Source: Candidatus Tenderia electrophaga
GTDB lineage: Bacteria; Pseudomonadota; Gammaproteobacteria; Tenderiales; Tenderiaceae
Length of the DNA: 64,000 bases
NCBI GenBank assembly: GCA_001447805.1
Contig: CP013099.1
Coordinates: 1,984,001-2,048,000 of the forward strand
Direction of reading: 5' to 3'
Part shown: positions 1 through 64,000 of the stretch, one piece after another
Numbering within the stretch: the first letter of the stretch is position 1
Layout of the letters: the number at the start of each line of letters is the position of its first letter
The notes under the pieces: model-generated
The model's input: the letters and a program-made list of their open reading frames with translations, nothing else
What the model was told of the DNA's origin: nothing
Database searches by the model: none
Position numbers and translations under genes: made by a program

Positions 1-163
1 CCAGATTAAAGGTGGCCGAGCGCACCCCGCCGCCCGACAGGGCCAGGCCCACCGCATCCACAGCCGGATCGCCCTCGTCCTGGCCGGCGAGGCGGCGGCG
101 TTCCTTGATGCGTTCCAGCTCATCCTGATGGATCTGATCAAAGTCCTTGGCGTGCTCGTCCAT
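1..163 (-). CDS. Patatin-like phospholipase family protein, N-terminal part (runs off window)
   Basis: The first 54 codons of a gene read leftwards out of the window. After a charged, Lys/Arg/Glu-rich leader of about 35 residues comes GLALSGGGVRSATFNL, the glycine-rich oxyanion loop plus following Arg typical of bacterial patatin-like lipid acyl hydrolases. The catalytic GxSxG and the Asp lie outside the window, so activity cannot be judged. The start is the ATG at 163; upstream on the same strand GGAAGGGCAGC gives a plausible ribosome site. Family call is fairly secure from the motif; substrate unknown. Confidence 0.75.
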   Translation of the reverse strand, partial: MDEHAKDFDQIHQDELERIKERRRLAGQDEGDPAVDAVGLALSGGGVRSATFNL

Positions 164-301
164 GCTGCCCTTCCTTGCATTGTTATTGTTGTGCAATCGC
201 GGTGACTGCGTGGCGCTATTTTTTCACTAAGCGGTTGATCGCGCCAGTCTTGCCATAGGCACCGGTTCCCCCTTCGCACCCCGTCCCCAAGTCCTTGACT
301 C

Positions 302-360
302 CAACAGTCCCCCCTTTGAAAAAGGGCACCCACAGGGCATAAAGGGTTAGGGGGGATTTA
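302..360. repeat. Interspersed palindromic repeat, copy 1 (interrupted)
   Basis: The left part reads CAGTCCCCCCTTTGAAAAAG and the right part GGTTAGGGGGGATTTA, separated by about 16 unrelated bases. Other copies in this window are 1155-1198, 20015-20052, 20101-20135, 23963-23997 and 24340-24375. The common form is a C6-TTTGAAAA-G6 hairpin followed by TTAGGGGGGATTT. Similar GGGGGATTT-ended hairpins are known as scattered non-coding repeats in many proteobacteria; the mobilising enzyme is not evident here. Confidence 0.75.
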
Positions 361-409
361 TGCAAAACCAGCCGTGCCCGTTGGGCACTCATTGAAACAA
401 CGTTGTGTT

Positions 410-465
410 GCTTCGCCCATGCTCGGTGGGTTACGCAAAAATCGCTCACCCACCCTACATTGAGT
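410..465. repeat. GGTGGGTTACGC hairpin repeat
   Basis: GGTGGGTTACGC (424-435) faces GCTCACCCACCCTAC (444-458), an imperfect hairpin in which GGTGGGT pairs with ACCCACC. This resembles a widespread interspersed repeat of proteobacterial intergenic regions. It lies between a full and a half copy of the C6/G6 palindromic repeat, so several repeat families are nested here. Confidence 0.6.
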
Positions 466-761
466 CTTAAGTCAGTGCCATAAGGTTAGGGGGGATTGAT
501 ATAACTCCAGTATAGCCACCCGGGAACCGCCCAACATGACTGGGGGCCTCTATACCCACGCCGCCGAATATCATTCGCTGGCGTATCCGGTAATATTTGC
601 CAACAACCATATAGCTAAAAACGACATTAGAATAATTCAATTACTCATTGAATTATATAAGCATAATGGTTACATTCATAAGCCTGGAGTGGCCGGCTCG
701 GGTACCCGTCGAGCGACACCGACTTGCGCCCTGCAGCAATCAGCGTCTTGGGAAACCAACC

Positions 762-1151
762 GTGCAGACACCGAAATTTACCCTCGATGACGTCAAATAC
801 GCAGACAGTGCCGCGACCTACCGCCGCGCCCGGGACCTATACCGAACAGGAAAGGTAAAAGAGCTCAGCGCAACACCGCGGGGCTATCGCGCCGTCGTGC
901 AAGGCACCCATCCCTATCAGGTCATTCTGTCTCAGCGCAGCATCGACCAGTGCGATTGCGCCTGTTACCTGGGGGAGCACGGCAGGCTGTGCAAACACGT
1001 GCTGGCCCTGGCATTGGCCGTGTTGCATGCCTGCGGAAAAACGACTGAGCCCCAAGCGCAACAACCGCCCGCCAGCCTGGCAGAGGCCAAGCCCATCGTC
1101 ACCGCCGCCATGCGCAAACTGCGCCGCTATACCGAGCCCCCAAGCCCGTGA
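762..1151 (+). CDS. SWIM zinc-finger protein, N-terminal part of a split gene
   Basis: The product carries CDCACYLGEHGRLCKHVLAL, the CxCx(n)CxH pattern of a SWIM zinc finger, near residues 60-80. These fingers bind DNA or protein; the short bacterial family is uncharacterised. The GTG at 762 is preferred because upstream codons in this frame do not resemble the family; a longer frame opens with ATG at 648. The protein ends early after TEPPSP. The family normally continues for about 100 residues with a WFxYQxSLATG segment, and that continuation is found in another frame at 1243-1527. The gene is therefore probably broken; the fragment may still be translated. Confidence 0.7.
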   Translation: MQTPKFTLDDVKYADSAATYRRARDLYRTGKVKELSATPRGYRAVVQGTHPYQVILSQRSIDQCDCACYLGEHGRLCKHVLALALAVLHACGKTTEPQAQQPPASLAEAKPIVTAAMRKLRRYTEPPSP

Positions 1152-1154
1152 CCA

Positions 1155-1198
1155 CAACAGTCCCCCCCTTTGAAAAAGGGGGGGTAGGGGGGATTTTC
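1155..1198. repeat. Interspersed palindromic repeat, copy 2, inside the SWIM gene
   Basis: ACAGTCCCCCCCTTTGAAAA followed by AGGGGGGGTAGGGGGGATTT. It lies exactly between the two halves of the SWIM zinc-finger gene, right after the stop of the first half. Its right flank (CTGTATAGCCACC) also follows the half copy at 484 (CAGTATAGCCACC), so the mobile or duplicated unit probably reaches to about 1216. Confidence 0.75.
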
Positions 1199-1242
1199 TA
1201 ATGCCTGTATAGCCACCAAACCAGACAAGCCACGGACGGTGA

Positions 1243-1527
1243 TCACTGGCCACCGGCGCGGGCATGATCGCAGAAGCCGCCAGCAGACTACCGCCGACAA
1301 AAGAGCATGCCCGCTATCTCTGGCAGCTCGTCACCCGCATCGATAAAAAGCTGGCGAACGGGGTGGATGATTCGGATGGCGTCGTCGGCGAATGCGTTAT
1401 GGGCATCATCGAGCAACTGATCGGGTATTCAAAACAGAACCCCGAGCTGGCGCCGGCCATCCGAAAGTTTTGCGAGACCGACACCCACTTTGGATTTGAG
1501 CGGGAGTTGCGTGCAGGATTGGAGTAG
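1243..1527 (+). pseudogene. SWIM zinc-finger protein, displaced C-terminal part
   Basis: Reading from 1243 the frame gives SLATGAGMIAEAASRLPPTK and later NGVDDSDGVVG and THFGFE, the conserved tail of the short SWIM proteins whose head lies at 762-1151. The frame differs from the head and an in-frame TGA stands at 1240, just before the first family-like residue. The ATG at 1264 could start an 87-residue polypeptide, but it would begin inside a conserved block. Insertion of the palindromic repeat is the simplest cause of the split. Confidence 0.7.
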
Positions 1528-1704
1528 AAGAGAGATAGTGAAGCGCGAGCGGTGGCTTGATTTAAGCGATCCATACATCGGCGTCCGCTCGCCACCAGTA
1601 TATTCCTAACGTATCATAAATCTCCTACAGTTCTACCTATTGGTCGCACGCTTGGATGAATAGGCCATATGCGATATTTTATCGCCTAGAGAAGGGGGGG
1701 ATGT

Positions 1705-2109
1705 GTGCCAGAAAGTAACTTTTCAGATTACATCGTTTATGTGGATGAGAGTGGCGATCATAGTCTCACCAGTATTGATCCGGAATATCCAGTGTTTGTG
1801 CTGGCCTTTTGTATTTTTCATAAGCGACATTACGCTGAAGCGATTGTGCCGGCACTCAGCCGGTTTAAATTCAAGCACTTTGGCCACGATATGCAGGTGC
1901 TGCATGAGCATGATATTCGCAGACAAAAAAACCAACTCAGTGGGGTGCAATTGGCTGACTTGGTAGCGCGGCCGATTGGTTTGAAAATCATCCGGCCAGG
2001 GCAGGAGAACAGCGCCTTTGAAATATTGGCCAACAAGCTTTATAGCAAGAATGGCAGACAAGGGGTGGGCACGGGATACGAGGGGTATGGGTTAAAGTGT
2101 TTTCCCTAG
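1705..2109 (+). pseudogene. DUF3800 family protein with large internal deletion
   Basis: The head YIVYVDESGDHSL is the acidic-motif start of DUF3800 proteins, a predicted RNase H-like nuclease family often found with mobile and defence DNA. The tail NQLSGVQLADLVARPIG is the conserved C-terminal block. Full proteins are usually about 230-270 residues; this one has 134, because the middle is missing after HEHDIRRQK while the frame is kept. Translation would start at GTG 1705 behind a G-rich site (1691-1700). With the middle lost, a functional enzyme is unlikely. Confidence 0.75.
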
Positions 2110-2429
2110 GCCCATAAAAGCGAAAGGCCCCGGTGATCACACCGAAGCCATAACGCCGACCGGGAACTCCCAATCCATTTAGCTCTTATAAACCTTTAGA
2201 CGGCCCCCGTGATGTCTAAGTTCCTGATACTTAGCCAACCGATGGATGGGAACATATCAGACACATCGCAGGAATTACCCGTCTTCCCGTATGATCGGCA
2301 TTTTAGGGCTAAAAATCAAGTATCGCTTAACTCGGCCACTTCGGTACAGTCATAGACTGGGCCTGCAGGATTATGAAATAACTTTTGATAATTCAATTGG
2401 TTATCGATATAAAAAAAGGGGTGGGCAGG

Positions 2430-2693
2430 GTGGCCATCACTCCCGAGACTACCATCAAGCTGGAACGCGCCCTCGGCATGCCGGTGGGCTTTGCCGGGCA
2501 GGAATTGCCACCCAAAAAGGCCTTTAACGCCTTCACCGCCCAAGCACCCTTCAGCAAGGCCGCCATTTGCCGCTTTGCCGATGACGTGGGCATCGCCCCC
2601 GGCATTGTCGTCGGACAGCTGCAACACAAAGGGTTGTTGCCCACAACCCACTGCAAGGACCTGAAAGTGCGCTATCAGTGGGGGCATGAATAG
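2430..2693 (+). pseudogene. HigA-type antitoxin/ImmA-IrrE protein remnant with internal deletion
   Basis: The tail FADDVGIAPGIVVGQLQH followed by LKVRYQW is the end of HigA-like regulators that carry an ImmA/IrrE-type metallopeptidase domain. The head ITPETTIKLERALGMP matches the end of their XRE helix-turn-helix region. The roughly 200 residues normally between these blocks are missing, with the frame intact. The N-terminal DNA-binding helices are also absent. It sits just upstream of an intact toxin-antitoxin pair, but belongs to a different family from that antitoxin. Confidence 0.65.
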
Positions 2694-2715
2694 CCGAGCG
2701 AGTGGGGCGGGATCG

Positions 2716-2819
2716 CTGTTATTTGTGGAGTTTTTGTGGCATTTTTACATCTATAAGATTAAATCGCTCCATTCTAATAAGTGTTGGTATCACGCCAACC
2801 GCAAACTGGCTCCGGGGGG
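2716..2819 (+). repeat. Direct repeat flanking toxin-antitoxin module, left copy
   Basis: About 104 bases, matching 3817-3919 in the same orientation with one single-base gap and around ten differences. A run of 34 bases beginning GTGGCATTTTTACATC is identical in both. Each copy contains a small GTTGGT...ACCAAC hairpin. Between the copies lies the intact toxin-antitoxin pair, so the repeats mark the ends of a duplicated or inserted cassette. Confidence 0.85.
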
Positions 2820-2894
2820 AGTTTGTATCATGTCCAAGTTTTGTAACCAAAACATCAGATCAGCATTCCTGGGATCAGACTCGCAAAAAGCTGC

Positions 2895-2923
2895 TTGACA
2901 ATAGTAACGTATAAGTTACTATT
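2895..2923 (+). promoter_or_regulatory. Promoter -35 and operator palindrome of the toxin-antitoxin operon
   Basis: TTGACA at 2895-2900 is a perfect -35 element. It is followed by a perfect inverted repeat with 9-base arms, AATAGTAAC (2900-2908) and GTTACTATT (2915-2923), around a 6-base spacer. The right arm covers the expected -10 position (TACTAT at 2917-2922, 16-base spacing). Such overlap is typical of autorepression by the antitoxin or complex. The toxin ATG at 2927 has no ribosome site in front, so the message may be leaderless. Confidence 0.7.
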
Positions 2924-2926
2924 AAT

Positions 2927-3256
2927 ATGTCGCTACGGAAACTTGTCGAGTACCTGGAAGCAGATGGCACATCGCCATTTGAGCGCTGGTTTAAGCGGCT
3001 TAATGCTGTTGCAGCAGCAAAGATAACGACAGCGCTTTACAAAATGGAGCAGGGTAATCTCTCCAATGTAAAATCGGTCGGCCAGGGTGTGGCTGAATAC
3101 AAAATCGATCACGGGCCTGGCTACCGGGTATATTTCGGACAGGACGGAAAAGAGTTGATCATCCTGCTTGGTGGTGGCTCTAAGAAGGGGCAAAATGCCG
3201 ATATTCGGCTGGCCCAGAAGCATTGGCGCGAGTACAAGGCGCGCAAAAAGAGGTAA
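2927..3256 (+). CDS. Type II toxin, RelE/HigB-like addiction-module killer protein
   Basis: A 109-residue basic protein of the RelE/ParE superfamily group known as putative addiction-module killer proteins. It shows SPFERWFKRL near the start, GNLSNVKSVGQGVAEYKID in the middle, GPGYRVYFG, and a GGGSKKGQNADI tail; these blocks define that group. Relatives are mRNA interferases acting at the ribosome, though other targets exist in the fold. It is toxin-first, with the antitoxin six bases downstream, which is the HigBA-type order. It is complete and full length, with the operator immediately upstream. Family confidence is high; the cellular target is inferred. Confidence 0.85.
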   Translation: MSLRKLVEYLEADGTSPFERWFKRLNAVAAAKITTALYKMEQGNLSNVKSVGQGVAEYKIDHGPGYRVYFGQDGKELIILLGGGSKKGQNADIRLAQKHWREYKARKKR

Positions 3257-3261
3257 TTGCT

Positions 3262-3585
3262 ATGCCGATCACACGCAAATTTCGTGAAACCGTCTGGTCC
3301 CGCGCGCAGAGCGATGCCCGATTTCGCGCCGCCATGCTTATCGAAGCGCTAAATGAACTCCTGGCCGGCGAGCTCGATACCGGCAAGGCCATGCTGCGTG
3401 ACTACGTCAACGCCACTATCACCTTTGACGGTCTGGAAAAGGCAACCGGCATTCCCACAAAAAGTCTGCAACGTATGCTGGGGCCACGTGGCAACCCAAC
3501 AGCAGAGCGACTCTTCACCATCATCCAGGCTTTGCAACAATCGGAGCAGATCAAGCTTACCGTCACGAAAAAGCGTGCCGCCTGA
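3262..3585 (+). CDS. Antitoxin, helix-turn-helix addiction-module antidote protein
   Basis: 107 residues. The ATG at 3262 is chosen because it follows AAGAGGTAATTGCT with good spacing; a frame open from 3223 would overlap the toxin gene. The second half contains a short helix-turn-helix: FDGLEKATGIPTKSLQRML, then GPRGNPTAERLFTIIQAL. This is the usual partner of the killer protein encoded just upstream. Its job would be to bind and neutralise the toxin and repress the operon through the palindrome at 2900-2923. A related half-site pair lies downstream at 3676-3690. Confidence 0.85.
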   Translation: MPITRKFRETVWSRAQSDARFRAAMLIEALNELLAGELDTGKAMLRDYVNATITFDGLEKATGIPTKSLQRMLGPRGNPTAERLFTIIQALQQSEQIKLTVTKKRAA

Positions 3586-3675
3586 GCGCCACGTTGGTTG
3601 GCGTAATGCATACCACCTGCCAGCAAACCCGCCTGGCGGCGACAAATCAGCCTTTAGAAATATGCTCAATAATTA

Positions 3676-3690
3676 ACAGTAACTTACTGT
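3676..3690. promoter_or_regulatory. Second operator-like palindrome
   Basis: ACAGTAACTTACTGT is a perfect 7+1+7 palindrome sharing the AGTAAC/TTACT half-site with the operator at 2900-2923 (AATAGTAAC). It lies 90 bases after the antitoxin gene and upstream of the restriction operon. A natural reading is that the same antitoxin binds here and can touch expression of the downstream genes. This is inference only. Confidence 0.45.
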
Positions 3691-3816
3691 ATTTTATGTA
3701 AATATATGGTTAATTCCTGGTGCTGATCTGCAAGGTTGCAGGAATACCACAACCACAAGCCAGCTCCACGGCCATCACCAGCCCCAATCCCAGCCTAAGA
3801 GAAAGCCACTAAGCCA

Positions 3817-3919
3817 CTGTTATTTATTTGATATTTGTGGCATTTTTACATCTATAAGATTAAATCGCTCAATTCTAATAGTGTTGGTACCACACCAACC
3901 GCAAACTGGGCCCGGGGGA
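3817..3919 (+). repeat. Direct repeat flanking toxin-antitoxin module, right copy
   Basis: Second copy of the repeat at 2716-2819. It ends in a C/G-rich run (CCCGGGGGAGGGGGG) that directly precedes the ATG of the mrr relic at 3926. In its original setting this sequence was therefore probably the promoter/leader of an mrr gene, and the left copy arose when the toxin-antitoxin module was acquired. Confidence 0.8.
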
Positions 3920-3925
3920 GGGGGG

Positions 3926-4012
3926 ATGCCAATTCCGGACTTTCAAACCATCATGCCGTCATTGCTTGAACAACTGGCGAACGGCGTACCCTTGTACCCG
4001 TCGAATTTATAA
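3926..4012 (+). pseudogene. 5' relic of an mrr restriction endonuclease gene
   Basis: Twenty-eight codons that begin MPIPDFQTIMPSLLEQLANG, the characteristic N-terminus of Mrr-type restriction enzymes (winged-helix start of the Mrr N-terminal domain), and then run into a TAA at 4010. A strong G-rich ribosome site (GGGGGAGGGGGG) stands upstream. Nothing of the rest of Mrr follows; hsdM begins 20 bases later. A matching Mrr C-terminal relic occurs at 19892-19968 in the same orientation. Identification rests on the N-terminal motif alone. Confidence 0.65.
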
Positions 4013-4032
4013 AAATAAGCAGTAGGAATACT

Positions 4033-6420
4033 ATGAACCACGCCGTACACAACAAACTCGTCTCCTTCATCTGGTCCATCGCCGACGACTGCCTGCGCGA
4101 TGTCTATGTGCGCGGCAAATACCGCGATGTCATCCTGCCCATGGTAGTGCTGCGCCGCCTCGACACCCTACTGGAACCCACCAAAGAGAAGGTATTAAAA
4201 GAGTTTCAGTTCCAGCAATTCGAATTGGGCCTCACCGAATTGGACGACAACGGCCTCCAAGACGCCTCCGGCTACGTCTTCTACAACACCAGCAAATGGA
4301 CCCTCAGCCAGATCGCCAAAACCGCCACCAACAACCAGCAGATCCTACTGGCCAATATGGAGGAGTATCTCAACGGCTACAGCGCCAACGTTAAAGAGAT
4401 AATCAAGTGCTTCAAGCTCAAGGCGCAGATTCGCCACATGGCGGCCAAGGACGTGTTGCTGGATGTTTTGGAAAAGTTCACCTCACCCTATATCAACCTA
4501 ACCCCTAACGATGTTGAAGACCCGGACGGTTACCGCCTGCCCGGCCTGAGCAACCTGGGCATGGGCTATGTATTTGAAGAATTGATCCGCAAGTTCAATG
4601 AAGAGAACAACGAAGAGGCCGGGGAGCACTTTACCCCACGCGAGGTAATCGAATTAATGACCCACCTTGTTTTTGACCCCGTCAACGGCAAGTTACCGCC
4701 GGTCATGACCATCTACGACCCCGCCTGCGGCTCCGGCGGTATGCTCACCGAATCGCAAAACTTCATCACCGACCCGGAAGGAGCGATCAAAGCGACAGGT
4801 GATGTTTACCTCTACGGCAAAGAGATCAATGACGAGACCTACGCCATCTGTAAGTCCGACATGATGATCAAGGGCAACAACCCGGCCAACATCAAATCCG
4901 GCTCCACCCTCAGCACCGATGAATTTGCCGGTACCCGTTTCGACTTCATGCTCTCCAACCCGCCCTACGGAAAAAGCTGGGCCAGCGAGCAGAAGTTCAT
5001 CAAGGATGGCTCCGATGTCATCGACCCGCGCTTTCAGGTCAAACTCAAAGATTATTGGGGCAATGAAGAGACAGTCGACGCCACCCCGCGCTCCAGCGAC
5101 GGCCAACTGTTGTTTTTAATGGAGATGGTGAGCAAGATGAAAGGCCTCGCCAATAGCCCCGGTGGTAGTCGCGTCGCCTCCATCCACAACGGCAGCTCAC
5201 TGTTCACCGGCGATGCCGGCAGTGGTGAAAGCAACATCCGCCGCCACATCATTGAGAACGACCTGCTGGAAGCGATTATCCAGCTGCCCAACAACCTCTT
5301 CTACAACACCGGCATCACCACCTATATCTGGCTGCTCTCCAATAACAAGGCAGAGGCGAGGAAGGGCAAGGTGCAACTGATCGATGCCGGGCAGCTCTAC
5401 CGCAAGCTGCGCAAAAATCTCGGCAACAAAAACTGCGAATTTTCACCCGAGCATATTCAACAGATCACCGACTGCTACCTGCAACTGGCCAGCCAAGAGC
5501 GTGGTGCGGATGAAGAGGGCATTGCCGCACAGGTATTCGACAACAGTGACTTCGGCTACTACAAGGTCAACATCGAACGCCCCGATCGCCGCAAGGCCCA
5601 GTTCACTGCCGAACGCATTGCCCCACTACGGTTTGACAAGGCCCTGCGCGAACCCATGCAGTGGGCCTATGGGCAATACGGCGATGCCATCTACGAAAAA
5701 GCGACCCTCAAACAGCACGAAAAGGCCATACTCGCCTGGTGTGAAGAGAATGAAATTTCACTGAATGCAAAGAACCGCAAGAAGCTACTGAGTGTGGACA
5801 CCTGGCAAAAACAACTCAATTTAGTCGAAGCTGCCACCACCCTAATGCAGGCCATCGGTGAAGCCGAATACGATGACTTCAACGCCTTTAAAGCACAGGT
5901 CGATGCAGAGCTAAAAGCACAGAAGATCAAACTGGGCGCCGCCGAGAAAAGTGCCATTCTCAACGCCGTGAGTTGGTATGACGAGAACGCCGCCAAGGTG
6001 ATCAAAAAGGTCGTTAAACTCACAGGCGACAAGCTGGACGAACTGCTGCACCGCCTCGATTGTGAAGAGAGCCAGCTGGCCGACTTCGGTTTTTACAAGA
6101 CCGATAAAAAAGGCGAATACCTCACCTACGAAACCAACTCCGACCTGCGCGACAGCGAATCGGTGCCCCTTAAAGACAACATCCACCGCTACTTCCTGGC
6201 CGAAGTAAAACCCCATGTGAGTGAGGCGTGGATCAACCTCGACTCCACCAAAATCGGCTACGAGATCAGCTTCAACAAATACTTCTACCGCCACAAACCC
6301 CTGCGCAGCATGGAAGCGGTAGCCAAGGATATTATTGCACTTGAACAACAAGCCGAAGGGCTGATTGCCGAGATTCTGGGTGTGGAGGTAGAGGATGTCA
6401 CGGGAGTCGAACATGCTTGA
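4033..6420 (+). CDS. hsdM: Type I restriction-modification system, methyltransferase subunit M
   Basis: A 795-residue N6-adenine DNA methyltransferase subunit. An N-terminal helical HsdM domain covers about residues 8-155. DPACGSGG (229-236) is the S-adenosylmethionine loop and NPPY (309-312) the catalytic motif IV of adenine methylases. Beyond about residue 500 there is a long helical, charged extension, so it is larger than the ~500-residue classical HsdM and belongs to the long-M group. It would pair with HsdS to methylate the recognition site, and with HsdR to cut. The gene overlaps hsdS, and hsdS, the RhuM-Fic gene and hsdR follow on the same strand, so one operon is likely. Confidence 0.95.
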   Translation: MNHAVHNKLVSFIWSIADDCLRDVYVRGKYRDVILPMVVLRRLDTLLEPTKEKVLKEFQFQQFELGLTELDDNGLQDASGYVFYNTSKWTLSQIAKTATNNQQILLANMEEYLNGYSANVKEIIKCFKLKAQIRHMAAKDVLLDVLEKFTSPYINLTPNDVEDPDGYRLPGLSNLGMGYVFEELIRKFNEENNEEAGEHFTPREVIELMTHLVFDPVNGKLPPVMTIYDPACGSGGMLTESQNFITDPEGAIKATGDVYLYGKEINDETYAICKSDMMIKGNNPANIKSGSTLSTDEFAGTRFDFMLSNPPYGKSWASEQKFIKDGSDVIDPRFQVKLKDYWGNEETVDATPRSSDGQLLFLMEMVSKMKGLANSPGGSRVASIHNGSSLFTGDAGSGESNIRRHIIENDLLEAIIQLPNNLFYNTGITTYIWLLSNNKAEARKGKVQLIDAGQLYRKLRKNLGNKNCEFSPEHIQQITDCYLQLASQERGADEEGIAAQVFDNSDFGYYKVNIERPDRRKAQFTAERIAPLRFDKALREPMQWAYGQYGDAIYEKATLKQHEKAILAWCEENEISLNAKNRKKLLSVDTWQKQLNLVEAATTLMQAIGEAEYDDFNAFKAQVDAELKAQKIKLGAAEKSAILNAVSWYDENAAKVIKKVVKLTGDKLDELLHRLDCEESQLADFGFYKTDKKGEYLTYETNSDLRDSESVPLKDNIHRYFLAEVKPHVSEAWINLDSTKIGYEISFNKYFYRHKPLRSMEAVAKDIIALEQQAEGLIAEILGVEVEDVTGVEHA

Positions 6421-7717
6421 AGCGATCAAGGCGATGCCCCGTTATGAGGGGTATAAGGACTCTCAAGAGGATTGGATCGGAAGTATTCCTACACACTGGA
6501 AAGAGAGAAAGCTAAAACACCTGTTTTATGAAAAGAAGCACACGCCGAATATGGAGCTATCGTGTGGTTCTATTAGCTTTGGTGAAGTAGTTGAGAAGGA
6601 CGACGAGAAAATACCGTTGTCTACCAAAAAGTCTTATCAAGAGGTTTGCGTAGGAGAGTATCTTGTTAATCCGCTGAATCTTAACTATGACTTGAAAAGC
6701 CTTAGAATTGGATTGTCTGAGATCAATGTGGTTGTCAGCGCAGGCTACATTGTTTTGAAAAACTATAAAGGTATCAGTCGAGAGTATTTCAAATATTTAC
6801 TCCATCGTTATGATGTGGCTTATATGAAGTTGCTTGGCTCGGGTGTCAGGCAAACAATCAATTTTGGCCACATCGCGAATAGTATTTTGCTGTGTCCTCC
6901 GATTGAAGAACAAACCGCCATCGCCACCTACCTGGATCGCAAAACCGCGCAGATCGACCGGGCGGTGCAGATCAAACAACAACAGATCGACCTGCTCAAA
7001 GAGCGCAAACAGATCCTCATCCAAAACGCCGTCACCCGCGGCCTAAATCCCCACGCCCCCCTGCGCGACTCCGGCGTTGAATGGATTGGGGAGATACCGG
7101 CGCATTGGGAGGTACGAAGAAGTAAGTTTGTTTTTACTCAACGGAAAGAACTGGCTAGGAAGGATGATATCCAACTATCCGCTACTCAGGCTTATGGCGT
7201 AATACCGCAGGATGTTTACGAAGATCGGATTGGACGCAAAGTTACAAAGGTCACACTTCATTTGGAAAAGCGAAAGCATGTGGAGATTGATGATTTCGTT
7301 ATAAGCATGAGAAGTTTTCAAGGTGGGCTTGAGCGTGCATGGGCGCAAGGTTGTATTCGATCCTCCTACGTAGTGCTTCGCCCGTTAGAGAAAATTAGTG
7401 CAGGTTTCTACGCCTATTTGTTTAAGTGCTCTCGATACATTTCAGCGCTTCAAACAACGGCTAACTTTATTCGAGATGGCCAGGATTTAAATTTTGAGAA
7501 TTTCTCTTTGGTTGATTTGATGATTCCACCTATTGAAGAGCAGGATGCTATCGCTAAGCACATCGAAACCCAATCCGCCAAAATCGACCAGACCATCGCC
7601 CTGCAACAACAGCAGATCGAGCGCCTCAAAGAGTACAAAGTCACCCTCATCAACAGCGCGGTAACTGGCAAGATCAAAGTGCCGGGGGTGGTGGATAATC
7701 GGGAAGCAGCCGCTTAA
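6395..7717 (+). CDS. hsdS: Type I restriction-modification system, specificity subunit S
   Basis: A 440-residue protein with two target-recognition domains. Each is introduced by a WIGxIPxHW block (first near residue 25, second near 230) and closed by an IEEQxAIA helix. The conserved helices after each domain (QQQIDLLKERK and QQQIERLKEYK) form the coiled-coil spacer that contacts HsdM. The two recognition domains differ and are AT-rich, while the spacer helices are GC-rich, as expected where recognition domains are exchanged by recombination. Start ATG 6395 has GGAGG six bases upstream and overlaps the end of hsdM; ATG 6413 with GGGAG is an alternative. The target sequence cannot be predicted. 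Confidence 0.93.
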   Translation: MSRESNMLEAIKAMPRYEGYKDSQEDWIGSIPTHWKERKLKHLFYEKKHTPNMELSCGSISFGEVVEKDDEKIPLSTKKSYQEVCVGEYLVNPLNLNYDLKSLRIGLSEINVVVSAGYIVLKNYKGISREYFKYLLHRYDVAYMKLLGSGVRQTINFGHIANSILLCPPIEEQTAIATYLDRKTAQIDRAVQIKQQQIDLLKERKQILIQNAVTRGLNPHAPLRDSGVEWIGEIPAHWEVRRSKFVFTQRKELARKDDIQLSATQAYGVIPQDVYEDRIGRKVTKVTLHLEKRKHVEIDDFVISMRSFQGGLERAWAQGCIRSSYVVLRPLEKISAGFYAYLFKCSRYISALQTTANFIRDGQDLNFENFSLVDLMIPPIEEQDAIAKHIETQSAKIDQTIALQQQQIERLKEYKVTLINSAVTGKIKVPGVVDNREAAA

Positions 7718-7726
7718 CGGGGAGAT

Positions 7727-8719
7727 GTGGTGACTGATCAGGGTCAAATCGAGATTTACCAATCTGAGGATGGGCAGACCGAGATTCAGGTTCGCCTGGC
7801 GGGGGAGACCTTGTGGCTGTCACAAGCCCAGATCGCCGAGCTGTTTGGGGTGAATACCCCGGCTATTTCGAAGCATATAAAAAATATCTTCTCCAGCGGC
7901 GAGCTGCAGCAGGAGGCAACTGTTTCCAAAATGGAAATAGTTCGCCAGGAGGGGAGGCGGCAGGTGCGCAGGAGTGTAGACCATTTCAATCTCGATATGG
8001 TGATTTCGGTGGGCTATCGGGTGAACTCTACTCAGGCGACACGTTTTCGTATTTGGGCCACACAAACCTTGAAGGAACACCTCACCCGTGGCTATACCCT
8101 CAACCAGCAGCGCTTTGAAAAAAATGCGGCTGAGCTGGAGCAGGCGCTGGCGTTGATCAAAAAGGCGGCCCAATCGCCGGAGCTGCGTAGCGATGCCGGC
8201 CGTGGCCTGGTGGAGATCGTCAGCCGTTATACCCACACCTTTCTCTGGCTGCAGCGTTATGACGAAGGCCTGCTGGAAGAGCCTGTAGGGCAGCGTGGTG
8301 GCGCCTTGCCTAGTCCTGATGTTGCAATGCAGGCATTGGGGGAATTAAAGCAGCAGCTGATGGTGCGGGGTGAGGCCACGGCGCTGTTTGCCAACCCGCG
8401 TGAGGATGGCCTGGCGAGTATCTTCGGCAATCTGGATCAGAGCGTGTTTGGAGAACCGGCGTATCCCACCGTGGAGAGCAAGGCGGCCCATCTGCTCTAT
8501 TTCGTGGTGAAGAATCATCCCTTCTCTGATGGCAACAAGCGCAGTGGTGCATTTCTGTTTGTCGATTTTCTGCACCGCAATGGCCGTTTGTTCAACGACA
8601 GGGGGGAGGCGGTGATCAACGATACCGGTCTGGCGGCCTTGACGCTGCTGGTGGCGGAGTCTGATCCGAAACAGAAAGAGATATTGATCCGGCTTATTAT
8701 GAATATGTTGAGCCGTTAG
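7727..8719 (+). CDS. RhuM family protein with C-terminal Fic/Doc-like domain
   Basis: A 330-residue two-domain protein. Residues 1-125 match the RhuM 'virulence protein' domain (ETLWLSQAQIAELFGV, then ISVGYRVNSTQATRFRIWA), which looks DNA-binding. Residues about 190-330 carry a Fic/Doc core with HPFSDGNKRSGAF (264-276), the active-site loop of AMP- or phosphate-transferring Fic proteins. KR replaces GR, as in Doc-like members. It starts at GTG 7727 behind GGGGAG, ten bases after hsdS, and is followed by hsdR. A paralogue lies at 22215-23180. Genes of this type are seen inside type I loci, where their role is unsettled; modification of a host or phage target is a reasonable guess. Confidence 0.88.
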   Translation: MVTDQGQIEIYQSEDGQTEIQVRLAGETLWLSQAQIAELFGVNTPAISKHIKNIFSSGELQQEATVSKMEIVRQEGRRQVRRSVDHFNLDMVISVGYRVNSTQATRFRIWATQTLKEHLTRGYTLNQQRFEKNAAELEQALALIKKAAQSPELRSDAGRGLVEIVSRYTHTFLWLQRYDEGLLEEPVGQRGGALPSPDVAMQALGELKQQLMVRGEATALFANPREDGLASIFGNLDQSVFGEPAYPTVESKAAHLLYFVVKNHPFSDGNKRSGAFLFVDFLHRNGRLFNDRGEAVINDTGLAALTLLVAESDPKQKEILIRLIMNMLSR

Positions 8720-8742
8720 TAGGCTTTGAAGTAGGGGGTTAT

Positions 8743-11700
8743 ATGGTCAGTCAAACCAATGAGCAAGCGCTGGAAGCGGCGATAGAGAAATACCTCACCG
8801 GCACTTGTCTGGAGGAGCGGGGCAAGGTTGCGGAGGGGGGCGAGGTACCCTTTAGCCAAAACCATGGCTACCAGTTGGGTTCGCCCCACGATTTTAATGC
8901 CGCCTATGCCATAGACACCAAGCAGTTTTGGGCCTTTCTTGCGAATACGCAGAACGATGAGCTGGAGAAGCTGCAAAAGCAGGGTGATGACTGGCAGCGC
9001 AAGATCCTCGAGCGTTTCGACCGGTTGGTGAAAAAGTACGGCCTGCTGCATCTGTTGAAGAAGGGGCTGGCGGTGGATGATGCCGTTTTCAATCTGATGT
9101 ATCCGGCTCCTCTGGCCAGCAGCTCCGATGCGGTCAAGCAGAACTTCAAAGCCAATATCTTCAGCTCCACCCGCCAGGTGCGTTATTCGCTGGCCAACAC
9201 TCTGGAAGAGATCGACCTGGTGCTGTTTATCAACGGCCTGCCCTTTGCCACGCTGGAGTTGAAGAACCCCTGGACCGGCCAGACTGCCCGTTATCATGGC
9301 CAGAAGCAATATCGTGATAACCGAGACACTGCACAGCCGCTACTGCAGTTTGGCCGCTGCCTGGTACACATGGCGGTGGATACGGATGAGGTCTACATGA
9401 CCACCAAGCTGGCTGGGAAGGGCTCTTTCTTCCTGCCTTTTAATAAGGGACACAACTTTGGTGCCGGTAACCCCCCCAACCGTGACGGCCATAAAACCGC
9501 TTACCTGTGGCAGGAGGTGTTCAGTAAGCAGAGTGTCGCCAATATCATTCAGCACTTTGTGCGCCTGGATGGTAGCAGTAAGGACCCACTGAGCAAGCGT
9601 GCGTTGTTCTTCCCCCGTTATCACCAGCTGGATGTGGTGCGTAAGTTGGTGGCCCATGCCGGTGAGAAGGGGGTTGGGCAGACCTATTTGATTCAACACT
9701 CGGCCGGTTCGGGTAAGTCCAACTCCATCACCTGGGCGGCTTATCAACTGATTGAAACCTATCCGGCCGGTATGGATACACCAGGCGCCAAGGGATTGGA
9801 AGAACCACTGTTTGATTCAGTGATTGTGGTGACGGATCGCCGCCTGTTGGATAAGCAGCTTCGCGACAATATAAAGGAATTCTCAGAGGTCAAAAATATC
9901 ATCGCCCCGGCCTTCAAATCTTCCGAACTTAAAAGTGCGCTGGAGCAGGGCAAGAAGATCATCATTACCACAATTCAAAAATTTCCGTTCATTATTGATG
10001 GTATTGATGACCTGAGTGATAAACGCTTTGCCGTGATTATTGATGAGGCCCATAGTTCACAAAGCGGCTTGGCCCATGACCGGATGAATCAGGCCATGGG
10101 TAAAAATGAAGATATCGATTTAGTCGATGCTCAGGATAAGGTTCTGGAGGCGATGAAGTCCCGCAAAATGCGTGGCAATGCCTCTTATTTCGCCTTTACT
10201 GCGACACCTAAAAATACCACCCTCGAAAAGTTCGGCATAAAAACGGCGGATGGAAGCTTTAAGCCGTTTCATCTCTATTCTATGAAGCAAGCCATAGAGG
10301 AGGGCTTTATCCTCGATGTGTTGGCTAATTACACCACCTATAAAAGTTATTACGAAATCCAGAAGTCTATTGAAGATAACCCGCTTTTTAACACTCAGAA
10401 AGCACAGAAAAAACTGCGAGCCTATGTAGAGAGGGAAAAACAGACCATTGCTACCAAGGCAGAAGTGATGTTGGATCACTTTATTTCTCAAGTGGTGAAC
10501 AGTAAAAAGTTAAAGGGTAAGGCCAAGGGGATGGTGATTACTCAAAATATTGAAACCGCTATTCACTATTTTCATGCGATCAATAGGGTTCTCGACGAAC
10601 GTGGTAATCCGTTAAAAGCCGTGATTGCTTTTTCAGGCACTAAAGAAGTGGGTGGTGTGGAATACAGTGAAGCCGATATGAATGGTTTTTCTGAGAATGA
10701 TACTCGTGATCACTTCGATAAAGATGAATACCGCCTATTAGTGGTGGCAAATAAATATCTCACTGGTTTTGACCAACCCAAGCTTTGTGCCATGTATGTG
10801 GATAAAAAACTTCAAGGTGTTTTGGCTGTCCAGGCGCTTTCTCGCCTGAATCGGGCCGCGCCGAGATGGGGTAAGAAGACAGAGGATCTTTTTGTGCTCG
10901 ATTTTTTCAATCAGGTTGAGGATATAAAAACTGCATTTGACCCTTTCTATACCGCGACGACATTATCTGAGGCGACGGACGTTAATGTACTGCATGAGCT
11001 AAAACAGGCGCTTGATGATGAGGGGGTGTATGAGTGGTATGAGGTGGAACAGTTTATAGAGCTTTATTTCGATAATGCCGATGCTCAAAAACTCAGTCCG
11101 ATTATCGACATTGCCGCCGCTCGATTCAATATTGAGCTTGATCTGGAAGAGGACGAAAAAGCCGATTTCAAGATCAAGGCTAAGCAGTTTGTGAAGATAT
11201 ATGGCCAGATGGCCTCGATAATGCCCTATGAAATAGTGGTATGGGAGAAGCTGTTTTGGTTCCTTAAGTTTCTGATTCCAAAGCTTATTGTTAAAGACCC
11301 TACCACCGAGAAGATAGATGAGTTATTGGAATCTGTAGATTTATCATCGTATGGTCTTCAGCGCGTAAAGCTAAATCAAAGTATCGGCTTGGATGGTAGT
11401 GAAACTGAACTGAAACCACAGAACCCGAATCCACGAGGGACTCACGGCGAAGACGAAGAGCACGATCCATTGGATGAAATAATACGTGTTTTTAACGAAC
11501 GCTGGTTCCAGGGGTGGAGTGCGACTCCAGAGGAGCAAAGGGTTAAGTTTTTGAGCATTGCCGATCGAATAAAGGCACATCCTGATTTTGAAGAAAAGTA
11601 CAAAAATAATAGTGATTCTCATACTCGAGAGCTAGCATTTGAAAGAATTTTTACAGATGTAATGCTTGAAAATCGTAGAAGTGAAATGGAGCTTTATAAG

Positions 11701-11769
11701 TTGATTGCAAATGATGCTGCGTTTAAAGCGGCGATGCAGGAAAGCTTGAAAAGGTTGATGGGCGCCTGA
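8743..11769 (+). CDS. hsdR: Type I restriction-modification system, restriction subunit R
   Basis: A 1008-residue motor nuclease. The N-terminal PD-(D/E)xK nuclease shows EEIDLVLFINGL followed by LELK (D158, E172-K174). The helicase part has a Q-like PRYHQ (291-295), Walker A SAGSGKS (320-326), DEAH (434-437) and FTATP near 484. The C-terminal third is the helical domain that docks on the methylase. It translocates DNA and cuts away from unmethylated sites. It is complete. From about 9830 onward the gene becomes visibly more AT-rich than its first third, suggesting a mosaic origin. It starts at ATG 8743, 23 bases after the RhuM-Fic gene. Confidence 0.95.
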   Translation: MVSQTNEQALEAAIEKYLTGTCLEERGKVAEGGEVPFSQNHGYQLGSPHDFNAAYAIDTKQFWAFLANTQNDELEKLQKQGDDWQRKILERFDRLVKKYGLLHLLKKGLAVDDAVFNLMYPAPLASSSDAVKQNFKANIFSSTRQVRYSLANTLEEIDLVLFINGLPFATLELKNPWTGQTARYHGQKQYRDNRDTAQPLLQFGRCLVHMAVDTDEVYMTTKLAGKGSFFLPFNKGHNFGAGNPPNRDGHKTAYLWQEVFSKQSVANIIQHFVRLDGSSKDPLSKRALFFPRYHQLDVVRKLVAHAGEKGVGQTYLIQHSAGSGKSNSITWAAYQLIETYPAGMDTPGAKGLEEPLFDSVIVVTDRRLLDKQLRDNIKEFSEVKNIIAPAFKSSELKSALEQGKKIIITTIQKFPFIIDGIDDLSDKRFAVIIDEAHSSQSGLAHDRMNQAMGKNEDIDLVDAQDKVLEAMKSRKMRGNASYFAFTATPKNTTLEKFGIKTADGSFKPFHLYSMKQAIEEGFILDVLANYTTYKSYYEIQKSIEDNPLFNTQKAQKKLRAYVEREKQTIATKAEVMLDHFISQVVNSKKLKGKAKGMVITQNIETAIHYFHAINRVLDERGNPLKAVIAFSGTKEVGGVEYSEADMNGFSENDTRDHFDKDEYRLLVVANKYLTGFDQPKLCAMYVDKKLQGVLAVQALSRLNRAAPRWGKKTEDLFVLDFFNQVEDIKTAFDPFYTATTLSEATDVNVLHELKQALDDEGVYEWYEVEQFIELYFDNADAQKLSPIIDIAAARFNIELDLEEDEKADFKIKAKQFVKIYGQMASIMPYEIVVWEKLFWFLKFLIPKLIVKDPTTEKIDELLESVDLSSYGLQRVKLNQSIGLDGSETELKPQNPNPRGTHGEDEEHDPLDEIIRVFNERWFQGWSATPEEQRVKFLSIADRIKAHPDFEEKYKNNSDSHTRELAFERIFTDVMLENRRSEMELYKLIANDAAFKAAMQESLKRLMGA

Positions 11770-11802
11770 TTTCTTTGTGAGTAAATGCTGGGGGTGGGTT
11801 TT

Positions 11803-12798
11803 ATGAAAAATATGTGGATGGTAAGAGCTGGGCGGGGCGCCGAATATGTGGACTATTTCATAGATAACAGGGTCGTCGCCATTGGCTGGAATGCCGTAGG
11901 TGAAATCAATCCCGGTGCCTCACGTGATGAGATATCAGCAATTCTGAGAGAAAACCGGCCAAATATGCCGAATGGTAGGGTGGCTATAAGTTCCGGTCAG
12001 ATCTACCGATTTCTTAATGAAATAAATATAGGCGACTATGTTGTCACCTACGATCCCAGCCGGCGCATTTATCACATCGGTGAAATTACATCGGCGCCCA
12101 GGTATTCCCCGTCACAGCTCGAGGAGCTGCCGCGCATCCGGGATGTTAAATGGATGGGCGAAGTGCAGCGAGATAACATCACGACCGCCACAAGGAATAC
12201 TCTGGGGGCCATATCAACCTTGTTTCTGCTGTCGCAGGAAGCCTGCGAGGAAATGCTCTCTCGATTGAAGGGCGAACAATTCGCGCCTGCGGTTCAGGCG
12301 GAGGAAGAGGCCGAAGAAACGGAAGCGTTGGCGCAAGATCTTAGGGCGAAATCGCGCGAGTTCATCAAGGACAACATAAGCCGCCTGGATTGGGCGGAGA
12401 TGCAGGAACTGGTTGCCGGGCTGCTGCGCGCCATGGGATATAAGACCCGTATATCGCCCAGCGGGCCTGATCGGGGGAAAGACATTGTGGCTTCCCCGGA
12501 CGGGTTTGGGTTCGAATCACCCAGGATTGTCGTTGAGGTCAAACATCGGCCCAATACGGCCATGGGGTCTCAAGAGATCAGGAGCTTTCTCGGTGGTCGC
12601 CATCAGGAAGACAAGGGACTCTATGTGAGCACGGGCGGATTTTCCAAGGACGCCCGCTATGAGGCCGAGCGTGCCGCAATTCCTTTGGTGTTGCTCGATC
12701 TTGATGACCTGGTGAAGGAGATCCTGCGTCACTATGAGAATATGGACATGGAGGCAAAAGCGATGATTCCATTGACCAACATTTATTGGCCGGCATGA
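11803..12798 (+). CDS. Mrr-type restriction endonuclease with EVE/PUA-like N-terminal domain
   Basis: 331 residues. The N-terminal ~150 residues (MWMVRAGRGAEYVDYF..., VVAIGW, GDYVVTYDP, YHIGEI) resemble the EVE/PUA-like modules that read modified bases. The C-terminal half is an Mrr-type nuclease: GPDRGKDIVASP with catalytic Asp about 227, VVEVKHR at 245, where the usual Q of QxK is E, and GLYVSTGGFSKDA. It would be a modification-dependent (type IV-like) enzyme. ATG 11803 is preferred over 11785 because GGGGTGGG lies just upstream and the protein then begins with the conserved MWMVRAG. It sits 33 bases after hsdR and is probably co-transcribed. Confidence 0.85.
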   Translation: MKNMWMVRAGRGAEYVDYFIDNRVVAIGWNAVGEINPGASRDEISAILRENRPNMPNGRVAISSGQIYRFLNEINIGDYVVTYDPSRRIYHIGEITSAPRYSPSQLEELPRIRDVKWMGEVQRDNITTATRNTLGAISTLFLLSQEACEEMLSRLKGEQFAPAVQAEEEAEETEALAQDLRAKSREFIKDNISRLDWAEMQELVAGLLRAMGYKTRISPSGPDRGKDIVASPDGFGFESPRIVVEVKHRPNTAMGSQEIRSFLGGRHQEDKGLYVSTGGFSKDARYEAERAAIPLVLLDLDDLVKEILRHYENMDMEAKAMIPLTNIYWPA

Positions 12799-12840
12799 CA
12801 GGGATAAAACTGGTCAGCTAAACGCATTCAAGGAAATTGC

Positions 12841-12930
12841 CTAGATTGCCCATACTAACAATATATAATTAATAATAACAATTACTTATATGGTATGTTT
12901 GACGTTGTTTCTTGTGTGTTTTATGGGGGC
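12841..12930 (+). promoter_or_regulatory. AT-rich intergenic stretch, probable promoter of the pilin/GspF cassette
   Basis: A strongly AT-rich run (ACAATATATAATTAATAATA and onward) followed by TTGACG at 12899-12904. This separates the Mrr-like gene from the four-gene cassette. The matching -10 (TATGGG at 12922) is poor, so the exact promoter is uncertain. The composition jump marks a junction between modules. Confidence 0.3.
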
Positions 12931-13023
12931 ATGGGCGGCCGAACGCGCCCGCATAGGAAACACAATTTGCGGGACTATGCCAAGTTGTATTCATGAAGGT
13001 CAAGCTGCTATTGAGCGGGTTCC

Positions 13024-13515
13024 ATGCCAATGTTTAGTGCAGTAGAAGAGCAGGACATTGCATACTATGCGCCCGGTCAAGGGGCGCCGTTATATCACCA
13101 GGTGCAGCCGCTTACCGTATTGTTGCTTAGTATCGTCACCCTAAGCTTGTATTCTTATTGGTGGCATTACAGGAACTGGCGTTGTGTCCAGCGCAATGCA
13201 GAGCAAACAATATCGCCGCTATTCCGGGCGATATTCCATCCCCTCTACGCTTTCTCGCTTTACAACATGGTCGGTGAGACCGCTTCCAATATGCATATCA
13301 AAGGCGTTGCATTGCTCGGCGCGCTAGGTTTTATCCGCCTAGTGTCATTCTTTTACCATTTGCCGGATTTTCCCATGCTAGACGGGCCTGCTGTAGGATA
13401 TTTCGATATCTTTTTCACCATGTTTCTTTGGATGTCGGTCGATATGGTGTACGTTCAGCTGGTAGTGAATAAGGTAAACCAGCGCCTTGGTTTAAGGCGG
13501 GGTAAATCGCGGTAA
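13024..13515 (+). CDS. Inner-membrane protein, first gene of pilin/GspF cassette
   Basis: A 163-residue protein with about three membrane helices (roughly residues 29-47, 93-112 and 126-148) and a basic C-terminus. LSLYSYWWHYRNW after the first helix recalls the aromatic motif of DUF4234-like small membrane proteins; I do not recognise a firm family. It begins an unusually compact group: the next gene overlaps its stop by one base (TAATG), and GspF-like and pilin genes follow. Because of this linkage a role as a platform or partner of the pilin-like proteins is inferred, not shown. Confidence 0.7.
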   Translation: MPMFSAVEEQDIAYYAPGQGAPLYHQVQPLTVLLLSIVTLSLYSYWWHYRNWRCVQRNAEQTISPLFRAIFHPLYAFSLYNMVGETASNMHIKGVALLGALGFIRLVSFFYHLPDFPMLDGPAVGYFDIFFTMFLWMSVDMVYVQLVVNKVNQRLGLRRGKSR

Positions 13516-14003
13516 TGAAGATTAGACGGGTAGGTTACGGTTACGGGCAACGCCGCTTCGTTGAACTGGTCAGCGTTGTCCTGATCTGGGTTTTTCTGAC
13601 CTGTCTTGCCGTCACCATATATCCCCGCTATCTCTCAAATGCCTACTTGGCCGAGGTAATGAACATTGCCAAAGATGTGCAAACGCACATTGTGATTGAT
13701 TCAGCGTTTACAGGAGATCGGCGTGGTAGTCGGGCGCTATCGGTCGATCAAGATTATCCCGATGGCATTGAGGCGGTCGAGGTTGATGAACAAGGCAATA
13801 TCAATGTTGGTATGCAATATAAGTCGCAAGGCATTGAAGAGGGTAATCTAGCCTTTAATTTGGGAAGATACGAGGCGGGCGGCGGGCTTATATTCAATAG
13901 TTGGTATTGCGGTAATAGTCAACCGGTGCAGGGTTATGTCGTTAAAGAGCCGCTGTCCTCATCTGTTGACACCCGATATTCGCATACAGTGTGTAGGAAA
14001 TAA
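13515..14003 (+). CDS. Degenerate pilin-like protein lacking a prepilin cleavage site
   Basis: 162 residues. RRFVELVSVVLIWVFLTC followed by VTIYPRY aligns with the type IV pilin N-terminus (GF-TLIEL ... IPSY): Phe, the charge-neutralising Glu, a hydrophobic helix and the helix-bending Pro are kept. The Gly needed for prepilin peptidase cutting is Arg, so it is probably not processed. The C-terminus has a Cys pair (WYC ... TVCRK) placed like the disulphide loop of the pilin encoded at 15007. It starts at ATG 13515, overlapping the previous stop. It could be a membrane-held minor pilin or assembly factor. Family call is by hand alignment. Confidence 0.6.
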   Translation: MKIRRVGYGYGQRRFVELVSVVLIWVFLTCLAVTIYPRYLSNAYLAEVMNIAKDVQTHIVIDSAFTGDRRGSRALSVDQDYPDGIEAVEVDEQGNINVGMQYKSQGIEEGNLAFNLGRYEAGGGLIFNSWYCGNSQPVQGYVVKEPLSSSVDTRYSHTVCRK

Positions 14004-14005
14004 TA

Positions 14006-14986
14006 ATGATTACAAATGAATCGGCTACAGAGGAATTGGCGATGGTCAGTCGGATGCTGTCATATCAATTGGAGCGAGACCAGCCCCTTCCTCAAGCGAT
14101 CAAGGTTTTAAGAGACACCCTTCCGGAAAAATACCAGAGCAGTATTAACGCGCTCGAGCGGATGGCTTCCGGTAACGGTCAGGTGAATCTTGTCGGCTAC
14201 GGTTACAGCTCTTTTGGCATATTGAATGAATTTGCTGAAATTGTTAGAGCGGAAGGCAAGGATGTCAGTCAGCTTTTCGCCTGCGCGCAGGGCGGCATGC
14301 GCGATGCTGTGGTGCAAGCCCGAGATTATTGGAGTGGGTTTAACTCATTGATCGGGTATTTCGGAATTGTATTAATGATCGCCATCTCTATTTCCGCGAT
14401 TTTTTCCTTTTATGTGCTGCCGCCGTTTCAGGAGATGTTCGACACAATGGGTGGAACATTGCCTGGGATTACAGCATTTGTGTTAGGCGACAATGGTATT
14501 TTCCCCGTGGTGATCTTGATACTAACGCTACTTGTGGTGGTGTGTGTGCTCTGTGCTTATCACATCAGGGTGCGCGTGGCACAGTTCCGACCGCTTTCGA
14601 GGCTGGCGAGCTGGATCCCCGGGGTAAAAAAGCTCAGTGATGTCTATAGCTATTTTCTGTTTGTGCAGTATTCAACTGTTCTGCACAAGTCGGGGGTGCC
14701 GGCGGATGCAGCGATTCAACACGGGGAGGCGTTTTCGAATCTTAAACATGCGAATCAAAAGTCTTTGGGGCTTTGGCGGACCGCGGTGAATAGCGCGGGC
14801 CAGATGGGCGCACTGTTAACCGAGCTCGAATACCAGTGCGACCAAATATCGAGCATGTTCGGGAAGTATATGATTATCGTGCGTGAGAGATTGACGTTGT
14901 GGGTCCAGGTCATTCTTGGTCTGCTGGTGGGAACGTTGATTGTTGCAATGTACCTCCCAATATTCAAGATGGGCGAAGTAGTATGA
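14006..14986 (+). CDS. GspF/PilC-like pilus or secretion inner-membrane platform protein
   Basis: 326 residues. Membrane helices lie near 112-135, 168-190 and 298-320. [20 protein letters not shown] and the end [16 protein letters not shown] are hallmark T2SSF (GspF/PilC) sequences. The family usually has two T2SSF repeats in about 400 residues; here the first repeat is short and diverged. In known systems this protein forms the rotor-like platform that an ATPase drives during pilin assembly; no ATPase is encoded nearby. It starts two bases after the previous stop and its own stop overlaps an ATG (ATGA at 14983), so translation is coupled. Confidence 0.8.
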
Positions 14987-15006
14987 AAAGAGATAAGGAG
15001 AATATG

Positions 15007-15480
15007 ATGCAGAGGGGATTCACATTAATCGAGCTGATGATCGTTGTGGCGATTATCGGAATCCTGGCCGGCGTTGCCATACCGTCATATCAGACTTATA
15101 CGACACGGGCCCAAGTGACGGAGTCATTGGTGATAGTTGGTGAGTTAAAAAGCATGGTCGCTGAGTACTATAAACAAAGAGGACAATTTCCGGCGGACAA
15201 TGCCGGGGCGGGCATTCCAGCGGCGGACTTGCTGCTTGGCAATTATGTCCGAGGCATTGAGCTGACAGATGGAGCCTTTCATGTAGAATTTGGCAATAAG
15301 GTAAATAAAATTCTCGAAGGAAAAATTCTAACAATCAGGCCCATTGTGGTCACTGGTTCACCACTTAGCCCGTTCTCCTGGGTGTGTGGAAATGCCGATA
15401 TTCCTGAAGGGATGGAGGCATCAGGGGAGAATCGCACCGATGTCGATCGGACATTGCTGCCCGCCTCCTGTCGAATTTAG
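15007..15480 (+). CDS. Type IV pilin-like major subunit
   Basis: A short leader ending in RG precedes [20 protein letters not shown], the textbook prepilin peptidase site and assembly helix with Glu5. The C-terminus carries a Cys pair (WVCGN ... LLPASCRI) as in PilA disulphide loops. AAGGAG at 14995-15000 sits six bases before ATG 15007; ATG 15004 and the coupled ATG 14983 are alternatives giving longer leaders. The mature protein would have about 154 residues. It closes the cassette and presumably borrows prepilin peptidase, ATPase and secretin from elsewhere in the genome. Confidence 0.88.
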
Positions 15481-15651
15481 AGATTAGAGCGAAAATGGTG
15501 GAAATAGAATGCGGAAGGATTTCAAGATAGCGCTTCAGGCACTTTTATCATATTAATTTCCAGTAGATTTTGGGGAATGTGAACCGCCAATAAATAAGCG
15601 TAATAGCTAAGAATTGGATAACAATCGAGCTATAAGAACGGGAGGGGTGAC

Positions 15652-16536
15652 ATGAGCAAGGGTATAACGGCCGAGCGTAAAGGGGTGTTACTGCAAGCCC
15701 TGTTTAGGATATTGAAAGACAACGCTGACGGCGTTCCCGCCAGAGAGGCGATTGCCAGCGTCGCCAAGGCGATTGAACTCACTGAGCATGAGCGCGGCGA
15801 ATATGACAACGGTGGCCGGCGTTTTGATAAGATTTTGCGCTTCTCGACTGTTGGCGCGGTCAAGGCCGGCTGGATGCGTAAGGACAAAGGGGTTTGGTCC
15901 ATTACTGACGAGGGCTTGGCGGCGCTGGAGGAATTTGCATCCCCTGAAGCCTTTTCCCGCGAAGCTACCCGACTTTATCGTGACTGGAAGAAATCCCGCG
16001 ATGAGTTGGAGGAGCAAGACGAGGAGGCGGATCAGGCCACTGAGGCCAGGGTGACATATGAAGAGGCGGAAGAGCAGGCCTGGGCTGAAATTCGCGAACA
16101 CCTTGACGCTATCAATCCCTACCGTTTGCAGGATTTGGTGGCAGCCTTATTGGAGGCCATGGATTACCATGTGTCCTGGACCTCACCGCCGGGCAAGGAT
16201 GGCGGTATCGATATACTTGCCTGGAATGATCCGCTGGGTACGAAGCCGCCCCGCATCAAGGTTCAGGTTAAACGACGCAAGGACAACATCGCAGTCGAAG
16301 AATTACGGTCATTTCTTGCGCTGATCAACGAAGATGACGTCGGCATCTTCGTCACCACCGGTGGTTTCACCAAAGATGCCCACGAGCTGAGCCGCTCGCA
16401 GGAGCGCCGTAAGATTACCTTGATTGACCACCAGCGCTTGGTGGAACTCTGGATTGAGTACAATGATTGCCTCGAGAAGGACAAGCGCAATCTGTTGCCC
16501 CTAAAACCCATCTATTTTGTCGCCCCGGTAGATTGA
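15652..16536 (+). CDS. Mrr family restriction endonuclease
   Basis: 294 residues. The N-terminal ~100 residues form a winged-helix Mrr_N-like domain (WSITDEGLAALEEF). A charged linker of about 40 residues is followed by the Mrr catalytic domain: NPYRLQDLVAALLEAM, GKDGGIDILA (181-190, catalytic Asp 187) and VQVKRR (QxK at 205-207). The Asp-QxK set is complete, so an active modified-DNA nuclease is plausible. It starts at ATG 15652 behind GGGAGGGG. It ends NLLPLKPIYFVAPVD, a tail almost repeated by the relic at 19892-19968. It is the second Mrr-type enzyme of the island. Confidence 0.9.
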   Translation: MSKGITAERKGVLLQALFRILKDNADGVPAREAIASVAKAIELTEHERGEYDNGGRRFDKILRFSTVGAVKAGWMRKDKGVWSITDEGLAALEEFASPEAFSREATRLYRDWKKSRDELEEQDEEADQATEARVTYEEAEEQAWAEIREHLDAINPYRLQDLVAALLEAMDYHVSWTSPPGKDGGIDILAWNDPLGTKPPRIKVQVKRRKDNIAVEELRSFLALINEDDVGIFVTTGGFTKDAHELSRSQERRKITLIDHQRLVELWIEYNDCLEKDKRNLLPLKPIYFVAPVD

Positions 16537-16570
16537 TAGCTGGGGTCAATGGACGAGTATCAGAATTATT

Positions 16571-16633
16571 TGAGGAGCGACAGATGGAGATTTTAGTTTC
16601 GCCCGGGTGGAATGCCAGTCAAGCCAGTCCGAT
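16571..16633 (+). pseudogene. Truncated duplicate of the start of the 17770 gene
   Basis: This stretch aligns base by base with 17758-17820. Both contain AGGAGCGAYAGATGGA, then a CGCCCGGGTKGAATGCCAGT core, and end in a similar CAGYCC...GAYG run. The ribosome site and first ~16 codons of the unknown gene at 17770 are thus present a second time, with one base missing that shifts the frame. Nothing homologous follows. It is a fossil of a duplication that spans the NERD gene. Confidence 0.6.
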
Positions 16634-16744
16634 GTGGACAAGGAGACGGGGGGGAATAAAAACATCCATCCGTCACGTTAATTCAGCCACCCAGGCAGCT
16701 ATCCCCGGCCAATACGAAACACGTTCAATAAACTAGGATGATTG

Positions 16745-17656
16745 ATGGGGGAATTAAGCATGTGGGGCGGCGAAATCAGGGTAATGCCATTGGTTGTTCT
16801 TGGTATTACTTTTTTGATCTTGTTTGTTCTGGTCGAGGGAGGGATCCGCTTCGACAAATATAGGAATCAGGCTCGCCGGCACCCGCTTACTCACGGGCTG
16901 TTGAGGGGGCCTGGCAATGCGCTACGTGAAAAGGTCGATAATCTAAAGTTGGACCTGATGGGGCAGTTGATGATGTTGCTTATGATGCCCATGCTGCTCT
17001 ACGCCTTCTATGTCTCGGAAATGGCCGCTCGAAAGTCATCTTCCGGCTTGCCCGAAGCCATTTATGGAAGTATAGCGATATGCGCTGTTATCTACACCGG
17101 CTATCGAATTACGCGATTACGCGCACAGATACGACAAAATCGCCTTGGCCTGGATTGTGAAGTCGCTGTTGGACAAGAACTCAACTCGCTCATGGCCAAC
17201 GGGTTTTACGTCTATCACGATTTCCCGGCAGAAAACTTTAACATCGATCATATCGTCATCGGGCCCACGGGGGTGTTCGCCGTCGAAACAAAAGGGCGCT
17301 CGAAGCGAATGACCGGAAATGGCCGAAACGACGCAAAGGTTGTGTTTGATGGCAGGTGCCTGTTGTTTCCTCAATCGGCCGAAGTCAGGCCATTGGAACA
17401 GGCACGGTTACAGGCGCAGTGGTTATCTAACTGGCTCAATAAGGCGGCCGGTGAGCAGGTTCAGGCTGTCCCAACGCTCGTCATCCCCGGTTGGTTTGTC
17501 TCTCGAGAAGGCAAAAGTGATGTGATTGTGTTTAATGGAAAGAATCCGTCGAGTTTCTTTTTCAAGCATCGGCCGACGATACTGGACCAAGGGCAGATTG
17601 CGAGGATTCGCCATCAAGTTGAGCAAAAATGCCGTATTTACGTCATAGAAAAATAA
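16745..17656 (+). CDS. NERD domain membrane protein (nuclease-related domain)
   Basis: 303 residues. Hydrophobic segments lie near residues 10-30, 75-90 and 105-120, then a NERD domain: GLDCEVAVGQELNSL, FPAENFNIDHIVIGPTGVFAVETKGR, and KVVFDGRCLLFPQ. The D...E-x-K core (NIDHIVIGPTG, VETKG) matches the nuclease-like fold shared with Holliday-junction resolvases and restriction enzymes. NERD proteins are often found with phage-defence genes, but their reaction is mostly unproven. ATG 16745 (after CTAGGATGATTG) or ATG 16760 (after GGGGGA) may be the start. It stands between the Mrr gene and an unknown gene. Confidence 0.85.
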   Translation: MGELSMWGGEIRVMPLVVLGITFLILFVLVEGGIRFDKYRNQARRHPLTHGLLRGPGNALREKVDNLKLDLMGQLMMLLMMPMLLYAFYVSEMAARKSSSGLPEAIYGSIAICAVIYTGYRITRLRAQIRQNRLGLDCEVAVGQELNSLMANGFYVYHDFPAENFNIDHIVIGPTGVFAVETKGRSKRMTGNGRNDAKVVFDGRCLLFPQSAEVRPLEQARLQAQWLSNWLNKAAGEQVQAVPTLVIPGWFVSREGKSDVIVFNGKNPSSFFFKHRPTILDQGQIARIRHQVEQKCRIYVIEK

Positions 17657-17769
17657 TAACAAGGTAAAAGAGAAAAGCGACGGAGGAATATATGGTGAAG
17701 GAGGGGGCATAAAATATCCCCTCGTTTATCAGGTTCGGGAAGTCGCCAAACCCTTGCCAGGAGCGATAG

Positions 17770-18189
17770 ATGGAAGACTTCAGCATCGCCCGGGTTGAAT
17801 GCCAGTCCAGCCTCCCCGACGGATCATTTTTTATGACGTTGGATAGATTAATGGCCGGGGCGGAGCCCAGGTGCGTAATTAACTATTGGGACTTGGACAC
17901 CTACACCCGAGAAAAGCCCAGGCGCCGCGCGGTTGGGTACGGCTATGTGGAACACCGCTTGTGCCTGTTGCGCGAGTCGCGCATTCCGGGACTGTTAGAC
18001 GAGATCGCCGGCTGCGACGGTGCCCATTACCTCGTGGAGTTTGAGATGGGTTTTAATTCTTGCAGTTACCGCTGGTGGGGCCCGGCACCGATGGGTTACC
18101 GACCGCTGGTGGAGTTCGCCAACGATCTGCTTCAGGTGGCGGGGATTCGCGCTCACAGGATTCCGATTGACTCGGAGTCCACACGCTGA
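17770..18189 (+). CDS. Unknown protein of 139 residues
   Basis: I do not recognise the family. It is soluble, without signal peptide or membrane segment, and rich in aromatic residues and Cys/Arg. It shows INYWDLDTYTREKPRRRAVG and FNSCSYRWWGPAPMGYRPLV as notable blocks. AGGAGCGATAG before ATG 17770 is a good ribosome site. The start region is duplicated at 16571-16633. Its position between a NERD gene and an MNT-HEPN module suggests accessory or defence DNA, but nothing in the sequence proves a role. Confidence 0.6.
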   Translation: MEDFSIARVECQSSLPDGSFFMTLDRLMAGAEPRCVINYWDLDTYTREKPRRRAVGYGYVEHRLCLLRESRIPGLLDEIAGCDGAHYLVEFEMGFNSCSYRWWGPAPMGYRPLVEFANDLLQVAGIRAHRIPIDSESTR

Positions 18190-18263
18190 TATTCGTCATT
18201 GCCCGGCTAAGTTTTGGACTAAATTTGGGTTCAATATGGTACACAAGGGCGGTTAACTTAGGT

Positions 18264-18443
18264 TTATGCATGTTTTACTCGCTTCGCAAGAGAGCGCGAG
18301 CGAGTGAGTTTTTCTTCGATCTTGTTAATTGGCTCACCAGTTTCAATTGCGGTGGAACTGGATACGCTAGTGATTAATGATTTCCGGAATTTCTCGCGGT
18401 CACGCAGATAGGGATTTGAGTCAAGCAATGATCTCTTTTTCAT
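18264..18443 (-). CDS. Small conserved-type protein of 59 residues, reverse strand
   Basis: Reads MKKRSLLDSNPYLRDREKFR then KSLITSVSSSTAIETG. This resembles short bacterial proteins of unknown function that begin MKK-SLL-TNPYL. CCGAGG six bases upstream of the ATG at 18443 supports that start over the longer frame from 18458. The C-terminal half is basic. It is the only reverse-strand gene in the 2.9-23 kb stretch and lies just upstream of the MntA-HepT operon, divergently transcribed, so the two could share regulation. Confidence 0.55.
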   Translation of the reverse strand: MKKRSLLDSNPYLRDREKFRKSLITSVSSSTAIETGEPINKIEEKLTRSRSLAKRVKHA

Positions 18444-18638
18444 ACTATGCCTCGGCAATATTTAAGTGACGGCCCCTGCTATGTCTAGGAAGACTGGGGT
18501 CGGACCTAGGTAAGCCATTGATATGAAATAACTAACGCCTAAAAATATACCAAAATTTTCGCTTAAACCTCCCATTTCTATTTAAAAATCATCGCCCTGG
18601 AAAAACTCTAAGATCATACACCTCCTGGCTTGATAATA

Positions 18639-18670
18639 CCCAATAAGGGTCCTATAGTGCCCATATTGGG
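18639..18670. promoter_or_regulatory. Operator-like inverted repeat before mntA-hepT
   Basis: CCCAATA (18639-18645) and TATTGGG (18664-18670) form perfect 7-base arms around 18 bases that themselves contain AGGGTCC/TGCCCA. It ends seven bases before the likely TTG start of the nucleotidyltransferase, whose N-terminus is a winged helix. Autoregulation by that domain is a straightforward inference. Confidence 0.5.
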
Positions 18671-18676
18671 ACTTAT

Positions 18677-19324
18677 TTGAGGGCGTTGGATTTGGCTTCT
18701 ATAGGCGATGCACTGTTTTCCAAGACACAGCAAAAGGTGTTGGGGTTGCTTTATGGCAGGCCTGATGAAACCTTTTACCTGAATGAAATTGTTCGCCTGG
18801 CGGGCGTGGGAAAGGGGACTGTCAACCGGGAGCTGGATAAGATGCTGGCGGCGGGGCTTGTGACAGTTAGCCGCGTTGGCAACCAGAATCATTATCAGGC
18901 GAACGCCCAGTGCCCGATTTACGATGAGTTGTTAAGCATTGTGCGCAAGACCATTGAAGCCGGGGATAAACGTAATAGAGGAAGGCAAGCTATGCAACGC
19001 AACCGGGATACGCTTGTGATCGGTGGAAAGATTGAGATTTCACGGTCAGATTTGCAGGAAGTTGCAAAGCGATTTCATATTCGTCGGCTTTATTTATTCG
19101 GGTCTGCAGCACGGGGCGAATTAAGGCCGGATAGTGATATCGATTTATTGATCGAGTTTGAAAGTAACGCTGCTCCCTCCATGGGGGGCATGGTTGAAAT
19201 TCAGGATGCTTTTGCACAACTGTTTCATGGCCGCAAGGTGGATGTCGCGACACCGTCGATTCTGAACAACCCTTACCGGAAACGGGCCATCGAGAAGGAC
19301 ATGGAGGAATTGTATGCAGCCTGA
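18677..19324 (+). CDS. mntA: MntA-type nucleotidyltransferase antitoxin fused to a winged-helix domain
   Basis: 215 residues. Residues about 10-95 are a winged helix-turn-helix (FYLNEIVRLAGVGKGTVNRE). Residues about 115-215 are a minimal nucleotidyltransferase with the exact GSx10DxD motif: GS at 142-143, D154 and D156. In characterised type VII systems MntA blocks the HEPN toxin by attaching AMP to a Tyr of its active site. The HEPN partner gene overlaps the end of this gene by 11 bases. No good ATG exists; TTG 18677, 18686 or 18692 are possible starts. The added DNA-binding head is longer than in the simple MntA and suggests self-regulation. Confidence 0.85.
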   Translation: MRALDLASIGDALFSKTQQKVLGLLYGRPDETFYLNEIVRLAGVGKGTVNRELDKMLAAGLVTVSRVGNQNHYQANAQCPIYDELLSIVRKTIEAGDKRNRGRQAMQRNRDTLVIGGKIEISRSDLQEVAKRFHIRRLYLFGSAARGELRPDSDIDLLIEFESNAAPSMGGMVEIQDAFAQLFHGRKVDVATPSILNNPYRKRAIEKDMEELYAA

Positions 19325-19667
19325 GGAAAGGGATGCGGCTTATCTGTGGGATATGTTGCAGGCGGCCAAGGAAGTGGCGTCGATGTTGGATAATCGTGAC
19401 TTGCCGGCTTTTCTCAATGATCGTGTATTAGTACGCGCGATTGAGCGTGGCATAGAGATTATCGGTGAGGCCGCAAGACGTGTATCGGCCTCATTCATGG
19501 ATTCACACCCGGAAATACCCTGGCGCCAAATTATCGGGCAAAGAAATATCCTGGCCCATGAATATGGACAGATTGACCATGAGTTACTTTATAAAACGGT
19601 GGTAGATGATGTTCCTGAACTCATCGTATTGCTGGAAAATTTATTGCCTCCGATTGAAGAAGATTAG
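19314..19667 (+). CDS. hepT: HepT-type HEPN toxin
   Basis: 117 residues, all helical. It contains RNILAHEY: R77, H82 and Y84 give the full RX4HXY motif of HEPN ribonuclease toxins, including the Tyr that MntA-type enzymes AMPylate. ERGIEIIGEAARRVS and a LPPIEED end are also typical of the HepT/DUF86 group. ATG 19314 overlaps the mntA gene, so the two are translationally coupled, antitoxin first. Expected activity is cleavage of tRNA or other RNA when released from MntA. Confidence 0.9.
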   Translation: MQPEERDAAYLWDMLQAAKEVASMLDNRDLPAFLNDRVLVRAIERGIEIIGEAARRVSASFMDSHPEIPWRQIIGQRNILAHEYGQIDHELLYKTVVDDVPELIVLLENLLPPIEED

Positions 19668-19792
19668 CCTGCTGGCCTGGTTTTTAGATGATTTTTAATC
19701 AGCTTTTCAATTTAACCTGCCCGTCATCTTGTTTTATGCAGCGAGTCGCCCTGATGGTGTGTAAACGTAATCCGGGAGACATATCCAACACC

Positions 19793-19826
19793 CTGGATTT
19801 CACTCTGGTCCATCCAGGCTACTTCC
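19793..19826. repeat. Interspersed CCCTGGATT...ATCCAGGC hairpin
   Basis: CCCTGGAT and ATCCAGGC form a hairpin within a stretch with no gene. Similar CCxGGATT/ATCCxGGG hairpins are common scattered repeats in proteobacterial genomes. It lies about 65 bases before the mrr tail relic. Confidence 0.45.
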
Positions 19827-19891
19827 TTCGAAAGGCGCGTACGCGGTGGCAGTCGCAAAGCGCAAGTCACGGCTTAAAACAAGTATCCCGC

Positions 19892-19968
19892 TACAACGAC
19901 CGCCTGAAAAAGACAAGCGCAATCTGTTGCCTTTGAAGCCTATCTATTTCGTTGCGCCAGTGGCGTAG
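19892..19968 (+). pseudogene. 3' relic of an mrr restriction endonuclease gene
   Basis: From TACAACGAC onward the DNA encodes YND-(C/R)-L, then after a one-base deletion EKDKRNLLPLKPIYFVAPV and TAG at 19966. This is the C-terminus of Mrr and nearly the same as residues 268-293 of the Mrr at 15652, though the DNA differs at many third positions, so it derives from a related but separate mrr gene. Upstream of 19892 no Mrr similarity is seen. With the 5' relic at 3926-4012 it brackets the defence island. Confidence 0.75.
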
Positions 19969-19979
19969 TAAATAATATG

Positions 19980-20251
19980 GGATAGACTCATTGCTGTCCC
20001 GTTAACATCAGACAAGCCCCCCTCTTTAGCAAAGAGGGGTTGGGGGAGATTTGAAGGCTGACAGAAATATCAGTTATATCAGCAAGCTGAAAAGTTTATA
20101 CATCCCCCTCAATCCCCCTTTTAAAGGGGGAGGTGGTAATGGCGTGTTTTGAAACTCATGTCCAGCTTTCCGAAAAATTCGTAACTTGCTGATCGCTATC
20201 AAGAACACAGTATCTCTTCAGACGTTAACGGGACAGCAGTAGGATAGACTC
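19980..20251. mobile_element. MITE-like element with perfect 15-bp terminal inverted repeats
   Basis: TGCTGTCCCGTTAAC (19992-20006) and its exact complement GTTAACGGGACAGCA (20224-20238) bound about 247 bases with no coding potential. The 10-base direct repeat GGATAGACTC lies just outside both ends (19980-19989 and 20242-20251), like a target-site duplication. Inside are two G/C palindromic repeats in opposite orientation (20015-20052 and 20101-20135). No transposase is encoded, so it would be a non-autonomous element moved by an enzyme elsewhere. Confidence 0.75.
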
Positions 20252-20286
20252 CATTTTTTGGTGCATCAGAACCGTAGGCTAGATAT

Positions 20287-21141
20287 ATGGCAGCTAAACA
20301 ATTAAGAATCCTGTTCACAATTATATTTGTGATTGCCTTCGGGCTTATTGCCACCCAGGCATTGGACGAGCGTGGGCAGGAATATACTGATGACGCCTTA
20401 CAGCGTTCATTGCTTACGTTTGGTGTGGCACGGGCTTTAAACGGGGTGATATCTGTCGCCCAAGGCACGGAAATTGCGTTGCAACCTGCCGGGGTGGGGC
20501 TGACCTTTACCCCTGGCCAGATTCTCGACCCTATTAACGATCTTGTAGAGCGTTTTTCTTGGGTAATGCTTATGAGCAGCGCTTCCATTGGTATTCAGAA
20601 GACGCTGTTGATGATTAGTGCCTGGCCTTGGTTTTCTGGTACAACTCTGTTTATTCTAATCTGTACGACGGCGATGTTATGGCTGCCGAAGACGCAAAGT
20701 CGGCCGGCCACCAAATTCATGCTAAAGCTGTCACTATTGGTCCTGGTGTTGCGGCTGTCTGTGCCTTGTATCGCCATTGGCAGCGAATGGGTTTATCAAG
20801 GGTTTCTGGCCCCTCAATATAACGAAGCGACAGCAAAGCTGGAGAAAACGAAACAGAACATTGGGCAGATTAATGAAAGTATTACGGATACTGAGCCAGC
20901 AGGCAAAGCCTCGGGCTCTATTTGGAAAAATGCCACGCAACTCTACCGATCAGCCTCCAAGCAAGTCGATATTGACGCGCAATTAGAGCGATTAAAAATA
21001 GCCGCCGCCGAGATCAGCGAATACCTGATTGATTTGATTGTCGTATTTGTTTTTCAAACGGTATTGCTACCGCTGATATTTTTAGGCGGATTGTATTTTT
21101 TGCTAAAGAGCCTGTTGAATAAAAAGTATTTCGTTGAGTAA
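20287..21141 (+). CDS. Membrane protein of unknown function
   Basis: 284 residues; I do not recognise a named family. An N-terminal hydrophobic segment (about 7-25) could be a signal anchor. A periplasmic stretch is followed by hydrophobic segments at about 115-135 and 142-165, a charged helical loop (175-245) and a last membrane helix at about 247-272. ATG 20287 is the first start after the MITE; no clear ribosome site is seen. It begins 36 bases right of the MITE's direct repeat, so the element may have displaced its original promoter. Confidence 0.65.
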   Translation: MAAKQLRILFTIIFVIAFGLIATQALDERGQEYTDDALQRSLLTFGVARALNGVISVAQGTEIALQPAGVGLTFTPGQILDPINDLVERFSWVMLMSSASIGIQKTLLMISAWPWFSGTTLFILICTTAMLWLPKTQSRPATKFMLKLSLLVLVLRLSVPCIAIGSEWVYQGFLAPQYNEATAKLEKTKQNIGQINESITDTEPAGKASGSIWKNATQLYRSASKQVDIDAQLERLKIAAAEISEYLIDLIVVFVFQTVLLPLIFLGGLYFLLKSLLNKKYFVE

Positions 21142-21269
21142 CGCTAAGGGCAGAGTAAACGTGGGGCAATAGGGGATAGGGCATGGTTTTAAACAAACCA
21201 CGTGATAAGTCCAAGTTCAACCCGATATAATCTACCCGCCCTGTTTTAAAACAATTTTGGAGTACCACC

Positions 21270-21953
21270 TTGCATAAAAAACTGGCCAAGTTTCTCGTCT
21301 CAGACAAACGCCCCGAAGGCACCATGAGTCTGCCTGAGGTATATGGCTTTCTGTTTACGGTGTGTACGGCGCCTGAGCCTGTCGAGACGGCTGAGTGGAT
21401 GGAGGTGGTGTTTAACTGTAAGGACCCGAATTACAAGAGCGATGAGAAGCGGGGCAAAATCGAGACGGCCTTGCTGGCGGTATTTGCCGAGGTTGAGGCC
21501 CTGGTGCAGTTTGATGAGCCTCCGTTGCCTGAAATCATTGAATTGCTGGAGCCGCCCATTGCCAATGTCAGGAAGGGTGCGCCGCTGGCCTTTTGGTCTG
21601 ACGGGTTTTTTGATGGTGTGGACTGGCTGGAGGATGTGTGGGCCGCCAATCTCGACGAGGATGCCGAACAGGTCTGGAAAGAGGCGGTCAAGGTGTTGGC
21701 CTATTTTTCGCATCGGGATGCCGCGCGTGAGCTATGTGCCGGAGATGAGGATGCCTGGGTGTCGGATCAGCGGCGCGCGGAGCAGCGGCTTAATGCATTG
21801 GGGGATGCCATGGCGACCTATGCCCGTATGGGGCGTGCCTTGGCCCAATCTTCCAAAAATCATCAGCCCTTTGTAAGGGAGGTCCAGCCTGGTCGAAACG
21901 ATCCCTGCTTTTGTGGGAGTGGCAGGAAATACAAGAGATGTTGTATGAATTGA
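21270..21953 (+). CDS. UPF0149/YecA-like protein with C-terminal SEC-C zinc motif
   Basis: 227 residues, acidic and helical, ending in PGRNDPCFCGSGRKYKRCC, a complete SEC-C metal-binding motif (CxCx8CC). The body has the UPF0149 pattern (LPEVYGFLFTVCTAPEPV, then FWSDGFFDGVDW). SEC-C motifs in SecA bind zinc and help recruit SecB and ribosomes; in YecA-type proteins they also bind metal and may act in protein quality control. The start is TTG 21270, with GGAG about nine bases upstream; no better ATG exists before conserved sequence. Confidence 0.85.
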   Translation: MHKKLAKFLVSDKRPEGTMSLPEVYGFLFTVCTAPEPVETAEWMEVVFNCKDPNYKSDEKRGKIETALLAVFAEVEALVQFDEPPLPEIIELLEPPIANVRKGAPLAFWSDGFFDGVDWLEDVWAANLDEDAEQVWKEAVKVLAYFSHRDAARELCAGDEDAWVSDQRRAEQRLNALGDAMATYARMGRALAQSSKNHQPFVREVQPGRNDPCFCGSGRKYKRCCMN

Positions 21954-22214
21954 CCAGTTTCAACCTGATCAGCCCCCTGATTTTCTTAATCCGTTTCCGT
22001 CTCTAGATGTTTCGATATAGCAGTGGAGCTGGCAATACCGAGGATGAGTGAATCCCGGTATTTGTGTGAATCTTGCAGATAGACGGGTTTTTCCCAGGTA
22101 AAAATCAAATAAGGGATACGGTGTCGGACTCAACCGTTTCTAATATTTCAAAGCAAATTGTTCTCTACCCCCAAACATTGTTACTGTCTTGGTGTACATG
22201 CGGGAGGATACGCT

Positions 22215-23180
22215 GTGAGTGATCTCGTCATATTCGAGGGCGAAGCAACGCGGGTTGAGGTGCGGCTCGAAGGTGAAACCTTATGGCTAACCCAGGTCCA
22301 GATGGGAGAGTTATTTGCCACATCAACAGACAATATCAGTCTCCATCTAAAAAATATATTTAAAGACAAAGAGTTAGAAGAGTCGGCAACTACCGAGGAT
22401 TTCTCGGTAGTTCGCCAGGAAGGCAAAAGACAGGTTAAACGCCAGCTCAAACACTATAACCTCGATGCCATTATATCCGTGGGCTATCGAGTCAATTCTT
22501 CCCGCGCCACCCGCTTCCGCCAATGGGCCACCCGCGTCCTCCGTGAGCACCTGACCCAGGGCTACAGCCTCAATGAACACCGCCTGACCCAACAGGGCTT
22601 GGCGGAGCTGGAGCAGGCGGTCGACTTGCTGGGCAAGACCCTTACCCGTCAGGTGCTGGTGACGGACATCGGCCGGGAAGTGGTCGGCCTGATTCTGGGC
22701 TACGCCAAGACCTGGCGCCTGCTGCTGGATTACGACGAAGGGCGACTCACCGTTCCCGAAGGGGCGCGCCCGGCTCGGGGGGTATTGCATCTGGATGAGG
22801 CACGCCGGGCGTTGGATGCTTTGGCCGACGAGCTGCGCCAGCGTGGTGAGGCCAGTGAGCTGTTCGCCCGTGATAGGGGTGATGGGCTGGCGGCAATTCT
22901 GGGGAATATCGAGCAGACCATGTTTGGTGAGCCGTTGTACAAAACCCGCGAGGAGCGCGCGGCCCACCTTCTCTATTTCGTCATCAAGAACCATCCGTTT
23001 TCTGATGGCAACAAGCGCTCCGGCGCCTTTCTGTTTTTGCTCTATCTACGTCAGGAAGGCATGCGCCTGCCGCTGGATGAAAATGGCCTTACGGCATCGA
23101 CCTTGCTGATCGCCGAGAGTGACCCGAAGGCCAAGGAGTTAATGGTGCGTTTGATCATGAATCTATTGGCGCTTGCTTGA
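22215..23180 (+). CDS. Second RhuM family protein with Fic/Doc-like domain
   Basis: 321 residues, a paralogue of the protein at 7727-8719. The RhuM part (ETLWLTQVQMGELFATSTDN, ISVGYRVNSSRATRF) spans residues 1-115 and the Fic/Doc core HPFSDGNKRSGAF lies near 260-272. GTG 22215 is preferred because GGGAGG stands eight bases upstream; a frame from 22158 adds a leader unlike the family. Unlike the first copy it is not in a restriction operon. Its first ~300 bases are AT-richer than the remainder. The molecular target is unknown. Confidence 0.87.
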   Translation: MSDLVIFEGEATRVEVRLEGETLWLTQVQMGELFATSTDNISLHLKNIFKDKELEESATTEDFSVVRQEGKRQVKRQLKHYNLDAIISVGYRVNSSRATRFRQWATRVLREHLTQGYSLNEHRLTQQGLAELEQAVDLLGKTLTRQVLVTDIGREVVGLILGYAKTWRLLLDYDEGRLTVPEGARPARGVLHLDEARRALDALADELRQRGEASELFARDRGDGLAAILGNIEQTMFGEPLYKTREERAAHLLYFVIKNHPFSDGNKRSGAFLFLLYLRQEGMRLPLDENGLTASTLLIAESDPKAKELMVRLIMNLLALA

Positions 23181-23272
23181 TGCAGAGACTGTAAAAGAAG
23201 TGGAAGAAGGACTGGAATCGATTCTGCCCAAGCCACTGTTGTAAAAAGCGCTTTCAATCCCCCGATTGTTTG

Positions 23273-23848
23273 TTAATCCATTTCCGCCTCCGCGGATTTG
23301 CTTTTTTCCTGCGCTGTCACCATTGCCGCGAATTTCTCGGCGAAATGCGCAACCCTGTCCCAGTCGGTATATTCATGATCACGTGTGGTGTCCGTGCTGC
23401 CACCTTCGTGTTTGCTGATTCTTTTCATGATATAGCGGGTAATGAAGCCGTATTGTGTGTACTTGACGGCGCCGGCGAATGTTTCGTTCAGCATCGGCTT
23501 CCAGCCGGTCTGGGACAGAAAATTCTGGCCAAATTGCAGGGCTTGCTGCTGCGACTCCGGCCGTTTGCTGTTGATCCCCATGCACACGGTAAAAAAAGCG
23601 CTGGGTGTGGCGTTGAGCCAGTCCCGGTGGCGGGTGACGAACTTGATCATCGGCTTGGGATATTTGTTTATATGGATGGAGCCGCCGACGATGGCGGCGT
23701 CATAATCTTCTACCTGGAAATCTGTGGGTAGATGTTCGCTGGACAAGGTGGTGGTTTGGTGGCCGTTGGTTTGAAGGATATCAGCCATGTGTTCTGATAT
23801 CTTTTTCGTCTGGCCTTCGAGTGAGCCGTAAATGATGAGTATGTCCAT
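23273..23848 (-). CDS. hemG: HemG-like flavodoxin (protoporphyrinogen oxidase family)
   Basis: 191 residues on the reverse strand. ILIIYGSLEGQTKKISEHMA is the flavodoxin FMN-phosphate loop; DYDAAIVGGSIHINKYPKP and FTVCMGINSK are typical of the menaquinone-dependent protoporphyrinogen oxidase HemG, which forms protoporphyrin IX for haem synthesis. It is slightly longer than E. coli HemG, with a charged C-terminal tail. A function as a general flavodoxin-like oxidoreductase is the main alternative. It stands alone, convergent with the RhuM-Fic gene. Confidence 0.75.
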   Translation of the reverse strand: MDILIIYGSLEGQTKKISEHMADILQTNGHQTTTLSSEHLPTDFQVEDYDAAIVGGSIHINKYPKPMIKFVTRHRDWLNATPSAFFTVCMGINSKRPESQQQALQFGQNFLSQTGWKPMLNETFAGAVKYTQYGFITRYIMKRISKHEGGSTDTTRDHEYTDWDRVAHFAEKFAAMVTAQEKSKSAEAEMD

Positions 23849-23962
23849 TATTTATCTCCCCTTGGCGAAATAATATCGTTGGGATAAGCGATAGCTGGCA
23901 ACCCTGGTTTCTGTTTGTTCTTCGTGGGTGCTGTTTTGCGAGGTAATTTTCTTTAATTTTAT

Positions 23963-24375
23963 AAATCCCCCCTAACCCCCCTTTTTCAAAGGGGGGATGG
24001 TGTGGGGTACCCCCTCGCTAGTCATCAACCCCCGTCGTCCCCTTTTAAAAATGGAGATGGTTTGGGAGTATCCTCTCGCTAGTCATCAGCCCCATCATCT
24101 CCCTTTAAAAAATTGGGGGTGGTTCGGGAGCGCCCTCGCTATTTATCATCCTCTGTTGTCCGCTTTTGAAAAGTGGGGATGGTTCGGGAATGCCCTTCGC
24201 TATTCATCAGCCCCGTCGTCCCTCTTTGAAAAGTGAGGATAGTTGGGGGGTACCCCTCGCTACCCATCAGCCTCGTCGTTCCCCTTTGAGAAAATGGGGA
24301 TGGTTCGGGAGTGCGCCTCGCGATTCATCAACCCCATCGTCCCCCCCTTTGAAAAAGGGGGGTTAGGGGGGATTT
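23963..24375. repeat. Tandem array of six ~60-bp hairpin units bounded by inverted full repeats
   Basis: AAATCCCCCCTAACCCCCC (23963-23981) and its exact complement (24357-24375) are the outer ends of palindromic repeat copies in opposite orientation. Between them six degenerate units of 60-63 bases repeat. Each has a GGTTCGGGAGT-like start, a CCTCGCTAxTCATCAxCCCC core (first positions near 24012, 24075, 24135, 24196, 24256 and 24317), and a CCCCTTTGAAAAxGGGGAT hairpin. The array fills the gap between hemG and the thioredoxin-fold gene. Frames through it reflect the repeats and are not genes. Confidence 0.8.
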
Positions 24376-24532
24376 AACAACCATCGACATCAACCCGCCC
24401 GCGAAATCTTGTTCCCAACGTTCAGCATTCCCGCCCGATCACCCGCGCAATCCCGCGCAGCTCCGCCATAAAAAGGGGCAATGATACGCCTCCATAAATC
24501 GCAGGAATAGAAGCGTTGGTCGCTATGACGGA

Positions 24533-25177
24533 CTAGGGATAATGTTTCGCGATCTCCGCTTCCACTAGTTGCGTGAGCTGTTGCAGGCCGAAGCTGGGTA
24601 GGGCCCGGCCGTTCACAAAGAAGGTCGGGGTCTTGTCAGCGCCCAGCTGCCGGGCGTCACTGAGGTCCTGCTGGATGATGTGGACAATCTCAGGTGCTTT
24701 CATGTCTTGCGCCAGGCGATCCAGGTCGAGCTCGAGGGCGTCCAGAAATGGCCAGAAGCGATCAGGATAGGCGATGTGGTTCTGAGTCCACTGGCTTTGG
24801 GTGTCAAACATCAAATCCAGCACCTGGCCGAATTTATTTTGCTTGCGCGCGGCTTCCAGGATGGCGACCATGCCGTCGGAGCCTTGATGAAACGGGGCAT
24901 AACGCAGCACGACGCGGATCTGATCCGGATATCGCTGCAGCATGCGCTTTACATAGGGGTGGAACTGGCGGCAGGTGCCGCAGGCGGGGTCCATGAATTC
25001 AACGATGGTCACCTTGGCCTGTTCCGGCCCGACGCGCGGGGAGTGCTCGCGGATCAGTTGTGCGCCGCCTTGGGATACGGTTGCGTCTTGTTGGGATTGC
25101 GGCTTGAGGAGAACCGCGGCCAGCAGGGCGCCGGCGATCAATACTAGGGCGATAAGGGTAATGTGACTTTGTTTCAT
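24533..25177 (-). CDS. DsbA/DsbG-family thioredoxin-fold protein, membrane-anchored
   Basis: 214 residues. An N-terminal membrane or signal segment (HITLIALVLIAGALLAAVLL) is followed by a DsbA-like thioredoxin domain with a CxxC centre in DPACGTCRQFHP and the cis-Pro loop KTPTFFVNG. It probably acts in the periplasm as a thiol oxidoreductase. The central dipeptide GT differs from the PH of DsbA. ATG 25177 follows CAGGTAGTC; a longer frame from 25207 has no better site. Its partner membrane enzyme is not visible here. Confidence 0.85.
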   Translation of the reverse strand: MKQSHITLIALVLIAGALLAAVLLKPQSQQDATVSQGGAQLIREHSPRVGPEQAKVTIVEFMDPACGTCRQFHPYVKRMLQRYPDQIRVVLRYAPFHQGSDGMVAILEAARKQNKFGQVLDLMFDTQSQWTQNHIAYPDRFWPFLDALELDLDRLAQDMKAPEIVHIIQQDLSDARQLGADKTPTFFVNGRALPSFGLQQLTQLVEAEIAKHYP

Positions 25178-25624
25178 GACTACCTGGTAAGTTGGGTTAA
25201 AAGACAATAGTGCGTTTTATCATATTTTGAAGCCCTCGGCCTGGTCTTCCGGCTGGAGTTGGGTGACCTAAACATCTGCACCGGGCAGTCACGGCCGGTC
25301 AGCAGCAGGGTGGCGGCGGGGGCGTGGTGCGGTATTGACACTATAAACGATGCGTTGCTGCCCGGCTGGAAGCTTAAAGATCGAGATAAAAAGTATCTGT
25401 CATTGACGTTGCGACATTCTCTGCGCTTTTCGACCTGGCACTCATTCAAGAATGATAAGATTTCCGATATAAAAATGGTGGATCTTGTAATGCAGTGGCT
25501 CAATAAATGCGGTTAGATCGCGGCTGCCGACATGACAATCCCCATTCTCCAGGGGGGAGGCATGGTTCTCCGAACCCATGTATTCACAGCATATACCGCA
25601 GTTTAACGCGAATGAGGAGCGGCG
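25178..25624. other. Intergenic stretch, no gene recognised
   Basis: About 450 bases between divergently read genes. An open frame at 25259-25516 has no recognisable features and no good ribosome site. The stretch should contain promoters for both flanking genes; AATGAGGAGCGG at 25611-25622 serves the plus-strand gene at 25625. Confidence 0.5.
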
Positions 25625-25885
25625 ATGAAGAAGTTAAAACACGAGGCAGAGCTGGTAAAGGGCGCGATTGCCGCCGGCGCCAAGTACGGCGAGGAACGGG
25701 GCGTGGTTGAGTTCGACGCGACGGATTCCGCCGCCCTAAAGATCGAATACATCTATCGCCTACTGGTCCACGACAAGCTGATTCAGCCCTTGCCGGAGGA
25801 TCAGGTCTCGCAGCAGAGTATGCGGCACAAACTGGCCTTGTGGTATGCAAAGCAGCTACCCAAGGGGCATCCGCTGTTGAAGTGA
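25625..25885 (+). CDS. Small DUF5062-like protein
   Basis: 86 residues: MKKLKHEAELVKGAIAAGAK, then VEFDATDSAALKIEYIYRLL and MRHKLALW near the end. This matches my recollection of the DUF5062 family of small helical gammaproteobacterial proteins with no known role. GAGGAG upstream with good spacing supports ATG 25625. It has no signal or membrane segment. Confidence 0.65.
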   Translation: MKKLKHEAELVKGAIAAGAKYGEERGVVEFDATDSAALKIEYIYRLLVHDKLIQPLPEDQVSQQSMRHKLALWYAKQLPKGHPLLK

Positions 25886-25974
25886 CGTTAAATCGACTCA
25901 GATCTGTTTCCCCAGCTATGCACCCGGCGCCACTAGAAATCGATAATCATATCCCGCCAGACTGATCATGCTTG

Positions 25975-26898
<924 letters not shown>

Positions 26899-26978
26899 TT
26901 AAAGTTCCGTAAATTTCCACTCAGTTTTTGCATGGCTCCTGCCGTTATTGCCAGAGTAGCATCTGGAACAAGGAAGTC

Positions 26979-27833
26979 ATGTCAAAGACGTTTGCTGTAG
27001 AGGAGTACTCGGGGCCGCTCGAGGCCGCAAGGGAATGGAGTTTACGCACAGGCCTGCGCTTGGTGTGCCTGATTCTGGTTCTCCTCAATACCGCCTGCTC
27101 AACCACGAATATCGCCTCGCGCACGCCTGGCGATGGGGTATGGATCAATTTGAGCGCGTCCAGCGCCACCATGAAGGCGCTGAAGGATCCCAAGACATGG
27201 ATGCCCGCGGCGGCGGCGCTATTGATTGCCTCAACGGACAGCGATCAGCGCATCTCCGACTGGGCCAGCGAACACAATCCGGTGTTCGGCTCGCAGAGCG
27301 GGGCGCAGGCCGCCAGCGATAATCTGCGTACCGTACTCGCCAGCTCGGCGGTGATCACCAGTGTGATGCCCCCCGGCAAACTCGATGCCCTGTTGCCTGG
27401 GCGCACCGGCTCGCTTGCGACCGCCTCGATGGCGGCCCTGGCCACCAGTCAGGTAACCGGGGCGCTTAAGGATTCGACAGACCGCGAACGCCCCAATGGC
27501 GTGGACGAGCGCAGTTTTCCTTCTTCGCACACGGCGGCGGCCTCGACCTATGCCACCTTATCTGCGCAACGGGTGGATGGGATGGCCCTCAGTCTGACTC
27601 ATCGGCGCCGACTGAAGACCGGTTTTCACGCGGTGGCCGCCGCCACTGCCTGGGCACGGGTGGAGGCCCAGGCCCATTACCCGGCGGATGTCCTCATGGG
27701 CTTTGCCCTGGGCAACTTCACCGCTGTGTTGATGCAAGAGAGTCTGCAGAATTCGCAGCGCCCGGTTTGGTTCGGCATCGATCGCGACCGCACCACCGAC
27801 ACCTTTCTGTTTCAGGTGGGCTGGCCGTTCTAA
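26979..27833 (+). CDS. PAP2-family phosphatase, predicted lipoprotein
   Basis: About 284 residues. MSKTFAVEEY starts at ATG 26979 after AAGGAAGTC. A hydrophobic segment ends in a lipobox (LLNTACS), predicting a lipid-anchored protein. The phosphatidic-acid phosphatase core has KDSTDRERPNG, RSFPSSHTAAA and ARVEAQAHYPADVLMG, the KxxxxxxRP-like, PSGH-like (here PSSH) and SRxxxxxHxxxD-like motifs; the last is degenerate (RVEAQAHYPAD). It probably removes phosphate from lipid phosphates or related substrates in the envelope. Confidence 0.85.
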   Translation: MSKTFAVEEYSGPLEAAREWSLRTGLRLVCLILVLLNTACSTTNIASRTPGDGVWINLSASSATMKALKDPKTWMPAAAALLIASTDSDQRISDWASEHNPVFGSQSGAQAASDNLRTVLASSAVITSVMPPGKLDALLPGRTGSLATASMAALATSQVTGALKDSTDRERPNGVDERSFPSSHTAAASTYATLSAQRVDGMALSLTHRRRLKTGFHAVAAATAWARVEAQAHYPADVLMGFALGNFTAVLMQESLQNSQRPVWFGIDRDRTTDTFLFQVGWPF

Positions 27834-27965
27834 GGCGTCGCCGCCGCCGTTCCTTTTCCCCCCACAAGGCGCGATGTCGCGATGACGACATCCGCGCTTG
27901 CGTATATTGCGTTTTCGCCATAACCCCTTTGTATTCCCCACTGTAAACCCGCCATACTCTTCTTG

Positions 27966-30425
27966 ATGGCACAGGGACAACAACAGGCCCGCATGCAGAC
28001 CTGTGGTGCGATACACCACTGGCAGCGCGCGGCCCATGGCCTGGAAGTGGTATTCGAGCAGGGCGTGATGCGCCTCGAGGCCGTTGCCGCGGATATTTTT
28101 CGGCTGCGCTTTCAACCCCAGGGCGAGTTCGCAGCGCGGCGTGACTGGGATGTGGTCCAGCCCCAGGCCGGTGCCGAGGTACAGGTGTTCCAGACCGACG
28201 CGGTGCTGGGCCTGCGCAGTGATGCCCTGCGGGTCGAGATCGACCCGGACAGTGGGGCGCTGAGCTTCGACGGCGCGGATGGACAGCCCTTCGCCCAGGA
28301 TATGGGCGGCCCGCACTGGCGCTGCGTGTCTATCAATGAAATGCCGGGCTTGGCGACGGTCCCCGACCGTGAGCTGCCGCCGGGGCCGGCGCGTATCGGG
28401 CTGTTTCTGGACAAGCACATGCATCCCCGGGAAGGCTATTTCGGCGTCGGTCAGCGCAGCGGTCGACTCGATCGCCGCCATCAGCGCCTGAGCAATTGGA
28501 CCGTGGACTGCGCCTGCCCCGGACATGCGCAGGCCCACGACAACATGTACCAGGCCCATCCCTGCGTCATGGCCCTGCGCCCGGGGCGTGCCTGGGGGCT
28601 GTTTCTACACTCCACCTGGTACAGCGACTTCGATGTGGGTGCCAGCCAGGCGGACAGTCTCAGGCTTTTCACCCTGGGCGGAGAGTTGGACTATTACCTC
28701 CTGGCCGGGCCGACACCGGCCGCCGTGGTGGAACAGTTGACCCGACTCACCGGCCGACCGGCACTGCCGCCCTTGTGGTCCCTGGGGTATCACCAGTCAC
28801 GCTGGAGCTACGCCGACGCGGACAATGTGCAACAGATCGCCGCGGGCTTTCGCCGGCGCAACATTCCCCTGGACGTGATCCACCTGGATATCGACTACAT
28901 GCACGGTTATCGCGTCTTCACCTGGGACCGGGACCGTTTTCCGCATCCCGAGCAGACCGTGGCGCGACTGCGGCAACAGGGCATCCGCACCGTGGTGATC
29001 GTAGATCCGGGGGTGAAGAACGACACGCGGACCGACTATGCCGTCGCCGAGCAGGGCAGGGCCCAGGGGCATTTCGTCACGCGACCGGACGGGGGCTTGT
29101 TTACCGGGTATGTCTGGCCGGGCGAGTCCCTGTTCCCGGATTTTTGTCGCGCCGCCACGCGGCGCTGGTGGGGCGACTGGCATGCCGACTTGTTGGCCCA
29201 GGGCGTGGCCGGCATCTGGTGCGACATGAACGAGCCCGCCATCGTCGACCGGCCCTTCGACACCCCCGGGGCCCGGGAGCAGCCCATGGCCTTGGCCACG
29301 CGGCAGGGTGAGGCACAGGCCCCGGCCTTGCACGCCGAGGTCCACAATCTGTACGGCCACTTGATGGCCCGGGCCACCGCCGCAGGGCTGCAGCGGTGGC
29401 GCCCGCAACGGCGGCCCTGGGTGCTGACCCGCAGCGCCTACACCGGCATTCAGTCACATGCGGTCACCTGGATGGGCGATAACCGCTCCTGCTGGGAGGA
29501 CCTGGCCATGAGTCTGCCCCAGGTGAGCAGTATGGGCCTGTGCGGCGCGCCCCATACGGGCGTGGACATCGGCGGCTTCTTCGACGATAGCTGGGGCGAG
29601 CTGTATGCCCGCTGGATGGAGATCGGCAGCTTCTATCCCTTCATGCGCGGCCATACCGCCACGGGCACACGGCCCCAGGAGCCCTGGCGTTTTGGTGCCG
29701 AGGTGGAGGCGGTGGCGCGTGGCGCCATCGAACTGCGCTATCGTCTGTTGCCCTATTTGTATACCCTGGCTCACCTGGCCAGTCGCCATGGCGCGCCTAT
29801 CCTGCGGCCGCTGTGTTATGACTTCCCCGACCATCCCCGTTTCTATACGCTGGAGGATCAGGTCATGTTCGGGCCGCAGCTGATGGTGGCCCCGGTGACC
29901 GCCGCGGGCCAAGACCATCGTTGGGTGGAGTTACCCGCGGGCGTTTGGTACGACTTCTGGAACGGGGCGCGCGTCGATCCCGGTCCCTTGATGCATCCGG
30001 CGCCGATGGGGCGCATCCCGCTGTTCGTGCGCGGCGGCTCTGTGCTGACGCTGGGTAATCTGCGCCAGTCCACGACGGAGCCCTTGTCTCAATTGACCCT
30101 GCAGGTGTATCCCGGCATTGATGCGCACTGGACCTTGATCGAGGACGCGGGCGAGGGCTGGGCTTACAGCCAAGGCCACATCGCGGAGACCCCGCTGGCC
30201 GTGTCCCAAACGCAGGGCGGCACCGTGGTCACCCTCGGGCAACGTCGCGGCGCCTTTCAACCCGCCCCGCGCGACATGGTGCTGAAGCTGCATCTGCCCG
30301 TCGCGCCCAAGGGCTTGATGTGCGACGGTAGGCAAGTCAATGACTGGCGGTGGGAGCCCGCGCAACGCTGCCTGCGATGGCAATGGTGCGATGACGGGCA
30401 AGCGCGTCGCCTCGAGACCGTGTAG
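27966..30425 (+). CDS. Glycoside hydrolase family 31 alpha-glucosidase-like enzyme
   Basis: 819 residues. An N-terminal beta-sandwich precedes the (beta/alpha)8 barrel: PPLWSLGYHQSRWSY, DVIHLDIDYMHGYRVFTWD, and GIWCDMNEPA with nucleophile Asp near 420. MRGHTATGTRPQEPW contributes to the active site, and two C-terminal beta domains follow (ELPAGVWYDFWNG). The family hydrolyses alpha-glucosides or related sugars. No signal peptide is seen, so a cytoplasmic role in glycogen/maltodextrin turnover fits, together with the GH15 enzyme at 38851. The ATG at 27966 is adjacent to a TTG at 27963; no strong ribosome site was seen. Confidence 0.92.
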   Translation: MAQGQQQARMQTCGAIHHWQRAAHGLEVVFEQGVMRLEAVAADIFRLRFQPQGEFAARRDWDVVQPQAGAEVQVFQTDAVLGLRSDALRVEIDPDSGALSFDGADGQPFAQDMGGPHWRCVSINEMPGLATVPDRELPPGPARIGLFLDKHMHPREGYFGVGQRSGRLDRRHQRLSNWTVDCACPGHAQAHDNMYQAHPCVMALRPGRAWGLFLHSTWYSDFDVGASQADSLRLFTLGGELDYYLLAGPTPAAVVEQLTRLTGRPALPPLWSLGYHQSRWSYADADNVQQIAAGFRRRNIPLDVIHLDIDYMHGYRVFTWDRDRFPHPEQTVARLRQQGIRTVVIVDPGVKNDTRTDYAVAEQGRAQGHFVTRPDGGLFTGYVWPGESLFPDFCRAATRRWWGDWHADLLAQGVAGIWCDMNEPAIVDRPFDTPGAREQPMALATRQGEAQAPALHAEVHNLYGHLMARATAAGLQRWRPQRRPWVLTRSAYTGIQSHAVTWMGDNRSCWEDLAMSLPQVSSMGLCGAPHTGVDIGGFFDDSWGELYARWMEIGSFYPFMRGHTATGTRPQEPWRFGAEVEAVARGAIELRYRLLPYLYTLAHLASRHGAPILRPLCYDFPDHPRFYTLEDQVMFGPQLMVAPVTAAGQDHRWVELPAGVWYDFWNGARVDPGPLMHPAPMGRIPLFVRGGSVLTLGNLRQSTTEPLSQLTLQVYPGIDAHWTLIEDAGEGWAYSQGHIAETPLAVSQTQGGTVVTLGQRRGAFQPAPRDMVLKLHLPVAPKGLMCDGRQVNDWRWEPAQRCLRWQWCDDGQARRLETV

Positions 30426-30575
30426 GCGGGACGCTTGGCCACGCCGATCCCGGGATGATCGGACTACGTTTTACAACATACAGGCGCGGCGCAACCGCTG
30501 CGCGTGAGGTGTCACACTCGATGAAAACTTTTACCTCGCTTTTGCGCCCCCCTTGCCACAACCGGGCCGACAATT

Positions 30576-32348
30576 GTGGACTTGCACAGGCCTGACGATG
30601 CCCCTTTGGCCGTCAAGCTGCGCCCGCTGGCGCGCTTGGTGCCGTTCTTAAGACCCTACCGCGGCGTGTTGTCGCTCGCCCTGCTGGCCCTGACCCTGGC
30701 CGCTGTGGCCACCCTGGCCGTGCCTTACACCGTGCGCTATATGATCGATGCCGGCTTTACCCAGGACAGCGCCGCCTCGATGGATCGCTATTTTCTCGCC
30801 TTGTTGGGGGTGGCGACGCTGCTGGCCCTGGCCACCGCCACGCGCCACTACCTGGTCTCCTGGCTGGGGGAACGGGTGGTGGCGGATATCCGCCAGGCCA
30901 TCTATCGCCATGTCATCGTCATGGACCCCGGCTTCTTTGAGGTCACCCGCACCGGTGAGGTCCAGTCCCGCCTGACCACCGATACCACCTTGATTCAGAC
31001 GGTGGTGGGCACCACGGTCTCCATGGCGCTGCGCAATGGTTTTATCCTGGTTGGCGGTTTGCTGATGTTGATGATCACCAGTCCCCGATTGAGCGGCTTG
31101 ATCGTCATCCTGGTGCCCATCGTGGTGGTGCCGCTGATCATCATCGGACGCCGGGTGCGGCGCCTGTCGCGGGCCAGTCAGGACCGGGTCGCCGATATCA
31201 GTGCCTACGCCGGTGAAAGCCTGAATGCGGTGCAGACGATTCAGGCCTTTACCTTCGAGGCGCGCGCCAGTGACAAATATTGTCGCGCAGTCGAGGGCTC
31301 GTTCCAGACGGCATTGCGGCGTTTGCGGGTACGCTCGCTGCTGAGCGCGCTGATCATACTGCTGGTATTCGGCGCCGCCGTGGCCTTGTTATGGGTGGGG
31401 GCCCAGGCGGTGATGAACGGCACCATGTCCGCCGGCGAATTGAGTCAATTTGTGCTCTACACCGTGTTGGTGGCCAGCGCCAGCGGGGTGCTGAGCGAGG
31501 TCTGGGGTGAGTTGCAACGCGCCGCCGGCGCCACCGAACGGCTGATGGAATTGTTATTGGTGCGCCCGGCCATCGCCGCGCCCGCCCAAGCCCTTGCCCT
31601 GCCGGCGACGCTGCAGGGCGCCGTGCGCTTTGAGGATGTTGGCTTCTGTTATCCCTCGCGGCCCGAGCGGCCGGCGCTGGCGTCGTTCTCCCTGGCGATC
31701 GAGCCGGGCCAGACCGTGGCCCTGGTCGGGCCGTCCGGAGCGGGCAAGAGTACGGTGTTTCAGTTGCTGTTGCGGTTTTATGATCCTCAGCAGGGTGGCA
31801 TCCAGCTGGACGGCGTGCCCATCGATCGGCTCGACCCCAGGGCGCTGCGGCAACGCATCGGGCTGGTGCCCCAGGAGACCGTGGTGTTCGCCGCCGACGC
31901 CATGGAAAACATCCGTTACGGCCGCCCCGAGGCCACTGATGAAGAGGTCATGGCCGCCGCACGCCTGGCCGCCGCCGATGGCTTCCTGTCGCGCCTGCCC
32001 GAGGGCTATCAGACCTTTTTGGGCGAACGCGGCGTGCGTCTCTCCGGCGGTGAACGGCAACGCCTAGCGATTGCGCGCGCCATCCTCAAGGACCCGCCGT
32101 TGATGTTGTTGGACGAGGCCACCAGCGCCCTGGACGCGGAGAGCGAACAGCTGGTGCAACAGGCACTGAATCGCCTGATGGCGCAGCGCACCACCCTGGT
32201 CATTGCCCATCGCCTGGCCACGGTGTTGAAGGCCCAGCACATCGTGGTCATGGAGGCGGGGCGCATCGTGGCCACCGGTACCCACGACCAGTTGATGCAG
32301 CAGGACGGTCTCTATGCAAGGTTGGCCAAGCTGCAGTTCACCGCTTAG
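30576..32348 (+). CDS. ABC exporter, fused permease and ATPase (MsbA/ABCB type)
   Basis: 590 residues. A six-helix exporter membrane domain covers about 25-310. The nucleotide-binding domain has Walker A GPSGAGKST, Q-loop VPQETVVFA, signature LSGGERQRLAIARAIL, Walker B LMLLDEATSALD and the H-loop IAHRLAT. It works as a homodimer moving lipids, drugs or peptides outward. GTG 30576 is used as start; an upstream TTG is out of frame. It is not clearly in an operon with its neighbours. Substrate unknown. Confidence 0.92.
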   Translation: MDLHRPDDAPLAVKLRPLARLVPFLRPYRGVLSLALLALTLAAVATLAVPYTVRYMIDAGFTQDSAASMDRYFLALLGVATLLALATATRHYLVSWLGERVVADIRQAIYRHVIVMDPGFFEVTRTGEVQSRLTTDTTLIQTVVGTTVSMALRNGFILVGGLLMLMITSPRLSGLIVILVPIVVVPLIIIGRRVRRLSRASQDRVADISAYAGESLNAVQTIQAFTFEARASDKYCRAVEGSFQTALRRLRVRSLLSALIILLVFGAAVALLWVGAQAVMNGTMSAGELSQFVLYTVLVASASGVLSEVWGELQRAAGATERLMELLLVRPAIAAPAQALALPATLQGAVRFEDVGFCYPSRPERPALASFSLAIEPGQTVALVGPSGAGKSTVFQLLLRFYDPQQGGIQLDGVPIDRLDPRALRQRIGLVPQETVVFAADAMENIRYGRPEATDEEVMAAARLAAADGFLSRLPEGYQTFLGERGVRLSGGERQRLAIARAILKDPPLMLLDEATSALDAESEQLVQQALNRLMAQRTTLVIAHRLATVLKAQHIVVMEAGRIVATGTHDQLMQQDGLYARLAKLQFTA

Positions 32349-32397
32349 GCAAGCGCTGTTGCCAAACTGGGGTGAGCGAAGTAGGATTTTGCTTGTC

Positions 32398-32427
32398 GGT
32401 GTTACAAGGAACAAAAGTGGTAACACC
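32398..32427. promoter_or_regulatory. Inverted repeat upstream of copC
   Basis: GGTGTTAC (32398-32405) and GTAACACC (32420-32427) are perfect 8-base arms around 14 bases, about 75 bases before the CopC start. The arrangement suggests a repressor or activator site, or an RNA hairpin in the leader. It does not match the CueR or CopY boxes I know. Confidence 0.4.
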
Positions 32428-32501
32428 AAGAGTGCGACGCGAGATGCGGCGAAGCGCGCCGGGCGTCTACGGCCAAGGGCGAACTATTGGGGACTGAAGC
32501 G

Positions 32502-32867
32502 ATGAACGTGAAAAATCTGACGACGGCGCTGCTAGGCGCGATCTTGATGCTGGGATGGCCCTTGGTGGGTTTAGCCCACGTACACATGGAAAAATCCGCG
32601 CCGGCCAAAGGCGCACAGCTGGACAGTCCCCCCGAGCGGGTGCAGGTCTGGTTTTCCGGCAAGGTTGCCGAGGAATGGAGCAAGATCGAGGTGACCGATG
32701 CGAGCGGCAAGCGCGTCGACACCGGCGAGGTTCGCAGCGAGGGTGACCCCAAGCGCCTCAGCGTCGGACTCCAGCCCCTCGCCCCCGGAACCTATGAGGT
32801 GACCCTCAATGTCGTCTCCGGTGACGGTCACCGGGTCAAGGGCGGGTTCTCATTCAGCGTCAAATAG
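32502..32867 (+). CDS. copC: CopC-domain periplasmic copper-binding protein
   Basis: 121 residues. A signal peptide (to about residue 25, ending GLA) precedes HVHMEKSAPAKGA, the CopC N-terminus with a copper-ligand His, and a beta-barrel ending GDGHRVKGGFSFSVK, which carries the second His site. It binds and hands over copper in the periplasm. Start ATG 32502 follows GGGGACTGAAGC. copD begins nine bases after its stop, so the two form an operon. Confidence 0.88.
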   Translation: MNVKNLTTALLGAILMLGWPLVGLAHVHMEKSAPAKGAQLDSPPERVQVWFSGKVAEEWSKIEVTDASGKRVDTGEVRSEGDPKRLSVGLQPLAPGTYEVTLNVVSGDGHRVKGGFSFSVK

Positions 32868-32876
32868 GGGCGGGCG

Positions 32877-33803
32877 GTGTCTAGCGCGGCACTGGCCGTC
32901 GCCAGCGAATCCCTGGACCGCTTGGCCCTGGCCCTGGTCTGTGCGCTGGCCGTCGCCACCCTGTGGCTGGCGCCGCCCACCTCAACACGCGAAGCGGCAC
33001 GCAGGACCTGGCTGCTGGCCGGCGCCGGGGTCATCATGCTGGCGGCGGCCGGTATCGAATTGCTGCTGAGGACCGCGGTTATGGCGGACGTGGCGCCGGC
33101 CCAGGCCTGGGGCTTCATCCCCAAAGTGCTGGGTCACAGTGATTACGGTTTGTATTGGCAGGGGCGGCTCGGGGCGTGGGGGGTGATGCTGCTGGCCTGG
33201 TTATGGATCTGGCGCCGAGGCTGGTCCGCCGGCGCGGCCGCCGTGCTATTAGGGACCGTCTTGGCGACGGCCTTATTGGTCAGCGTCACCAGCCACGCCG
33301 GTGAAGACGGGCTGTGGTCCTGGGTCAATTTGATCAACACCCTGCACCTGGTCAGCACTGCGCTATGGGGTGGGGCGGTCATCCTGTATGCCCTGTGGGT
33401 CTTGCCCGAACTGCGGCAAGGGGAGCAATGGCGGCACATCGGGGAACGGGCCGTGGGTCTGTCCGCCCTGGCCACCCTGGCGCTGGCCCTGGTGCTGCTG
33501 AGCGGGATCTTTAACAGCTGGCGTCAACTCGCCGGGCTGTCGGACCTGTGGACGAGCGCTTATGGATGGGCCCTGTCGATCAAGCTGGGCCTGGTGGCGG
33601 TAATGATGACCATCGGTGCCTTGAACCGCTTCTACTGGGTGCCTCAGCTGGTTGCCGCGGCGCGGCGCGAACCAGCGGCGGCGGCCGCATCCGCCCAACG
33701 TTTTCTCGTCATCTTGCGCATCGACGGCTTGGTGTTTGTCGCCGTATTGATCACTGCCGTGGTGCTCGGCACCCTGCCGCCGCCGGCCCACAATACGGGT
33801 TGA
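32877..33803 (+). CDS. copD: CopD-type copper-transport membrane protein
   Basis: 308 residues with about eight membrane helices. SHAGEDGLWSWVNLINTLHLVSTALWGGAV and ALNRFYWVPQL carry the conserved His/Trp residues of the CopD domain. It is thought to move copper across the inner membrane together with CopC. The start is GTG 32877, nine bases after copC; GGGGCGGGCG lies upstream. It ends 17 bases from the convergent aldolase gene. Confidence 0.86.
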   Translation: MSSAALAVASESLDRLALALVCALAVATLWLAPPTSTREAARRTWLLAGAGVIMLAAAGIELLLRTAVMADVAPAQAWGFIPKVLGHSDYGLYWQGRLGAWGVMLLAWLWIWRRGWSAGAAAVLLGTVLATALLVSVTSHAGEDGLWSWVNLINTLHLVSTALWGGAVILYALWVLPELRQGEQWRHIGERAVGLSALATLALALVLLSGIFNSWRQLAGLSDLWTSAYGWALSIKLGLVAVMMTIGALNRFYWVPQLVAAARREPAAAAASAQRFLVILRIDGLVFVAVLITAVVLGTLPPPAHNTG

Positions 33804-33820
33804 GGGAGAGATAAGGGGGT

Positions 33821-34870
33821 TCAGGCGATATCGACCTGGCTTGACAGATAGACATCCTGGATCGCGTTCAACAGCCGGACCCCTTCCTCCATGGGGCGCT
33901 GAAACGCCTTGCGTCCGGTGATCAGCCCGGTGCCACCGGCGCGTTTGTTGATCACCGCAGTGCGCACCACCTGGTGCAGATCGTCTTGGCCCGAAGGACC
34001 GCCCGAGTTGATCATGCCGACACGGCCCATGTAGCAGTTGGCCACCTGATAGCGCACCAAATCGATGGGGTGGTCGCTGGTGAGTTCAGCGTAGACCTTG
34101 GGATGGGTCTTGCCGAATTTAAGGGCGTTGTAGCCGCCGTTGGTTTCGGCCTGTTTCTGCTTGATGATATCCGCTTCGATGGTGGCGGCCAGGTGATTGG
34201 CCTGGCCGGTCAAATCCGCGGCCTTGTGATAGTCGACGCCGCCTTGCTTGAATTCGCTGTTGCGCAGATAGGCCCACAAAAAGGTCGCCATGCCCAGCTC
34301 ATGGGCATGGGCGAAGGCCTCGCTGACTTCCTGTATCTGGCGCCTGGATTCTTGCGAGCCGTAAAACACCGTGGCGCCGACGGCCACGGCCCCCAGCTCG
34401 AAGGCCTGCTCCACGCCGGCGAACAGGGTTTGATTGTAGTGGTTGGGGTAGGTAAGCAGCTCGTTGTGATTGATCTTGACCACAAACGGGATCTTGTGGG
34501 CGTATTTGCGCCCCACCGAGCCGAGCACGCCCAGGGTGGAGGCCACGGCGTTGCAGCCGCCGTCCATGGCCAGCCGGATGATATTCTCCGGATCGAAATA
34601 GATGGGGTTGGGTGCAAATGAGGCGCCCGCCGAGTGTTCCACACCCTGGTCCACGGGCAGGATGGACAGGTAGCCGCTGCCGCCCAGGCGGCCGTGGCTA
34701 TAGAGGGCCTGGAGGTTGCGCAGGACCCGAGGTCCGCGGTCGCTGTCCGTCACCACCCGGTCAACAAAATCCGGACCCGGCAGGTGCAGCATGTCCTTGG
34801 GGATGCCTTGGCAGACATGGGTCAATAGATATTCAGCCTCGTCCCCCAGCAGCGTCTGAATGTCAGTCAT
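33821..34870 (-). CDS. fbaB: Class I fructose-bisphosphate aldolase, DhnA/FbaB type
   Basis: 349 residues on the reverse strand. It has [41 protein letters not shown] and the Schiff-base region [15 protein letters not shown]. It matches the archaeal-type/FbaB group that cleaves fructose-1,6-bisphosphate via a Lys imine and can also run in gluconeogenesis. A second, unrelated-type class I aldolase lies at 51603. ATG 34870 follows GAGGAGGAAG with good spacing. Confidence 0.9.
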
Positions 34871-35258
34871 CTGCGCGTCTTCCTCCTCGATCCAGTGGTG
34901 GTGTGCATGGGTGCATTGGAGGCAACCATAACCAAGCTGTCTTGCAGCTCTGTGACAGGGATGATGGCAGGGGGGCAGCCGCGGCTATGCGTTTTACCCT
35001 CGGGGTCACCCTGCCGCAGGAAATCCTCCGGTCCCTAATGACTGTAGGGAAGGGCGTGATCTCAGTCAATCGGCGCAGTCCTTAATGATCCTGAAGCCTG
35101 CGGCGAGGCGTGATTCGCGCCGCCATGCTGACCGCCAAAAGATGCGGTGTCTGTCGTCTGTCGGTTATCCGTTGTTGCCCTCAAGTGGTCATGCGCATGC
35201 GCCACCCTGGCTGGACGATTTGCTAGACTGGTCAGACTGAACTTTCAGAGTGACCGAT
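34871..35258. other. Divergent intergenic region between fbaB and an unknown gene
   Basis: Nearly 390 bases that should hold the promoters for both directions. No open frame with family features was seen. No strong operator palindrome was found. Confidence 0.5.
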
Positions 35259-36110
35259 ATGCTGAACCGCTTATTCAAAACACAGGCACCGCTGCCGGAA
35301 GCGACCATCGACTGGCTGTTCCAGGGCTTTGCCTGGGCCCTGCAGGGGTTCGGCAGTGATGTCTTTTACCGGGAAACCATCCTCGTCGAGCCGTCCAATC
35401 GCTGTTTTCCCGGCACGGGCGAAAGCGTCGAGGAGATGGCCGCCCTGATCCTGGGCCATGTCAAACGCTACGCCGGCTTGGACTATCTGCCTTGCCGTGT
35501 CGCCGATCATCGCGAATTCGACCCGTCGGCTGCCGCCCTGGCCAACATGCAGCAGGTGATGCAGGGGCTACACAGCGGTGACGCTGCGGTCCTGACCTTG
35601 CTGTATGAGCCTCAGCAGGTCGGCAACCCGAATGCCATGGTCGCCAATTATGCCCATGCGCTGGCCTATCATCTGGGATCCATGGCCCAAGCCCCGGCGC
35701 ACTGTGAGGAGGCGCAATGGCCACACTTGATGGAGCTTCTGGCGGTCTACATGGGCTTCGGGATTATGTTCGTCAACACCGCCCGGCCCAAGGTGAATGT
35801 GGGGTGTGGCAGTTGCGGCAACCCCGCCATGGAACGCAAAGGGGCCATGGATGAGATGGAGGTGCTCTATGCCCTGGCGATCTTTTGTGTACTGAAGGAT
35901 GTCCCCGCCCAACAAGCGCTCCCGCACCTTAAGGCTTATCTCAAACCGTTGCTGAAAAAGGCGATCAAGGATGTAGCGCAAAGAAACGATTGGTTGGCGC
36001 AGTTGCGGGGCATCGACTGCCCTGCCCGAATCCGTGGTCAGTCCATGACTGCCAAGCCGGACCAGGGATCAGGGGGTCAGACGCGTTTGGCCGGCGCGCC
36101 CATAGAATGA
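35259..36110 (+). CDS. Unknown soluble protein with CGSCGNP motif
   Basis: 283 residues. I do not recognise a named family. The N-terminal half has VEPSNRCFPGTGESVEEMAA and LPCRVADHREFDP; the middle has NVGCGSCGNPAMERKGAMDE, a CxxC pair that might hold metal. Helices predominate and there is no signal or membrane segment. ATG 35259 or in-frame GTG 35250 may start it. It stands alone. Confidence 0.65.
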   Translation: MLNRLFKTQAPLPEATIDWLFQGFAWALQGFGSDVFYRETILVEPSNRCFPGTGESVEEMAALILGHVKRYAGLDYLPCRVADHREFDPSAAALANMQQVMQGLHSGDAAVLTLLYEPQQVGNPNAMVANYAHALAYHLGSMAQAPAHCEEAQWPHLMELLAVYMGFGIMFVNTARPKVNVGCGSCGNPAMERKGAMDEMEVLYALAIFCVLKDVPAQQALPHLKAYLKPLLKKAIKDVAQRNDWLAQLRGIDCPARIRGQSMTAKPDQGSGGQTRLAGAPIE

Positions 36111-36201
36111 CGACGATGTGGGCCGTGCGCTTGCGCTGTCTCTAAGGCCAGCGTGGGGCAGCGCTGGATTGCCGCGCTTTAATTCTTATAGGGAGGATGA
36201 T

Positions 36202-36414
36202 ATGACCATTGATGACCGCCACGCCCTTCAAGCAGAGGCCCAAAGGCCCGAGCCGGAGATCGAACCCCAGTCACCGCCCGAGGCGCCCGAGGAAGAAGAG
36301 CCGGTGGGCGTGCCCGCCACAACGCCGGAGGAAGAACCCTTTGAAACGCCGAATGAAGGACCGGCCGACGCCCCCCTGGAGGTCCCGCCGGACCAGCCCC
36401 CAAGTGAGGTTTGA
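36202..36414 (+). CDS. Small Pro/Glu-rich low-complexity protein
   Basis: 70 residues, almost entirely Pro, Glu, Ala and Thr (for example EAPEEEEPVGVPATTPEEEP). GGGAGGATGAT in front of ATG 36202 is an excellent ribosome site, which is the main reason to accept it as a gene. The sequence is expected to be disordered and acidic. Function unknown. Confidence 0.55.
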   Translation: MTIDDRHALQAEAQRPEPEIEPQSPPEAPEEEEPVGVPATTPEEEPFETPNEGPADAPLEVPPDQPPSEV

Positions 36415-36457
36415 GTGGGCACCCGTCCCTTAGCTTAGGCTGGCCCACTATAGAAGG

Positions 36458-36931
36458 ATGGGAACTGTTGTGGCCTGGCTGATGGGGATTGCGGGCGCGC
36501 TCATAGTGCTGAGCGTTGTCCTTGCACTGAGTCCAAAGCCCCAGGCCCAGGTCGGGATCAGCCAAGCTCGATTACGTCCGTGTCCCGGCAGCCCCAATTG
36601 CGTCTGCAGTGAATTCAATGGAGCGGCGTGTTATATCGCCCCGATGGCATTTACCGATGACCCGGAGACAGCCTGGGCAAGGGCCAGGCAAGCCGTGTTG
36701 CGCGCAGGTGGGACGATGCAAGCGCAAGGCGACGATTATCTGTGGGCACATTTTACCAGCAAGGTGCTGCGCTTCGTCGATGATCTGGAACTGAGGATGG
36801 ATGCCGACAATTCGGTCATCCATGTGCGTTCGGCAGCGCGGGTGGGATATTGGGATCTCGGTGTCAATCGCAAGCGGATAGAGAGGATTCGTTCATTGTT
36901 TAACGCTGCCCCGTCATCTCTGCGTGATTGA
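36458..36931 (+). CDS. DUF1499 family protein with N-terminal membrane anchor
   Basis: 157 residues. A membrane segment at about 5-25 is followed by LRPCPGSPNCVCSEF, the signature CPxxPNCVxS of DUF1499, and by YLWAHFTSKVLRFVDDLELR and VIHVRSAARVGYWDLGVNRKR. The family is widespread in proteobacteria and plastids and is of unknown function. The start at ATG 36458 has AGAAGG very close, so GTG 36470 is possible. Confidence 0.85.
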   Translation: MGTVVAWLMGIAGALIVLSVVLALSPKPQAQVGISQARLRPCPGSPNCVCSEFNGAACYIAPMAFTDDPETAWARARQAVLRAGGTMQAQGDDYLWAHFTSKVLRFVDDLELRMDADNSVIHVRSAARVGYWDLGVNRKRIERIRSLFNAAPSSLRD

Positions 36932-37035
36932 GGGGGTGGAAAGCGCACGCGGTGTTTGCAACCGTTCGCCGCGTGGGGGCACCGATCGTTTACAATGCCC
37001 CCTGGCGCCGTCCGGCGCATTTACACGAGGTGGCG

Positions 37036-37707
37036 ATGAGACCCTGGGAATTACTTGACACCGGCGCGGTGCCCGGCGACGGCGCTGAGCTGCGTTTGTT
37101 GCGCCGCGGTGATGAGTTTTCCATCAAGAGTGGTTACGCCGAATTGATGAACAGCCGCATGCACGGCTCGGAAGACGCCCTGGCCGAGTTGGCCTGTCGG
37201 CGTATCGCGGCGCGAGCGCAGCCCCGGCTTTTGATCGGCGGCCTGGGCATGGGCTTTACCCTGGCGGCGGCCTTGCCGCTATTGGGACCGGCGGCGGAGA
37301 TCGTCGTCGCCGAGCTGGTGCCGGCGGTGGTGCGCTGGAATCAGGGCCCGTTGGCGGTATTGACCGGGGCGCCGCTGCAGGATCCCCGCGTGACCGTGCA
37401 CGAGGATGATGTGGGCCATCTTATTCAGGCACAGCAGGCGGCCTTCGACGCCGTTTTGCTGGATGTGGACAACGGTCCCGAGGGGCTGACCCGAACGGAA
37501 AACGACGCCCTCTACAGCAATGCCGGGCTGGCCGCCGCCAAGGCGGCGCTGCGGCCGGGCGGTGTCCTGGCGGTCTGGTCGGTGAGCCCGGCGCCCGCCT
37601 TCAGCAAACGCCTGCGCCGGGCCGGCTTTCGCGTGGAGGAGGTGCGCGTCCGTGCCCATGCCGGACGTGGCGCCCGGCACATGATCTGGCTGGCGTCCAA
37701 ATCATAG
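37036..37707 (+). CDS. Spermidine synthase-like SAM-fold protein
   Basis: 223 residues. The Rossmann-like domain resembles polyamine aminopropyltransferases: LLIGGLGMGFTLAAAL is the nucleotide loop, and FDAVLLDVDNGPEGL with RPGGVLAVWS covers the catalytic strand. It lacks the N-terminal beta domain of full spermidine synthases, so real activity may be a methyltransferase. GAGGTGGCG before ATG 37036 supports the start over the long upstream frame. Confidence 0.78.
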   Translation: MRPWELLDTGAVPGDGAELRLLRRGDEFSIKSGYAELMNSRMHGSEDALAELACRRIAARAQPRLLIGGLGMGFTLAAALPLLGPAAEIVVAELVPAVVRWNQGPLAVLTGAPLQDPRVTVHEDDVGHLIQAQQAAFDAVLLDVDNGPEGLTRTENDALYSNAGLAAAKAALRPGGVLAVWSVSPAPAFSKRLRRAGFRVEEVRVRAHAGRGARHMIWLASKS

Positions 37708-37785
37708 CCGTTGCGGGGGCGTGACATCCGGATCAAAATCCGTACCCTATAGCGAAATTGTAATGCTTAATTTTTCGGAGCACCG

Positions 37786-38331
37786 ATGGCAAATTCCCTG
37801 ATCGACCAGCTCAAAAAGAGTGGCCTGGTGGGCAAACACAAGGCCCAGAAGGTCAAGCACAGTCAATACAAAAACAAAAAGCGGAAGGATAAAAAGGGCG
37901 CTGCCGCCGCCACCGACGAGGCCAAACGCCTGGCCCAGCAGGCCCAGGCGGAAAAGGTGGAGCGCGACCGCCAGTTGAACCAACAGCGCAAGGAAGAGGC
38001 CGAACGCAAGGCCGTCGCCGCTCAGGTGCGGCAGTTGATCGAGACCAACCGGGTTGAGGCGCGCGACGGCGAAATCGCCTATCACTTCAGCGACGCCAAG
38101 GTGGTCAAGCACCTCTATGTCTCCGAGCCGGTGCACAAGCACCTGAGCAACGGCCGCCTGGCGATTGCCAAACTGGACGAGGCTTATGAGTTAGTGCCGG
38201 CGGCGGTGGCGGAAAAGATCAAACAACGCGATCCCCAATGCATTATTAGCTGCGCGGTCAGCGAGACGCCCGAGCCGGACGCGGATGACCCCTATGCCGA
38301 CTACAAGATCCCGGACGATTTGATGTGGTAG
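37786..38331 (+). CDS. DUF2058 (YaiL-type) protein
   Basis: 181 residues. It begins MANSLIDQLKKSGLVGKHKA, continues with a very basic then Gln/Glu-rich coiled coil (about 20-85), and ends in YHFSDAKVVKHLYVSEPVHK, the DUF2058 pattern. E. coli YaiL is described as a nucleoprotein of unknown role. ATG 37786 follows CGGAG. It stands alone on the plus strand. Confidence 0.87.
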   Translation: MANSLIDQLKKSGLVGKHKAQKVKHSQYKNKKRKDKKGAAAATDEAKRLAQQAQAEKVERDRQLNQQRKEEAERKAVAAQVRQLIETNRVEARDGEIAYHFSDAKVVKHLYVSEPVHKHLSNGRLAIAKLDEAYELVPAAVAEKIKQRDPQCIISCAVSETPEPDADDPYADYKIPDDLMW

Positions 38332-38446
38332 TCATGGAAGGCCGCATGGGCGTCGCAAACGCGCTCAGCCCAAGCGCTATGATGATCGATTTGTGCGGTG
38401 AACCTGTCGGCGGGTTGGGTTGCTGCGGCGGCGTGTGTCGGGGGTC

Positions 38447-38653
38447 TCAGCGTTGCTCCGGCGGCAATGCCATTTTCCCCCGCTTCGCGATGGCCGCTCT
38501 GCGCTCCCGGGACAGCCGACGCACGACGCCAACGGTGTGCTTCAATTCCGCCGCCGCCGCACTGGCCTCATCAGCCGTGGCGGCCTTGCGCGCCTGGCCG
38601 GGCGCGGAGGCGAATTGGGGTTTATGGGCCTCGTGTAGAATCTCATCCTTCAT
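38447..38653 (-). CDS. Small hypothetical protein, 68 residues
   Basis: Reads MKDEILHEAHKPQFASAPGQ then an Ala/Lys-rich helical stretch and RRLSRERRAAIAKRGKMAL. AGAGGGATGGACG precedes the ATG at 38653, a usable ribosome site, so this is preferred to the longer frame from 38731. The basic, helical composition would suit nucleic-acid binding, but no family is recognised. Confidence 0.45.
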   Translation of the reverse strand: MKDEILHEAHKPQFASAPGQARKAATADEASAAAAELKHTVGVVRRLSRERRAAIAKRGKMALPPEQR

Positions 38654-38850
38654 TCGTCCATCCCTCTTAAGTCTTATCATTGAGACATTTTGTATAGCAC
38701 AAATGCGTGTTTCTATCGACACTTGAAACATGAGCTCCGGCCTTTGCGCCCCTGCTCACGACTATTTAGGGGCGGCATCAGTCGTTTCGATACACGCCTT
38801 GCCCCTAGAAAACCGTGATACTTTTGGTGCCGCTGCGCGTGTCTATGATC

Positions 38851-40638
38851 TCAAAATGCATCGCTCCATTTCTTGCTTAGGCGCAGGGCCGAATTGATCA
38901 GCCCGACCATGGAGTAGGTCTGCGGAAAGTTACCCCACAGTTCGCCGGTGTTGGGATCGATGTCTTCGGACAATAAGCCCAGGTGGTTGCGCGACTCGAG
39001 CATTTTTTCGAACAAGCGGCGTGCCTCGTCGCTGCGGCCGATGGCGTCCAAGGCGTCGATGAGCCAGAAGGTACAGATGTTGAAGGCGGTCTCGGGTATA
39101 CCGAAGTCGTCCTTTTGGGCGTAGCGGAACATATGATCCCCACGCCGCAGCGCCTTTTCCACCGCCTCCACCGTGCCGACGAAGCGTGGGTCTTCAGGCG
39201 GCAGAAAGCCCAGTTCGAACATCAGCAGCAGGCTGGCATCCACCTCTTGGCCGCCGAAGCTTTCGACGAAGCTGTTGCGCTCGCGGTCGAATGCCTGATC
39301 GATGATGGTTCGGTGCATATGCTCGGCCCGCTTGCGCCAGTAATCGGCGCGTTCGGGGTTTTGCAAGTGGGCGGCAATGCGCGCCAGGCGGTCGGCCCCG
39401 GCCCAACACATAACCGCTGAGTAGGTGTGTACCCGAGCCATGGTGCGCAGCTCCCACAGGCCGGCGTCGGGCTGATCGAAGAGTTCGATACAGCGCTGAC
39501 CGACCGCTTCCAAGCGTTCGAACAGGGCGACGTCGCCAGGGTCTTTTAGGCGCTGGTCGAAGAAGGTTTGGGTGGCGGCGAGGATGACGCTGCCATAGAT
39601 ATCGTTTTGAATGTGTTCATAGGCCTGGTTGCCGCGGCGCACCGGTCCCATGCCGCGGTAGCCCGGCAGGTGGTCAACAATCGCTTCTACCAATGATTTG
39701 TTGAGCGCCACACCGTAAACAGGTTGCAGGTGCTCGCCCTCCCAGCCGGCGACGATGTTGGTGATATAGCGCAGGTGGTCTTCCATGGTCTTGGTGGCGC
39801 CGAGACGGTTGAGGGCCTGGACCACGAAGTAGGCATCGCGCAGCCAGCAGTAGCGGTAGTCCCAGTTGCGTTCGGTGCCCGGCGCTTCGGGGATGGACGT
39901 GGTGGCGGCGGCGATGATGGCGCCGGTCTCTTCAAAGCTGCACAGTTTGAGGGTGATGGCGGCGCGGATCACCGCCTTTTGCCACTCGAAGGGGATGGCA
40001 AGGAAGCGCGTCCAATCCTGCCAGTATTCGCAGGTGCGTTCGAAATATTCATGTCCGGCCAGCACCAAGTCATGCGGGAAGCTTTCGTCCATCCCGAAGA
40101 TGAGGGTGGCTTCTTCCTCCAATAAAAAGGGCACCTCGTCGGCGAGATAGGCCACCGGCAGGTTGGTGGTGCAGCGTAATGCCAGACTCGGCCCGGCAAA
40201 GCGCAGGTGATTGCTGCCGCGCGAGCATTGGCCGCGTTCCGCACCGTAACCGAAGGCCGGGCGCAGGCGCACGCTGATGCGCGGATGGCCGGCCAGCGGT
40301 CGCAATTGACGGATGATGTGCAGCGGCCGGAACATGCGCCCGCGGTCCTTGAAACGCGGAGCGAAGTCGGTGATCTGGACGGCGTTGCCGTGCCGATCGT
40401 GGAGGGTGGTGACCAGAATCGCGGTATTGTGCAGATAGTGCTGGGTGCTGTGGGACATGTCTTGCATCAGCACGTCGAAGAAGCCGTGCTCGGCCTGCTC
40501 GCGTGCGCCCATTAATAAACTGCAGAACACCGGGTCGCCGTCAAAGCGCGGCACGCAAGCCCAGGCGATACGGCCCTGTTTGTCGACCAGTGCCGAGAAG
40601 GTGGAGTTTCCGATAATGCCCAGATCAAGGTTGCTCAT
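38851..40638 (-). CDS. Glycoside hydrolase family 15 (glucoamylase/trehalase-like)
   Basis: 595 residues, cytoplasmic. MSNLDLGIIGNSTFSALVDK opens the N-terminal beta domain. The (alpha/alpha)6 barrel has RNWDYRYCWLRDAYF, QPDAGLWELR with the general acid Glu, and EDIDPNTGELWGNFPQTYSM with the second catalytic Glu. The bacterial group includes trehalases and glucoamylase-like enzymes. With the GH31 enzyme it suggests storage-sugar turnover. It is complete; a GAGAGCC stretch precedes ATG 40638. Confidence 0.92.
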   Translation of the reverse strand: MSNLDLGIIGNSTFSALVDKQGRIAWACVPRFDGDPVFCSLLMGAREQAEHGFFDVLMQDMSHSTQHYLHNTAILVTTLHDRHGNAVQITDFAPRFKDRGRMFRPLHIIRQLRPLAGHPRISVRLRPAFGYGAERGQCSRGSNHLRFAGPSLALRCTTNLPVAYLADEVPFLLEEEATLIFGMDESFPHDLVLAGHEYFERTCEYWQDWTRFLAIPFEWQKAVIRAAITLKLCSFEETGAIIAAATTSIPEAPGTERNWDYRYCWLRDAYFVVQALNRLGATKTMEDHLRYITNIVAGWEGEHLQPVYGVALNKSLVEAIVDHLPGYRGMGPVRRGNQAYEHIQNDIYGSVILAATQTFFDQRLKDPGDVALFERLEAVGQRCIELFDQPDAGLWELRTMARVHTYSAVMCWAGADRLARIAAHLQNPERADYWRKRAEHMHRTIIDQAFDRERNSFVESFGGQEVDASLLLMFELGFLPPEDPRFVGTVEAVEKALRRGDHMFRYAQKDDFGIPETAFNICTFWLIDALDAIGRSDEARRLFEKMLESRNHLGLLSEDIDPNTGELWGNFPQTYSMVGLINSALRLSKKWSDAF

Positions 40639-40957
40639 GCGGCGGCTCTCTGTTAAGGGGGGCGGTGGAGGCTTGGGTTAGCTTAGAACATAAGGCCGCA
40701 GCGATCATGTGTAAAGCCGGTGCGGGACAAAGTCGACTCGCCTGATACCGCCCGGCAGCCGATGCGGGGGCATTTATTTCATGCGAAAATTTTCACACCC
40801 AGCATTGATACATTCTATGAGCATCAAACCGTGGCAATTTGCATAATAGGGCCCATACTTGATCAATTTTATCGGGTATTGTCTGTGGCTTTTATCAGCG
40901 GTGCTGATAAGTGTTCAATCTTTCCGCTGTCTATCGCGTTAATGTGAGGAACAAACT
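40639..40957. promoter_or_regulatory. Divergent regulatory region with palindrome TTATCAGC-GGT-GCTGATAA
   Basis: About 320 bases between GH15 and the RuBisCO small-subunit-like gene. The right half is AT-rich. TTATCAGC (40892-40899) and GCTGATAA (40903-40910) are perfect arms around GGT, 48 bases before the ATG at 40958, fitting an operator or an RNA hairpin in the leader. GTGAGGAAC precedes that ATG as ribosome site. Confidence 0.5.
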
Positions 40958-41443
40958 ATGCAAACAGCCTTGTCTTCAGACCACGCCACCGAGCTGCCGT
41001 GTCTGGCCGTGATTCAACACCTGATCCAGGAGAACCTGTGGGGTGACTGGGTGATACGTATTGAACACCGTGCCCCGGATACACGCTCGAGCTACGCGTG
41101 GCAGGCCTGGGGCGACGCGTTTTTTGCAGTTGAAGACCCGGCACCGGTTCTTGATGCCATTAAGGCTTGCTATTCGACCCATGCCGATCATGAGGTACGT
41201 CTGTGCGCCGACAAGCTTCAGCCGGCGTCGCGCTTGATCTATCGCATCCCGACGCCCGATCGGGACCTTCCCCTGGTTGATCAACCACTGCCGGAAGCGG
41301 CACCCCAGCCGGGGATCGTCATGGGACAGAACGCATCCACCGCCGTGCGTAAGGTTTTCGCCGCACACCGACGCTGGGGCAGCGTCGCCCTGGTGGGGGG
41401 CTTGCTGGTATCCGCACTGCTGTTCGGCTTCACACCGATGTGA
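40958..41443 (+). CDS. RuBisCO small-subunit-like domain protein with C-terminal membrane anchor
   Basis: 161 residues. Residues about 15-98 align by eye with RuBisCO small subunits: a helix, then GDWVIRIEHRAP (compare small-subunit NPAIEHTEP), Y-W-W aromatics at 46-51, FFAVEDPAPVLDAIKAC, HEVRLCADK and IYRIP. A Pro-rich linker leads to a basic RKVFAAHRRW and a membrane helix (about 140-158). It has no large subunit, carboxysome gene or carbonic anhydrase beside it. Known relatives without catalysis include the SSU-like repeats of CcmM, which gather RuBisCO. A protein that tethers RuBisCO or a similar partner to the membrane is a hypothesis; the fold call is the firmer part. Confidence 0.6.
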   Translation: MQTALSSDHATELPCLAVIQHLIQENLWGDWVIRIEHRAPDTRSSYAWQAWGDAFFAVEDPAPVLDAIKACYSTHADHEVRLCADKLQPASRLIYRIPTPDRDLPLVDQPLPEAAPQPGIVMGQNASTAVRKVFAAHRRWGSVALVGGLLVSALLFGFTPM

Positions 41444-41844
41444 TACCCCGCGCGGTGGATTGCCGGGTCATCCGCCGCCGACATGCGCTGCTAGAGACAC
41501 AAGCCGAAGTGCGATTGACCCCGATTCCTCACCACCATTCTTGGCGAGACGGTTCAAGCGTGCGGCATGGTCGGCCTTTACTCTCGAGTAACAGCCGGCC
41601 AGATTAGCATTGAGCCGTCGCAGCACCAGCGGCGGTGAGAAACACGGATTTGCGCCCCAAAATATTGAGCATGTGTGCTCATTCTCCCATTCCCTCGCTT
41701 CAATCCCCCTGAACCTGACAGGCGCCACCCATTGCTCGAGGTGTTAGCAGTGTTTACCAATAGCCTGCTATTGTCCGGTAGAATGCCTTGACCAGGCCAC
41801 GCTTCGGTATAAATCTGGGAATATTTCAACGGGAGGTCGTGCTA
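41444..41844. other. Intergenic stretch, no gene recognised
   Basis: Four hundred bases between the small-subunit-like gene and a lipoprotein gene. Short open frames in both strands show no family features. CAACGGGAGGTCGTGCTA at the right end is the ribosome site of the next gene. Confidence 0.5.
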
Positions 41845-42288
41845 ATGCATCAACATAAACGCATTCCGCTTGGGTTGGTTTTGATTTTTCTGGGGCTGCT
41901 CAGCGGCGCCTGCACAGTTCACTATGTGGCCGACTATAACGCCGAAGTCAAGGCGGATATCCTGCGCGTCGCCAAGCAGGTGGATCTGTTTTGGGGAAAA
42001 TTACTGGCGACGCCCGTCGACCAGCGTCAGTATGCCAAATTCAAGGACGACTACATCCGCATCGAGACCGACTTGCGCGGACTGCTCATGCAAAACCGTA
42101 TTAGACCGCTGAATGAGCTTTCCACCCAGCAGTCCCAGATAGCGCTGGAGCTGTGGGAGCAAGATATGGCCGACCATAAAAACAATGAGGGCATTTCAGA
42201 TTTTATCGCCAAACGTCATCGACAGGATTTTGTGCGGGTGTTCGTGGCCATGGCCAAGGGCGAGGAAGCCAAGCAGCTGGATGAATGA
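41845..42288 (+). CDS. Predicted lipoprotein, unknown function
   Basis: 147 residues. A signal segment ends in a lipobox (LLSGAC), so the mature protein starts at a lipidated Cys. The remainder is helical with many charged residues (VADYNAEVKADILRVAKQVD, later FIAKRHRQDFVRVFVAMAKG). GGGAGG eight bases before ATG 41845 fixes the start. The next gene follows after 30 bases and is likely co-transcribed. No named family recognised. Confidence 0.75.
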   Translation: MHQHKRIPLGLVLIFLGLLSGACTVHYVADYNAEVKADILRVAKQVDLFWGKLLATPVDQRQYAKFKDDYIRIETDLRGLLMQNRIRPLNELSTQQSQIALELWEQDMADHKNNEGISDFIAKRHRQDFVRVFVAMAKGEEAKQLDE

Positions 42289-42318
42289 GGCCCACCATTT
42301 CACAGGGGGAGGTGAAAC

Positions 42319-42627
42319 ATGGATATTGAAAAGATTCTGCGCGATATGGCGCAGGCGGCGAATAACGCGGTCAAGGATGATGTCGGCGAGATCACCGAGT
42401 ACGCGAAGCAGATTATCGACAACGAAAAACAGTCGTTGGAGGAACTGGGCAAAGCCCGGCTGCGCGGCGAAATTGACGATGCCATTTTTGACAGCGAGGT
42501 CGAGCGACAGAAAAAGGTGGTCGAAGTCGAGATGCTGACCATCCAGATCATGACCAAGGCGGCGGCGCAGAAGGCGGTCAATGCGGCACTGGATACCTTT
42601 AAGAGGGCGATTAAGGCGCTGGTCTAG
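42319..42627 (+). CDS. Helical cytoplasmic protein, unknown function
   Basis: 102 residues, predicted entirely helical and probably coiled-coil (EITEYAKQIIDNEKQSLEEL). GGGGGAGGTG before ATG 42319 is a strong ribosome site. It has no signal peptide. It follows a lipoprotein gene and probably belongs to the same operon. Not recognised. Confidence 0.7.
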   Translation: MDIEKILRDMAQAANNAVKDDVGEITEYAKQIIDNEKQSLEELGKARLRGEIDDAIFDSEVERQKKVVEVEMLTIQIMTKAAAQKAVNAALDTFKRAIKALV

Positions 42628-42674
42628 GAGGGTGTGTATTTTTCTTTCGGGAAACCGCACGGGTGTGGGCCGAA

Positions 42675-44603
42675 TCAACCAGCGCCCATCACCTGTTTGA
42701 CGGCGTGCGCTATTTCATTGATGTGAAATGGCTTTTGAAGGTAATTGATAGCACCGTCCAGCATGCCGTGATGGCTGGTGATGTTGGTCGGATATCCGGA
42801 CATAAAAATGACCCCGATCCCAGGACGTCTGTTTTCGATCTCGCGCCGCAGCTCGGTTCCGGTCATTTCCGGCATCATCAAGTCGATTAGCAGGAGGTCG
42901 ATGCTCAGGGCACTATCCTTATCGCAGATTGACAGCGCTTCACGTGGAGTTGCGGCCGCCAATACCTGGTAGCCGAGTTTGGTCAGCATGGCGTGGGTGA
43001 CTTTGCGCACCATATCGTCGTCTTCCACCAATAAGATAGTGCCGGTTCCGGCCGGTGCGCTGGTGCTTTGGGCGACTTCCGGCATGCTATGCATAGCCGC
43101 ATGTCGGGGGAAATAGATGGTGAAGGTCGTGCCCCGGTCTTTGGTGCTGTTCACGCTGATATGCGCATCGTTTTGCTTGACAATGCCGTAGACGGTGGCC
43201 AGCCCCAGCCCCGTGCCCTTGCCGTGCTCCTTGGTGGTGAAAAACGGTTCGAAAATGTGGGCGCGCGTGTCTTCGTTCATGCCGGAGCCGGTATCGCTGA
43301 CGGTGAGGCGGATGTATTCCCGTGGCATCAGGGCATTGTCTTCGTTTGGGTCTGTCTGATTAAGTGTGACATTTGCCGTTTTGAAGATAAGGCTGCCGCC
43401 ATTGGGCATGGCATCTCGAGCGTTAATCGATAAATTGACGATGATCTGATCTATCTGAGAAGGATCGAAATTGATTTTCCAAAGATCTTCACCGGGTACG
43501 AAGCGCAGCTCTATGTCTTCGCCGATGAGTCTGGACAGGGTTCTGTGTGTCGCCCAAACCTGCTCATTGAGGTCGATGGGTCTGGGGCGAATCAGTTGCT
43601 GGCGGGAAAACGCTAACAGCTGCTGCGTGATGTCCCTTGAGCGGGTTGCCGCATTCTCGATTTCGATCAGGTCGCGCAGAATCGGGGCATCCGCGGGCTG
43701 GCTGGCCCTTATCAGATCGGCATAGCCGATGATCACACTCAGCATGTTATTGAAGTCATGCGCGACTCCACCCGCCAGGCGGCCAATCGATTCCAGTTTT
43801 TGAGCTTGGGCAAGCTGAGCCTCCAGCGTATTCTTTTCCTCTTCGGCACGCTTGCGTTCAGTTATATCGCGCACGAACGCGACATGGAATTCGTCGGTGC
43901 CGAGCCATAGATGTTTGGCGCACACTTCGACCGGAAATTGCGTTCCGTCTTTGCGGCGGTGGCACGTCTCGGCATAGATTTCTTCGTGCTCAGTATCTAT
44001 TCCAGAGCGCCAGATACTGTCCCACTGATCTTTGCTATAGTGAGAGTCGATATCCCACAGTGTTAGCTGAAGCAGCTCCTCCCGGCTATAGCCGAGTGCT
44101 TTGCAGGCTTGCATATTGACATACGTAAACTGGGCTTCGCGCGTCATGAAGAAAACGGCTTCAGGCGCATTCTCGAGAGAGAATTGGTATTTTTTCAACG
44201 CCTTTTCTGTGAGGACGCGTTCGGTGACATCTTGCACCATGCCTACTGAGCGTATCGGATCGCCCTTATCATTGTAATAGGTGATGCACTTCTCATTGAC
44301 ATATTTCAACGTGCCATCCTTCAGCAACAGGCGATGGACGATGTTGTAGGGCGTTTTATTTTCCGCCGAGTCCTTATAGGCCTTGTTGACGAAGTCCCTG
44401 TCCTCGGGGTGGACGGCATCGATAAAGGCCTCGAAAGAGGCGTCGAATTGACTTGGGTCTAAGCCGAAAATACGGTATACCTCATCAGACCAGGTGAGCT
44501 GATTGGTGACCAAGTCCAACTCCCAATTGCCCAGCTGGGCGATGCGCTGGACCTCAGCCAGGATGGCAAATGTCTGATCGAGAGGCGTATCTTCAGTTAT
44601 CAT
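42675..44603 (-). CDS. PAS-PAS hybrid sensor histidine kinase with receiver domain
   Basis: 642 residues, no membrane segment. PAS/PAC domains cover about 20-130 and 140-250. The dimerisation domain has [19 protein letters not shown] with phospho-acceptor His 282. The HATPase has [14 protein letters not shown] and a glycine-rich [15 protein letters not shown]-terminal receiver has [13 protein letters not shown] with phospho-acceptor Asp near 574 and conserved Lys in LQKPFHI. It is a soluble signal-sensing kinase that phosphorylates its own receiver. No partner regulator is adjacent; the output is unknown. Confidence 0.93.
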
Positions 44604-44930
44604 GTGTATCTACCAAATTGCCGACCGCGATGGAATGCGCTAAACGATATCAATGCGCGGCACCCCCAAAAAGCACAAAATAAATAGAGTATAGGTGCTG
44701 TTTATCGCATCATAGACTATATATCGAGAAAATGGCGTTTTGCGTGAGTGATGAGCCGACTACGTTGCAGCTGTCCAGGCAGTATACTATCTAACAAATG
44801 GCACTTATCGATACAACGCATACTGCCGAGCGCAGCAGCGGCGCGGGCGTCCGTTTCCAGGATGTCGCTGGAATAAACCGGTCGATCTTGCCGCGATGTG
44901 GATTGCGACACGAAACGGAGGTAATGACGT
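44604..44930. other. Divergent intergenic region between the hybrid kinase and yajD
   Basis: About 330 bases. The part next to the kinase gene is AT-rich (AAAAAGCACAAAATAAATAG and onward) and probably holds its promoter. ACGGAGGTAATGACGT at the right end is the ribosome site of yajD. No other gene was supported. Confidence 0.5.
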
Positions 44931-45299
44931 ATGGCGGACAAGCTTAGTGACAGACTTGATCAGGTGGTGGCCGAGGCACGCCGGGCTCGAGAACAGCGCG
45001 AGCAGGATTATCGCAGCCGGGCGCTTAAAATGTACCCCCATATTTGCGGCCGCTGCGGTCGCGAATTCGAGCGTAGCAATTTACACCAGTTGACCGTGCA
45101 TCATCGCGACCACAATCATGACAACAACCCCGACGATGGCAGCAACTGGGAGCTGCTTTGTCTCTATTGCCACGACAACGAGCACCAGCGCCAGCTGGAA
45201 GCGCAGCAGGGGAATTCCCCAAGGCGTGGGGGCAAGCGGGATGATGCCTCATACAAGGCCTTTGCCGATCTCAAGGAGATGCTCGACAGGAACCGATAA
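44931..45299 (+). CDS. yajD: YajD family HNH nuclease
   Basis: 122 residues. CGRCGREF and CLYCHDNEH form the zinc-binding CxxC pairs, and LTVHHRDHNHDNNPDDGSNW is the HNH core of YajD. It probably nicks or cuts DNA; the biological role is unproven. GGAGG nine bases before ATG 44931 supports the start. It stands upstream of an ABC-class ATPase on the same strand, 65 bases apart. Confidence 0.9.
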   Translation: MADKLSDRLDQVVAEARRAREQREQDYRSRALKMYPHICGRCGREFERSNLHQLTVHHRDHNHDNNPDDGSNWELLCLYCHDNEHQRQLEAQQGNSPRRGGKRDDASYKAFADLKEMLDRNR

Positions 45300-45364
45300 A
45301 GGCGCTTTATCGAGGCGTCAATAAACCACCAACATTTGGCAGGCACGCTGTACAGGAGGCTACG

Positions 45365-47080
45365 ATGGATACGCTAAGCCAACTGCTGAAGCAAATCGAT
45401 GGGCGGGGCTACAAGGCCTATAAAAAGCTTGAGGGCACTTTTCAGTTTTCGGATTTCCGGCTGCGCATCGACCACGTTCAGGGCGATCCCTTTGCCGACC
45501 CTTCGCGCTGCCGCATTTTTATTGATGCTGCCACCATCGGCTTGGAGCCGCCGCTGTACGCCAATGCAGTTCGTCGCGTGGCCCTGGAGGATTATCTCGG
45601 GCGCATGTTCGCAGCTGCGATAAATCAGCATGTCAAAGGGGATAGGGGGTCCGGCAAGAGTGGCGAAATTGCCATTGCCCGTTATGGTCAGCAGGTGCTG
45701 CAGCGCAATGCCGTGTTGGTGCGTGAAGGGGCGGTGGAGATCCGCTTTCGTCTGGCCTTGCCGAGCGAAGGGCGCTCGGTAAACGCCCATCAGGCCAGGG
45801 TGATGTTGTTTGAAGAGTTGGTGAGTCTGGTGAGGGCCTTGCTGACATCGCTGCGCCAAGATCCGGCCGCGGCGCGGCGCCATGTGGATTCGGTGGAAGA
45901 CCAACAATTCCTGCGGCGTCAGCTCAACGATAAGGGCCTGGTTGCGTTTATCGCCAACAATGCGCGATTGCCGCGCCGCAGCGGAATCGATGACCGTCCG
46001 CTGTCAGATGCACTACCGTTCGAAGCCCCCGAGTCACTGGTATTGGAGTTGGAGCGCCTGCACGGCGAACCTGTACGCGGCCTGGGCATTCGCCAGGGCA
46101 TCACCTTGATTGTCGGTGGTGGCTATCACGGCAAGTCGACGCTGTTGCACGCCATTGAGCGAGGTATCTATGACCATATCCCCGGCGATGGGCGCGAACA
46201 GGTGGTGACGGATGCCAGCGCGTTTAAGATACGCTCCGAGGACGGACGCGCCATCAGCGGCATCGATATCAGCCCCTTCATCGGCAACCTGCCGCAGGAC
46301 AAGGATACGCGGCGCTTTTCCTCTCAGAATGCCAGCGGCAGCACGTCCCAGGCCGCGAATATCGTCGAGGCCCTGGCTGCAGGCGCCCGAACCCTGCTCA
46401 TCGATGAAGACACGTCAGCGACCAATTTCATGATACGCGATCGGCGCATGCAGGCCCTGGTCGCCAAGGAGAAAGAACCCATCACGCCCCTGGTGCAGCG
46501 TATTCGCGACTTGCATTACGACATGGGTGTTTCAACCGTGCTGGTCATGGGCGGCAGCGGTGATTACTTCGGTGTGGCGGATGTGGTGATAATGATGGAC
46601 AACTACCTGCCGCGGGATGTCACCCGGGAAGCGCAGGCCCTGGCACAAACAGAAATTCGCAAAGAAGCCGGCGCGCTGCGATTTGAGCCGCGACGGCGTG
46701 TGCCGCGACGCGCCTGCCTCAGCGCCGAGCTGCGTCCCGGAAAGAATAAGATTCAAGCCTTCGAAACCCGGGCGCTGCGCTACGGCCGCAAGGAGATCGA
46801 TCTGTCCCGCGTCGAACAATTGGTCGATAGCGCCCAGCTGCGCGGTATCGGTTATATGATGCATTACTATGCCGAACACGCGTGGGACGGGCAGCAGGAC
46901 CTGGTGGCGGGATTATGCGGCATATTGCAGACGGTGGAGGACGAGGGGCTGGATAAAATCACGCCCTATATTGTCGGCAATTTGGCCATGCCCCGGCTGT
47001 TGGAGTTGGTGGCGGCGGTCAATCGCATGCGTGAGCTGGAGTTGGAGCCGGACACCCCCGGACACTCCGGCGCGGACTAA
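45365..47080 (+). CDS. Predicted ATPase of the ABC class
   Basis: 571 residues. It belongs to the family annotated 'ABC-class ATPase domain protein' (COG3044-like). It has an N-terminal YKAYKKLEG region and an RIDHVQGDPFADPSRCR block, then Walker A in GGGYHGKSTLLHAIE near residue 251, a SGSTSQAANIVEALAAGARTL signature-like region, and LLIDEDTSATNFM as Walker B. It is not a transporter; its role is unknown, with nucleic-acid metabolism suspected. AGGAGGCTACG supports ATG 45365. It ends overlapping the convergent GNAT-nitrilase gene by four bases. Confidence 0.88.
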   Translation: MDTLSQLLKQIDGRGYKAYKKLEGTFQFSDFRLRIDHVQGDPFADPSRCRIFIDAATIGLEPPLYANAVRRVALEDYLGRMFAAAINQHVKGDRGSGKSGEIAIARYGQQVLQRNAVLVREGAVEIRFRLALPSEGRSVNAHQARVMLFEELVSLVRALLTSLRQDPAAARRHVDSVEDQQFLRRQLNDKGLVAFIANNARLPRRSGIDDRPLSDALPFEAPESLVLELERLHGEPVRGLGIRQGITLIVGGGYHGKSTLLHAIERGIYDHIPGDGREQVVTDASAFKIRSEDGRAISGIDISPFIGNLPQDKDTRRFSSQNASGSTSQAANIVEALAAGARTLLIDEDTSATNFMIRDRRMQALVAKEKEPITPLVQRIRDLHYDMGVSTVLVMGGSGDYFGVADVVIMMDNYLPRDVTREAQALAQTEIRKEAGALRFEPRRRVPRRACLSAELRPGKNKIQAFETRALRYGRKEIDLSRVEQLVDSAQLRGIGYMMHYYAEHAWDGQQDLVAGLCGILQTVEDEGLDKITPYIVGNLAMPRLLELVAAVNRMRELELEPDTPGHSGAD

Positions 47081-48627
47081 TTCGGCTTCAAACCACTACC
47101 GAGCCAGCGCAGGTCGAACAAATCATCACGCCGGTCCTTGGAGTTGGTCACTGAGCCCTGGTGGCGCAGTTGCGCCAACTTATCCAGATCCAGGTCGGCC
47201 ACCAAGGCCATTTCGGTATTCGGCGTGCTCTCGGCCATGATGGCGTCGTGGGGAAAGGCGAAGTCCGAGGGCGAATACACCGCCGACTGGGCGTATTGGA
47301 TATCGACGTTTTGCACCTGCGGCAAGTTGCCGACACTGCCGCCGATGGCGACGTAGCATTCATTTTCAATGGCGCGCGCCTGGGCACAGCGCTGTACACG
47401 CAAAAAACCGTTTTTAGTATCGGTCCAGAAGGGCACGAAAAGAATATCCATAGCGTGCTTCGCCAACAGGCGCGGCAGCTCGGGAAACTCCACATCGTAG
47501 CAGATCAGGATGCCGATGCGCCCGGCATCGGTGTCAAACACCTGCAGGCTGTCGCCCCCTGAAATCACCCAGTCACGCCGCTCATGCGGTGTGATATGAA
47601 TTTTCGGCTGGATGCCTACCGTGCCGTCGCGACGACAGAGATAGGCGTTATTGTAGAGCACGTCGCCTTCCATGGCGGGCATACTGCCGGCGATGATGTT
47701 GATATTGTAGGTGACGGCGAAATGCGACAAGGCCTCGGTAATGCGGTCGGCAAAGGTGGCGAGAAAGCGGATCGCCTCAAACTGGTTGTGCTGATCACCC
47801 ATGCCCATCAGCGGCGCGTTGAAGAACTCGGGAAACATCACAAAGTCGGCCTGGTAATCGGCCATGGAGTCAACGAAGTATTCCACCTGGCTGAGCCAGG
47901 TTTCGAATGAATCGGTGAGGCGCATCTGCCACTGCAGTATGCCGACGCGCACAGTGGTCTTGCGGATCTCCTCGACGGCGATACCTTCCGGCTCGTAGAG
48001 AATGTTATTCCATTCCAGCAGAGTGGCATAGCCGAGGGATTTTTCGTCTTCCGGCAAATAGCCCTTCATCAGCCGTTTGACTTCGAAGTCATTGGCCAGC
48101 TGAAAGCTGAGGATGGGGTCGTGGACTTCGCGGCGGCGCACCGCCTCTATGTACTCCGCCGGCGTCATGTCGGCATGTTCGTGATATTTGACGATGCGCC
48201 CGCCGGCGAGAATGGCACGCAGATTCAGGTTGCGGCACAGCTCCTTGCGCGCATCGTACAGTCTGCGCCCCAGGCGCAGGCCTCTGTATTCGCGACTGAC
48301 AAACACGTCCATGCCGTAAAGGGCGTCACCGTCGGGGGCGTGGCGAATGCGGTCACGGCGTCCAATCAGGTCATCATAGGTGTGGCTGCGACTGAAACGG
48401 TCATAGCGGCATTTAACCGTCAGTGCGACGGCGATGATTCGGCTGTTGTCCTGAATGGCGATTTGCCCTTCGGGAAATTCCTTAATAAGCGCCAACAAGG
48501 AATCGTGTGACCAGGCGCCACCGATATCCGCATATACCGCTTCCATGAGTTGCGCCACCTGAGGGTAGTCGGCGCTTTCCAAGTTGCGCAGTTTGAGATG
48601 CAGATCAGACGGGGTATCATTATTCAT
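47077..48627 (-). CDS. GNAT acetyltransferase fused to nitrilase-family amidohydrolase
   Basis: 516 residues. The N-terminal ~200 residues are a GNAT domain (VFVSREYRGLRLGRRLYDAR is the acetyl-CoA loop). The C-terminal part is a carbon-nitrogen hydrolase with the full catalytic triad: Glu267 in MFPEFF, Lys342 in PKIHITPHER and Cys376 in ICYDVEFPE. This fusion is a recurrent bacterial architecture whose substrate is unknown; an amide or an N-acylated small molecule is likely. It is complete and convergent with the ATPase gene. Confidence 0.92.
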   Translation of the reverse strand: MNNDTPSDLHLKLRNLESADYPQVAQLMEAVYADIGGAWSHDSLLALIKEFPEGQIAIQDNSRIIAVALTVKCRYDRFSRSHTYDDLIGRRDRIRHAPDGDALYGMDVFVSREYRGLRLGRRLYDARKELCRNLNLRAILAGGRIVKYHEHADMTPAEYIEAVRRREVHDPILSFQLANDFEVKRLMKGYLPEDEKSLGYATLLEWNNILYEPEGIAVEEIRKTTVRVGILQWQMRLTDSFETWLSQVEYFVDSMADYQADFVMFPEFFNAPLMGMGDQHNQFEAIRFLATFADRITEALSHFAVTYNINIIAGSMPAMEGDVLYNNAYLCRRDGTVGIQPKIHITPHERRDWVISGGDSLQVFDTDAGRIGILICYDVEFPELPRLLAKHAMDILFVPFWTDTKNGFLRVQRCAQARAIENECYVAIGGSVGNLPQVQNVDIQYAQSAVYSPSDFAFPHDAIMAESTPNTEMALVADLDLDKLAQLRHQGSVTNSKDRRDDLFDLRWLGSGLKPN

Positions 48628-48800
48628 CGATTGTAATACGGCACTTGTGGGTGGATGTTGATATGGTACCAGAGCCTCACCCGGCTGTCCTTAGCCTGCG
48701 CGGCGTGACCGTTGGGGCTTGACAGCGTCCCGGTAATTCCTATGCTTCTTGAAGGTATAAACAAAGACTGAATGACTAAACAACAATAGACAACGAGGAG

Positions 48801-50018
48801 GTGGCTATTAATATACAAAAAAAGCTGCTTTCCGGCTATGTAATCATTGCCATTGTCGCAATCAGTGTCGGCTATTTGTCGGCGCGCGCAACCCAAGAGT
48901 TAAACGATACCTTTGAGGAAATCACCACCCGCACCGTGCCGATCATGGATGTGATGAATGACTTGCGCTACTTCGCCGCGCGTTCCATTAGTCATGCCAC
49001 CGAACTTGCGTTGCTGTTGTCGCCCGGCCATCCAAGCACGGAGTTCACGCGCATAGAACACGGCGAACAGGAGTTAGATCAAACCCTGGCCGGCTATCGT
49101 GCCGCTGTGTCCCGTTATCGTCTGCTGGTGGGGCATCGAGCCGGCGGGCAAGACCGGGAAGTGCTGGGAATGATTGTTTCAACGAGCCAAATGCTGCAGC
49201 AATTATTGCGTGGCTTGGTCAAAGCGGGCCGCGAGGGTGTTTCCGCCGAAAGCCTATTTGCAAAAATGGAGCAGATCGAGGCCTACGAACTCACGTTTCT
49301 CTATTCGGTGGACGCCGCCTTGGCCTCGGAAGTCGAGCAGTTGAATAGCGACCGGGCCCGATTGCAAGAGGCCATCGGACGGACCCGCAACATCGCCGTA
49401 GTGTTCGGTCCGGCCAGTGTGGTGATCGCCGTGCTGATTACCATGTATTTTTCCAGGCGCATGACGTCAGTGCTGGAACGCCTAAAAAACGCCAGCTTGG
49501 CGGTTGCCTCCGGTAATTGGAACATACGCGTGCCACGGGTGGCTAAGGATGAGTTCGGCGACGTGGTTCAAACGTTCAACGACATGGCGTCGGCATTGCA
49601 AGCCAAGGCGCAGCAGGCCGATACGGTCAAGGTGCATTGCCATGAAATTCTAGACACCATGTCTGAATTGGTGGTGGTGACAGGTCTTGACGGAAAAATA
49701 GAGACCGTGAACAACGCGGCCACCCAGTGGCTCAAGGCCAAAGAAGAAGATCTGGCCGGCCAAAGTATCGACACCATATTCGCCAAGGAATACCGCGACA
49801 CGCTCCAGAGCCGCTGGTTGCCGACTCTGATCAAGGGTGGCACGATCCCTCATGCCCGTGTCGCCTATGTTGACAGTGACAAAAAGGCGATTGCCATGAT
49901 CGTCACGGCATCGGGCATGTGCGGCAGCGGTGGCGTAATCGACGGTATCGTCTATAAAGCCATTCCCGAGTCTAAATTGAATTCGGAGCCGGGGTATGAT
50001 GGGTCTGCCAATATCTGA
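48801..50018 (+). CDS. Membrane sensor with 4-helix ligand domain, HAMP and PAS, no output domain
   Basis: 405 residues. An N-terminal membrane helix (8-28) and a second at about 200-218 enclose a long helical periplasmic domain as in chemoreceptors. A HAMP linker (ASLAVASGNWNIRVPRVAKD) leads to a PAS domain (about 280-385: VTGLDGKIETVNNAATQWLK). The protein ends there, without kinase, cyclase or MCP signalling part. The start is odd: GAGGAG abuts GTG 48801, and its normal spacing would favour a non-standard codon (ATT 48807). A lipoprotein gene follows. Confidence 0.8.
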   Translation: MAINIQKKLLSGYVIIAIVAISVGYLSARATQELNDTFEEITTRTVPIMDVMNDLRYFAARSISHATELALLLSPGHPSTEFTRIEHGEQELDQTLAGYRAAVSRYRLLVGHRAGGQDREVLGMIVSTSQMLQQLLRGLVKAGREGVSAESLFAKMEQIEAYELTFLYSVDAALASEVEQLNSDRARLQEAIGRTRNIAVVFGPASVVIAVLITMYFSRRMTSVLERLKNASLAVASGNWNIRVPRVAKDEFGDVVQTFNDMASALQAKAQQADTVKVHCHEILDTMSELVVVTGLDGKIETVNNAATQWLKAKEEDLAGQSIDTIFAKEYRDTLQSRWLPTLIKGGTIPHARVAYVDSDKKAIAMIVTASGMCGSGGVIDGIVYKAIPESKLNSEPGYDGSANI

Positions 50019-50037
50019 ATGTTGTGACCTGGTCGCG

Positions 50038-50571
50038 ATGCGGATCATCCGGAGTAAAACGCCGATATGGCTCCTGTTGGTGCTTTTTTTTAGCGTCGCC
50101 TGCGTACCGCCGCCTGCAGTGCGCCCGCCCGGATTCGACAGCTACGAGGCGGTGCTGGTGAGGGTGAGCAGCGAAATTCCGGCCACCGACACAGAGACCG
50201 AGCAGCTCACCACTTTACTCGTCGATGCCCTGAATGACGCAGGGATTTATCGCCAAGTGGGGCGCATGCCGTTTGCGTCCGAATTGAAAACACTGCGTGT
50301 TGATGTGGAGATCGTTCACATGAATCGCACCAGTGACGCCAAACGTATCGCCTTCGGAAAGATGGCGATGAGTAATGAAGTCCGTGTTCAAGTGAAGCTT
50401 ACAGACCAAGCCGCCGGCACGGTGTTGACCTCGTTTCCGCTGGAAGGAACATCGCCGAAGCGTAGCGGCATTCAGGCCGATTGGCCCTGGGGCAATGTGA
50501 ATAACGCCCTGCGGCAAATCAGTCGGCAATTGGTGCGCCGCCTCGCCGCATGGTCAACACCCGAGAATTGA
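50038..50571 (+). CDS. Predicted lipoprotein, DUF4410-like
   Basis: 177 residues from ATG 50038. A signal segment ends in a lipobox (FFSVACV) followed by a Pro-rich linker. The body (YEAVLVRVSSEIPATDTETE, LTTLLVDALNDAGIYRQV) resembles the DUF4410-like envelope lipoproteins. The longer frame from 49996 would put 14 residues before the signal peptide and is less likely. It starts 19 bases after the HAMP-PAS gene and may be co-transcribed. Confidence 0.72.
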   Translation: MRIIRSKTPIWLLLVLFFSVACVPPPAVRPPGFDSYEAVLVRVSSEIPATDTETEQLTTLLVDALNDAGIYRQVGRMPFASELKTLRVDVEIVHMNRTSDAKRIAFGKMAMSNEVRVQVKLTDQAAGTVLTSFPLEGTSPKRSGIQADWPWGNVNNALRQISRQLVRRLAAWSTPEN

Positions 50572-50668
50572 AACCTTGCGCCCACAGCTTTCTTGCTATT
50601 CTGTGCGCGCAATATAGACTGTGTAGTGAGCGCGATTGCGCAGCAAGGACAGGAAAAAAGGGTAGTTG

Positions 50669-51349
50669 ATGGACATTAAAGACATAAAGGCGGCTTATCG
50701 CCGCTATGCGCCGGTATATGACGTGATATTCGGTCCCATTTTTAATCAGGGACGCAAGCACATCATAGATTCACTCAATTGTCAGCCAGGAGACCGAATT
50801 TTAGAGGTGGGTGTGGGCACCGGCATCTCCTTGCCGCTGTATCCCGCCGATGTCAGTGTTACCGGTATTGACGTATCCACCGAAATGCTGCGCAAGGCCG
50901 AGCGCCGCGTGGCACGCACGGGCCTTGAAAACGTAGAGGCGGTGCTGGAGATGAACGGTGAGGACATGGACTTTGCGGACGGCAGCTTCGATAAAGTGGT
51001 GGCCATGTACGTGGTGTCAGTCGTGGCCAATCCGACCCGGCTGGTGGAGGAAATGAGCCGGGTCTGTAAGCCGGGCGGCGAGATCTTCATTGCCAACCAC
51101 TTTTGTTCCAGTCATCCGCTGGTGAGCGCCATGGAAAAGAGGCTGGCGGGCATGTCGTCCATGGCGGGATTTCGCCCTAACGTGGACCTCGACGAATTCG
51201 TCGACGCCTCCGGGCTGGATGTCGTGGACGTGCGCGATACCAATCTGTTTGGTTACTGGAAAGTGCTGCGCTGTCGCAACGAGGCCAAGGCGGAGGATAT
51301 GCTGCACGCGGCGATGGCGGCCGAGCCCGTTACCGCCAGTCAGGGGTGA
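50669..51349 (+). CDS. SAM-dependent methyltransferase, PmtA-like
   Basis: 226 residues. YRRYAPVYDVIFGPIFNQGR, ILEVGVGTGISLPLYP, TGIDVSTEMLRKA and FDKVVAMYVVSVVANP match the Rhodobacter-type phosphatidylethanolamine N-methyltransferase PmtA, which makes phosphatidylcholine. The general class I methyltransferase fold is certain; the lipid substrate is inferred from this similarity. ATG 50669 is preferred over TTG 50666. AGGAAAAAAGGG lies upstream as ribosome site. Confidence 0.82.
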   Translation: MDIKDIKAAYRRYAPVYDVIFGPIFNQGRKHIIDSLNCQPGDRILEVGVGTGISLPLYPADVSVTGIDVSTEMLRKAERRVARTGLENVEAVLEMNGEDMDFADGSFDKVVAMYVVSVVANPTRLVEEMSRVCKPGGEIFIANHFCSSHPLVSAMEKRLAGMSSMAGFRPNVDLDEFVDASGLDVVDVRDTNLFGYWKVLRCRNEAKAEDMLHAAMAAEPVTASQG

Positions 51350-51398
51350 ATGCCGGCGAAGGGGAAGTGCGACGGATACCGATCTATTTCGTATTTAA

Positions 51399-51414
51399 CA
51401 TAATATATATTATG
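51399..51414. promoter_or_regulatory. 16-bp perfect AT-rich palindrome
   Basis: CATAATATATATTATG is a perfect palindrome about 190 bases before the aldolase gene, in a 250-base non-coding stretch. It could be a regulator site or the -10 region of a promoter for that gene. No matching -35 was identified. Confidence 0.4.
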
Positions 51415-51602
51415 CGCACTACAAGAGATTGGGCGTGTCCGGGCTATTTTCATCAAAACAACGCCTTAGGTCGAATTATTGGAGTTCCTCCTATGCTCCA
51501 AGGGATTTTTGCCAAACCGACCGATTGAGCAATTTCAATGCCGATAGCTCACGACTTTCCTAAACTCCGGGTTCGATTCACTAGGAGAAGGAGGAACAGC
51601 CG

Positions 51603-52643
51603 ATGACTAACAAAATCCAGCAATTGGTTGAGACTGCACACGCCTTGGTGGCGCCCGGCAAAGGGATCTTGGCAATGGACGAAAGTAACCCCACCTGTGG
51701 CAAGCGCCTCGCCTCTGTGGATGTGGAGAACTCCGAAGACAATCGCCGTGCCTACCGCGAGCTATTGCTCACCGCGCCGGGCCTTGGCGACTATATCAGC
51801 GGCGCGATTCTGTACGACGAGACCCTGCGCCAATCGGCATCGGATGGCACTGCTTTTCCAGAATTGGCACGTGAGCGCGGCATCATTCCCGGCATCAAGG
51901 TGGATACCGGCGCCAAGGACCTGGCCGGCCACCCCGGTGAAAAAGTCACCGAAGGTCTGGACGGCCTGCGCGAGCGGCTGGCTGAGTACAGTGATCTGGG
52001 CGCCCGTTTCGCCAAGTGGCGCGCGGTGATCACCATCGGCGACGGTATACCGAGCCGTGCCTGCTTGGAGGCCAATGCCCACGCCCTGGCGCGCTATGCT
52101 GCCTTGTGCCAGGAAGCCGGTTTAGTCCCGATAGTTGAACCGGAGGTCTTGTTGGACGGTGATCACAGCATAGAGCGCTGCTTCGAGATTACGCGTGAAA
52201 CACAGAACCGTGTGTTTTCTCAGTTGTATCGCCAGGGCGTGGAACTGCCCGGTATTGTCCTCAAACCCAGCATGGTGCTGCCGGGTAAGGACCATTCCAA
52301 GCAGACGACACCCGAACGGGTGGCCGAAGAGACCCTGCGCTGCCTGCGCAATACCGTACCGGCGGCGGTGCCGGGGGTGGCCTTTTTGTCCGGTGGACAA
52401 AGCGACCTCGAGGCCACCGAGCACCTGAATTTGATGAACAAGCAGGCCAAGAAGATGCAGCTGCCGTGGCGGGTGACATTCTCTTATGCGCGCGCCCTGC
52501 AGCATGTCGCCCTTACCACCTGGCGTGGCGATAAGGCCAAGCTTGACGACGCCCAGCAGGCCTTGTTGCATCGGGCCAAGTGCAATAGTGCGGCCAGCCG
52601 GGGTGAATACAACGATCGTTTGGAGCACGAACTGGCGGCATAG
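51603..52643 (+). CDS. Class I fructose-bisphosphate aldolase, animal/plant type
   Basis: 346 residues. KGILAMDESNPTCGKRLASV, DYISGAILYDETL, RAVITIGDGIPS, IVEPEVLLDGDHSIERC, VLKPSMVLPGK (Schiff-base Lys 221) and GVAFLSGGQS are classic eukaryote-like class I aldolase sequences. Bacterial members occur in proteobacteria and cyanobacteria. It cleaves fructose-1,6-bisphosphate; with the FbaB-type enzyme the host has two independent class I aldolases here. GGAGAAGGAGGAAC before ATG 51603 is a strong ribosome site. Confidence 0.94.
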   Translation: MTNKIQQLVETAHALVAPGKGILAMDESNPTCGKRLASVDVENSEDNRRAYRELLLTAPGLGDYISGAILYDETLRQSASDGTAFPELARERGIIPGIKVDTGAKDLAGHPGEKVTEGLDGLRERLAEYSDLGARFAKWRAVITIGDGIPSRACLEANAHALARYAALCQEAGLVPIVEPEVLLDGDHSIERCFEITRETQNRVFSQLYRQGVELPGIVLKPSMVLPGKDHSKQTTPERVAEETLRCLRNTVPAAVPGVAFLSGGQSDLEATEHLNLMNKQAKKMQLPWRVTFSYARALQHVALTTWRGDKAKLDDAQQALLHRAKCNSAASRGEYNDRLEHELAA

Positions 52644-52657
52644 CGACGCATGTTAAA

Positions 52658-52680
52658 CGAGAGGGGCTGTGCCCCTCTCG
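52658..52680 (+). terminator. Strong hairpin after the aldolase gene
   Basis: CGAGAGGGGC (52658-52667), loop TGT, GCCCCTCTCG (52671-52680): a perfect 10-base stem starting 14 bases after the aldolase stop. The expected T-run is weak (GCCATCTTGC), so it may act as a bidirectional barrier or 3' stabiliser. Confidence 0.65.
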
Positions 52681-52724
52681 GCCATCTTGCGGCGTTGCAG
52701 CAACTGGGCTGGATCGAAATGTTG

Positions 52725-53084
52725 CTATCCTATGCGCTGTGACAGTTCGCTTGCCGACGGTAGAATGCCTGTGAGTACAAGCATCACGATGAGTGCTGTA
52801 TAAAGCGTCGTAGTGATCAAGGTGGCTTTCCACGACGGTGGTGCTTGTTTACCTCGTTTTATCAAGGCCTTGCCACCGCGATGTAACAACAGAACCCCCG
52901 CCAAATTGCTTAACCAATAGCCCAATACAAAGGCCGGCAGATATAACGTGTCACTGATGAATGAAAAAGGCGCCGCGAATAAGTATGCCAGCGGCAGGTT
53001 GACGAACAGATCATTCCACCAGGATAAGGGGGACAGCACATAGCCGAAGATCACTTCAGCCCAGGCGGCTACACGCGATTTCAC
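52725..53084 (-). CDS. Small membrane protein, unknown
   Basis: 119 residues with about three hydrophobic segments (roughly 28-45, 48-66 and 88-106) and a basic loop HRGGKALIKRGKQ. VLSPLSWWNDLFVNLPLAYL is a distinctive block. No family name recognised. It lies tail-to-tail with the aldolase gene, beyond the hairpin at 52658-52680. Confidence 0.6.
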   Translation of the reverse strand: MKSRVAAWAEVIFGYVLSPLSWWNDLFVNLPLAYLFAAPFSFISDTLYLPAFVLGYWLSNLAGVLLLHRGGKALIKRGKQAPPSWKATLITTTLYTALIVMLVLTGILPSASELSQRIG

Positions 53085-53132
53085 TGGTCTATCCTGTGCC
53101 GCAGCTGACCCTGCGGCCGCGCAGAAGATACA

Positions 53133-53381
53133 CTAAGGGTTGTCCGGATCACACCCTCCTTCCATGATCCAGATACCCTTTTCACAGTGTAACAATTCAC
53201 CGCTGCCACTACAGACGTAACTGCCGTCCGGATAGGCGACGTTATTGAAATAACACTGTGTCTGATCTTCCTGCCCCAGCGCCATCACCTCCATCTCCTC
53301 ATCCGTTTCCTCCAAGATGGGCGACGTCTTGGCATCTAGGTCCGGAGCACCGACCTGAATTAATCTAGGACGCTGATTCAT
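53133..53381 (-). CDS. Small acidic Cys-containing protein, unknown
   Basis: 82 residues from ATG 53381, with GGGGAG eight bases upstream. The first half is acidic (ILEETDEEMEVMALGQEDQ). The second half has four Cys in CYFNNVAYPDGSYVCSG and LLHCEKGIWIMEGGCDPD, a pattern like small metal- or disulphide-bound domains (distantly like DUF1496). There is no signal peptide. The longer frame from 53627 overlaps the response-regulator relic and is not credible. Confidence 0.6.
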   Translation of the reverse strand: MNQRPRLIQVGAPDLDAKTSPILEETDEEMEVMALGQEDQTQCYFNNVAYPDGSYVCSGSGELLHCEKGIWIMEGGCDPDNP

Positions 53382-53468
53382 GTGAGCCACTCCCCTGTTA
53401 GTATCCTCGAGCTCCGCTTGTATGGTTAGAATAGTAAGTACCAGGGGCTTATGCCAAGATGATTTGAT

Positions 53469-53615
53469 GTGCGTGTGCTGTTGATCGAAGACAATCGTGA
53501 TTTGGCCATTGAAGTGACCGAGTTTCTTGCAGCACAAGGCCACGTTGTGGCTGCCGCGGAACGTTGGACGCCCGTTCTCATGCTTAGCGCTCGCGACAAG
53601 CAGGATCCGGTGTTC
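53469..53615 (+). pseudogene. Response-regulator gene remnant with internal deletion
   Basis: MRVLLIEDNRDLAIEVTEFL and GHVV form the beginning of an OmpR-type receiver domain (acidic pair ED). The sequence then jumps to TPVLMLSARDK, the region with the conserved Ser/Thr after beta-4. About 45 residues, including the phospho-acceptor Asp, are missing while the frame continues. The DNA-binding domain is absent. It begins at GTG 53469 (an out-of-frame ATG overlaps). Confidence 0.7.
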
Positions 53616-53680
53616 ATCTTCGGGCAACTTTCCGGGCTATTTCGCCATGCACTATTAATAATAAACCCGCATGAACCGGA

Positions 53681-56600
53681 TCAGTAACTCACCGTTACGC
53701 CCGTGGCATAACCGCTGTTTCTGAGCGTGTCGGCGTCGATGCGGCGGCTGTTGCCGGCGGCGTCATAAAGCTCAACGCCAGAGACTGTCCAACGGCCTTC
53801 CTGGGTCAGATCGCTGAGCACGGCAGTATCGAGCTGGGCGCTGGTAGACAGCGGCGTGGTATCGAAGAAGTAGCCCCAGGCGGCTAGATATTGGCCGTTG
53901 GGTCCCTGCAGGTCGACGCGGATCTTTTCTATACCGGCTACGTCGTCCAGGGCCGAGACCATGAAGCTCATGCGGGCGTTGCCGCCGGCCGGGAAAATTT
54001 CCGGCGTCAGGATAGTGAAGCCCTGTAAGGTCGGCGCCACGCCATCGCCGCCGGTGTTGGTCACGCTGACGGTGGTGTCATAGCCCAAGCCGGCCAGCTG
54101 ATCGGCATACTGAGAACTGTTGCCGGCCGCATCGGTAAGCAGCAGGCTGGTAATGGTCCAGGTCCCTTGCTCGGCGAAGCTGCTCAGGGTGGCGCTATCG
54201 ATCTGAGTCGACAGACTGGTTGGCGTGGTGTCGGCAAAGGTACCTACCGCTTCCACGATGACACCGCCTGGACTGGCCAGCGTGAGGCTGATCGAATTCA
54301 GTCCGGCGATGTCATCCGAGGCATCCACCTGGAAGCTGAGTACGGCATCACCCGTCAGTGCATTCACCGTCGGCGTCAGCACGCTAAAGTCATCCAGGCT
54401 GGGCCCCGCACTATCGCTGTTAAGGTTGCGCAGATCCACTTCGGTGGGGAAACCGGCCTCGGTCAGTGCATCGCTGTCGAGGCTGCGTTTATTACCTGCC
54501 TCGTCATAGAGGGTGATACCACTGATCTGCCAGATGCCCTGCTCGGCGAAGGCGCTGAAGCTATCGCTATCCAGCTTGACGCCGCGCACCAGCGGATAAT
54601 CGTCGAAGCTCACCGAGGTGGTGGCGAAGGCGCCTGAGGGACTGAGTAGGTCGATGCGCGCGCGTCGCACACCGGAGGCGTTGTCGATCAAGGTCATGTT
54701 GAAGCTGGCCACGCCATCACCGTTGGAGATGTCTACCACCGGCGTCGCGATATCGAAGGCCAATAGGCGCGGTTTAATGCCGTCTGAGCCGGAATCGAAA
54801 CATGGCGGCAGATGGCCCAGCGTCGAGCCGGTGGGTTTGGAAGCGTTGCTCGCAGGATCGGAGCCGAGCCAGATTTCCACATAATCCGGGAAGCCGTCGT
54901 TGTCGTCGTCATCGATGAAGGAAATACCCAGATCAGTGGCATTCATACCTTCCGGCGTCGATCCGGCATCATTAAAGTCAGTATTGAAGGCGACTTCCAC
55001 CACATTGGCATAGCCGTCACCATCGTCATCGACACCCGCTACGGTATCACCGAAGCGACACACTTGGTCCTCGTGCAGGATGCTCACGTCGATCATTGCT
55101 ACGTTGGAATCGTAACCGCCGTCCGACACATAGAAGCTGAAACTGTCGTCGCCAAGCTGGTCTGCGTATGGCGTATAGACATAGGCGCCGCTATCTTGAT
55201 CCAGCGTCACACTACCGTGAACGGCATTGGTCACCAAGTGATACGTGAGCCCATCATTTTCCGGATCAACGCCCTGCAGCACGCCGCCGTAGGCCAGGTT
55301 GCGGAATACGATGATATTTCCGTCATAGGCCACCGGATTGCCGTTGGCTTCGGCAATTGTGATGTTCACCGTGGCGATATTGGATTGGTTAAAGCCGTCA
55401 TCCACCTTAAAGCTGAAGCTGTCGCTGCCCACAGTATGGGCCGGAGGCGTGTAGGTAAACTCGCCGCTGACGCTGTCGATGTCCACAGTATGGGCCGGAG
55501 GCGTGTAGGTAAACTCGCCGCTGACGCTGTCGATGTCCACGCTGCCCTGGCTGGGGCTGCTGACCAGGCTGTAGCTGAGGCTGTCACCGTCGGGATCGTC
55601 GGCGGATAAGTTGGCGACCAGCGGGATGTTCTTCTGCGTGGTGAGATCGGCGTCATGCGCAACCGGGTCCACGTTATCTACGACTTCGACGGTGGCGGTG
55701 AATCCGGCACCGACCAAGTCTTCCAACACCATCACCGCTGCCTCGTTGGGTTCTTGCGCGGACAGGTTGCGGAAGGTCCAGGTGCCGGCCTCAAGGTCGG
55801 TGGTGCCGGTATTGATCAACTCCGACAGGGAGATCGGATCGCTGCTGCCGACACTCAGGGAACGCAGGTAGGGGATGATCTGGCCGGACGGACCGATAAG
55901 ATCGACACGCACTTTGTAGAGCGTAGCCGCGGCCTTATTAAAGGTGACGGCGGCGCCGATGTTGACGTAGGTTTCTTTGTTGGAGACCACGGGTGTCGTG
56001 ACGTCGAAATCCACCACCCAGATATCCGGTTTGATGGCCACCGATACGGTAAACGGACCGACACTGACCGTGCCGTCGCTGACCATAAAGGTAAAGCTGT
56101 CATCGCCCAGGGCGAAGGCATTGGGCGTATAGGTGAAGGCGCCGCTATTGGCATTGGTCAGGCTGGCGCTGCCGAGGTTGCCGTTATCGGCAATGCTGAA
56201 GGTCAGTGTGTCACCATCCTTGTCCTGTGCTTGAATCACCCCCGAATAGACGCTGTCAGCGGTCACTTCGATGGCAAAATCTTCAGCAGTCGGTGCATCA
56301 TTGACGGCGTTTACCGCAATGGCAACCGTAGCGATATTAGACTCGTCATAGCCGTCGTCGACTCTGAAACTGAAGATATCGGCGCCGAAATAATCCGCCG
56401 CGGGGCTGTAGCTGAAACTGCCGCTGGCGGCATCGATACTCACCGATCCGTGGCTGGGTTCTGTCACCAGATGATAGGTCAAGGCGTGACCGTCGGCGTC
56501 ATAGCCGCGCAGCTGGCCGTCGTAGGTCGTGTCTTCATCCAGGATGATAAAGTTGCCATAGGCCACCGGTCGGGTGTTTATGGCGCTACCCAAGTAAATC

Positions 56601-59600
56601 ACATGTACCGTGGTATCGAAACCGGCCGTTGTCAGGTCGGCGGTGGAATACAGTGCCCGGTTATTGGCGGCGTCGGTGACCACAACATAGCTGACTTCCC
56701 ACACCCCGGCTTCGGCGATCTGGCTGAAGAGAGCGGTTTCCATGTCAATCTGAATATTGTCCGGATGGCCGGGGCTGGTGAAGACCGCCTGCATGGATTC
56801 GCTGCCGCTGGGTGAGATCAGCATAACTTCGATAGAATCAATGCCTGACTTGGCGTCGGAGGCGGTAACCGAATACTGGGCGTTGGCCGTCCCGTCAGCG
56901 GGATACAGCTTAGGCGTCAGGATCTGGAAATCGCCCAGCAGGGGCAGTCCCGAGTCCAGCAGGCCGTTGCCGACCTGCACTTCGGTATCGAACCCCAGCC
57001 CGGTCAACTGGGCTGTGCTCACGCGCAGGGCGTTGTTGGCAGCATCGATGATGGCCAGTTCGGAGACCGTCCAGGTGCCGCTTTCGGCATAACTGTCGAA
57101 ACTATTGGCATCGATCTGCCCGTTAAAACTGGTGGGATGGTTGGCATCGACCATTTCACCCCAGCGGAAGCTGGTGCCGGACGGGCTGCGCAGGGTAATA
57201 CTGATGCGCTGTATGCCGGCCGGGTTGTCACTGACCGAGACAGTAAAGCTGGCCTTGGGATCGGGATCACTCAGATCCATTACCGGGGTGAGTACGACGA
57301 AATCAAGCAGGTCGGCGGGGCTAATATCGCTGTTGGCGTTGACCACTTCGACCTCGGTGGGAAAGCCACGCTCTTCCAGGTCGCTGGTACCGAAGAGCCT
57401 GACATTGCCCACGGCATCCACCAGTTCCAGCTCGACCACCTGCCAGATGCCCGCTTCCGCATAATAACTGAACGCCCCGCTATCGATATTTTGGTAGAAC
57501 ATCAGCTCGGCGTTTTGTTGATTCACCACCGCCTGCACTTCCTGGCCGGCAGGGCTGCGCAGCAGCACGGACACGTCTTTGACGCCGCTGATATTATCCA
57601 CAACCGTCAGCGCAAAGGTGGCGACATCGCTGTCGCCGGAGATGTTGACCACCGGCGTGACGATATCGAAGGCCAACAGGCTGGGGGCAAAGTGATCATT
57701 GCCGGCGCTGGCACAGGACGGTACTGCCTTGTTGAGCGAATCGGTGGGCATGGAGGCGTTATCGTTGGGATCACTGCCCAGCCACAATTCCACGCTGTCG
57801 CTGAAACCGTCGCCATCGTTGTCGTTGCTGAACGAGACGTTGTAGTCATCGGGATTCAGACCGGCGGGGGTAACAGCGGCATCATCGGGGTCAGCGCCGA
57901 ATTCGAGTTCCACCACATCGGCATAGCCATCGCCGTCAGTATCAAAGCCGGGCGCTTCCGGCCCTTTACAGGCCTGGCCCAGGCTGAGTACTTGGGCATT
58001 GACCGTTGCCCGGGCGGAGGTCTTATCGCCGTCGGAGACAGTGAAGCTGAAATGGTCACTTCCCGAGCGGCCGTTAAACGGTGTGTAGCTGAATTCGCCG
58101 GTGGTGTTGTCCTCGAAGCCGGCGCTGCCCAGGCGGCCGTTGCTGGCGATGGCGAATTGCAGGGCACTACCCTCGCTATCCGTGCCGGTAAGCATATTGA
58201 TGTAGGGGACGCCTTCAAAGGCGACGAAACTGTCGTCGTTGGCGACGGGTGGATTATTGTATTCAATCACCGTGACGCTAACAGTGGCCACGTTGGAAGC
58301 CGACTTGGCATCGCTGGCGCGATAGCTGAAACTATCATCGCCCACGGCGCCGCTGGGGGTGTAACGGAATTTGCCCGTGCCGATGTCCAACAGCTGCACC
58401 GTCCCCTTGCCGGCGTTGCTGACAATCTCATAAGTCATGAGGTCGCCTTCAGGATCGGCAGCGCTCAACGTGCTTTCCAGCGCGGTTTGATTGTCGGTGC
58501 TGATGGCCATATCCGCCGCCACCGGTGGATCATTAGGTTCGATGGTGATGGGTACGTAGGCGATATTGGAATTCACCGTACCGTCACTGACGATGTAAGT
58601 GAGGGTATCCGAGCCGTTGACATTGCTATTCGGCGTATAGGTAAAGGCGCCGGTAGCCGCGTCGGTGATGACCGCCGTGCCGCGGGTGCCGCTGCCGAGC
58701 AGTTGGTATGTGAGGCTATCAAGATCGATATCCTCGCCGTCCAGGCTGCCGCTGACGGCCTCATTCTCGGGGGTGAAAATCCGATTCAGGTCGTGGGCCA
58801 CCGGGGCGTCGTTGACTGACTCCACACTAATGCTGGCGGTGGCAAGATTGGAGTTGTCCTTGCCGTCCGTGACGCGGAAGGTAAAGCTGTCGTTCCCTTT
58901 GAGATTGGCCCCGGGGGTATAGGTAAAGATGCCGTTAACCGCATCAGTGAGTACAGCGGTACCGATGTTGCCATTGCTGGCGATCTCAAAGCTTAAGGCC
59001 TCGCCGTCGGGCTCGACGGCACTGAGCTGCCCACCGGCCAGAACGGTGTCTTCCTGTGTCGTATAGTTGCCACCCTGGGCTACGGGCACATCATTTGTAC
59101 CGTTAATCATGACGGTCACTGTCGCAGGCGCCGAACTATCATGGCCGTCATGGGCAATGACTTGAATGGTGTCGGTGCCGAAGGCATTCGCATCGGGTGT
59201 GTAGGTGAACGCACCGGTGGCGGCATCGTCAATGCTGAGTGTGCCCAAGCGGCCCTGCTCTGCCACGCTGAACACCAGCAGCTGATTGTCCACGTCGGTG
59301 GCGCTGAGCGTGCCGGAGACGGATACGTCTTCGTCGGTGCTGAGGCTGAGATCATCTACCAGCGGCGGGGTGTTCTCCCAGCCAACGCTCATAAGGACGG
59401 TGGCGATATTGGAGTTACCGTAGCCGTCATTAACCTGAAATTGAAAGCTGTCGACGAACCCTTCGGAAACATCAGAGGGCGACTCACCCTCGCCCGGTGC
59501 CACATCGACGACAGTGATATCAACGCACGCGGTGCTGGTATTGTTGCTGTTGCCGATAAACCCGCTGATGCAGACCTGATGCATACCGGCATCGGTGGCA

Positions 59601-61858
59601 AGGAACTCAGCGGTAGTGCCATCGCTCTCCACACCAATCCATTCAAAGCCTTGCAGTTTAGTGGCATGAATACTGTTAGATGTGGTCAGCGTGACCGTGT
59701 CGTTAATGGCGACGACGAACTTGTCGGCACAGAGTTTAATGACCGGCACATCCTTGCCGCCAAATCGGTTATCGAAAGGGGTATGATCGGGATGGTACTT
59801 ACAACCTTTGTCACCGCCCGGCACGTACACAAATTGACCGGTGAGCGGATCGATCGTGACACCGCCATTATGGGGTTCGGTCAACAAGCTATAAGTCAGG
59901 TCGTCCCCGTCTCCGTCATAGGCGTTCAGATACCCGGCACCGACGTCACCCAACAGCGGGTCGTGAAAATCATCACTGGCCAGCGGCAGGCGGTTGCGCA
60001 CGGTAATGACTGCGTCATCACTGGCGGAATGGGCGCCGTTACTGACCGTCAAAGTGGCGGTGAAACTGCCCAGGGTGGCGCTGCTGAAGTTGGCGACCGC
60101 GTTGTTGCGGCTACTGAGGCTGCCGCCGTCGCTGCTCCAAGCATGGCTGATATTCAATCCATCCGGATCGTAACTATCGCCGCCATCGAGTTTGACAATC
60201 TGATTGCGAAATGCGGTGCGATCCGGACCGGCATCCGCGACCGGGACCCCTTTTTCACGTACCGCAATTGTTAGATCCATACTGGCACTGACGCCGTCCT
60301 TGGTGGCGGTATGACGAATCACATACTCACCCAAGGTGGTGGCGCTAAACCGGGTCACAGCTTGATCGGTGTTGCTGAGTTGTGCCTGATTGCCGCCCGG
60401 TGCCTGGACAATATCCCAACGAATGGCGTCGACAGCGCTGCCATCGGTGGAGATGCTCGATGAGGTCAATGTGGCGGCCGAGTCGGCGTCACTGATATAT
60501 ATCTCGTCTTTGTCTGTAGTGGCGATAGCCACAGGCAATACATCATAGACCTGGATGGTAATCGTCTCTTGCGTTTGTGCATCGTTATTAATGGTCAGGC
60601 TGATATCGTAGCTGCCTTTAAGCGCGGGCGCCGTCCAGCTGGTTGCCATTGCCGAACTGTCGGCGAACTGCCCCGCCGCACTGCTCCATTGGTAGCTCTG
60701 CGCACCGACACTGTGAAACCCGGACAGGCTGACCGATTCGCCGCTGGGCAACTGGGTCGGATAGGCCGTAATGACGGCATAGGTGACCGGTTTAACCTCC
60801 AACCGCACACAGTCGCTGCTAGTCTTGGCCGGATCTGCGGTTTCGCCCGTGACACAGACCAGATAACTCCCGGGCTCGGCGCGGCTGAATGTGGCCTGGC
60901 TGGTGTCGCTGTCCACACCTAACCAGGTATAGCCAAAGAATTGGTCGGCGTTTAGGCTGTTGTCGGTGGTGAGGTTGATGACTTGATCGACATAGGCGAC
61001 ATAGCGATCGGCATCCAGAATGACAACGGGCTCATCGGAACTGGCATTGCTTATGTCATTGACCTGAGAAAGTGTGCGGTCCGTGGTCTCATCGAAGGTT
61101 TCGGGGTTGAGCAGACTTTGGGTCAGATTCTTTTCAATCGTATTCAGTGCGGTGCTGTCGCCCTGATTGTCGACCACCAGTTCGGCCAGGTCTTCCAGAG
61201 CCGCTTCGTCCGCTTCATCGAGCAGCTCGAGATTGGCCTCCTTGAGGTTGAGTTCCGTGGTGTCCGCGCCCGACTCCGGAGCATTATCCTGCATGCTGTT
61301 GCCCAGAGCGGCATTGAGGACGCCGGCATCCAGGTCGTCGGCCACCTCTGCCAATGACTTGTCATGTTTTCCCTGAAGCTTGACCTTGTAGTGTGATTCC
61401 ACCGCCTTAACGGCGGCTTCAGAGAGGGCATTGATATTTGCGCCTTTGTTATTTTTCTCGCGCTTGACCTTCTCAACCCTACGCTTGGATTTGATATTGA
61501 TATAGGTGTCGCGATCGATACCGGGTTTGGAATAGGCGCTGATGAAATTATAGGTCTTTGCCAACAACACCATCTTATCCGGCGAAGTAATGGCATCTGA
61601 AGGCAACTCGATGTTGTAATCGCCATTGCCGGACACCCTCACCCCATGACACGCGGCGGCGACGCCGTCATCCACCGGATCGGGACATGTGTCGGCGGCG
61701 TTGTTGGGGGTAAGCAGAGTACCGTTACCATCGTAGGCATAGACGAACTTTTGTTGCTCCGCGTAGGCGGCCGGCAGAACCGCAATGCTCAACAGTATTA
61801 CGCCAAGCAGACGAATCATCGAACCTGCCGCGTGTTTCAGTCTGATCTGGGCCGCCAT
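53681..61858 (-). CDS. Giant secreted repeat protein (cadherin-like/tandem Ig-fold adhesin)
   Basis: 2725 residues. A signal peptide ends at AYA (residue 33). About 35-290 is a unique acidic, partly coiled region. PKD/Ig-like modules (about 340-640) follow, then at least ten cadherin-like repeats with endings such as GxFTYTPxxxxxGxDSFTF and NDAPVAxD. Two Ca-binding DxDxDGxxDxxE blocks lie near 1309 and 2291 (DTDGDGYADVVELEFGADPD). Repeated modules of the type LLAFDIVTPVV...ISLTLxSPSG follow each. No LPXTG, beta-barrel or clear type I signal is seen at the end (TGVTVSY). It is four bases behind a lipoprotein gene and downstream of a GEMM riboswitch, which fits a surface/biofilm adhesin. Confidence 0.85.
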   Translation of the reverse strand: MAAQIRLKHAAGSMIRLLGVILLSIAVLPAAYAEQQKFVYAYDGNGTLLTPNNAADTCPDPVDDGVAAACHGVRVSGNGDYNIELPSDAITSPDKMVLLAKTYNFISAYSKPGIDRDTYINIKSKRRVEKVKREKNNKGANINALSEAAVKAVESHYKVKLQGKHDKSLAEVADDLDAGVLNAALGNSMQDNAPESGADTTELNLKEANLELLDEADEAALEDLAELVVDNQGDSTALNTIEKNLTQSLLNPETFDETTDRTLSQVNDISNASSDEPVVILDADRYVAYVDQVINLTTDNSLNADQFFGYTWLGVDSDTSQATFSRAEPGSYLVCVTGETADPAKTSSDCVRLEVKPVTYAVITAYPTQLPSGESVSLSGFHSVGAQSYQWSSAAGQFADSSAMATSWTAPALKGSYDISLTINNDAQTQETITIQVYDVLPVAIATTDKDEIYISDADSAATLTSSSISTDGSAVDAIRWDIVQAPGGNQAQLSNTDQAVTRFSATTLGEYVIRHTATKDGVSASMDLTIAVREKGVPVADAGPDRTAFRNQIVKLDGGDSYDPDGLNISHAWSSDGGSLSSRNNAVANFSSATLGSFTATLTVSNGAHSASDDAVITVRNRLPLASDDFHDPLLGDVGAGYLNAYDGDGDDLTYSLLTEPHNGGVTIDPLTGQFVYVPGGDKGCKYHPDHTPFDNRFGGKDVPVIKLCADKFVVAINDTVTLTTSNSIHATKLQGFEWIGVESDGTTAEFLATDAGMHQVCISGFIGNSNNTSTACVDITVVDVAPGEGESPSDVSEGFVDSFQFQVNDGYGNSNIATVLMSVGWENTPPLVDDLSLSTDEDVSVSGTLSATDVDNQLLVFSVAEQGRLGTLSIDDAATGAFTYTPDANAFGTDTIQVIAHDGHDSSAPATVTVMINGTNDVPVAQGGNYTTQEDTVLAGGQLSAVEPDGEALSFEIASNGNIGTAVLTDAVNGIFTYTPGANLKGNDSFTFRVTDGKDNSNLATASISVESVNDAPVAHDLNRIFTPENEAVSGSLDGEDIDLDSLTYQLLGSGTRGTAVITDAATGAFTYTPNSNVNGSDTLTYIVSDGTVNSNIAYVPITIEPNDPPVAADMAISTDNQTALESTLSAADPEGDLMTYEIVSNAGKGTVQLLDIGTGKFRYTPSGAVGDDSFSYRASDAKSASNVATVSVTVIEYNNPPVANDDSFVAFEGVPYINMLTGTDSEGSALQFAIASNGRLGSAGFEDNTTGEFSYTPFNGRSGSDHFSFTVSDGDKTSARATVNAQVLSLGQACKGPEAPGFDTDGDGYADVVELEFGADPDDAAVTPAGLNPDDYNVSFSNDNDGDGFSDSVELWLGSDPNDNASMPTDSLNKAVPSCASAGNDHFAPSLLAFDIVTPVVNISGDSDVATFALTVVDNISGVKDVSVLLRSPAGQEVQAVVNQQNAELMFYQNIDSGAFSYYAEAGIWQVVELELVDAVGNVRLFGTSDLEERGFPTEVEVVNANSDISPADLLDFVVLTPVMDLSDPDPKASFTVSVSDNPAGIQRISITLRSPSGTSFRWGEMVDANHPTSFNGQIDANSFDSYAESGTWTVSELAIIDAANNALRVSTAQLTGLGFDTEVQVGNGLLDSGLPLLGDFQILTPKLYPADGTANAQYSVTASDAKSGIDSIEVMLISPSGSESMQAVFTSPGHPDNIQIDMETALFSQIAEAGVWEVSYVVVTDAANNRALYSTADLTTAGFDTTVHVIYLGSAINTRPVAYGNFIILDEDTTYDGQLRGYDADGHALTYHLVTEPSHGSVSIDAASGSFSYSPAADYFGADIFSFRVDDGYDESNIATVAIAVNAVNDAPTAEDFAIEVTADSVYSGVIQAQDKDGDTLTFSIADNGNLGSASLTNANSGAFTYTPNAFALGDDSFTFMVSDGTVSVGPFTVSVAIKPDIWVVDFDVTTPVVSNKETYVNIGAAVTFNKAAATLYKVRVDLIGPSGQIIPYLRSLSVGSSDPISLSELINTGTTDLEAGTWTFRNLSAQEPNEAAVMVLEDLVGAGFTATVEVVDNVDPVAHDADLTTQKNIPLVANLSADDPDGDSLSYSLVSSPSQGSVDIDSVSGEFTYTPPAHTVDIDSVSGEFTYTPPAHTVGSDSFSFKVDDGFNQSNIATVNITIAEANGNPVAYDGNIIVFRNLAYGGVLQGVDPENDGLTYHLVTNAVHGSVTLDQDSGAYVYTPYADQLGDDSFSFYVSDGGYDSNVAMIDVSILHEDQVCRFGDTVAGVDDDGDGYANVVEVAFNTDFNDAGSTPEGMNATDLGISFIDDDDNDGFPDYVEIWLGSDPASNASKPTGSTLGHLPPCFDSGSDGIKPRLLAFDIATPVVDISNGDGVASFNMTLIDNASGVRRARIDLLSPSGAFATTSVSFDDYPLVRGVKLDSDSFSAFAEQGIWQISGITLYDEAGNKRSLDSDALTEAGFPTEVDLRNLNSDSAGPSLDDFSVLTPTVNALTGDAVLSFQVDASDDIAGLNSISLTLASPGGVIVEAVGTFADTTPTSLSTQIDSATLSSFAEQGTWTITSLLLTDAAGNSSQYADQLAGLGYDTTVSVTNTGGDGVAPTLQGFTILTPEIFPAGGNARMSFMVSALDDVAGIEKIRVDLQGPNGQYLAAWGYFFDTTPLSTSAQLDTAVLSDLTQEGRWTVSGVELYDAAGNSRRIDADTLRNSGYATGVTVSY
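55431..55538 (-). repeat. Perfect 54-bp tandem duplication inside the giant gene
   Basis: Bases 55431-55484 are repeated exactly at 55485-55538. The encoded 18-residue unit HTVDIDSVSGEFTYTPPA occurs twice in a row in one cadherin-like repeat, adding two extra beta-strand-like segments. Perfect identity points to a recent slippage or unequal crossover, or to an assembly artefact. Confidence 0.9.
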
Positions 61859-61862
61859 GGGT

Positions 61863-62021
61863 TTAGGCCTTACCGCTGATCACGGTGACCGAGGCCGGAG
61901 GCGTCTGAGCCGCGGGAGTGGCGCCACTGCCGGCGCTGTCTCCACCTCCGCCGCAGCCGGTCAGCACGGTGGCGGCCATGAGGGTGATGCCAAGCAGGAT
62001 TGATTTTGTTGTTGTGCGCAT
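61863..62021 (-). CDS. Small lipoprotein preceding the giant adhesin
   Basis: 52 residues from ATG 62021: MRTTTKSILLGITLMAATVL then the lipobox LTGC followed by a Gly/Ser/Ala/Pro-rich tail. The mature peptide would have only about 32 residues. Its stop is four bases before the adhesin ATG, so translation is coupled. It may be an anchor or a leader that sets adhesin synthesis. The longer frame from 62075 lies in the riboswitch leader and is rejected. Confidence 0.75.
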   Translation of the reverse strand: MRTTTKSILLGITLMAATVLTGCGGGGDSAGSGATPAAQTPPASVTVISGKA

Positions 62022-62099
62022 GTTCTCGGCCCTGTTGTGGAAAAAAGGCCCGAACAAAGACGTGCTGCAAGTCAATTATGGAGGGATTGTCTTGTATTC

Positions 62100-62182
62100 C
62101 GGCAATCCCGCTGCCTTAGGGCTGCGCCCCTTAGGCCGGTGACTTTGCGCCCCCGACCTTTCGTTCGGGGTAGCCTTTTTCG
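62100..62182 (-). promoter_or_regulatory. GEMM-I type cyclic-dinucleotide riboswitch aptamer
   Basis: Read on the reverse strand the order of elements is that of the cyclic di-GMP-I riboswitch. P1 5' side is GGCTACC. Stem P2 CCCCGA/TCGGGG carries a CGAAAG tetraloop. The conserved GGCGCAAAGTCACCGGCCTA core with tetraloop receptor follows, then a P3 arm GGGGCGCAGCCC, GGCAGCGGG, and the P1 3' side ATTGCC. It lies 80 bases upstream of the lipoprotein-adhesin operon. A T6 run after GGGCC (62041-62046) may belong to the expression platform. Whether it prefers c-di-GMP or the cGAMP variant cannot be decided by eye. Confidence 0.85.
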
Positions 62183-62333
62183 GATGTCTTACTAGTGATG
62201 TTATCGACAATATAAGAGCATAATTAAATACTGAGAGTGTGCGCCAGTTCACGAAACCGCAATGGGATGATGCGCCCTCCGCGCCCCGAAACTCAACATT
62301 TCTTTAATTATATCAGATGGTTACGCGATATCA
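62183..62333. other. Promoter region of the adhesin operon and end of slipin gene
   Basis: AT-rich non-coding stretch (TATAAGAGCATAATTAAATA and onward). The riboswitch transcript must start here, reading leftwards. No gene supported. Confidence 0.5.
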
Positions 62334-63092
62334 TTAAGTGTGTTTGTTAGTGCTGATAAGGCTTTCCACTAAATCCATGGGCAGAGGGAACACGATGGTA
62401 TTGGTGCGTTCGCCGGCGATATCGGTAAGGGTCTGCAGATAGCGCAGCTGCAAGGCCTCCCGCTGCTGGGCCAGTTTCTGTGCCGCCCAGAGCAGTTTCT
62501 CCGCGGCCTCCGATTCACCCAAGGCGTGGATCACTTTGGCACGTCTGACGCGCTCGGCCTCGGCCTGTTTGGCGATGGCGCGGATCATGCTCTCATCCAG
62601 GTCGACGTGTTTGATCTCAACATTGCTGACCTTGATGCCCCAGGCGTCGGTTTGCTCGTCCAGGGCTTTCTGGATGTCCGCGTTGAGGCGATCGCGCTCG
62701 GCCAGCATCTCGTCCAATTCATGTTGTCCCAGCACCGAGCGCAAGGTGGTTTGGGCCAGCTGGCTGGTGGCCTCGAAATAATTTTCCACTTGTATGATGG
62801 CCTTGTCGGGATCGATGACGCGGAAGTACAATACCGCGTTCACATGCACCGAAACGTTGTCTCGTGAAATCACGTCTTGGGTGGGCACGTCCATGGTGAT
62901 GACGCGCAGATCGACCTTGACCATTTGCTGGATCAAGGGGATGACGATGATAAAGCCCGGGCCTTTTACTTTCCAGAAGCGTCCGAGGAGAAAAATCACG
63001 CCGCGTTCATACTCGCGCAGGATGCGAATGGCAGAGAACAGAAACAGTACCACCAGGATAACAACGGCGTAGACGGCGTAAGATGATGTCAT
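62334..63092 (-). CDS. Slipin/stomatin-like SPFH protein
   Basis: 252 residues. An N-terminal membrane hairpin (about 5-25) is followed by the band-7 domain: [47 protein letters not shown] and [19 protein letters not shown] coiled coil ends near [13 protein letters not shown]. Slipins scaffold membrane microdomains and are nearly always encoded with NfeD. The ATG overlaps the upstream nfeD stop by four bases (ATGA at 63089-63092). Confidence 0.93.
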
Positions 63093-64000
63093 GACGCACC
63101 CTCCTCTTTGGGTTTGATGGGCTCCACCTTCAAGGTCAGGCCCGTGATGCCGGTGACCCTTAGCTCTTGGCCTTTACTCACCGGCTGGTCGGTTTTTGCA
63201 TTCCAGTGTTCGCTGTGAATGAGCACGCGCCCCTGGCGATCGAAATCATCATCGGCCACGGCGGTGCCGCCTACCAGTTGTTCGAGCCCGCTGACTACCG
63301 GTCGGCGGCGTGCCTTGAGCGCCATGCCAAGGGCGACGACGAACACCAATACGCTGGTGATGGCGAAGGTGATGATGACGGCGATATCGATGCCGAAGCC
63401 CGGCGCGCGGGTATCCATGAGAATGATCGAGCCGATGACAAAGGCCACCAGCCCGCCGATTCCCAACATGCCGAAACTAGGCTGGTAGGCCTCGGCGACC
63501 ATCAGCGCGACCCCGAGCAACAACAAGGCCAGCCCGGCATAGTTGATGGGTAACAGCTGAAACGAATACAGGGCCAGCAACAGGGAAATAGCGCCGACGG
63601 TGCCGGGTACAATGGCGCCGGGATTGGAGAACTCGAAAATCAGGCCATAGATTCCGATCAGCATCAGGATGTAGGCCACATTGGGATTGGTAATGATGCT
63701 GAGCAGGCGGTTGCGCCAGTCGGGTTGAATCGGGGTGATGGGCATGCCGGCGGTATCCATGGTGCGTGTCGCGCCCTGCACGTCGACTTCTCGGCCGTGG
63801 ATCTGTTGCAACAAATCGCCCGTGCCGGTGGCGATGATGTCGATCACGTTCATATCCAGCGCCTCGCTGGCCGATAGGCTGGCGGCCTCGCGCACCGCCT
63901 TTTCCGCCCATTCCTGATTGCGGCCGCGCATCTGCGCCAGGCTTTGGATGTAGGCCACCGCGTCGTTGATCGCCTTGCGCTTCATCGCGCCCGGGCTGCC
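63089..64000 (-). CDS. NfeD-like membrane serine protease (ClpP class), C-terminal part
   Basis: The gene enters from the right edge. The visible 303 codons begin inside the ClpP/SppA-like protease domain ([20 protein letters not shown], where the Lys of the Ser-Lys pair is found in this family). Four or five membrane helices follow (about 90-220 of the visible part). The soluble NfeD OB-fold domain ([36 protein letters not shown]) comes last. It cleaves the C-terminus of stomatin-like partners in characterised relatives, matching the adjacent slipin gene. Catalytic Ser lies outside the window. Confidence 0.92.

Follow-up and report, generated by a model that had tools for sequence, protein, structure and literature searches.

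An intergenic repeat array of Candidatus Tenderia electrophaga, best read as an amplified triplex-motif pair

At positions 23962-24376 of the window lies a 415-nt intergenic array for which the best reading is a pair of triplex-motif ends that has been amplified, a kind of element that is already known. By the window we mean the whole 64,000-nt stretch of DNA analysed here, which spans positions 1984001-2048000 on the larger of the two contigs of the 3.76-Mb genome. In our judgement the segment is probably an inverted pair of such ends that was amplified internally and grew by slippage or unequal exchange between the cores of the ends. The observed basis for this reading is the geometry of the ends, the co-variation of their tags and stems, the differing spacers, the untagged inner cores, the conservation of the ends, and changes in the number of palindromes. 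The array looks like a site of past unstable DNA copying rather than a gene.

Tandem Repeats Finder reported periods of 60 (5.8 copies, score 342) and 121 (scores 366 and 351), and anchors are spaced by 61, 60, 61, 60, and 61 nt across six units. A tandem array of approximately 60-bp units claimed for this place in an earlier note is therefore present, with six units of 60/61 nt. The note had the termini as perfect inverted repeats of 19 bp; they are indeed perfect, but the repeat is 35 bp long (23962-23996 and 24342-24376), with no further extension outward. It also had each of the six degenerate units carrying a hairpin. The units hold, but there are five internal hairpins, which are worn and lack the outer tag found at the ends. 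The array lies between two minus-strand genes, after the stop codon of a DsbA/thioredoxin-like gene and before the start of a flavodoxin gene. The features are as follows:

1162-1195, plus strand: single end (triplex-motif scan and end-palindrome searches)
20019-20051, plus strand: single end, CCCCTC/GAGGGG variant (triplex-motif scan and end-palindrome searches)
23273-23848, minus strand: flavodoxin-domain protein (Pfam Flavodoxin_5, E 1.8e-33), start codon about 114 nt from the array
23962-23996, minus strand: left end, class II triplex-motif palindrome (35-bp inverted repeat with the right end; triplex-motif scan), with the 9-3-9-3-9 geometry at 23964-23996 on the minus strand, outer tag at 23962-23975, and hairpin at 23976-23996
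23997-24341, unstranded: amplified interior of six spacer copies and five degenerate hairpins, period 60/61
24014-24074, plus strand: complete unit 1 (anchors), hairpin near 24038-24056, limits by eye
24075-24134, plus strand: complete unit 2 (anchors, repeat family D2), hairpin near 24098-24120
24135-24195, plus strand: complete unit 3 (anchors, repeat family D2), hairpin near 24159-24180
24196-24255, plus strand: complete unit 4 (anchors), hairpin near 24219-24240, limits by eye
24256-24316, plus strand: complete unit 5 (anchors, repeat family D2), hairpin near 24279-24301
24342-24376, plus strand: right end, CCCCCCTTT-GAA-AAAGGGGGG-TTA-GGGGGGATT (inverted repeat; triplex-motif scan)
24533-25207, minus strand: DsbA/thioredoxin-like protein (Pfam Thioredoxin_4, E 1.1e-20; DSBA, E 6.1e-11), stop codon about 158 nt from the array

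Pairwise identity among the five complete units is 73-79%, and neighbouring units are no closer in sequence than distant ones. These equal distances suggest one old burst rather than live turnover. The two ends are identical at 35 of 35 positions, as against units that are about 77% alike (about 23% different), and the probability of seeing no end differences at the rate of the units is, as a rough figure, about 1e-4. In the five inner hairpins the C-run, TTT..AAA, and G-run of the core persist in a worn state, and the outer tag AAATCCCCCCTAA is missing; since these hairpins are both degenerate and untagged, they represent cores of the end element and not copies of the whole element. As a single strand the array folds with z-scores of -6.9 (minus) and -8.5 (plus), with none of 100 shuffles equally stable, although in the predicted structures much of this stability comes from the 35-bp terminal repeat. 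No Rfam family matches the array at gathering thresholds.

On its G-rich strand every end has the form CCCCCCTTT-NNN-AAAGGGGGG-TTA-GGGGGGATT, a geometry of 9-3-9-3-9. We gathered 99 ends from the fetched stretches of the genome and the window with a fuzzy pattern of the known end types, a procedure that favours intact motifs. Loop 1 is 3 nt long in 82 of these ends, and TTA is the commonest second loop (22/99). Counting the purine-motif triads G.GC, A.AT, and T.AT, all 9 positions form triads in 81 ends, 8 of 9 in 16, and 7 of 9 in 2. The mean is 8.80 triads, compared with 8.10 when third strands are swapped between ends (maximum of 200 swaps, 8.21). Three main end types occur, given here as tag/stem arm: CCCCCC/CCCCCC, CCCCCT/TCCCCC, and CTCCCC/CCCCTC. 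The outer tag mirrors the stem arm of its own end in 38 of 47 informative ends of this genome and in 51 of 73 elsewhere, while it is a direct copy of the arm in one end of this genome and in none elsewhere. Because the tag is a mirror of the arm and not its complement, it matches what a third strand needs to be, and reading the triplex on the G-rich strand also explains the outer AAAT. A scan of the window found four triplex motifs, two of them the array ends, versus none in each of 5 mononucleotide shuffles. Class II potential intrastrand triplex motifs (PIT/TM) are described in passages of PMC4666352 as a pyrimidine stem, a purine stem, and a 3' third strand of 6-15 nt, with at most one mismatch and loops of 1-6 nt, one passage asking for stems of more than 7 nt. 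With at least 8 of 9 triads in 97 of the 99 ends, we classify the ends as class II PIT/TM, of the BoxC type of E. coli, the triplex itself being predicted on paper.

The termini of the array had been described as made by an interspersed palindrome, and matches in both the window and the genome bear out its dispersal. Allowing up to 3 mismatches, the end palindrome has 9 matches at 5 places in the window, versus 0.04 expected in shuffles. The genome contains 118 matches to parts of the array (both strands counted, many overlapping), and a degenerate end pattern matches 49 times forward and 47 times in reverse, some of these overlapping at one site, while a control, the same pattern read backwards, has no genome matches. 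Neighbours within 500 nt of each other are mostly inverted (47/54): 30 pairs point inward with their tags outside, 17 outward, and 7 in the same direction, one of the 30 inward pairs being two readings of a single palindrome. Inward pairs contain 58 of the 99 ends, and 21 of the 30 have spacers of 36-57 nt. Comparing 26 spacers in both orientations (n=650; 4 inward pairs with overlapping ends or a spacer above 130 nt were left out), we found 15 comparisons clearly above shuffles, and all 15 come from two local clusters of repeated elements. When 598 distant comparisons were tested in a second round, none stood out clearly by its score. The sites at 2155739-2155862 (L026) and 2317989-2318110 (L024), about 160 kb apart, share their end types and have 57-nt spacers that are alike at 38 of 57 positions without gaps. 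These two spacers are probably related, and their likeness hints that a whole pair may have been copied to a new place, for which slippage gives no explanation; this concerns the spread of pairs and not the step that makes arrays.

Of 45 sites, a crude codon-usage gene caller puts 41 in intergenic sequence, and 4 overlap a called ORF. The same crude calls place 33 of the intergenic sites between codirectional genes, 7 between convergent genes, and 1 between divergent genes, so that 40 of 41 adjoin at least one gene end. Divergent gaps make up 7 of 25 intergenic gaps in the window, a small background against which the element seems to avoid them. Arrays of like design, each with its own spacers, are found elsewhere in the genome at 2631296-2631771 and 2933962-2934385, with an irregular one at 51472-51653. 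In a second kind of array, whole elements are repeated together with outer flank (L010, with a 135-nt repeat, L009, and L037). The L010 example, at about 1278-2040 of that locus, is a tandem run of whole elements with a period of about 135 nt and 11 ends, and it is probably recent because its copies are nearly identical.

The family extends well outside this genome. The 34-nt form of the end, exact except for the loop and one position, was found in at least 117 stretches, and the matches listed include Gamma-, Beta-, and Deltaproteobacteria, Nitrospirae, Acidobacteria, and one Elusimicrobia bin. Many of these records are metagenome bins, and single odd phyla could be binning errors. The whole array used as a query matched 4 of 55 other genomes, all relatives, through the end palindromes only. 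In 162 stretches from other genomes, 56 neighbour pairs point inward (9 of these overlapping readings of one palindrome), 51 outward, and 9 in the same direction; neighbours outside the own genome are thus again inverted, while the inward excess is absent. Like arrays occur in L033, from a relative in the genus in which the right end lies beyond the contig, and in L176, with a less regular one in L083. At E 1e-5, a threshold that a query of this length reaches only with a near-exact copy, the end had no matches in 72,556 plasmid records or in 20,395 E. coli genome records. Two of 50,697 phage records matched, both of one phage, Haemophilus phage SuMu (JF832915.1; L238:2501-2535), in which a single end lies in-frame in the portal gene and encodes KSPLAPLFQRGE. 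The closest relative of SuMu in the phage collection, a Mannheimia phage, lacks the end and has a protein 10 residues shorter; the portal site has diverged, so the junctions of any insertion are unreadable.

Within Lysobacter the family is patchy. There are at least 28-69 matches per genome in 14 of 20 genomes, at least 16 in one, and at least 4-9 in five (G080, G081, G088, G090, and G092), all of these numbers being floors with 16 candidates scored per genome. The candidate numbers of a first look were equally high in the element-poor genomes; they are not copy numbers and were not used. Lysobacter ends are extended outward as GCAAATCC...GGATTTGC (L089, L090, L102, L131, L135, and L191), so the element differs by lineage.

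Two Lysobacter sites allow ends and spacers to be compared across genomes. At site 1, all 20 genomes match part of the query, and 11 sites were read (the query and 10 others, with 9 of the 19 other genomes left out): 6 have intact pairs, 2 have decayed ends (G078 and G083), 1 has a remnant (G076), and 2 are without the palindrome (G090 and G081). These last five, as decayed, remnant, or empty sites, do not enter the end identities. In the six intact elements the ends are 93-100% identical in all 15 pairwise comparisons. Spacer identity is 0.92 and 0.83 for the two nearest pairs but only 0.22-0.58 for the remaining 13; 4 of these rise barely above the best of 100 shuffles, and 9 do not rise above it. 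The choice of intact pairs favours the ends, and this contrast is therefore partly selected. The flanks have also diverged, and in the closest pair (G061/G084) ends at 0.93 and spacer at 0.92 show no contrast. Comparing G076 with G077 reveals a deletion that ends in G-runs and leaves only a remnant of the right end. At site 2, 5 of 14 genomes have the pair, one of them decayed (G078), and nine are without it, among them G076 with one weak core of another type. The four intact elements there have ends 90-94% identical and spacer identities of 0.79, 0.69, and then 0.34-0.36, the level of shuffled sequence. Equal drift of ends and spacers was considered as an explanation and is rejected beyond the nearest pairs, where spacers are lost and intact ends remain alike.

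A Lysobacter array with a period of about 228 nt, in which tagged and untagged palindromes alternate in a register unlike that of the window array, contains 10, 4, 2, 1, and 0 palindromes in five genomes. Its flanks match at 90-95%, only the left flank being found in the genomes with 1 and 0. The suggestion in the earlier note that the array might be a recombination hotspot finds support in these copy numbers and in site 1, which is filled, decayed, partly deleted, or empty in different species. The window array itself supplies none; the support comes from relatives and from the link of triplex motifs to variable loci in the passages of PMC4666352 used here.

How could such an array arise from a pair? 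Each end would fold as a hairpin with two arms of 9 nt, joined by a 3-nt loop to a G-rich third strand of 9 nt. The hairpin core is palindromic, which makes the left and right cores repeats of each other in direct and in inverted orientation alike. A replication fork or a single strand might stall at the folded G-rich structure, and slippage or unequal exchange between the cores would then duplicate a unit of spacer plus core. Inner copies, which would have no third strand, would be left to drift, and the complete ends may be kept alike by selection on the fold or by template-switch repair between the inverted arms. No dedicated transposase would be required for this step. Duplication between left and right cores predicts untagged inner palindromes placed between the end of one spacer and the start of the next, and that is the arrangement seen in the arrays with a single spacer family (the window, 2631296-2631771, 2933962-2934385, L033, and L176). 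We infer that the triplex forms in the cell, that slippage is the cause of growth, and that the ends are maintained for one of these reasons. For TM_ECO, the E. coli motif, passages of PMC4666352 report a triplex in the isolated strand, and in vivo DMS footprinting without protection. A wider proposal, which we offer tentatively, is that the family is a cross-phylum repeat without a transposase in which the maintained unit is the triplex-capable end pair, held constant at fixed sites by selection or templated repair, with an interior free to drift and multiply. If this were true, end pairs located after gene ends would act as a lasting source of local variation in copy number.

Other explanations account for part of these observations. 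Selfish or neutral palindromes, moving as ends or pairs by some unknown route and leaving arrays as by-products without a role, would explain a distribution that crosses phyla, element-free sites in Lysobacter, the single end in the SuMu portal gene that is missing from the closest relative in the phage collection, and the 57-nt spacer partly common to two distant sites; pairs may also come from local inverted copying, and slippage as the step that makes arrays is compatible with this account. We nevertheless find it doubtful, since neither a clear target-site duplication nor an enzyme linked to the repeat was found, and beyond the nearest relatives intact ends are alike while spacers are not, which is unlike a plain neutral relic. 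A mobile origin with a known enzyme is offered by REPINs or BIMEs, inverted REP pairs mobilised by RAYT with secondary tandem growth. Inverted doublets, clusters, and tandem arrays, located between codirectional or convergent genes, with variable spacers in some REP dimers, are described in passages of Bertels and Rainey 2011 (PMC3116915) and Di Nocera et al. 2013 (PMC3733652). The elements here resemble them in their inverted doublets (47 of 54 neighbour pairs, with 30 pointing inward), their tandem clusters, and their location mostly after gene ends, and part of a spacer is shared between the sites at 2155739 and 2317989. The ends, however, start with AAATC and have a third-strand mirror tag in place of the GTAG/CGTC tag of the REPINs in those passages. 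Searches for Y1_Tnp covered the own genome, with 4 hits, 20 genomes reached through loci, and the 20 Lysobacter genomes. Among 60 Y1_Tnp loci, which are part of the matches and pool RAYT and IS200 types, no RAYT gene was flanked by the repeats, and a palindrome with at most one substitution lay in the flanks (up to about 1.5 kb) of only one, about 935 nt away. Lysobacter G084 has at least 52 matches to the end without a Y1_Tnp match, while the five element-poor genomes have 2-4 Y1_Tnp matches each. Membership among RAYT-linked REPINs is not supported, and we regard this origin as unlikely.

The position of the array, about 158 nt past one minus-strand stop and 114 nt ahead of the next start, could also suit a cis-acting RNA array in the flavodoxin leader, serving as attenuator, mRNA stabiliser, or source of processed small RNAs, and both the strong predicted folds and the crude gene calls that put 40 of 41 intergenic sites beside a gene end agree with this. 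Yet there is no terminator-like site within the array, the one promoter-like site nearby is at chance level, and the internal hairpins have decayed. In E. coli, PIT motifs had no promoter or terminator activity in an earlier study as reported in a passage of PMC4666352. A search of 11 family genomes, moreover, recovered the flavodoxin gene from its own genome and from none of the other 10, most of which are incomplete. We regard a role of this sort as improbable. Regular spacing of the palindromes is the one feature in common with an integron- or CRISPR-like array growing by capture of cassettes or spacers, an idea that we regard as very unlikely here: the units are 73-79% identical copies of one sequence and not different inserts. 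The integron-like growth of the earlier note is not supported for this reason, and the conserved repeats with different spacers of a CRISPR are likewise not seen, because the spacers of the array copy one another.

Amplification of a triplex-motif pair, the reading we prefer, places the family beside TM_ECO (BoxC; Holder et al. 2015, PMC4666352). In the passages of that paper drawn on here, TM_ECO shares with our ends the class II purine motif, 9-nt stems, and a 3-nt second loop, and TTA, the commonest second loop here, is one of the two TM_ECO types. It is likewise intergenic, sometimes in close inverted pairs, and at variable loci; the intergenic location reported in E. coli compares with 41 of 45 sites here, the phage copy being intragenic. 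The sequence is different, however. The TM_ECO pattern, CCCTCNCCC N3-6 GGGNGAGGG N3 GGGNGAGGG, had no matches without mismatches in the whole genome and none in the 178,832 nt of fetched stretches plus window. The family also differs in its inward pairs, which include 58 of the 99 ends and have their own spacers, and in the growth of some pairs into arrays, of which the same passages of PMC4666352 describe no example. H-DNA mirror repeats, as that source outlines them, have the mirror symmetry of homopurine/homopyrimidine runs in common with the ends, but the motif here adds a Watson-Crick hairpin, so that one strand alone could form the triplex.

According to the passages of PMC4666352 cited, bacterial triplex motifs had been described by 2000 without agreement on their role, and they have been linked to variable or unstable loci with the mechanism left open; in the part of the REP literature represented by passages of PMC12306157, triplexes are not mentioned. 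Searches of openly licensed papers for the sequence or the in-frame peptide returned nothing relevant, and the sequence family, the pair with a drifting spacer, and growth into arrays were not found in that literature. The family suggests a testable mechanism of instability, in which inverted pairs have palindromic cores that double as direct repeats. Arrays of different ages would, in the proposed account, be a record of core-mediated duplication. The family also offers a natural test of the importance of the third strand, which is retained in the ends and lost from the inner copies, the two having decayed differently within one array.

As to the surroundings of the array, the DsbA/thioredoxin-like neighbour has two clear relatives, and the palindrome is absent from the stretches read around them. 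On the other side, at 22158-23180 on the plus strand, RhuM and Fic domains are joined in one protein near the array. Elsewhere in the window are a c-di-GMP-I riboswitch at 62098-62185 (minus strand, 69.1 bits), a match to the DUF3800-V RNA family at 2197-2285 (minus strand, 43.4 bits), and a tandem repeat at 55412-55540 with a unit of 54 nt, a multiple of three, in 2.4 copies with 96% matches. In L032, near position 1292, repeats of the form AAAAGGGGTCAACGAAT lie beside one Y1_Tnp gene and are possibly the real partner repeat of that gene.

Follow-up and report, generated by a model that had tools for sequence, protein, structure and literature searches.

At 2,024,958 (2.02 Mb) in the genome of Candidatus Tenderia electrophaga, distant from both of its cbb clusters, begins a gene for a 161-residue protein that carries a RuBisCO small-subunit-like (SSUL) domain, a proline-rich linker and a C-terminal hydrophobic segment (Table 1). 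The gene lies in the 64,000-nucleotide stretch of contig CP013099.1 that was analyzed (positions 1,984,001 to 2,048,000, forward strand), which we call the window. Its neighbors encode a GH15 glycosidase, a lipoprotein-like ORF and a sensor kinase, and the initial annotation, which had called the gene an orphan, was correct in this respect. The small lipoprotein-like ORF downstream has no Pfam match and is followed by an unassigned ORF of 102 amino acids, and elsewhere in the window there is a 286-amino acid ORF with a CGSCGNPAMERKG motif, also without a Pfam match at 1e-5. About 50 nt upstream of the SSUL gene is a perfect inverted repeat, TTATCAGCGGTGCTGATAA, composed of TTATCAGC-GGT-GCTGATAA, which is partly kept in the congener, including its core TCAGC..TGCTGA, and which could possibly be a regulator site. 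It was considered as a LysR/CbbR site and rejected: the core TCAGCNNTGCTGA has a single other site in the genome, at neither cbb cluster, and therefore no regulatory claim is made. A promoter and terminator scan returned nothing on the + strand.

Table 1. Positions, within the window, of the SSUL gene, its parts and nearby features
Feature	Window position	Strand	Residues	Basis or remark
Whole gene: SSU-like domain, Pro-rich linker, C-terminal hydrophobic helix	40958..41443	+	161 aa	ATG start, TGA stop
RuBisCO small-subunit-like domain	41003..41251	+	16-98	AlphaFold2 on family-only alignment, VIA Z, dN/dS
Pro-rich linker, low confidence	41252..41374	+	99-139	Six prolines in residues 99-136; pLDDT mostly <50
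Predicted tail-anchor helix, N-in topology	41375..41431	+	140-158	Hydropathy, K/R flanks, kept in congener
Perfect inverted repeat	~40892-40910			
Small lipoprotein-like ORF	41788-42285			
ORF after the lipoprotein-like ORF	42319-42627		102 aa	
ORF with CGSCGNPAMERKG motif	35250-36110		286 aa	

Small-subunit homology, predicted fold and host RuBisCO genes

The Pfam model PF00101 (RuBisCO_small) matches the protein with 38.6 bits (E 1.1e-9, gathering cut-off 27) over residues 19-84, corresponding to profile positions 15-80 of 97, and this is the sole Pfam domain found, while no NCBIfam model matches. A phmmer search against PDB chains gave an RbcS as top match (E 1.5e-6). With an alignment that included RbcS, AlphaFold2 reproduced the order of elements of the small subunit (SSU), and Foldseek ranked RbcS chains first for this model, the best being 6uew, the Halothiobacillus neapolitanus RuBisCO/CsoS2 entry. 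Because the presence of RbcS in the alignment could bias the model, AlphaFold2 was rerun with the nine members of the protein family described below as the only sequences, and the same elements were obtained (helix 16-26, strands 31-38 and 49-56, helix 62-74, strands 79-86 and 91-97), with a pLDDT of ~73-93 per 10-residue block over residues 21-100. Compared with known structures, the family-only model has a VIA Z of 12.3 to RbcS 2ybv_B and 12.2 to 6uew_F, and its matches at VIA Z 12.3-10.2 are all RbcS chains. A four-stranded sheet with two helices, the RbcS fold, is what both models predict for residues 16-98, and the linker and helix region is of low confidence in both. The likeness to RbcS/CbbS consists of a homologous domain above the Pfam cut-off and a predicted alpha-beta-beta-alpha-beta-beta order, both of them computed results. 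The initial annotation had read an RbcS/CbbS-like pattern in residues 15-98 and had named an RbcS-family HMM search, structure prediction and the genome context of form I RuBisCO as checks: the pattern held, the search gave a significant match, the SSU fold is predicted even from the family alone, and form I is present twice in the Tenderia genome.

In a scan of that genome (the 3.66 Mb contig and a second contig), PF00101 found three sites, the SSUL gene and two proper CbbS (1.9e-38 and 3.7e-38). Of the two cbbLS pairs, the one at 0.23 Mb has cbbQO-type genes beside it, and the one at 0.72 Mb is accompanied by csoS2, a csoSCA region, an acRAF-like gene, SbtA and an SbtB-like gene. The two pairs fit the published description of this organism as having a form IAc (carboxysomal) and a form IAq RuBisCO (PMC5371394). 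Since a proper cbbS lies beside both cbbL genes, the SSUL gene is an extra copy, and unlike RbcS/CbbS it is not paired with cbbL and its product has a linker and a membrane helix.

Linker, C-terminal helix and selection

The Pro-rich linker (six prolines per 38 residues) and the C-terminal hydrophobic segment of the initial annotation are both borne out. The 19-residue Kyte-Doolittle maximum is 2.02, at residues 143-161, compared with only 0.25-1.05 in 19 true RbcS, and a membrane helix is predicted here. Four K/R residues immediately precede the helix and no charge follows it, which predicts that the SSU domain faces the cytoplasm and that the helix is a tail anchor, and the N-side K/R flank is present in 3/3 anchored family members. 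The helix prediction and its N-in flanks are computed; that the protein has a single C-terminal helix, a cytoplasmic N-terminus and a tail anchor is inferred from sequence alone, and membrane insertion itself is likewise an inference. Only the Tenderia (G000), G003 and G046 proteins, three of the nine family members, have the C-terminal helix, and a tether therefore cannot be the function common to the whole family.

The congener G003 (L005/L034) has a full-length ortholog, 77% identical, and dN/dS for the whole gene against it is 0.25 (NG86, one pair of congeneric species), which together indicate a maintained gene. By part, the SSU domain (residues 1-98) has a dN/dS of 0.17, the linker (99-136) 0.63 and the helix region (137-161) 0.18, with few sites in each of the latter two, and low values at both ends with a higher value in the linker are the pattern expected of a binding domain, a spacer and an anchor. 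In this two-species comparison purifying selection acts on both the SSU domain and the helix, and the spacer drifts. It could be supposed that the gene is a decaying, functionless RbcS duplicate with a chance hydrophobic tail, as would suit a gene that is rare, patchy and an orphan in Tenderia, but the dN/dS of 0.17-0.18 at both ends, and the G046 protein, which is only 35% identical and also has the helix, leave almost no room for this explanation. A pseudogene is in the main ruled out by the dN/dS pattern.

A family linked to alpha-carboxysome genes

When the genome contigs were searched with the single Tenderia protein, only the congener was found, and the other members needed profile searches, the relatives being eight (G003, G046, G134, G141, G025, G402, G403 and G411). 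A three-row profile gave 88.8 bits for G134 and 69.8 bits for G141, with RbcS at 44.6 and below; a six-row profile gave at least 84 bits for new members and up to 50 for true RbcS; and a nine-row profile gave at least 124 bits for members and at most 60 for RbcS. Because the profiles include members, the members' own scores are inflated; the three-row profile had already separated G134 and G141 from RbcS. PF00101 matches 9/9 family members individually at E <= 0.01, and the motifs GDW.IRIEY, W..W, C71 and RL.AEK..P.SRF are family-wide. The G134 and G411 proteins have a Pro-rich tail at the C-terminus, and those of G141 and G025 are almost bare domains; the G025 protein (L073:14548-14922) is the most divergent and is without the W31 and K86 of the others. 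Just below the family the searches ranked other RbcS ORFs of ~150 aa, which were at first considered as relatives; judged by sequence, these are red-type (form IC/ID) CbbS carrying their usual C-terminal extension, and they were set aside.

In the tree the family is a cluster separate from all RbcS, and two further differences bear on whether it could act as RbcS does. A TFSFL/TFSYL-type N-terminal arm is present in 19/19 RbcS and in 0/9 family members, a computed loss, and 9-15 residues stand ahead of the first helix in the family versus 17-29 in RbcS. In H. neapolitanus, the CsoS2/CsoSCA peptides bind at a site bordered by CbbS residues D94 and Y96 (PMC10614612). When these are mapped onto the family via the D-x-Y-x-x-S loop pattern, the D94 position is D in 12/12 carboxysome-type CbbS and K in eight of the nine family members; at the Y96 position, 12/12 carboxysome-type CbbS have Y/F and the family members have Q, R, H, S or G. 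With the arm absent and the docking residues replaced, the protein is therefore not a spare CbbS and is unlikely to present the docking site of CbbS. Indeed, an ordinary but misplaced CbbS is ruled out, the arm and docking residues being missing and a proper CbbS being present. The charge-swapped docking residues show that this surface has diverged, but they do not indicate a replacement partner.

The same positions bear on a decoy or assembly factor, in which the SSUL would occupy CbbS sites on the large-subunit octamer, or compete with CsoS2/CsoSCA, and so regulate RuBisCO assembly, activity or packaging. The RbcS fold is retained with its W..W..FF core and the conserved R81, and since the D94/Y96 equivalents are replaced, an octamer carrying SSUL would lose docking sites (PMC10614612). 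However, the N-terminal arm, the source of most RbcS-RbcL salt bridges, is gone (PMC7059596), and the CcmM SSUL avoids the RbcS site (PMC8580825), and we regard a decoy as unlikely.

Across the genomes searched, the family is rare and its distribution patchy. CsoS2 (PF12288) is found in 72 of 369 sampled genomes of the class, and all five family genomes within this sample are among the 72, for which the chance is 2.5e-4 if genomes are independent, although genome kinship weakens the true figure. With the four family genomes outside the class sample included, CsoS2 is encoded in 9/9. Two congeners with CsoS2 have no SSUL gene in their drafts, which are 83-88% complete. The linkage to alpha-carboxysomes is also one of position, since an alpha-carboxysome gene neighborhood holds six of the nine family genes, and the orphans are those of Tenderia, G003 and G402; in the first two genomes the gene is either remote from the cbb clusters or carried by another contig. 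In G046 (L035:13255-16903) the SSUL gene comes directly after a CsoS1D-like BMC gene of the same strand, where the csoS cluster ends, and in G025 it is upstream of a CsoS1D-like gene (~97 nt, same strand). In G134 and G411 it is beside SulP and CbbR, after csoS/McdA-like genes; in G141 a SulP gene on the same strand, beyond the csoS cluster, ends ~46 nt upstream of it; and in G403 it is between SulP (~60 nt upstream, same strand) and cbbL. The neighbor names CsoS2, BMC, SulP, Sbt, P-II and LysR are from scans and the remaining names are from reading of the sequences. The G046 gene also lies between two mutually similar LysR (CbbR-like) genes, after which come SbtA and a P-II (SbtB-like) gene.

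In E. coli, a SulP that Thiomicrospira pelophila encodes next to its carboxysome genes sustains growth at low CO2 and leads to DIC accumulation (PMC12628692), and the repeated SulP/Sbt adjacency suggests the possibility that the protein is located where bicarbonate enters, the link to a transporter being inferred only. A rival, less favored reading makes the SSUL a transporter partner: sensing or binding RuBisCO, or else the surface of the carboxysome, it would regulate SulP or SbtA or recruit one of them; helix-less members would then be anchored via the transporter itself, and the Tenderia domain would have acquired its own anchor. In favor of this, SulP is directly upstream on the same strand in two genomes and adjoins the SSUL gene together with CbbR in two others, SbtA/SbtB are a few genes away in G046, and the role would suit the whole family, the helix not being needed. 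Against it, no transporter is adjacent in Tenderia or G402, and CsoS1D adjoins in G046 and G025; DIC transporters are usually near carboxysome loci, so that adjacency may reflect no more than a shared neighborhood. The CsoS1D-like gene that is the immediate same-strand neighbor in the latter two genomes favors yet another explanation, in which the SSU fold is reused without RuBisCO binding, for example for the shell protein CsoS1D or a regulator, and the family-specific RL.AEK..P.SRF motif stands in place of the RbcS loop. The core SSU residues are nonetheless conserved, the association with CsoS2 genomes does not point to the shell in particular, and fold reuse seems to us improbable.

Proposed function and comparison with known systems

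Our preferred reading is that the Tenderia protein would be a tail-anchored adaptor, with a cytoplasmic SSUL domain, a flexible linker and one C-terminal inner-membrane helix. The SSUL domain would dock on the form I RuBisCO holoenzyme and leave CbbS in place, by analogy with the CcmM SSUL, which binds a groove between large-subunit dimers of the holoenzyme and does not use the RbcS site even when offered RbcL8 (PMC8580825). Docked in this way, it may keep RuBisCO, or an alpha-carboxysome either nascent or complete, at the inner membrane where bicarbonate enters. RuBisCO binding, the binding site and the partner, whether carboxysomal IAc or free IAq, are inferred only, and we consider the adaptor as likely to prove wrong as right. 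Counting against it are the lack of binding, localization or expression data, the position of the SSUL gene away from the cbb clusters in Tenderia and its congener, the absence of the helix from six of the nine members, the charge swap at the CsoS2/CsoSCA docking positions, and the patchy presence of the family; moreover, RuBisCO packaged inside a carboxysome shell would be inaccessible to a membrane protein. The membrane tether or regulatory SSU mimic put forward in the initial annotation is supported, and is strengthened by the alpha-carboxysome and bicarbonate transporter neighbors, with the reservations that RuBisCO binding is inferred and that most members are without the helix.

A bolder reading, to which we give rather less credence, is that the family is an independent alpha-carboxysome RuBisCO-docking adaptor which, in Tenderia and one other lineage, is a tail-anchored tether joining RuBisCO or carboxysomes to the inner membrane where bicarbonate is imported, and so would parallel, in bacteria, the membrane tethers of the pyrenoid. 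If true, a separate SSUL family in alpha-carboxysomes would mean the same trick in both carboxysome lineages, and the membrane-anchored version would be a first bacterial candidate for a protein that keeps RuBisCO at the membrane; the placing of RuBisCO or carboxysomes relative to bicarbonate transporters bears on the engineering of CO2-concentrating mechanisms. The initial annotation had noted that such an arrangement would be new, and no mention of the family was found in the literature searched, which is weak evidence as only open-licence papers were covered.

SSU-like domains are documented in CcmM and in a cyanobacterial Rubisco-activase homologue, only in cyanobacteria (PMC7059596). The initial annotation had assigned such domains to CcmM/CsoS-type scaffolds, of which the CcmM part held and the CsoS part failed, the activase homologue being the second documented carrier. 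The cyanobacterial domains are without RbcS residues 3-17, which form the arm (PMC7059596), and the Tenderia protein is similar to them in having an SSU-like domain outside RuBisCO, loss of the arm, a flexible linker and a tie to carboxysomes. It differs in that the domain is in single copy, N-terminal to the linker and followed by a membrane helix, with no gamma-CA or AAA domain in the chain; the hosts of the family, unlike those of the cyanobacterial domains, are proteobacteria with alpha-carboxysomes, and the second W of W..W, absent in the cyanobacterial domains, is kept. The family profile matches SSUL chains of CcmM (E 4e-4) and the SSUL of the activase homologue (E 0.066). In a tree of an 84-column core the family groups together (UFBoot 71), and a split of the family plus CcmM/activase from RbcS has a UFBoot of 89, but because of the great length of the cyanobacterial branch common origin with CcmM/activase is not claimed. 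Because the domain is so short, origin from form IA, form IC or the cyanobacterial SSULs is unresolved.

Within alpha-carboxysomes, the N-terminal peptides of CsoS2 and CsoSCA recruit RuBisCO (PMC10614612), a role that for the SSUL is only proposed, and unlike the SSUL they are short motifs of a scaffold or a carbonic anhydrase, with no SSU homology. A comparator for the membrane-anchored form is the pair RBMP1 and RBMP2 of the Chlamydomonas pyrenoid, which are a proposed transmembrane link of RuBisCO to a CO2-supplying membrane (PMC10473226), as the Tenderia protein may be to the inner membrane. They are eukaryotic and unrelated, and bind via a short Rubisco-binding motif rather than an SSU-like fold, so that the precedent they offer, by analogy, concerns the idea and not the protein itself.
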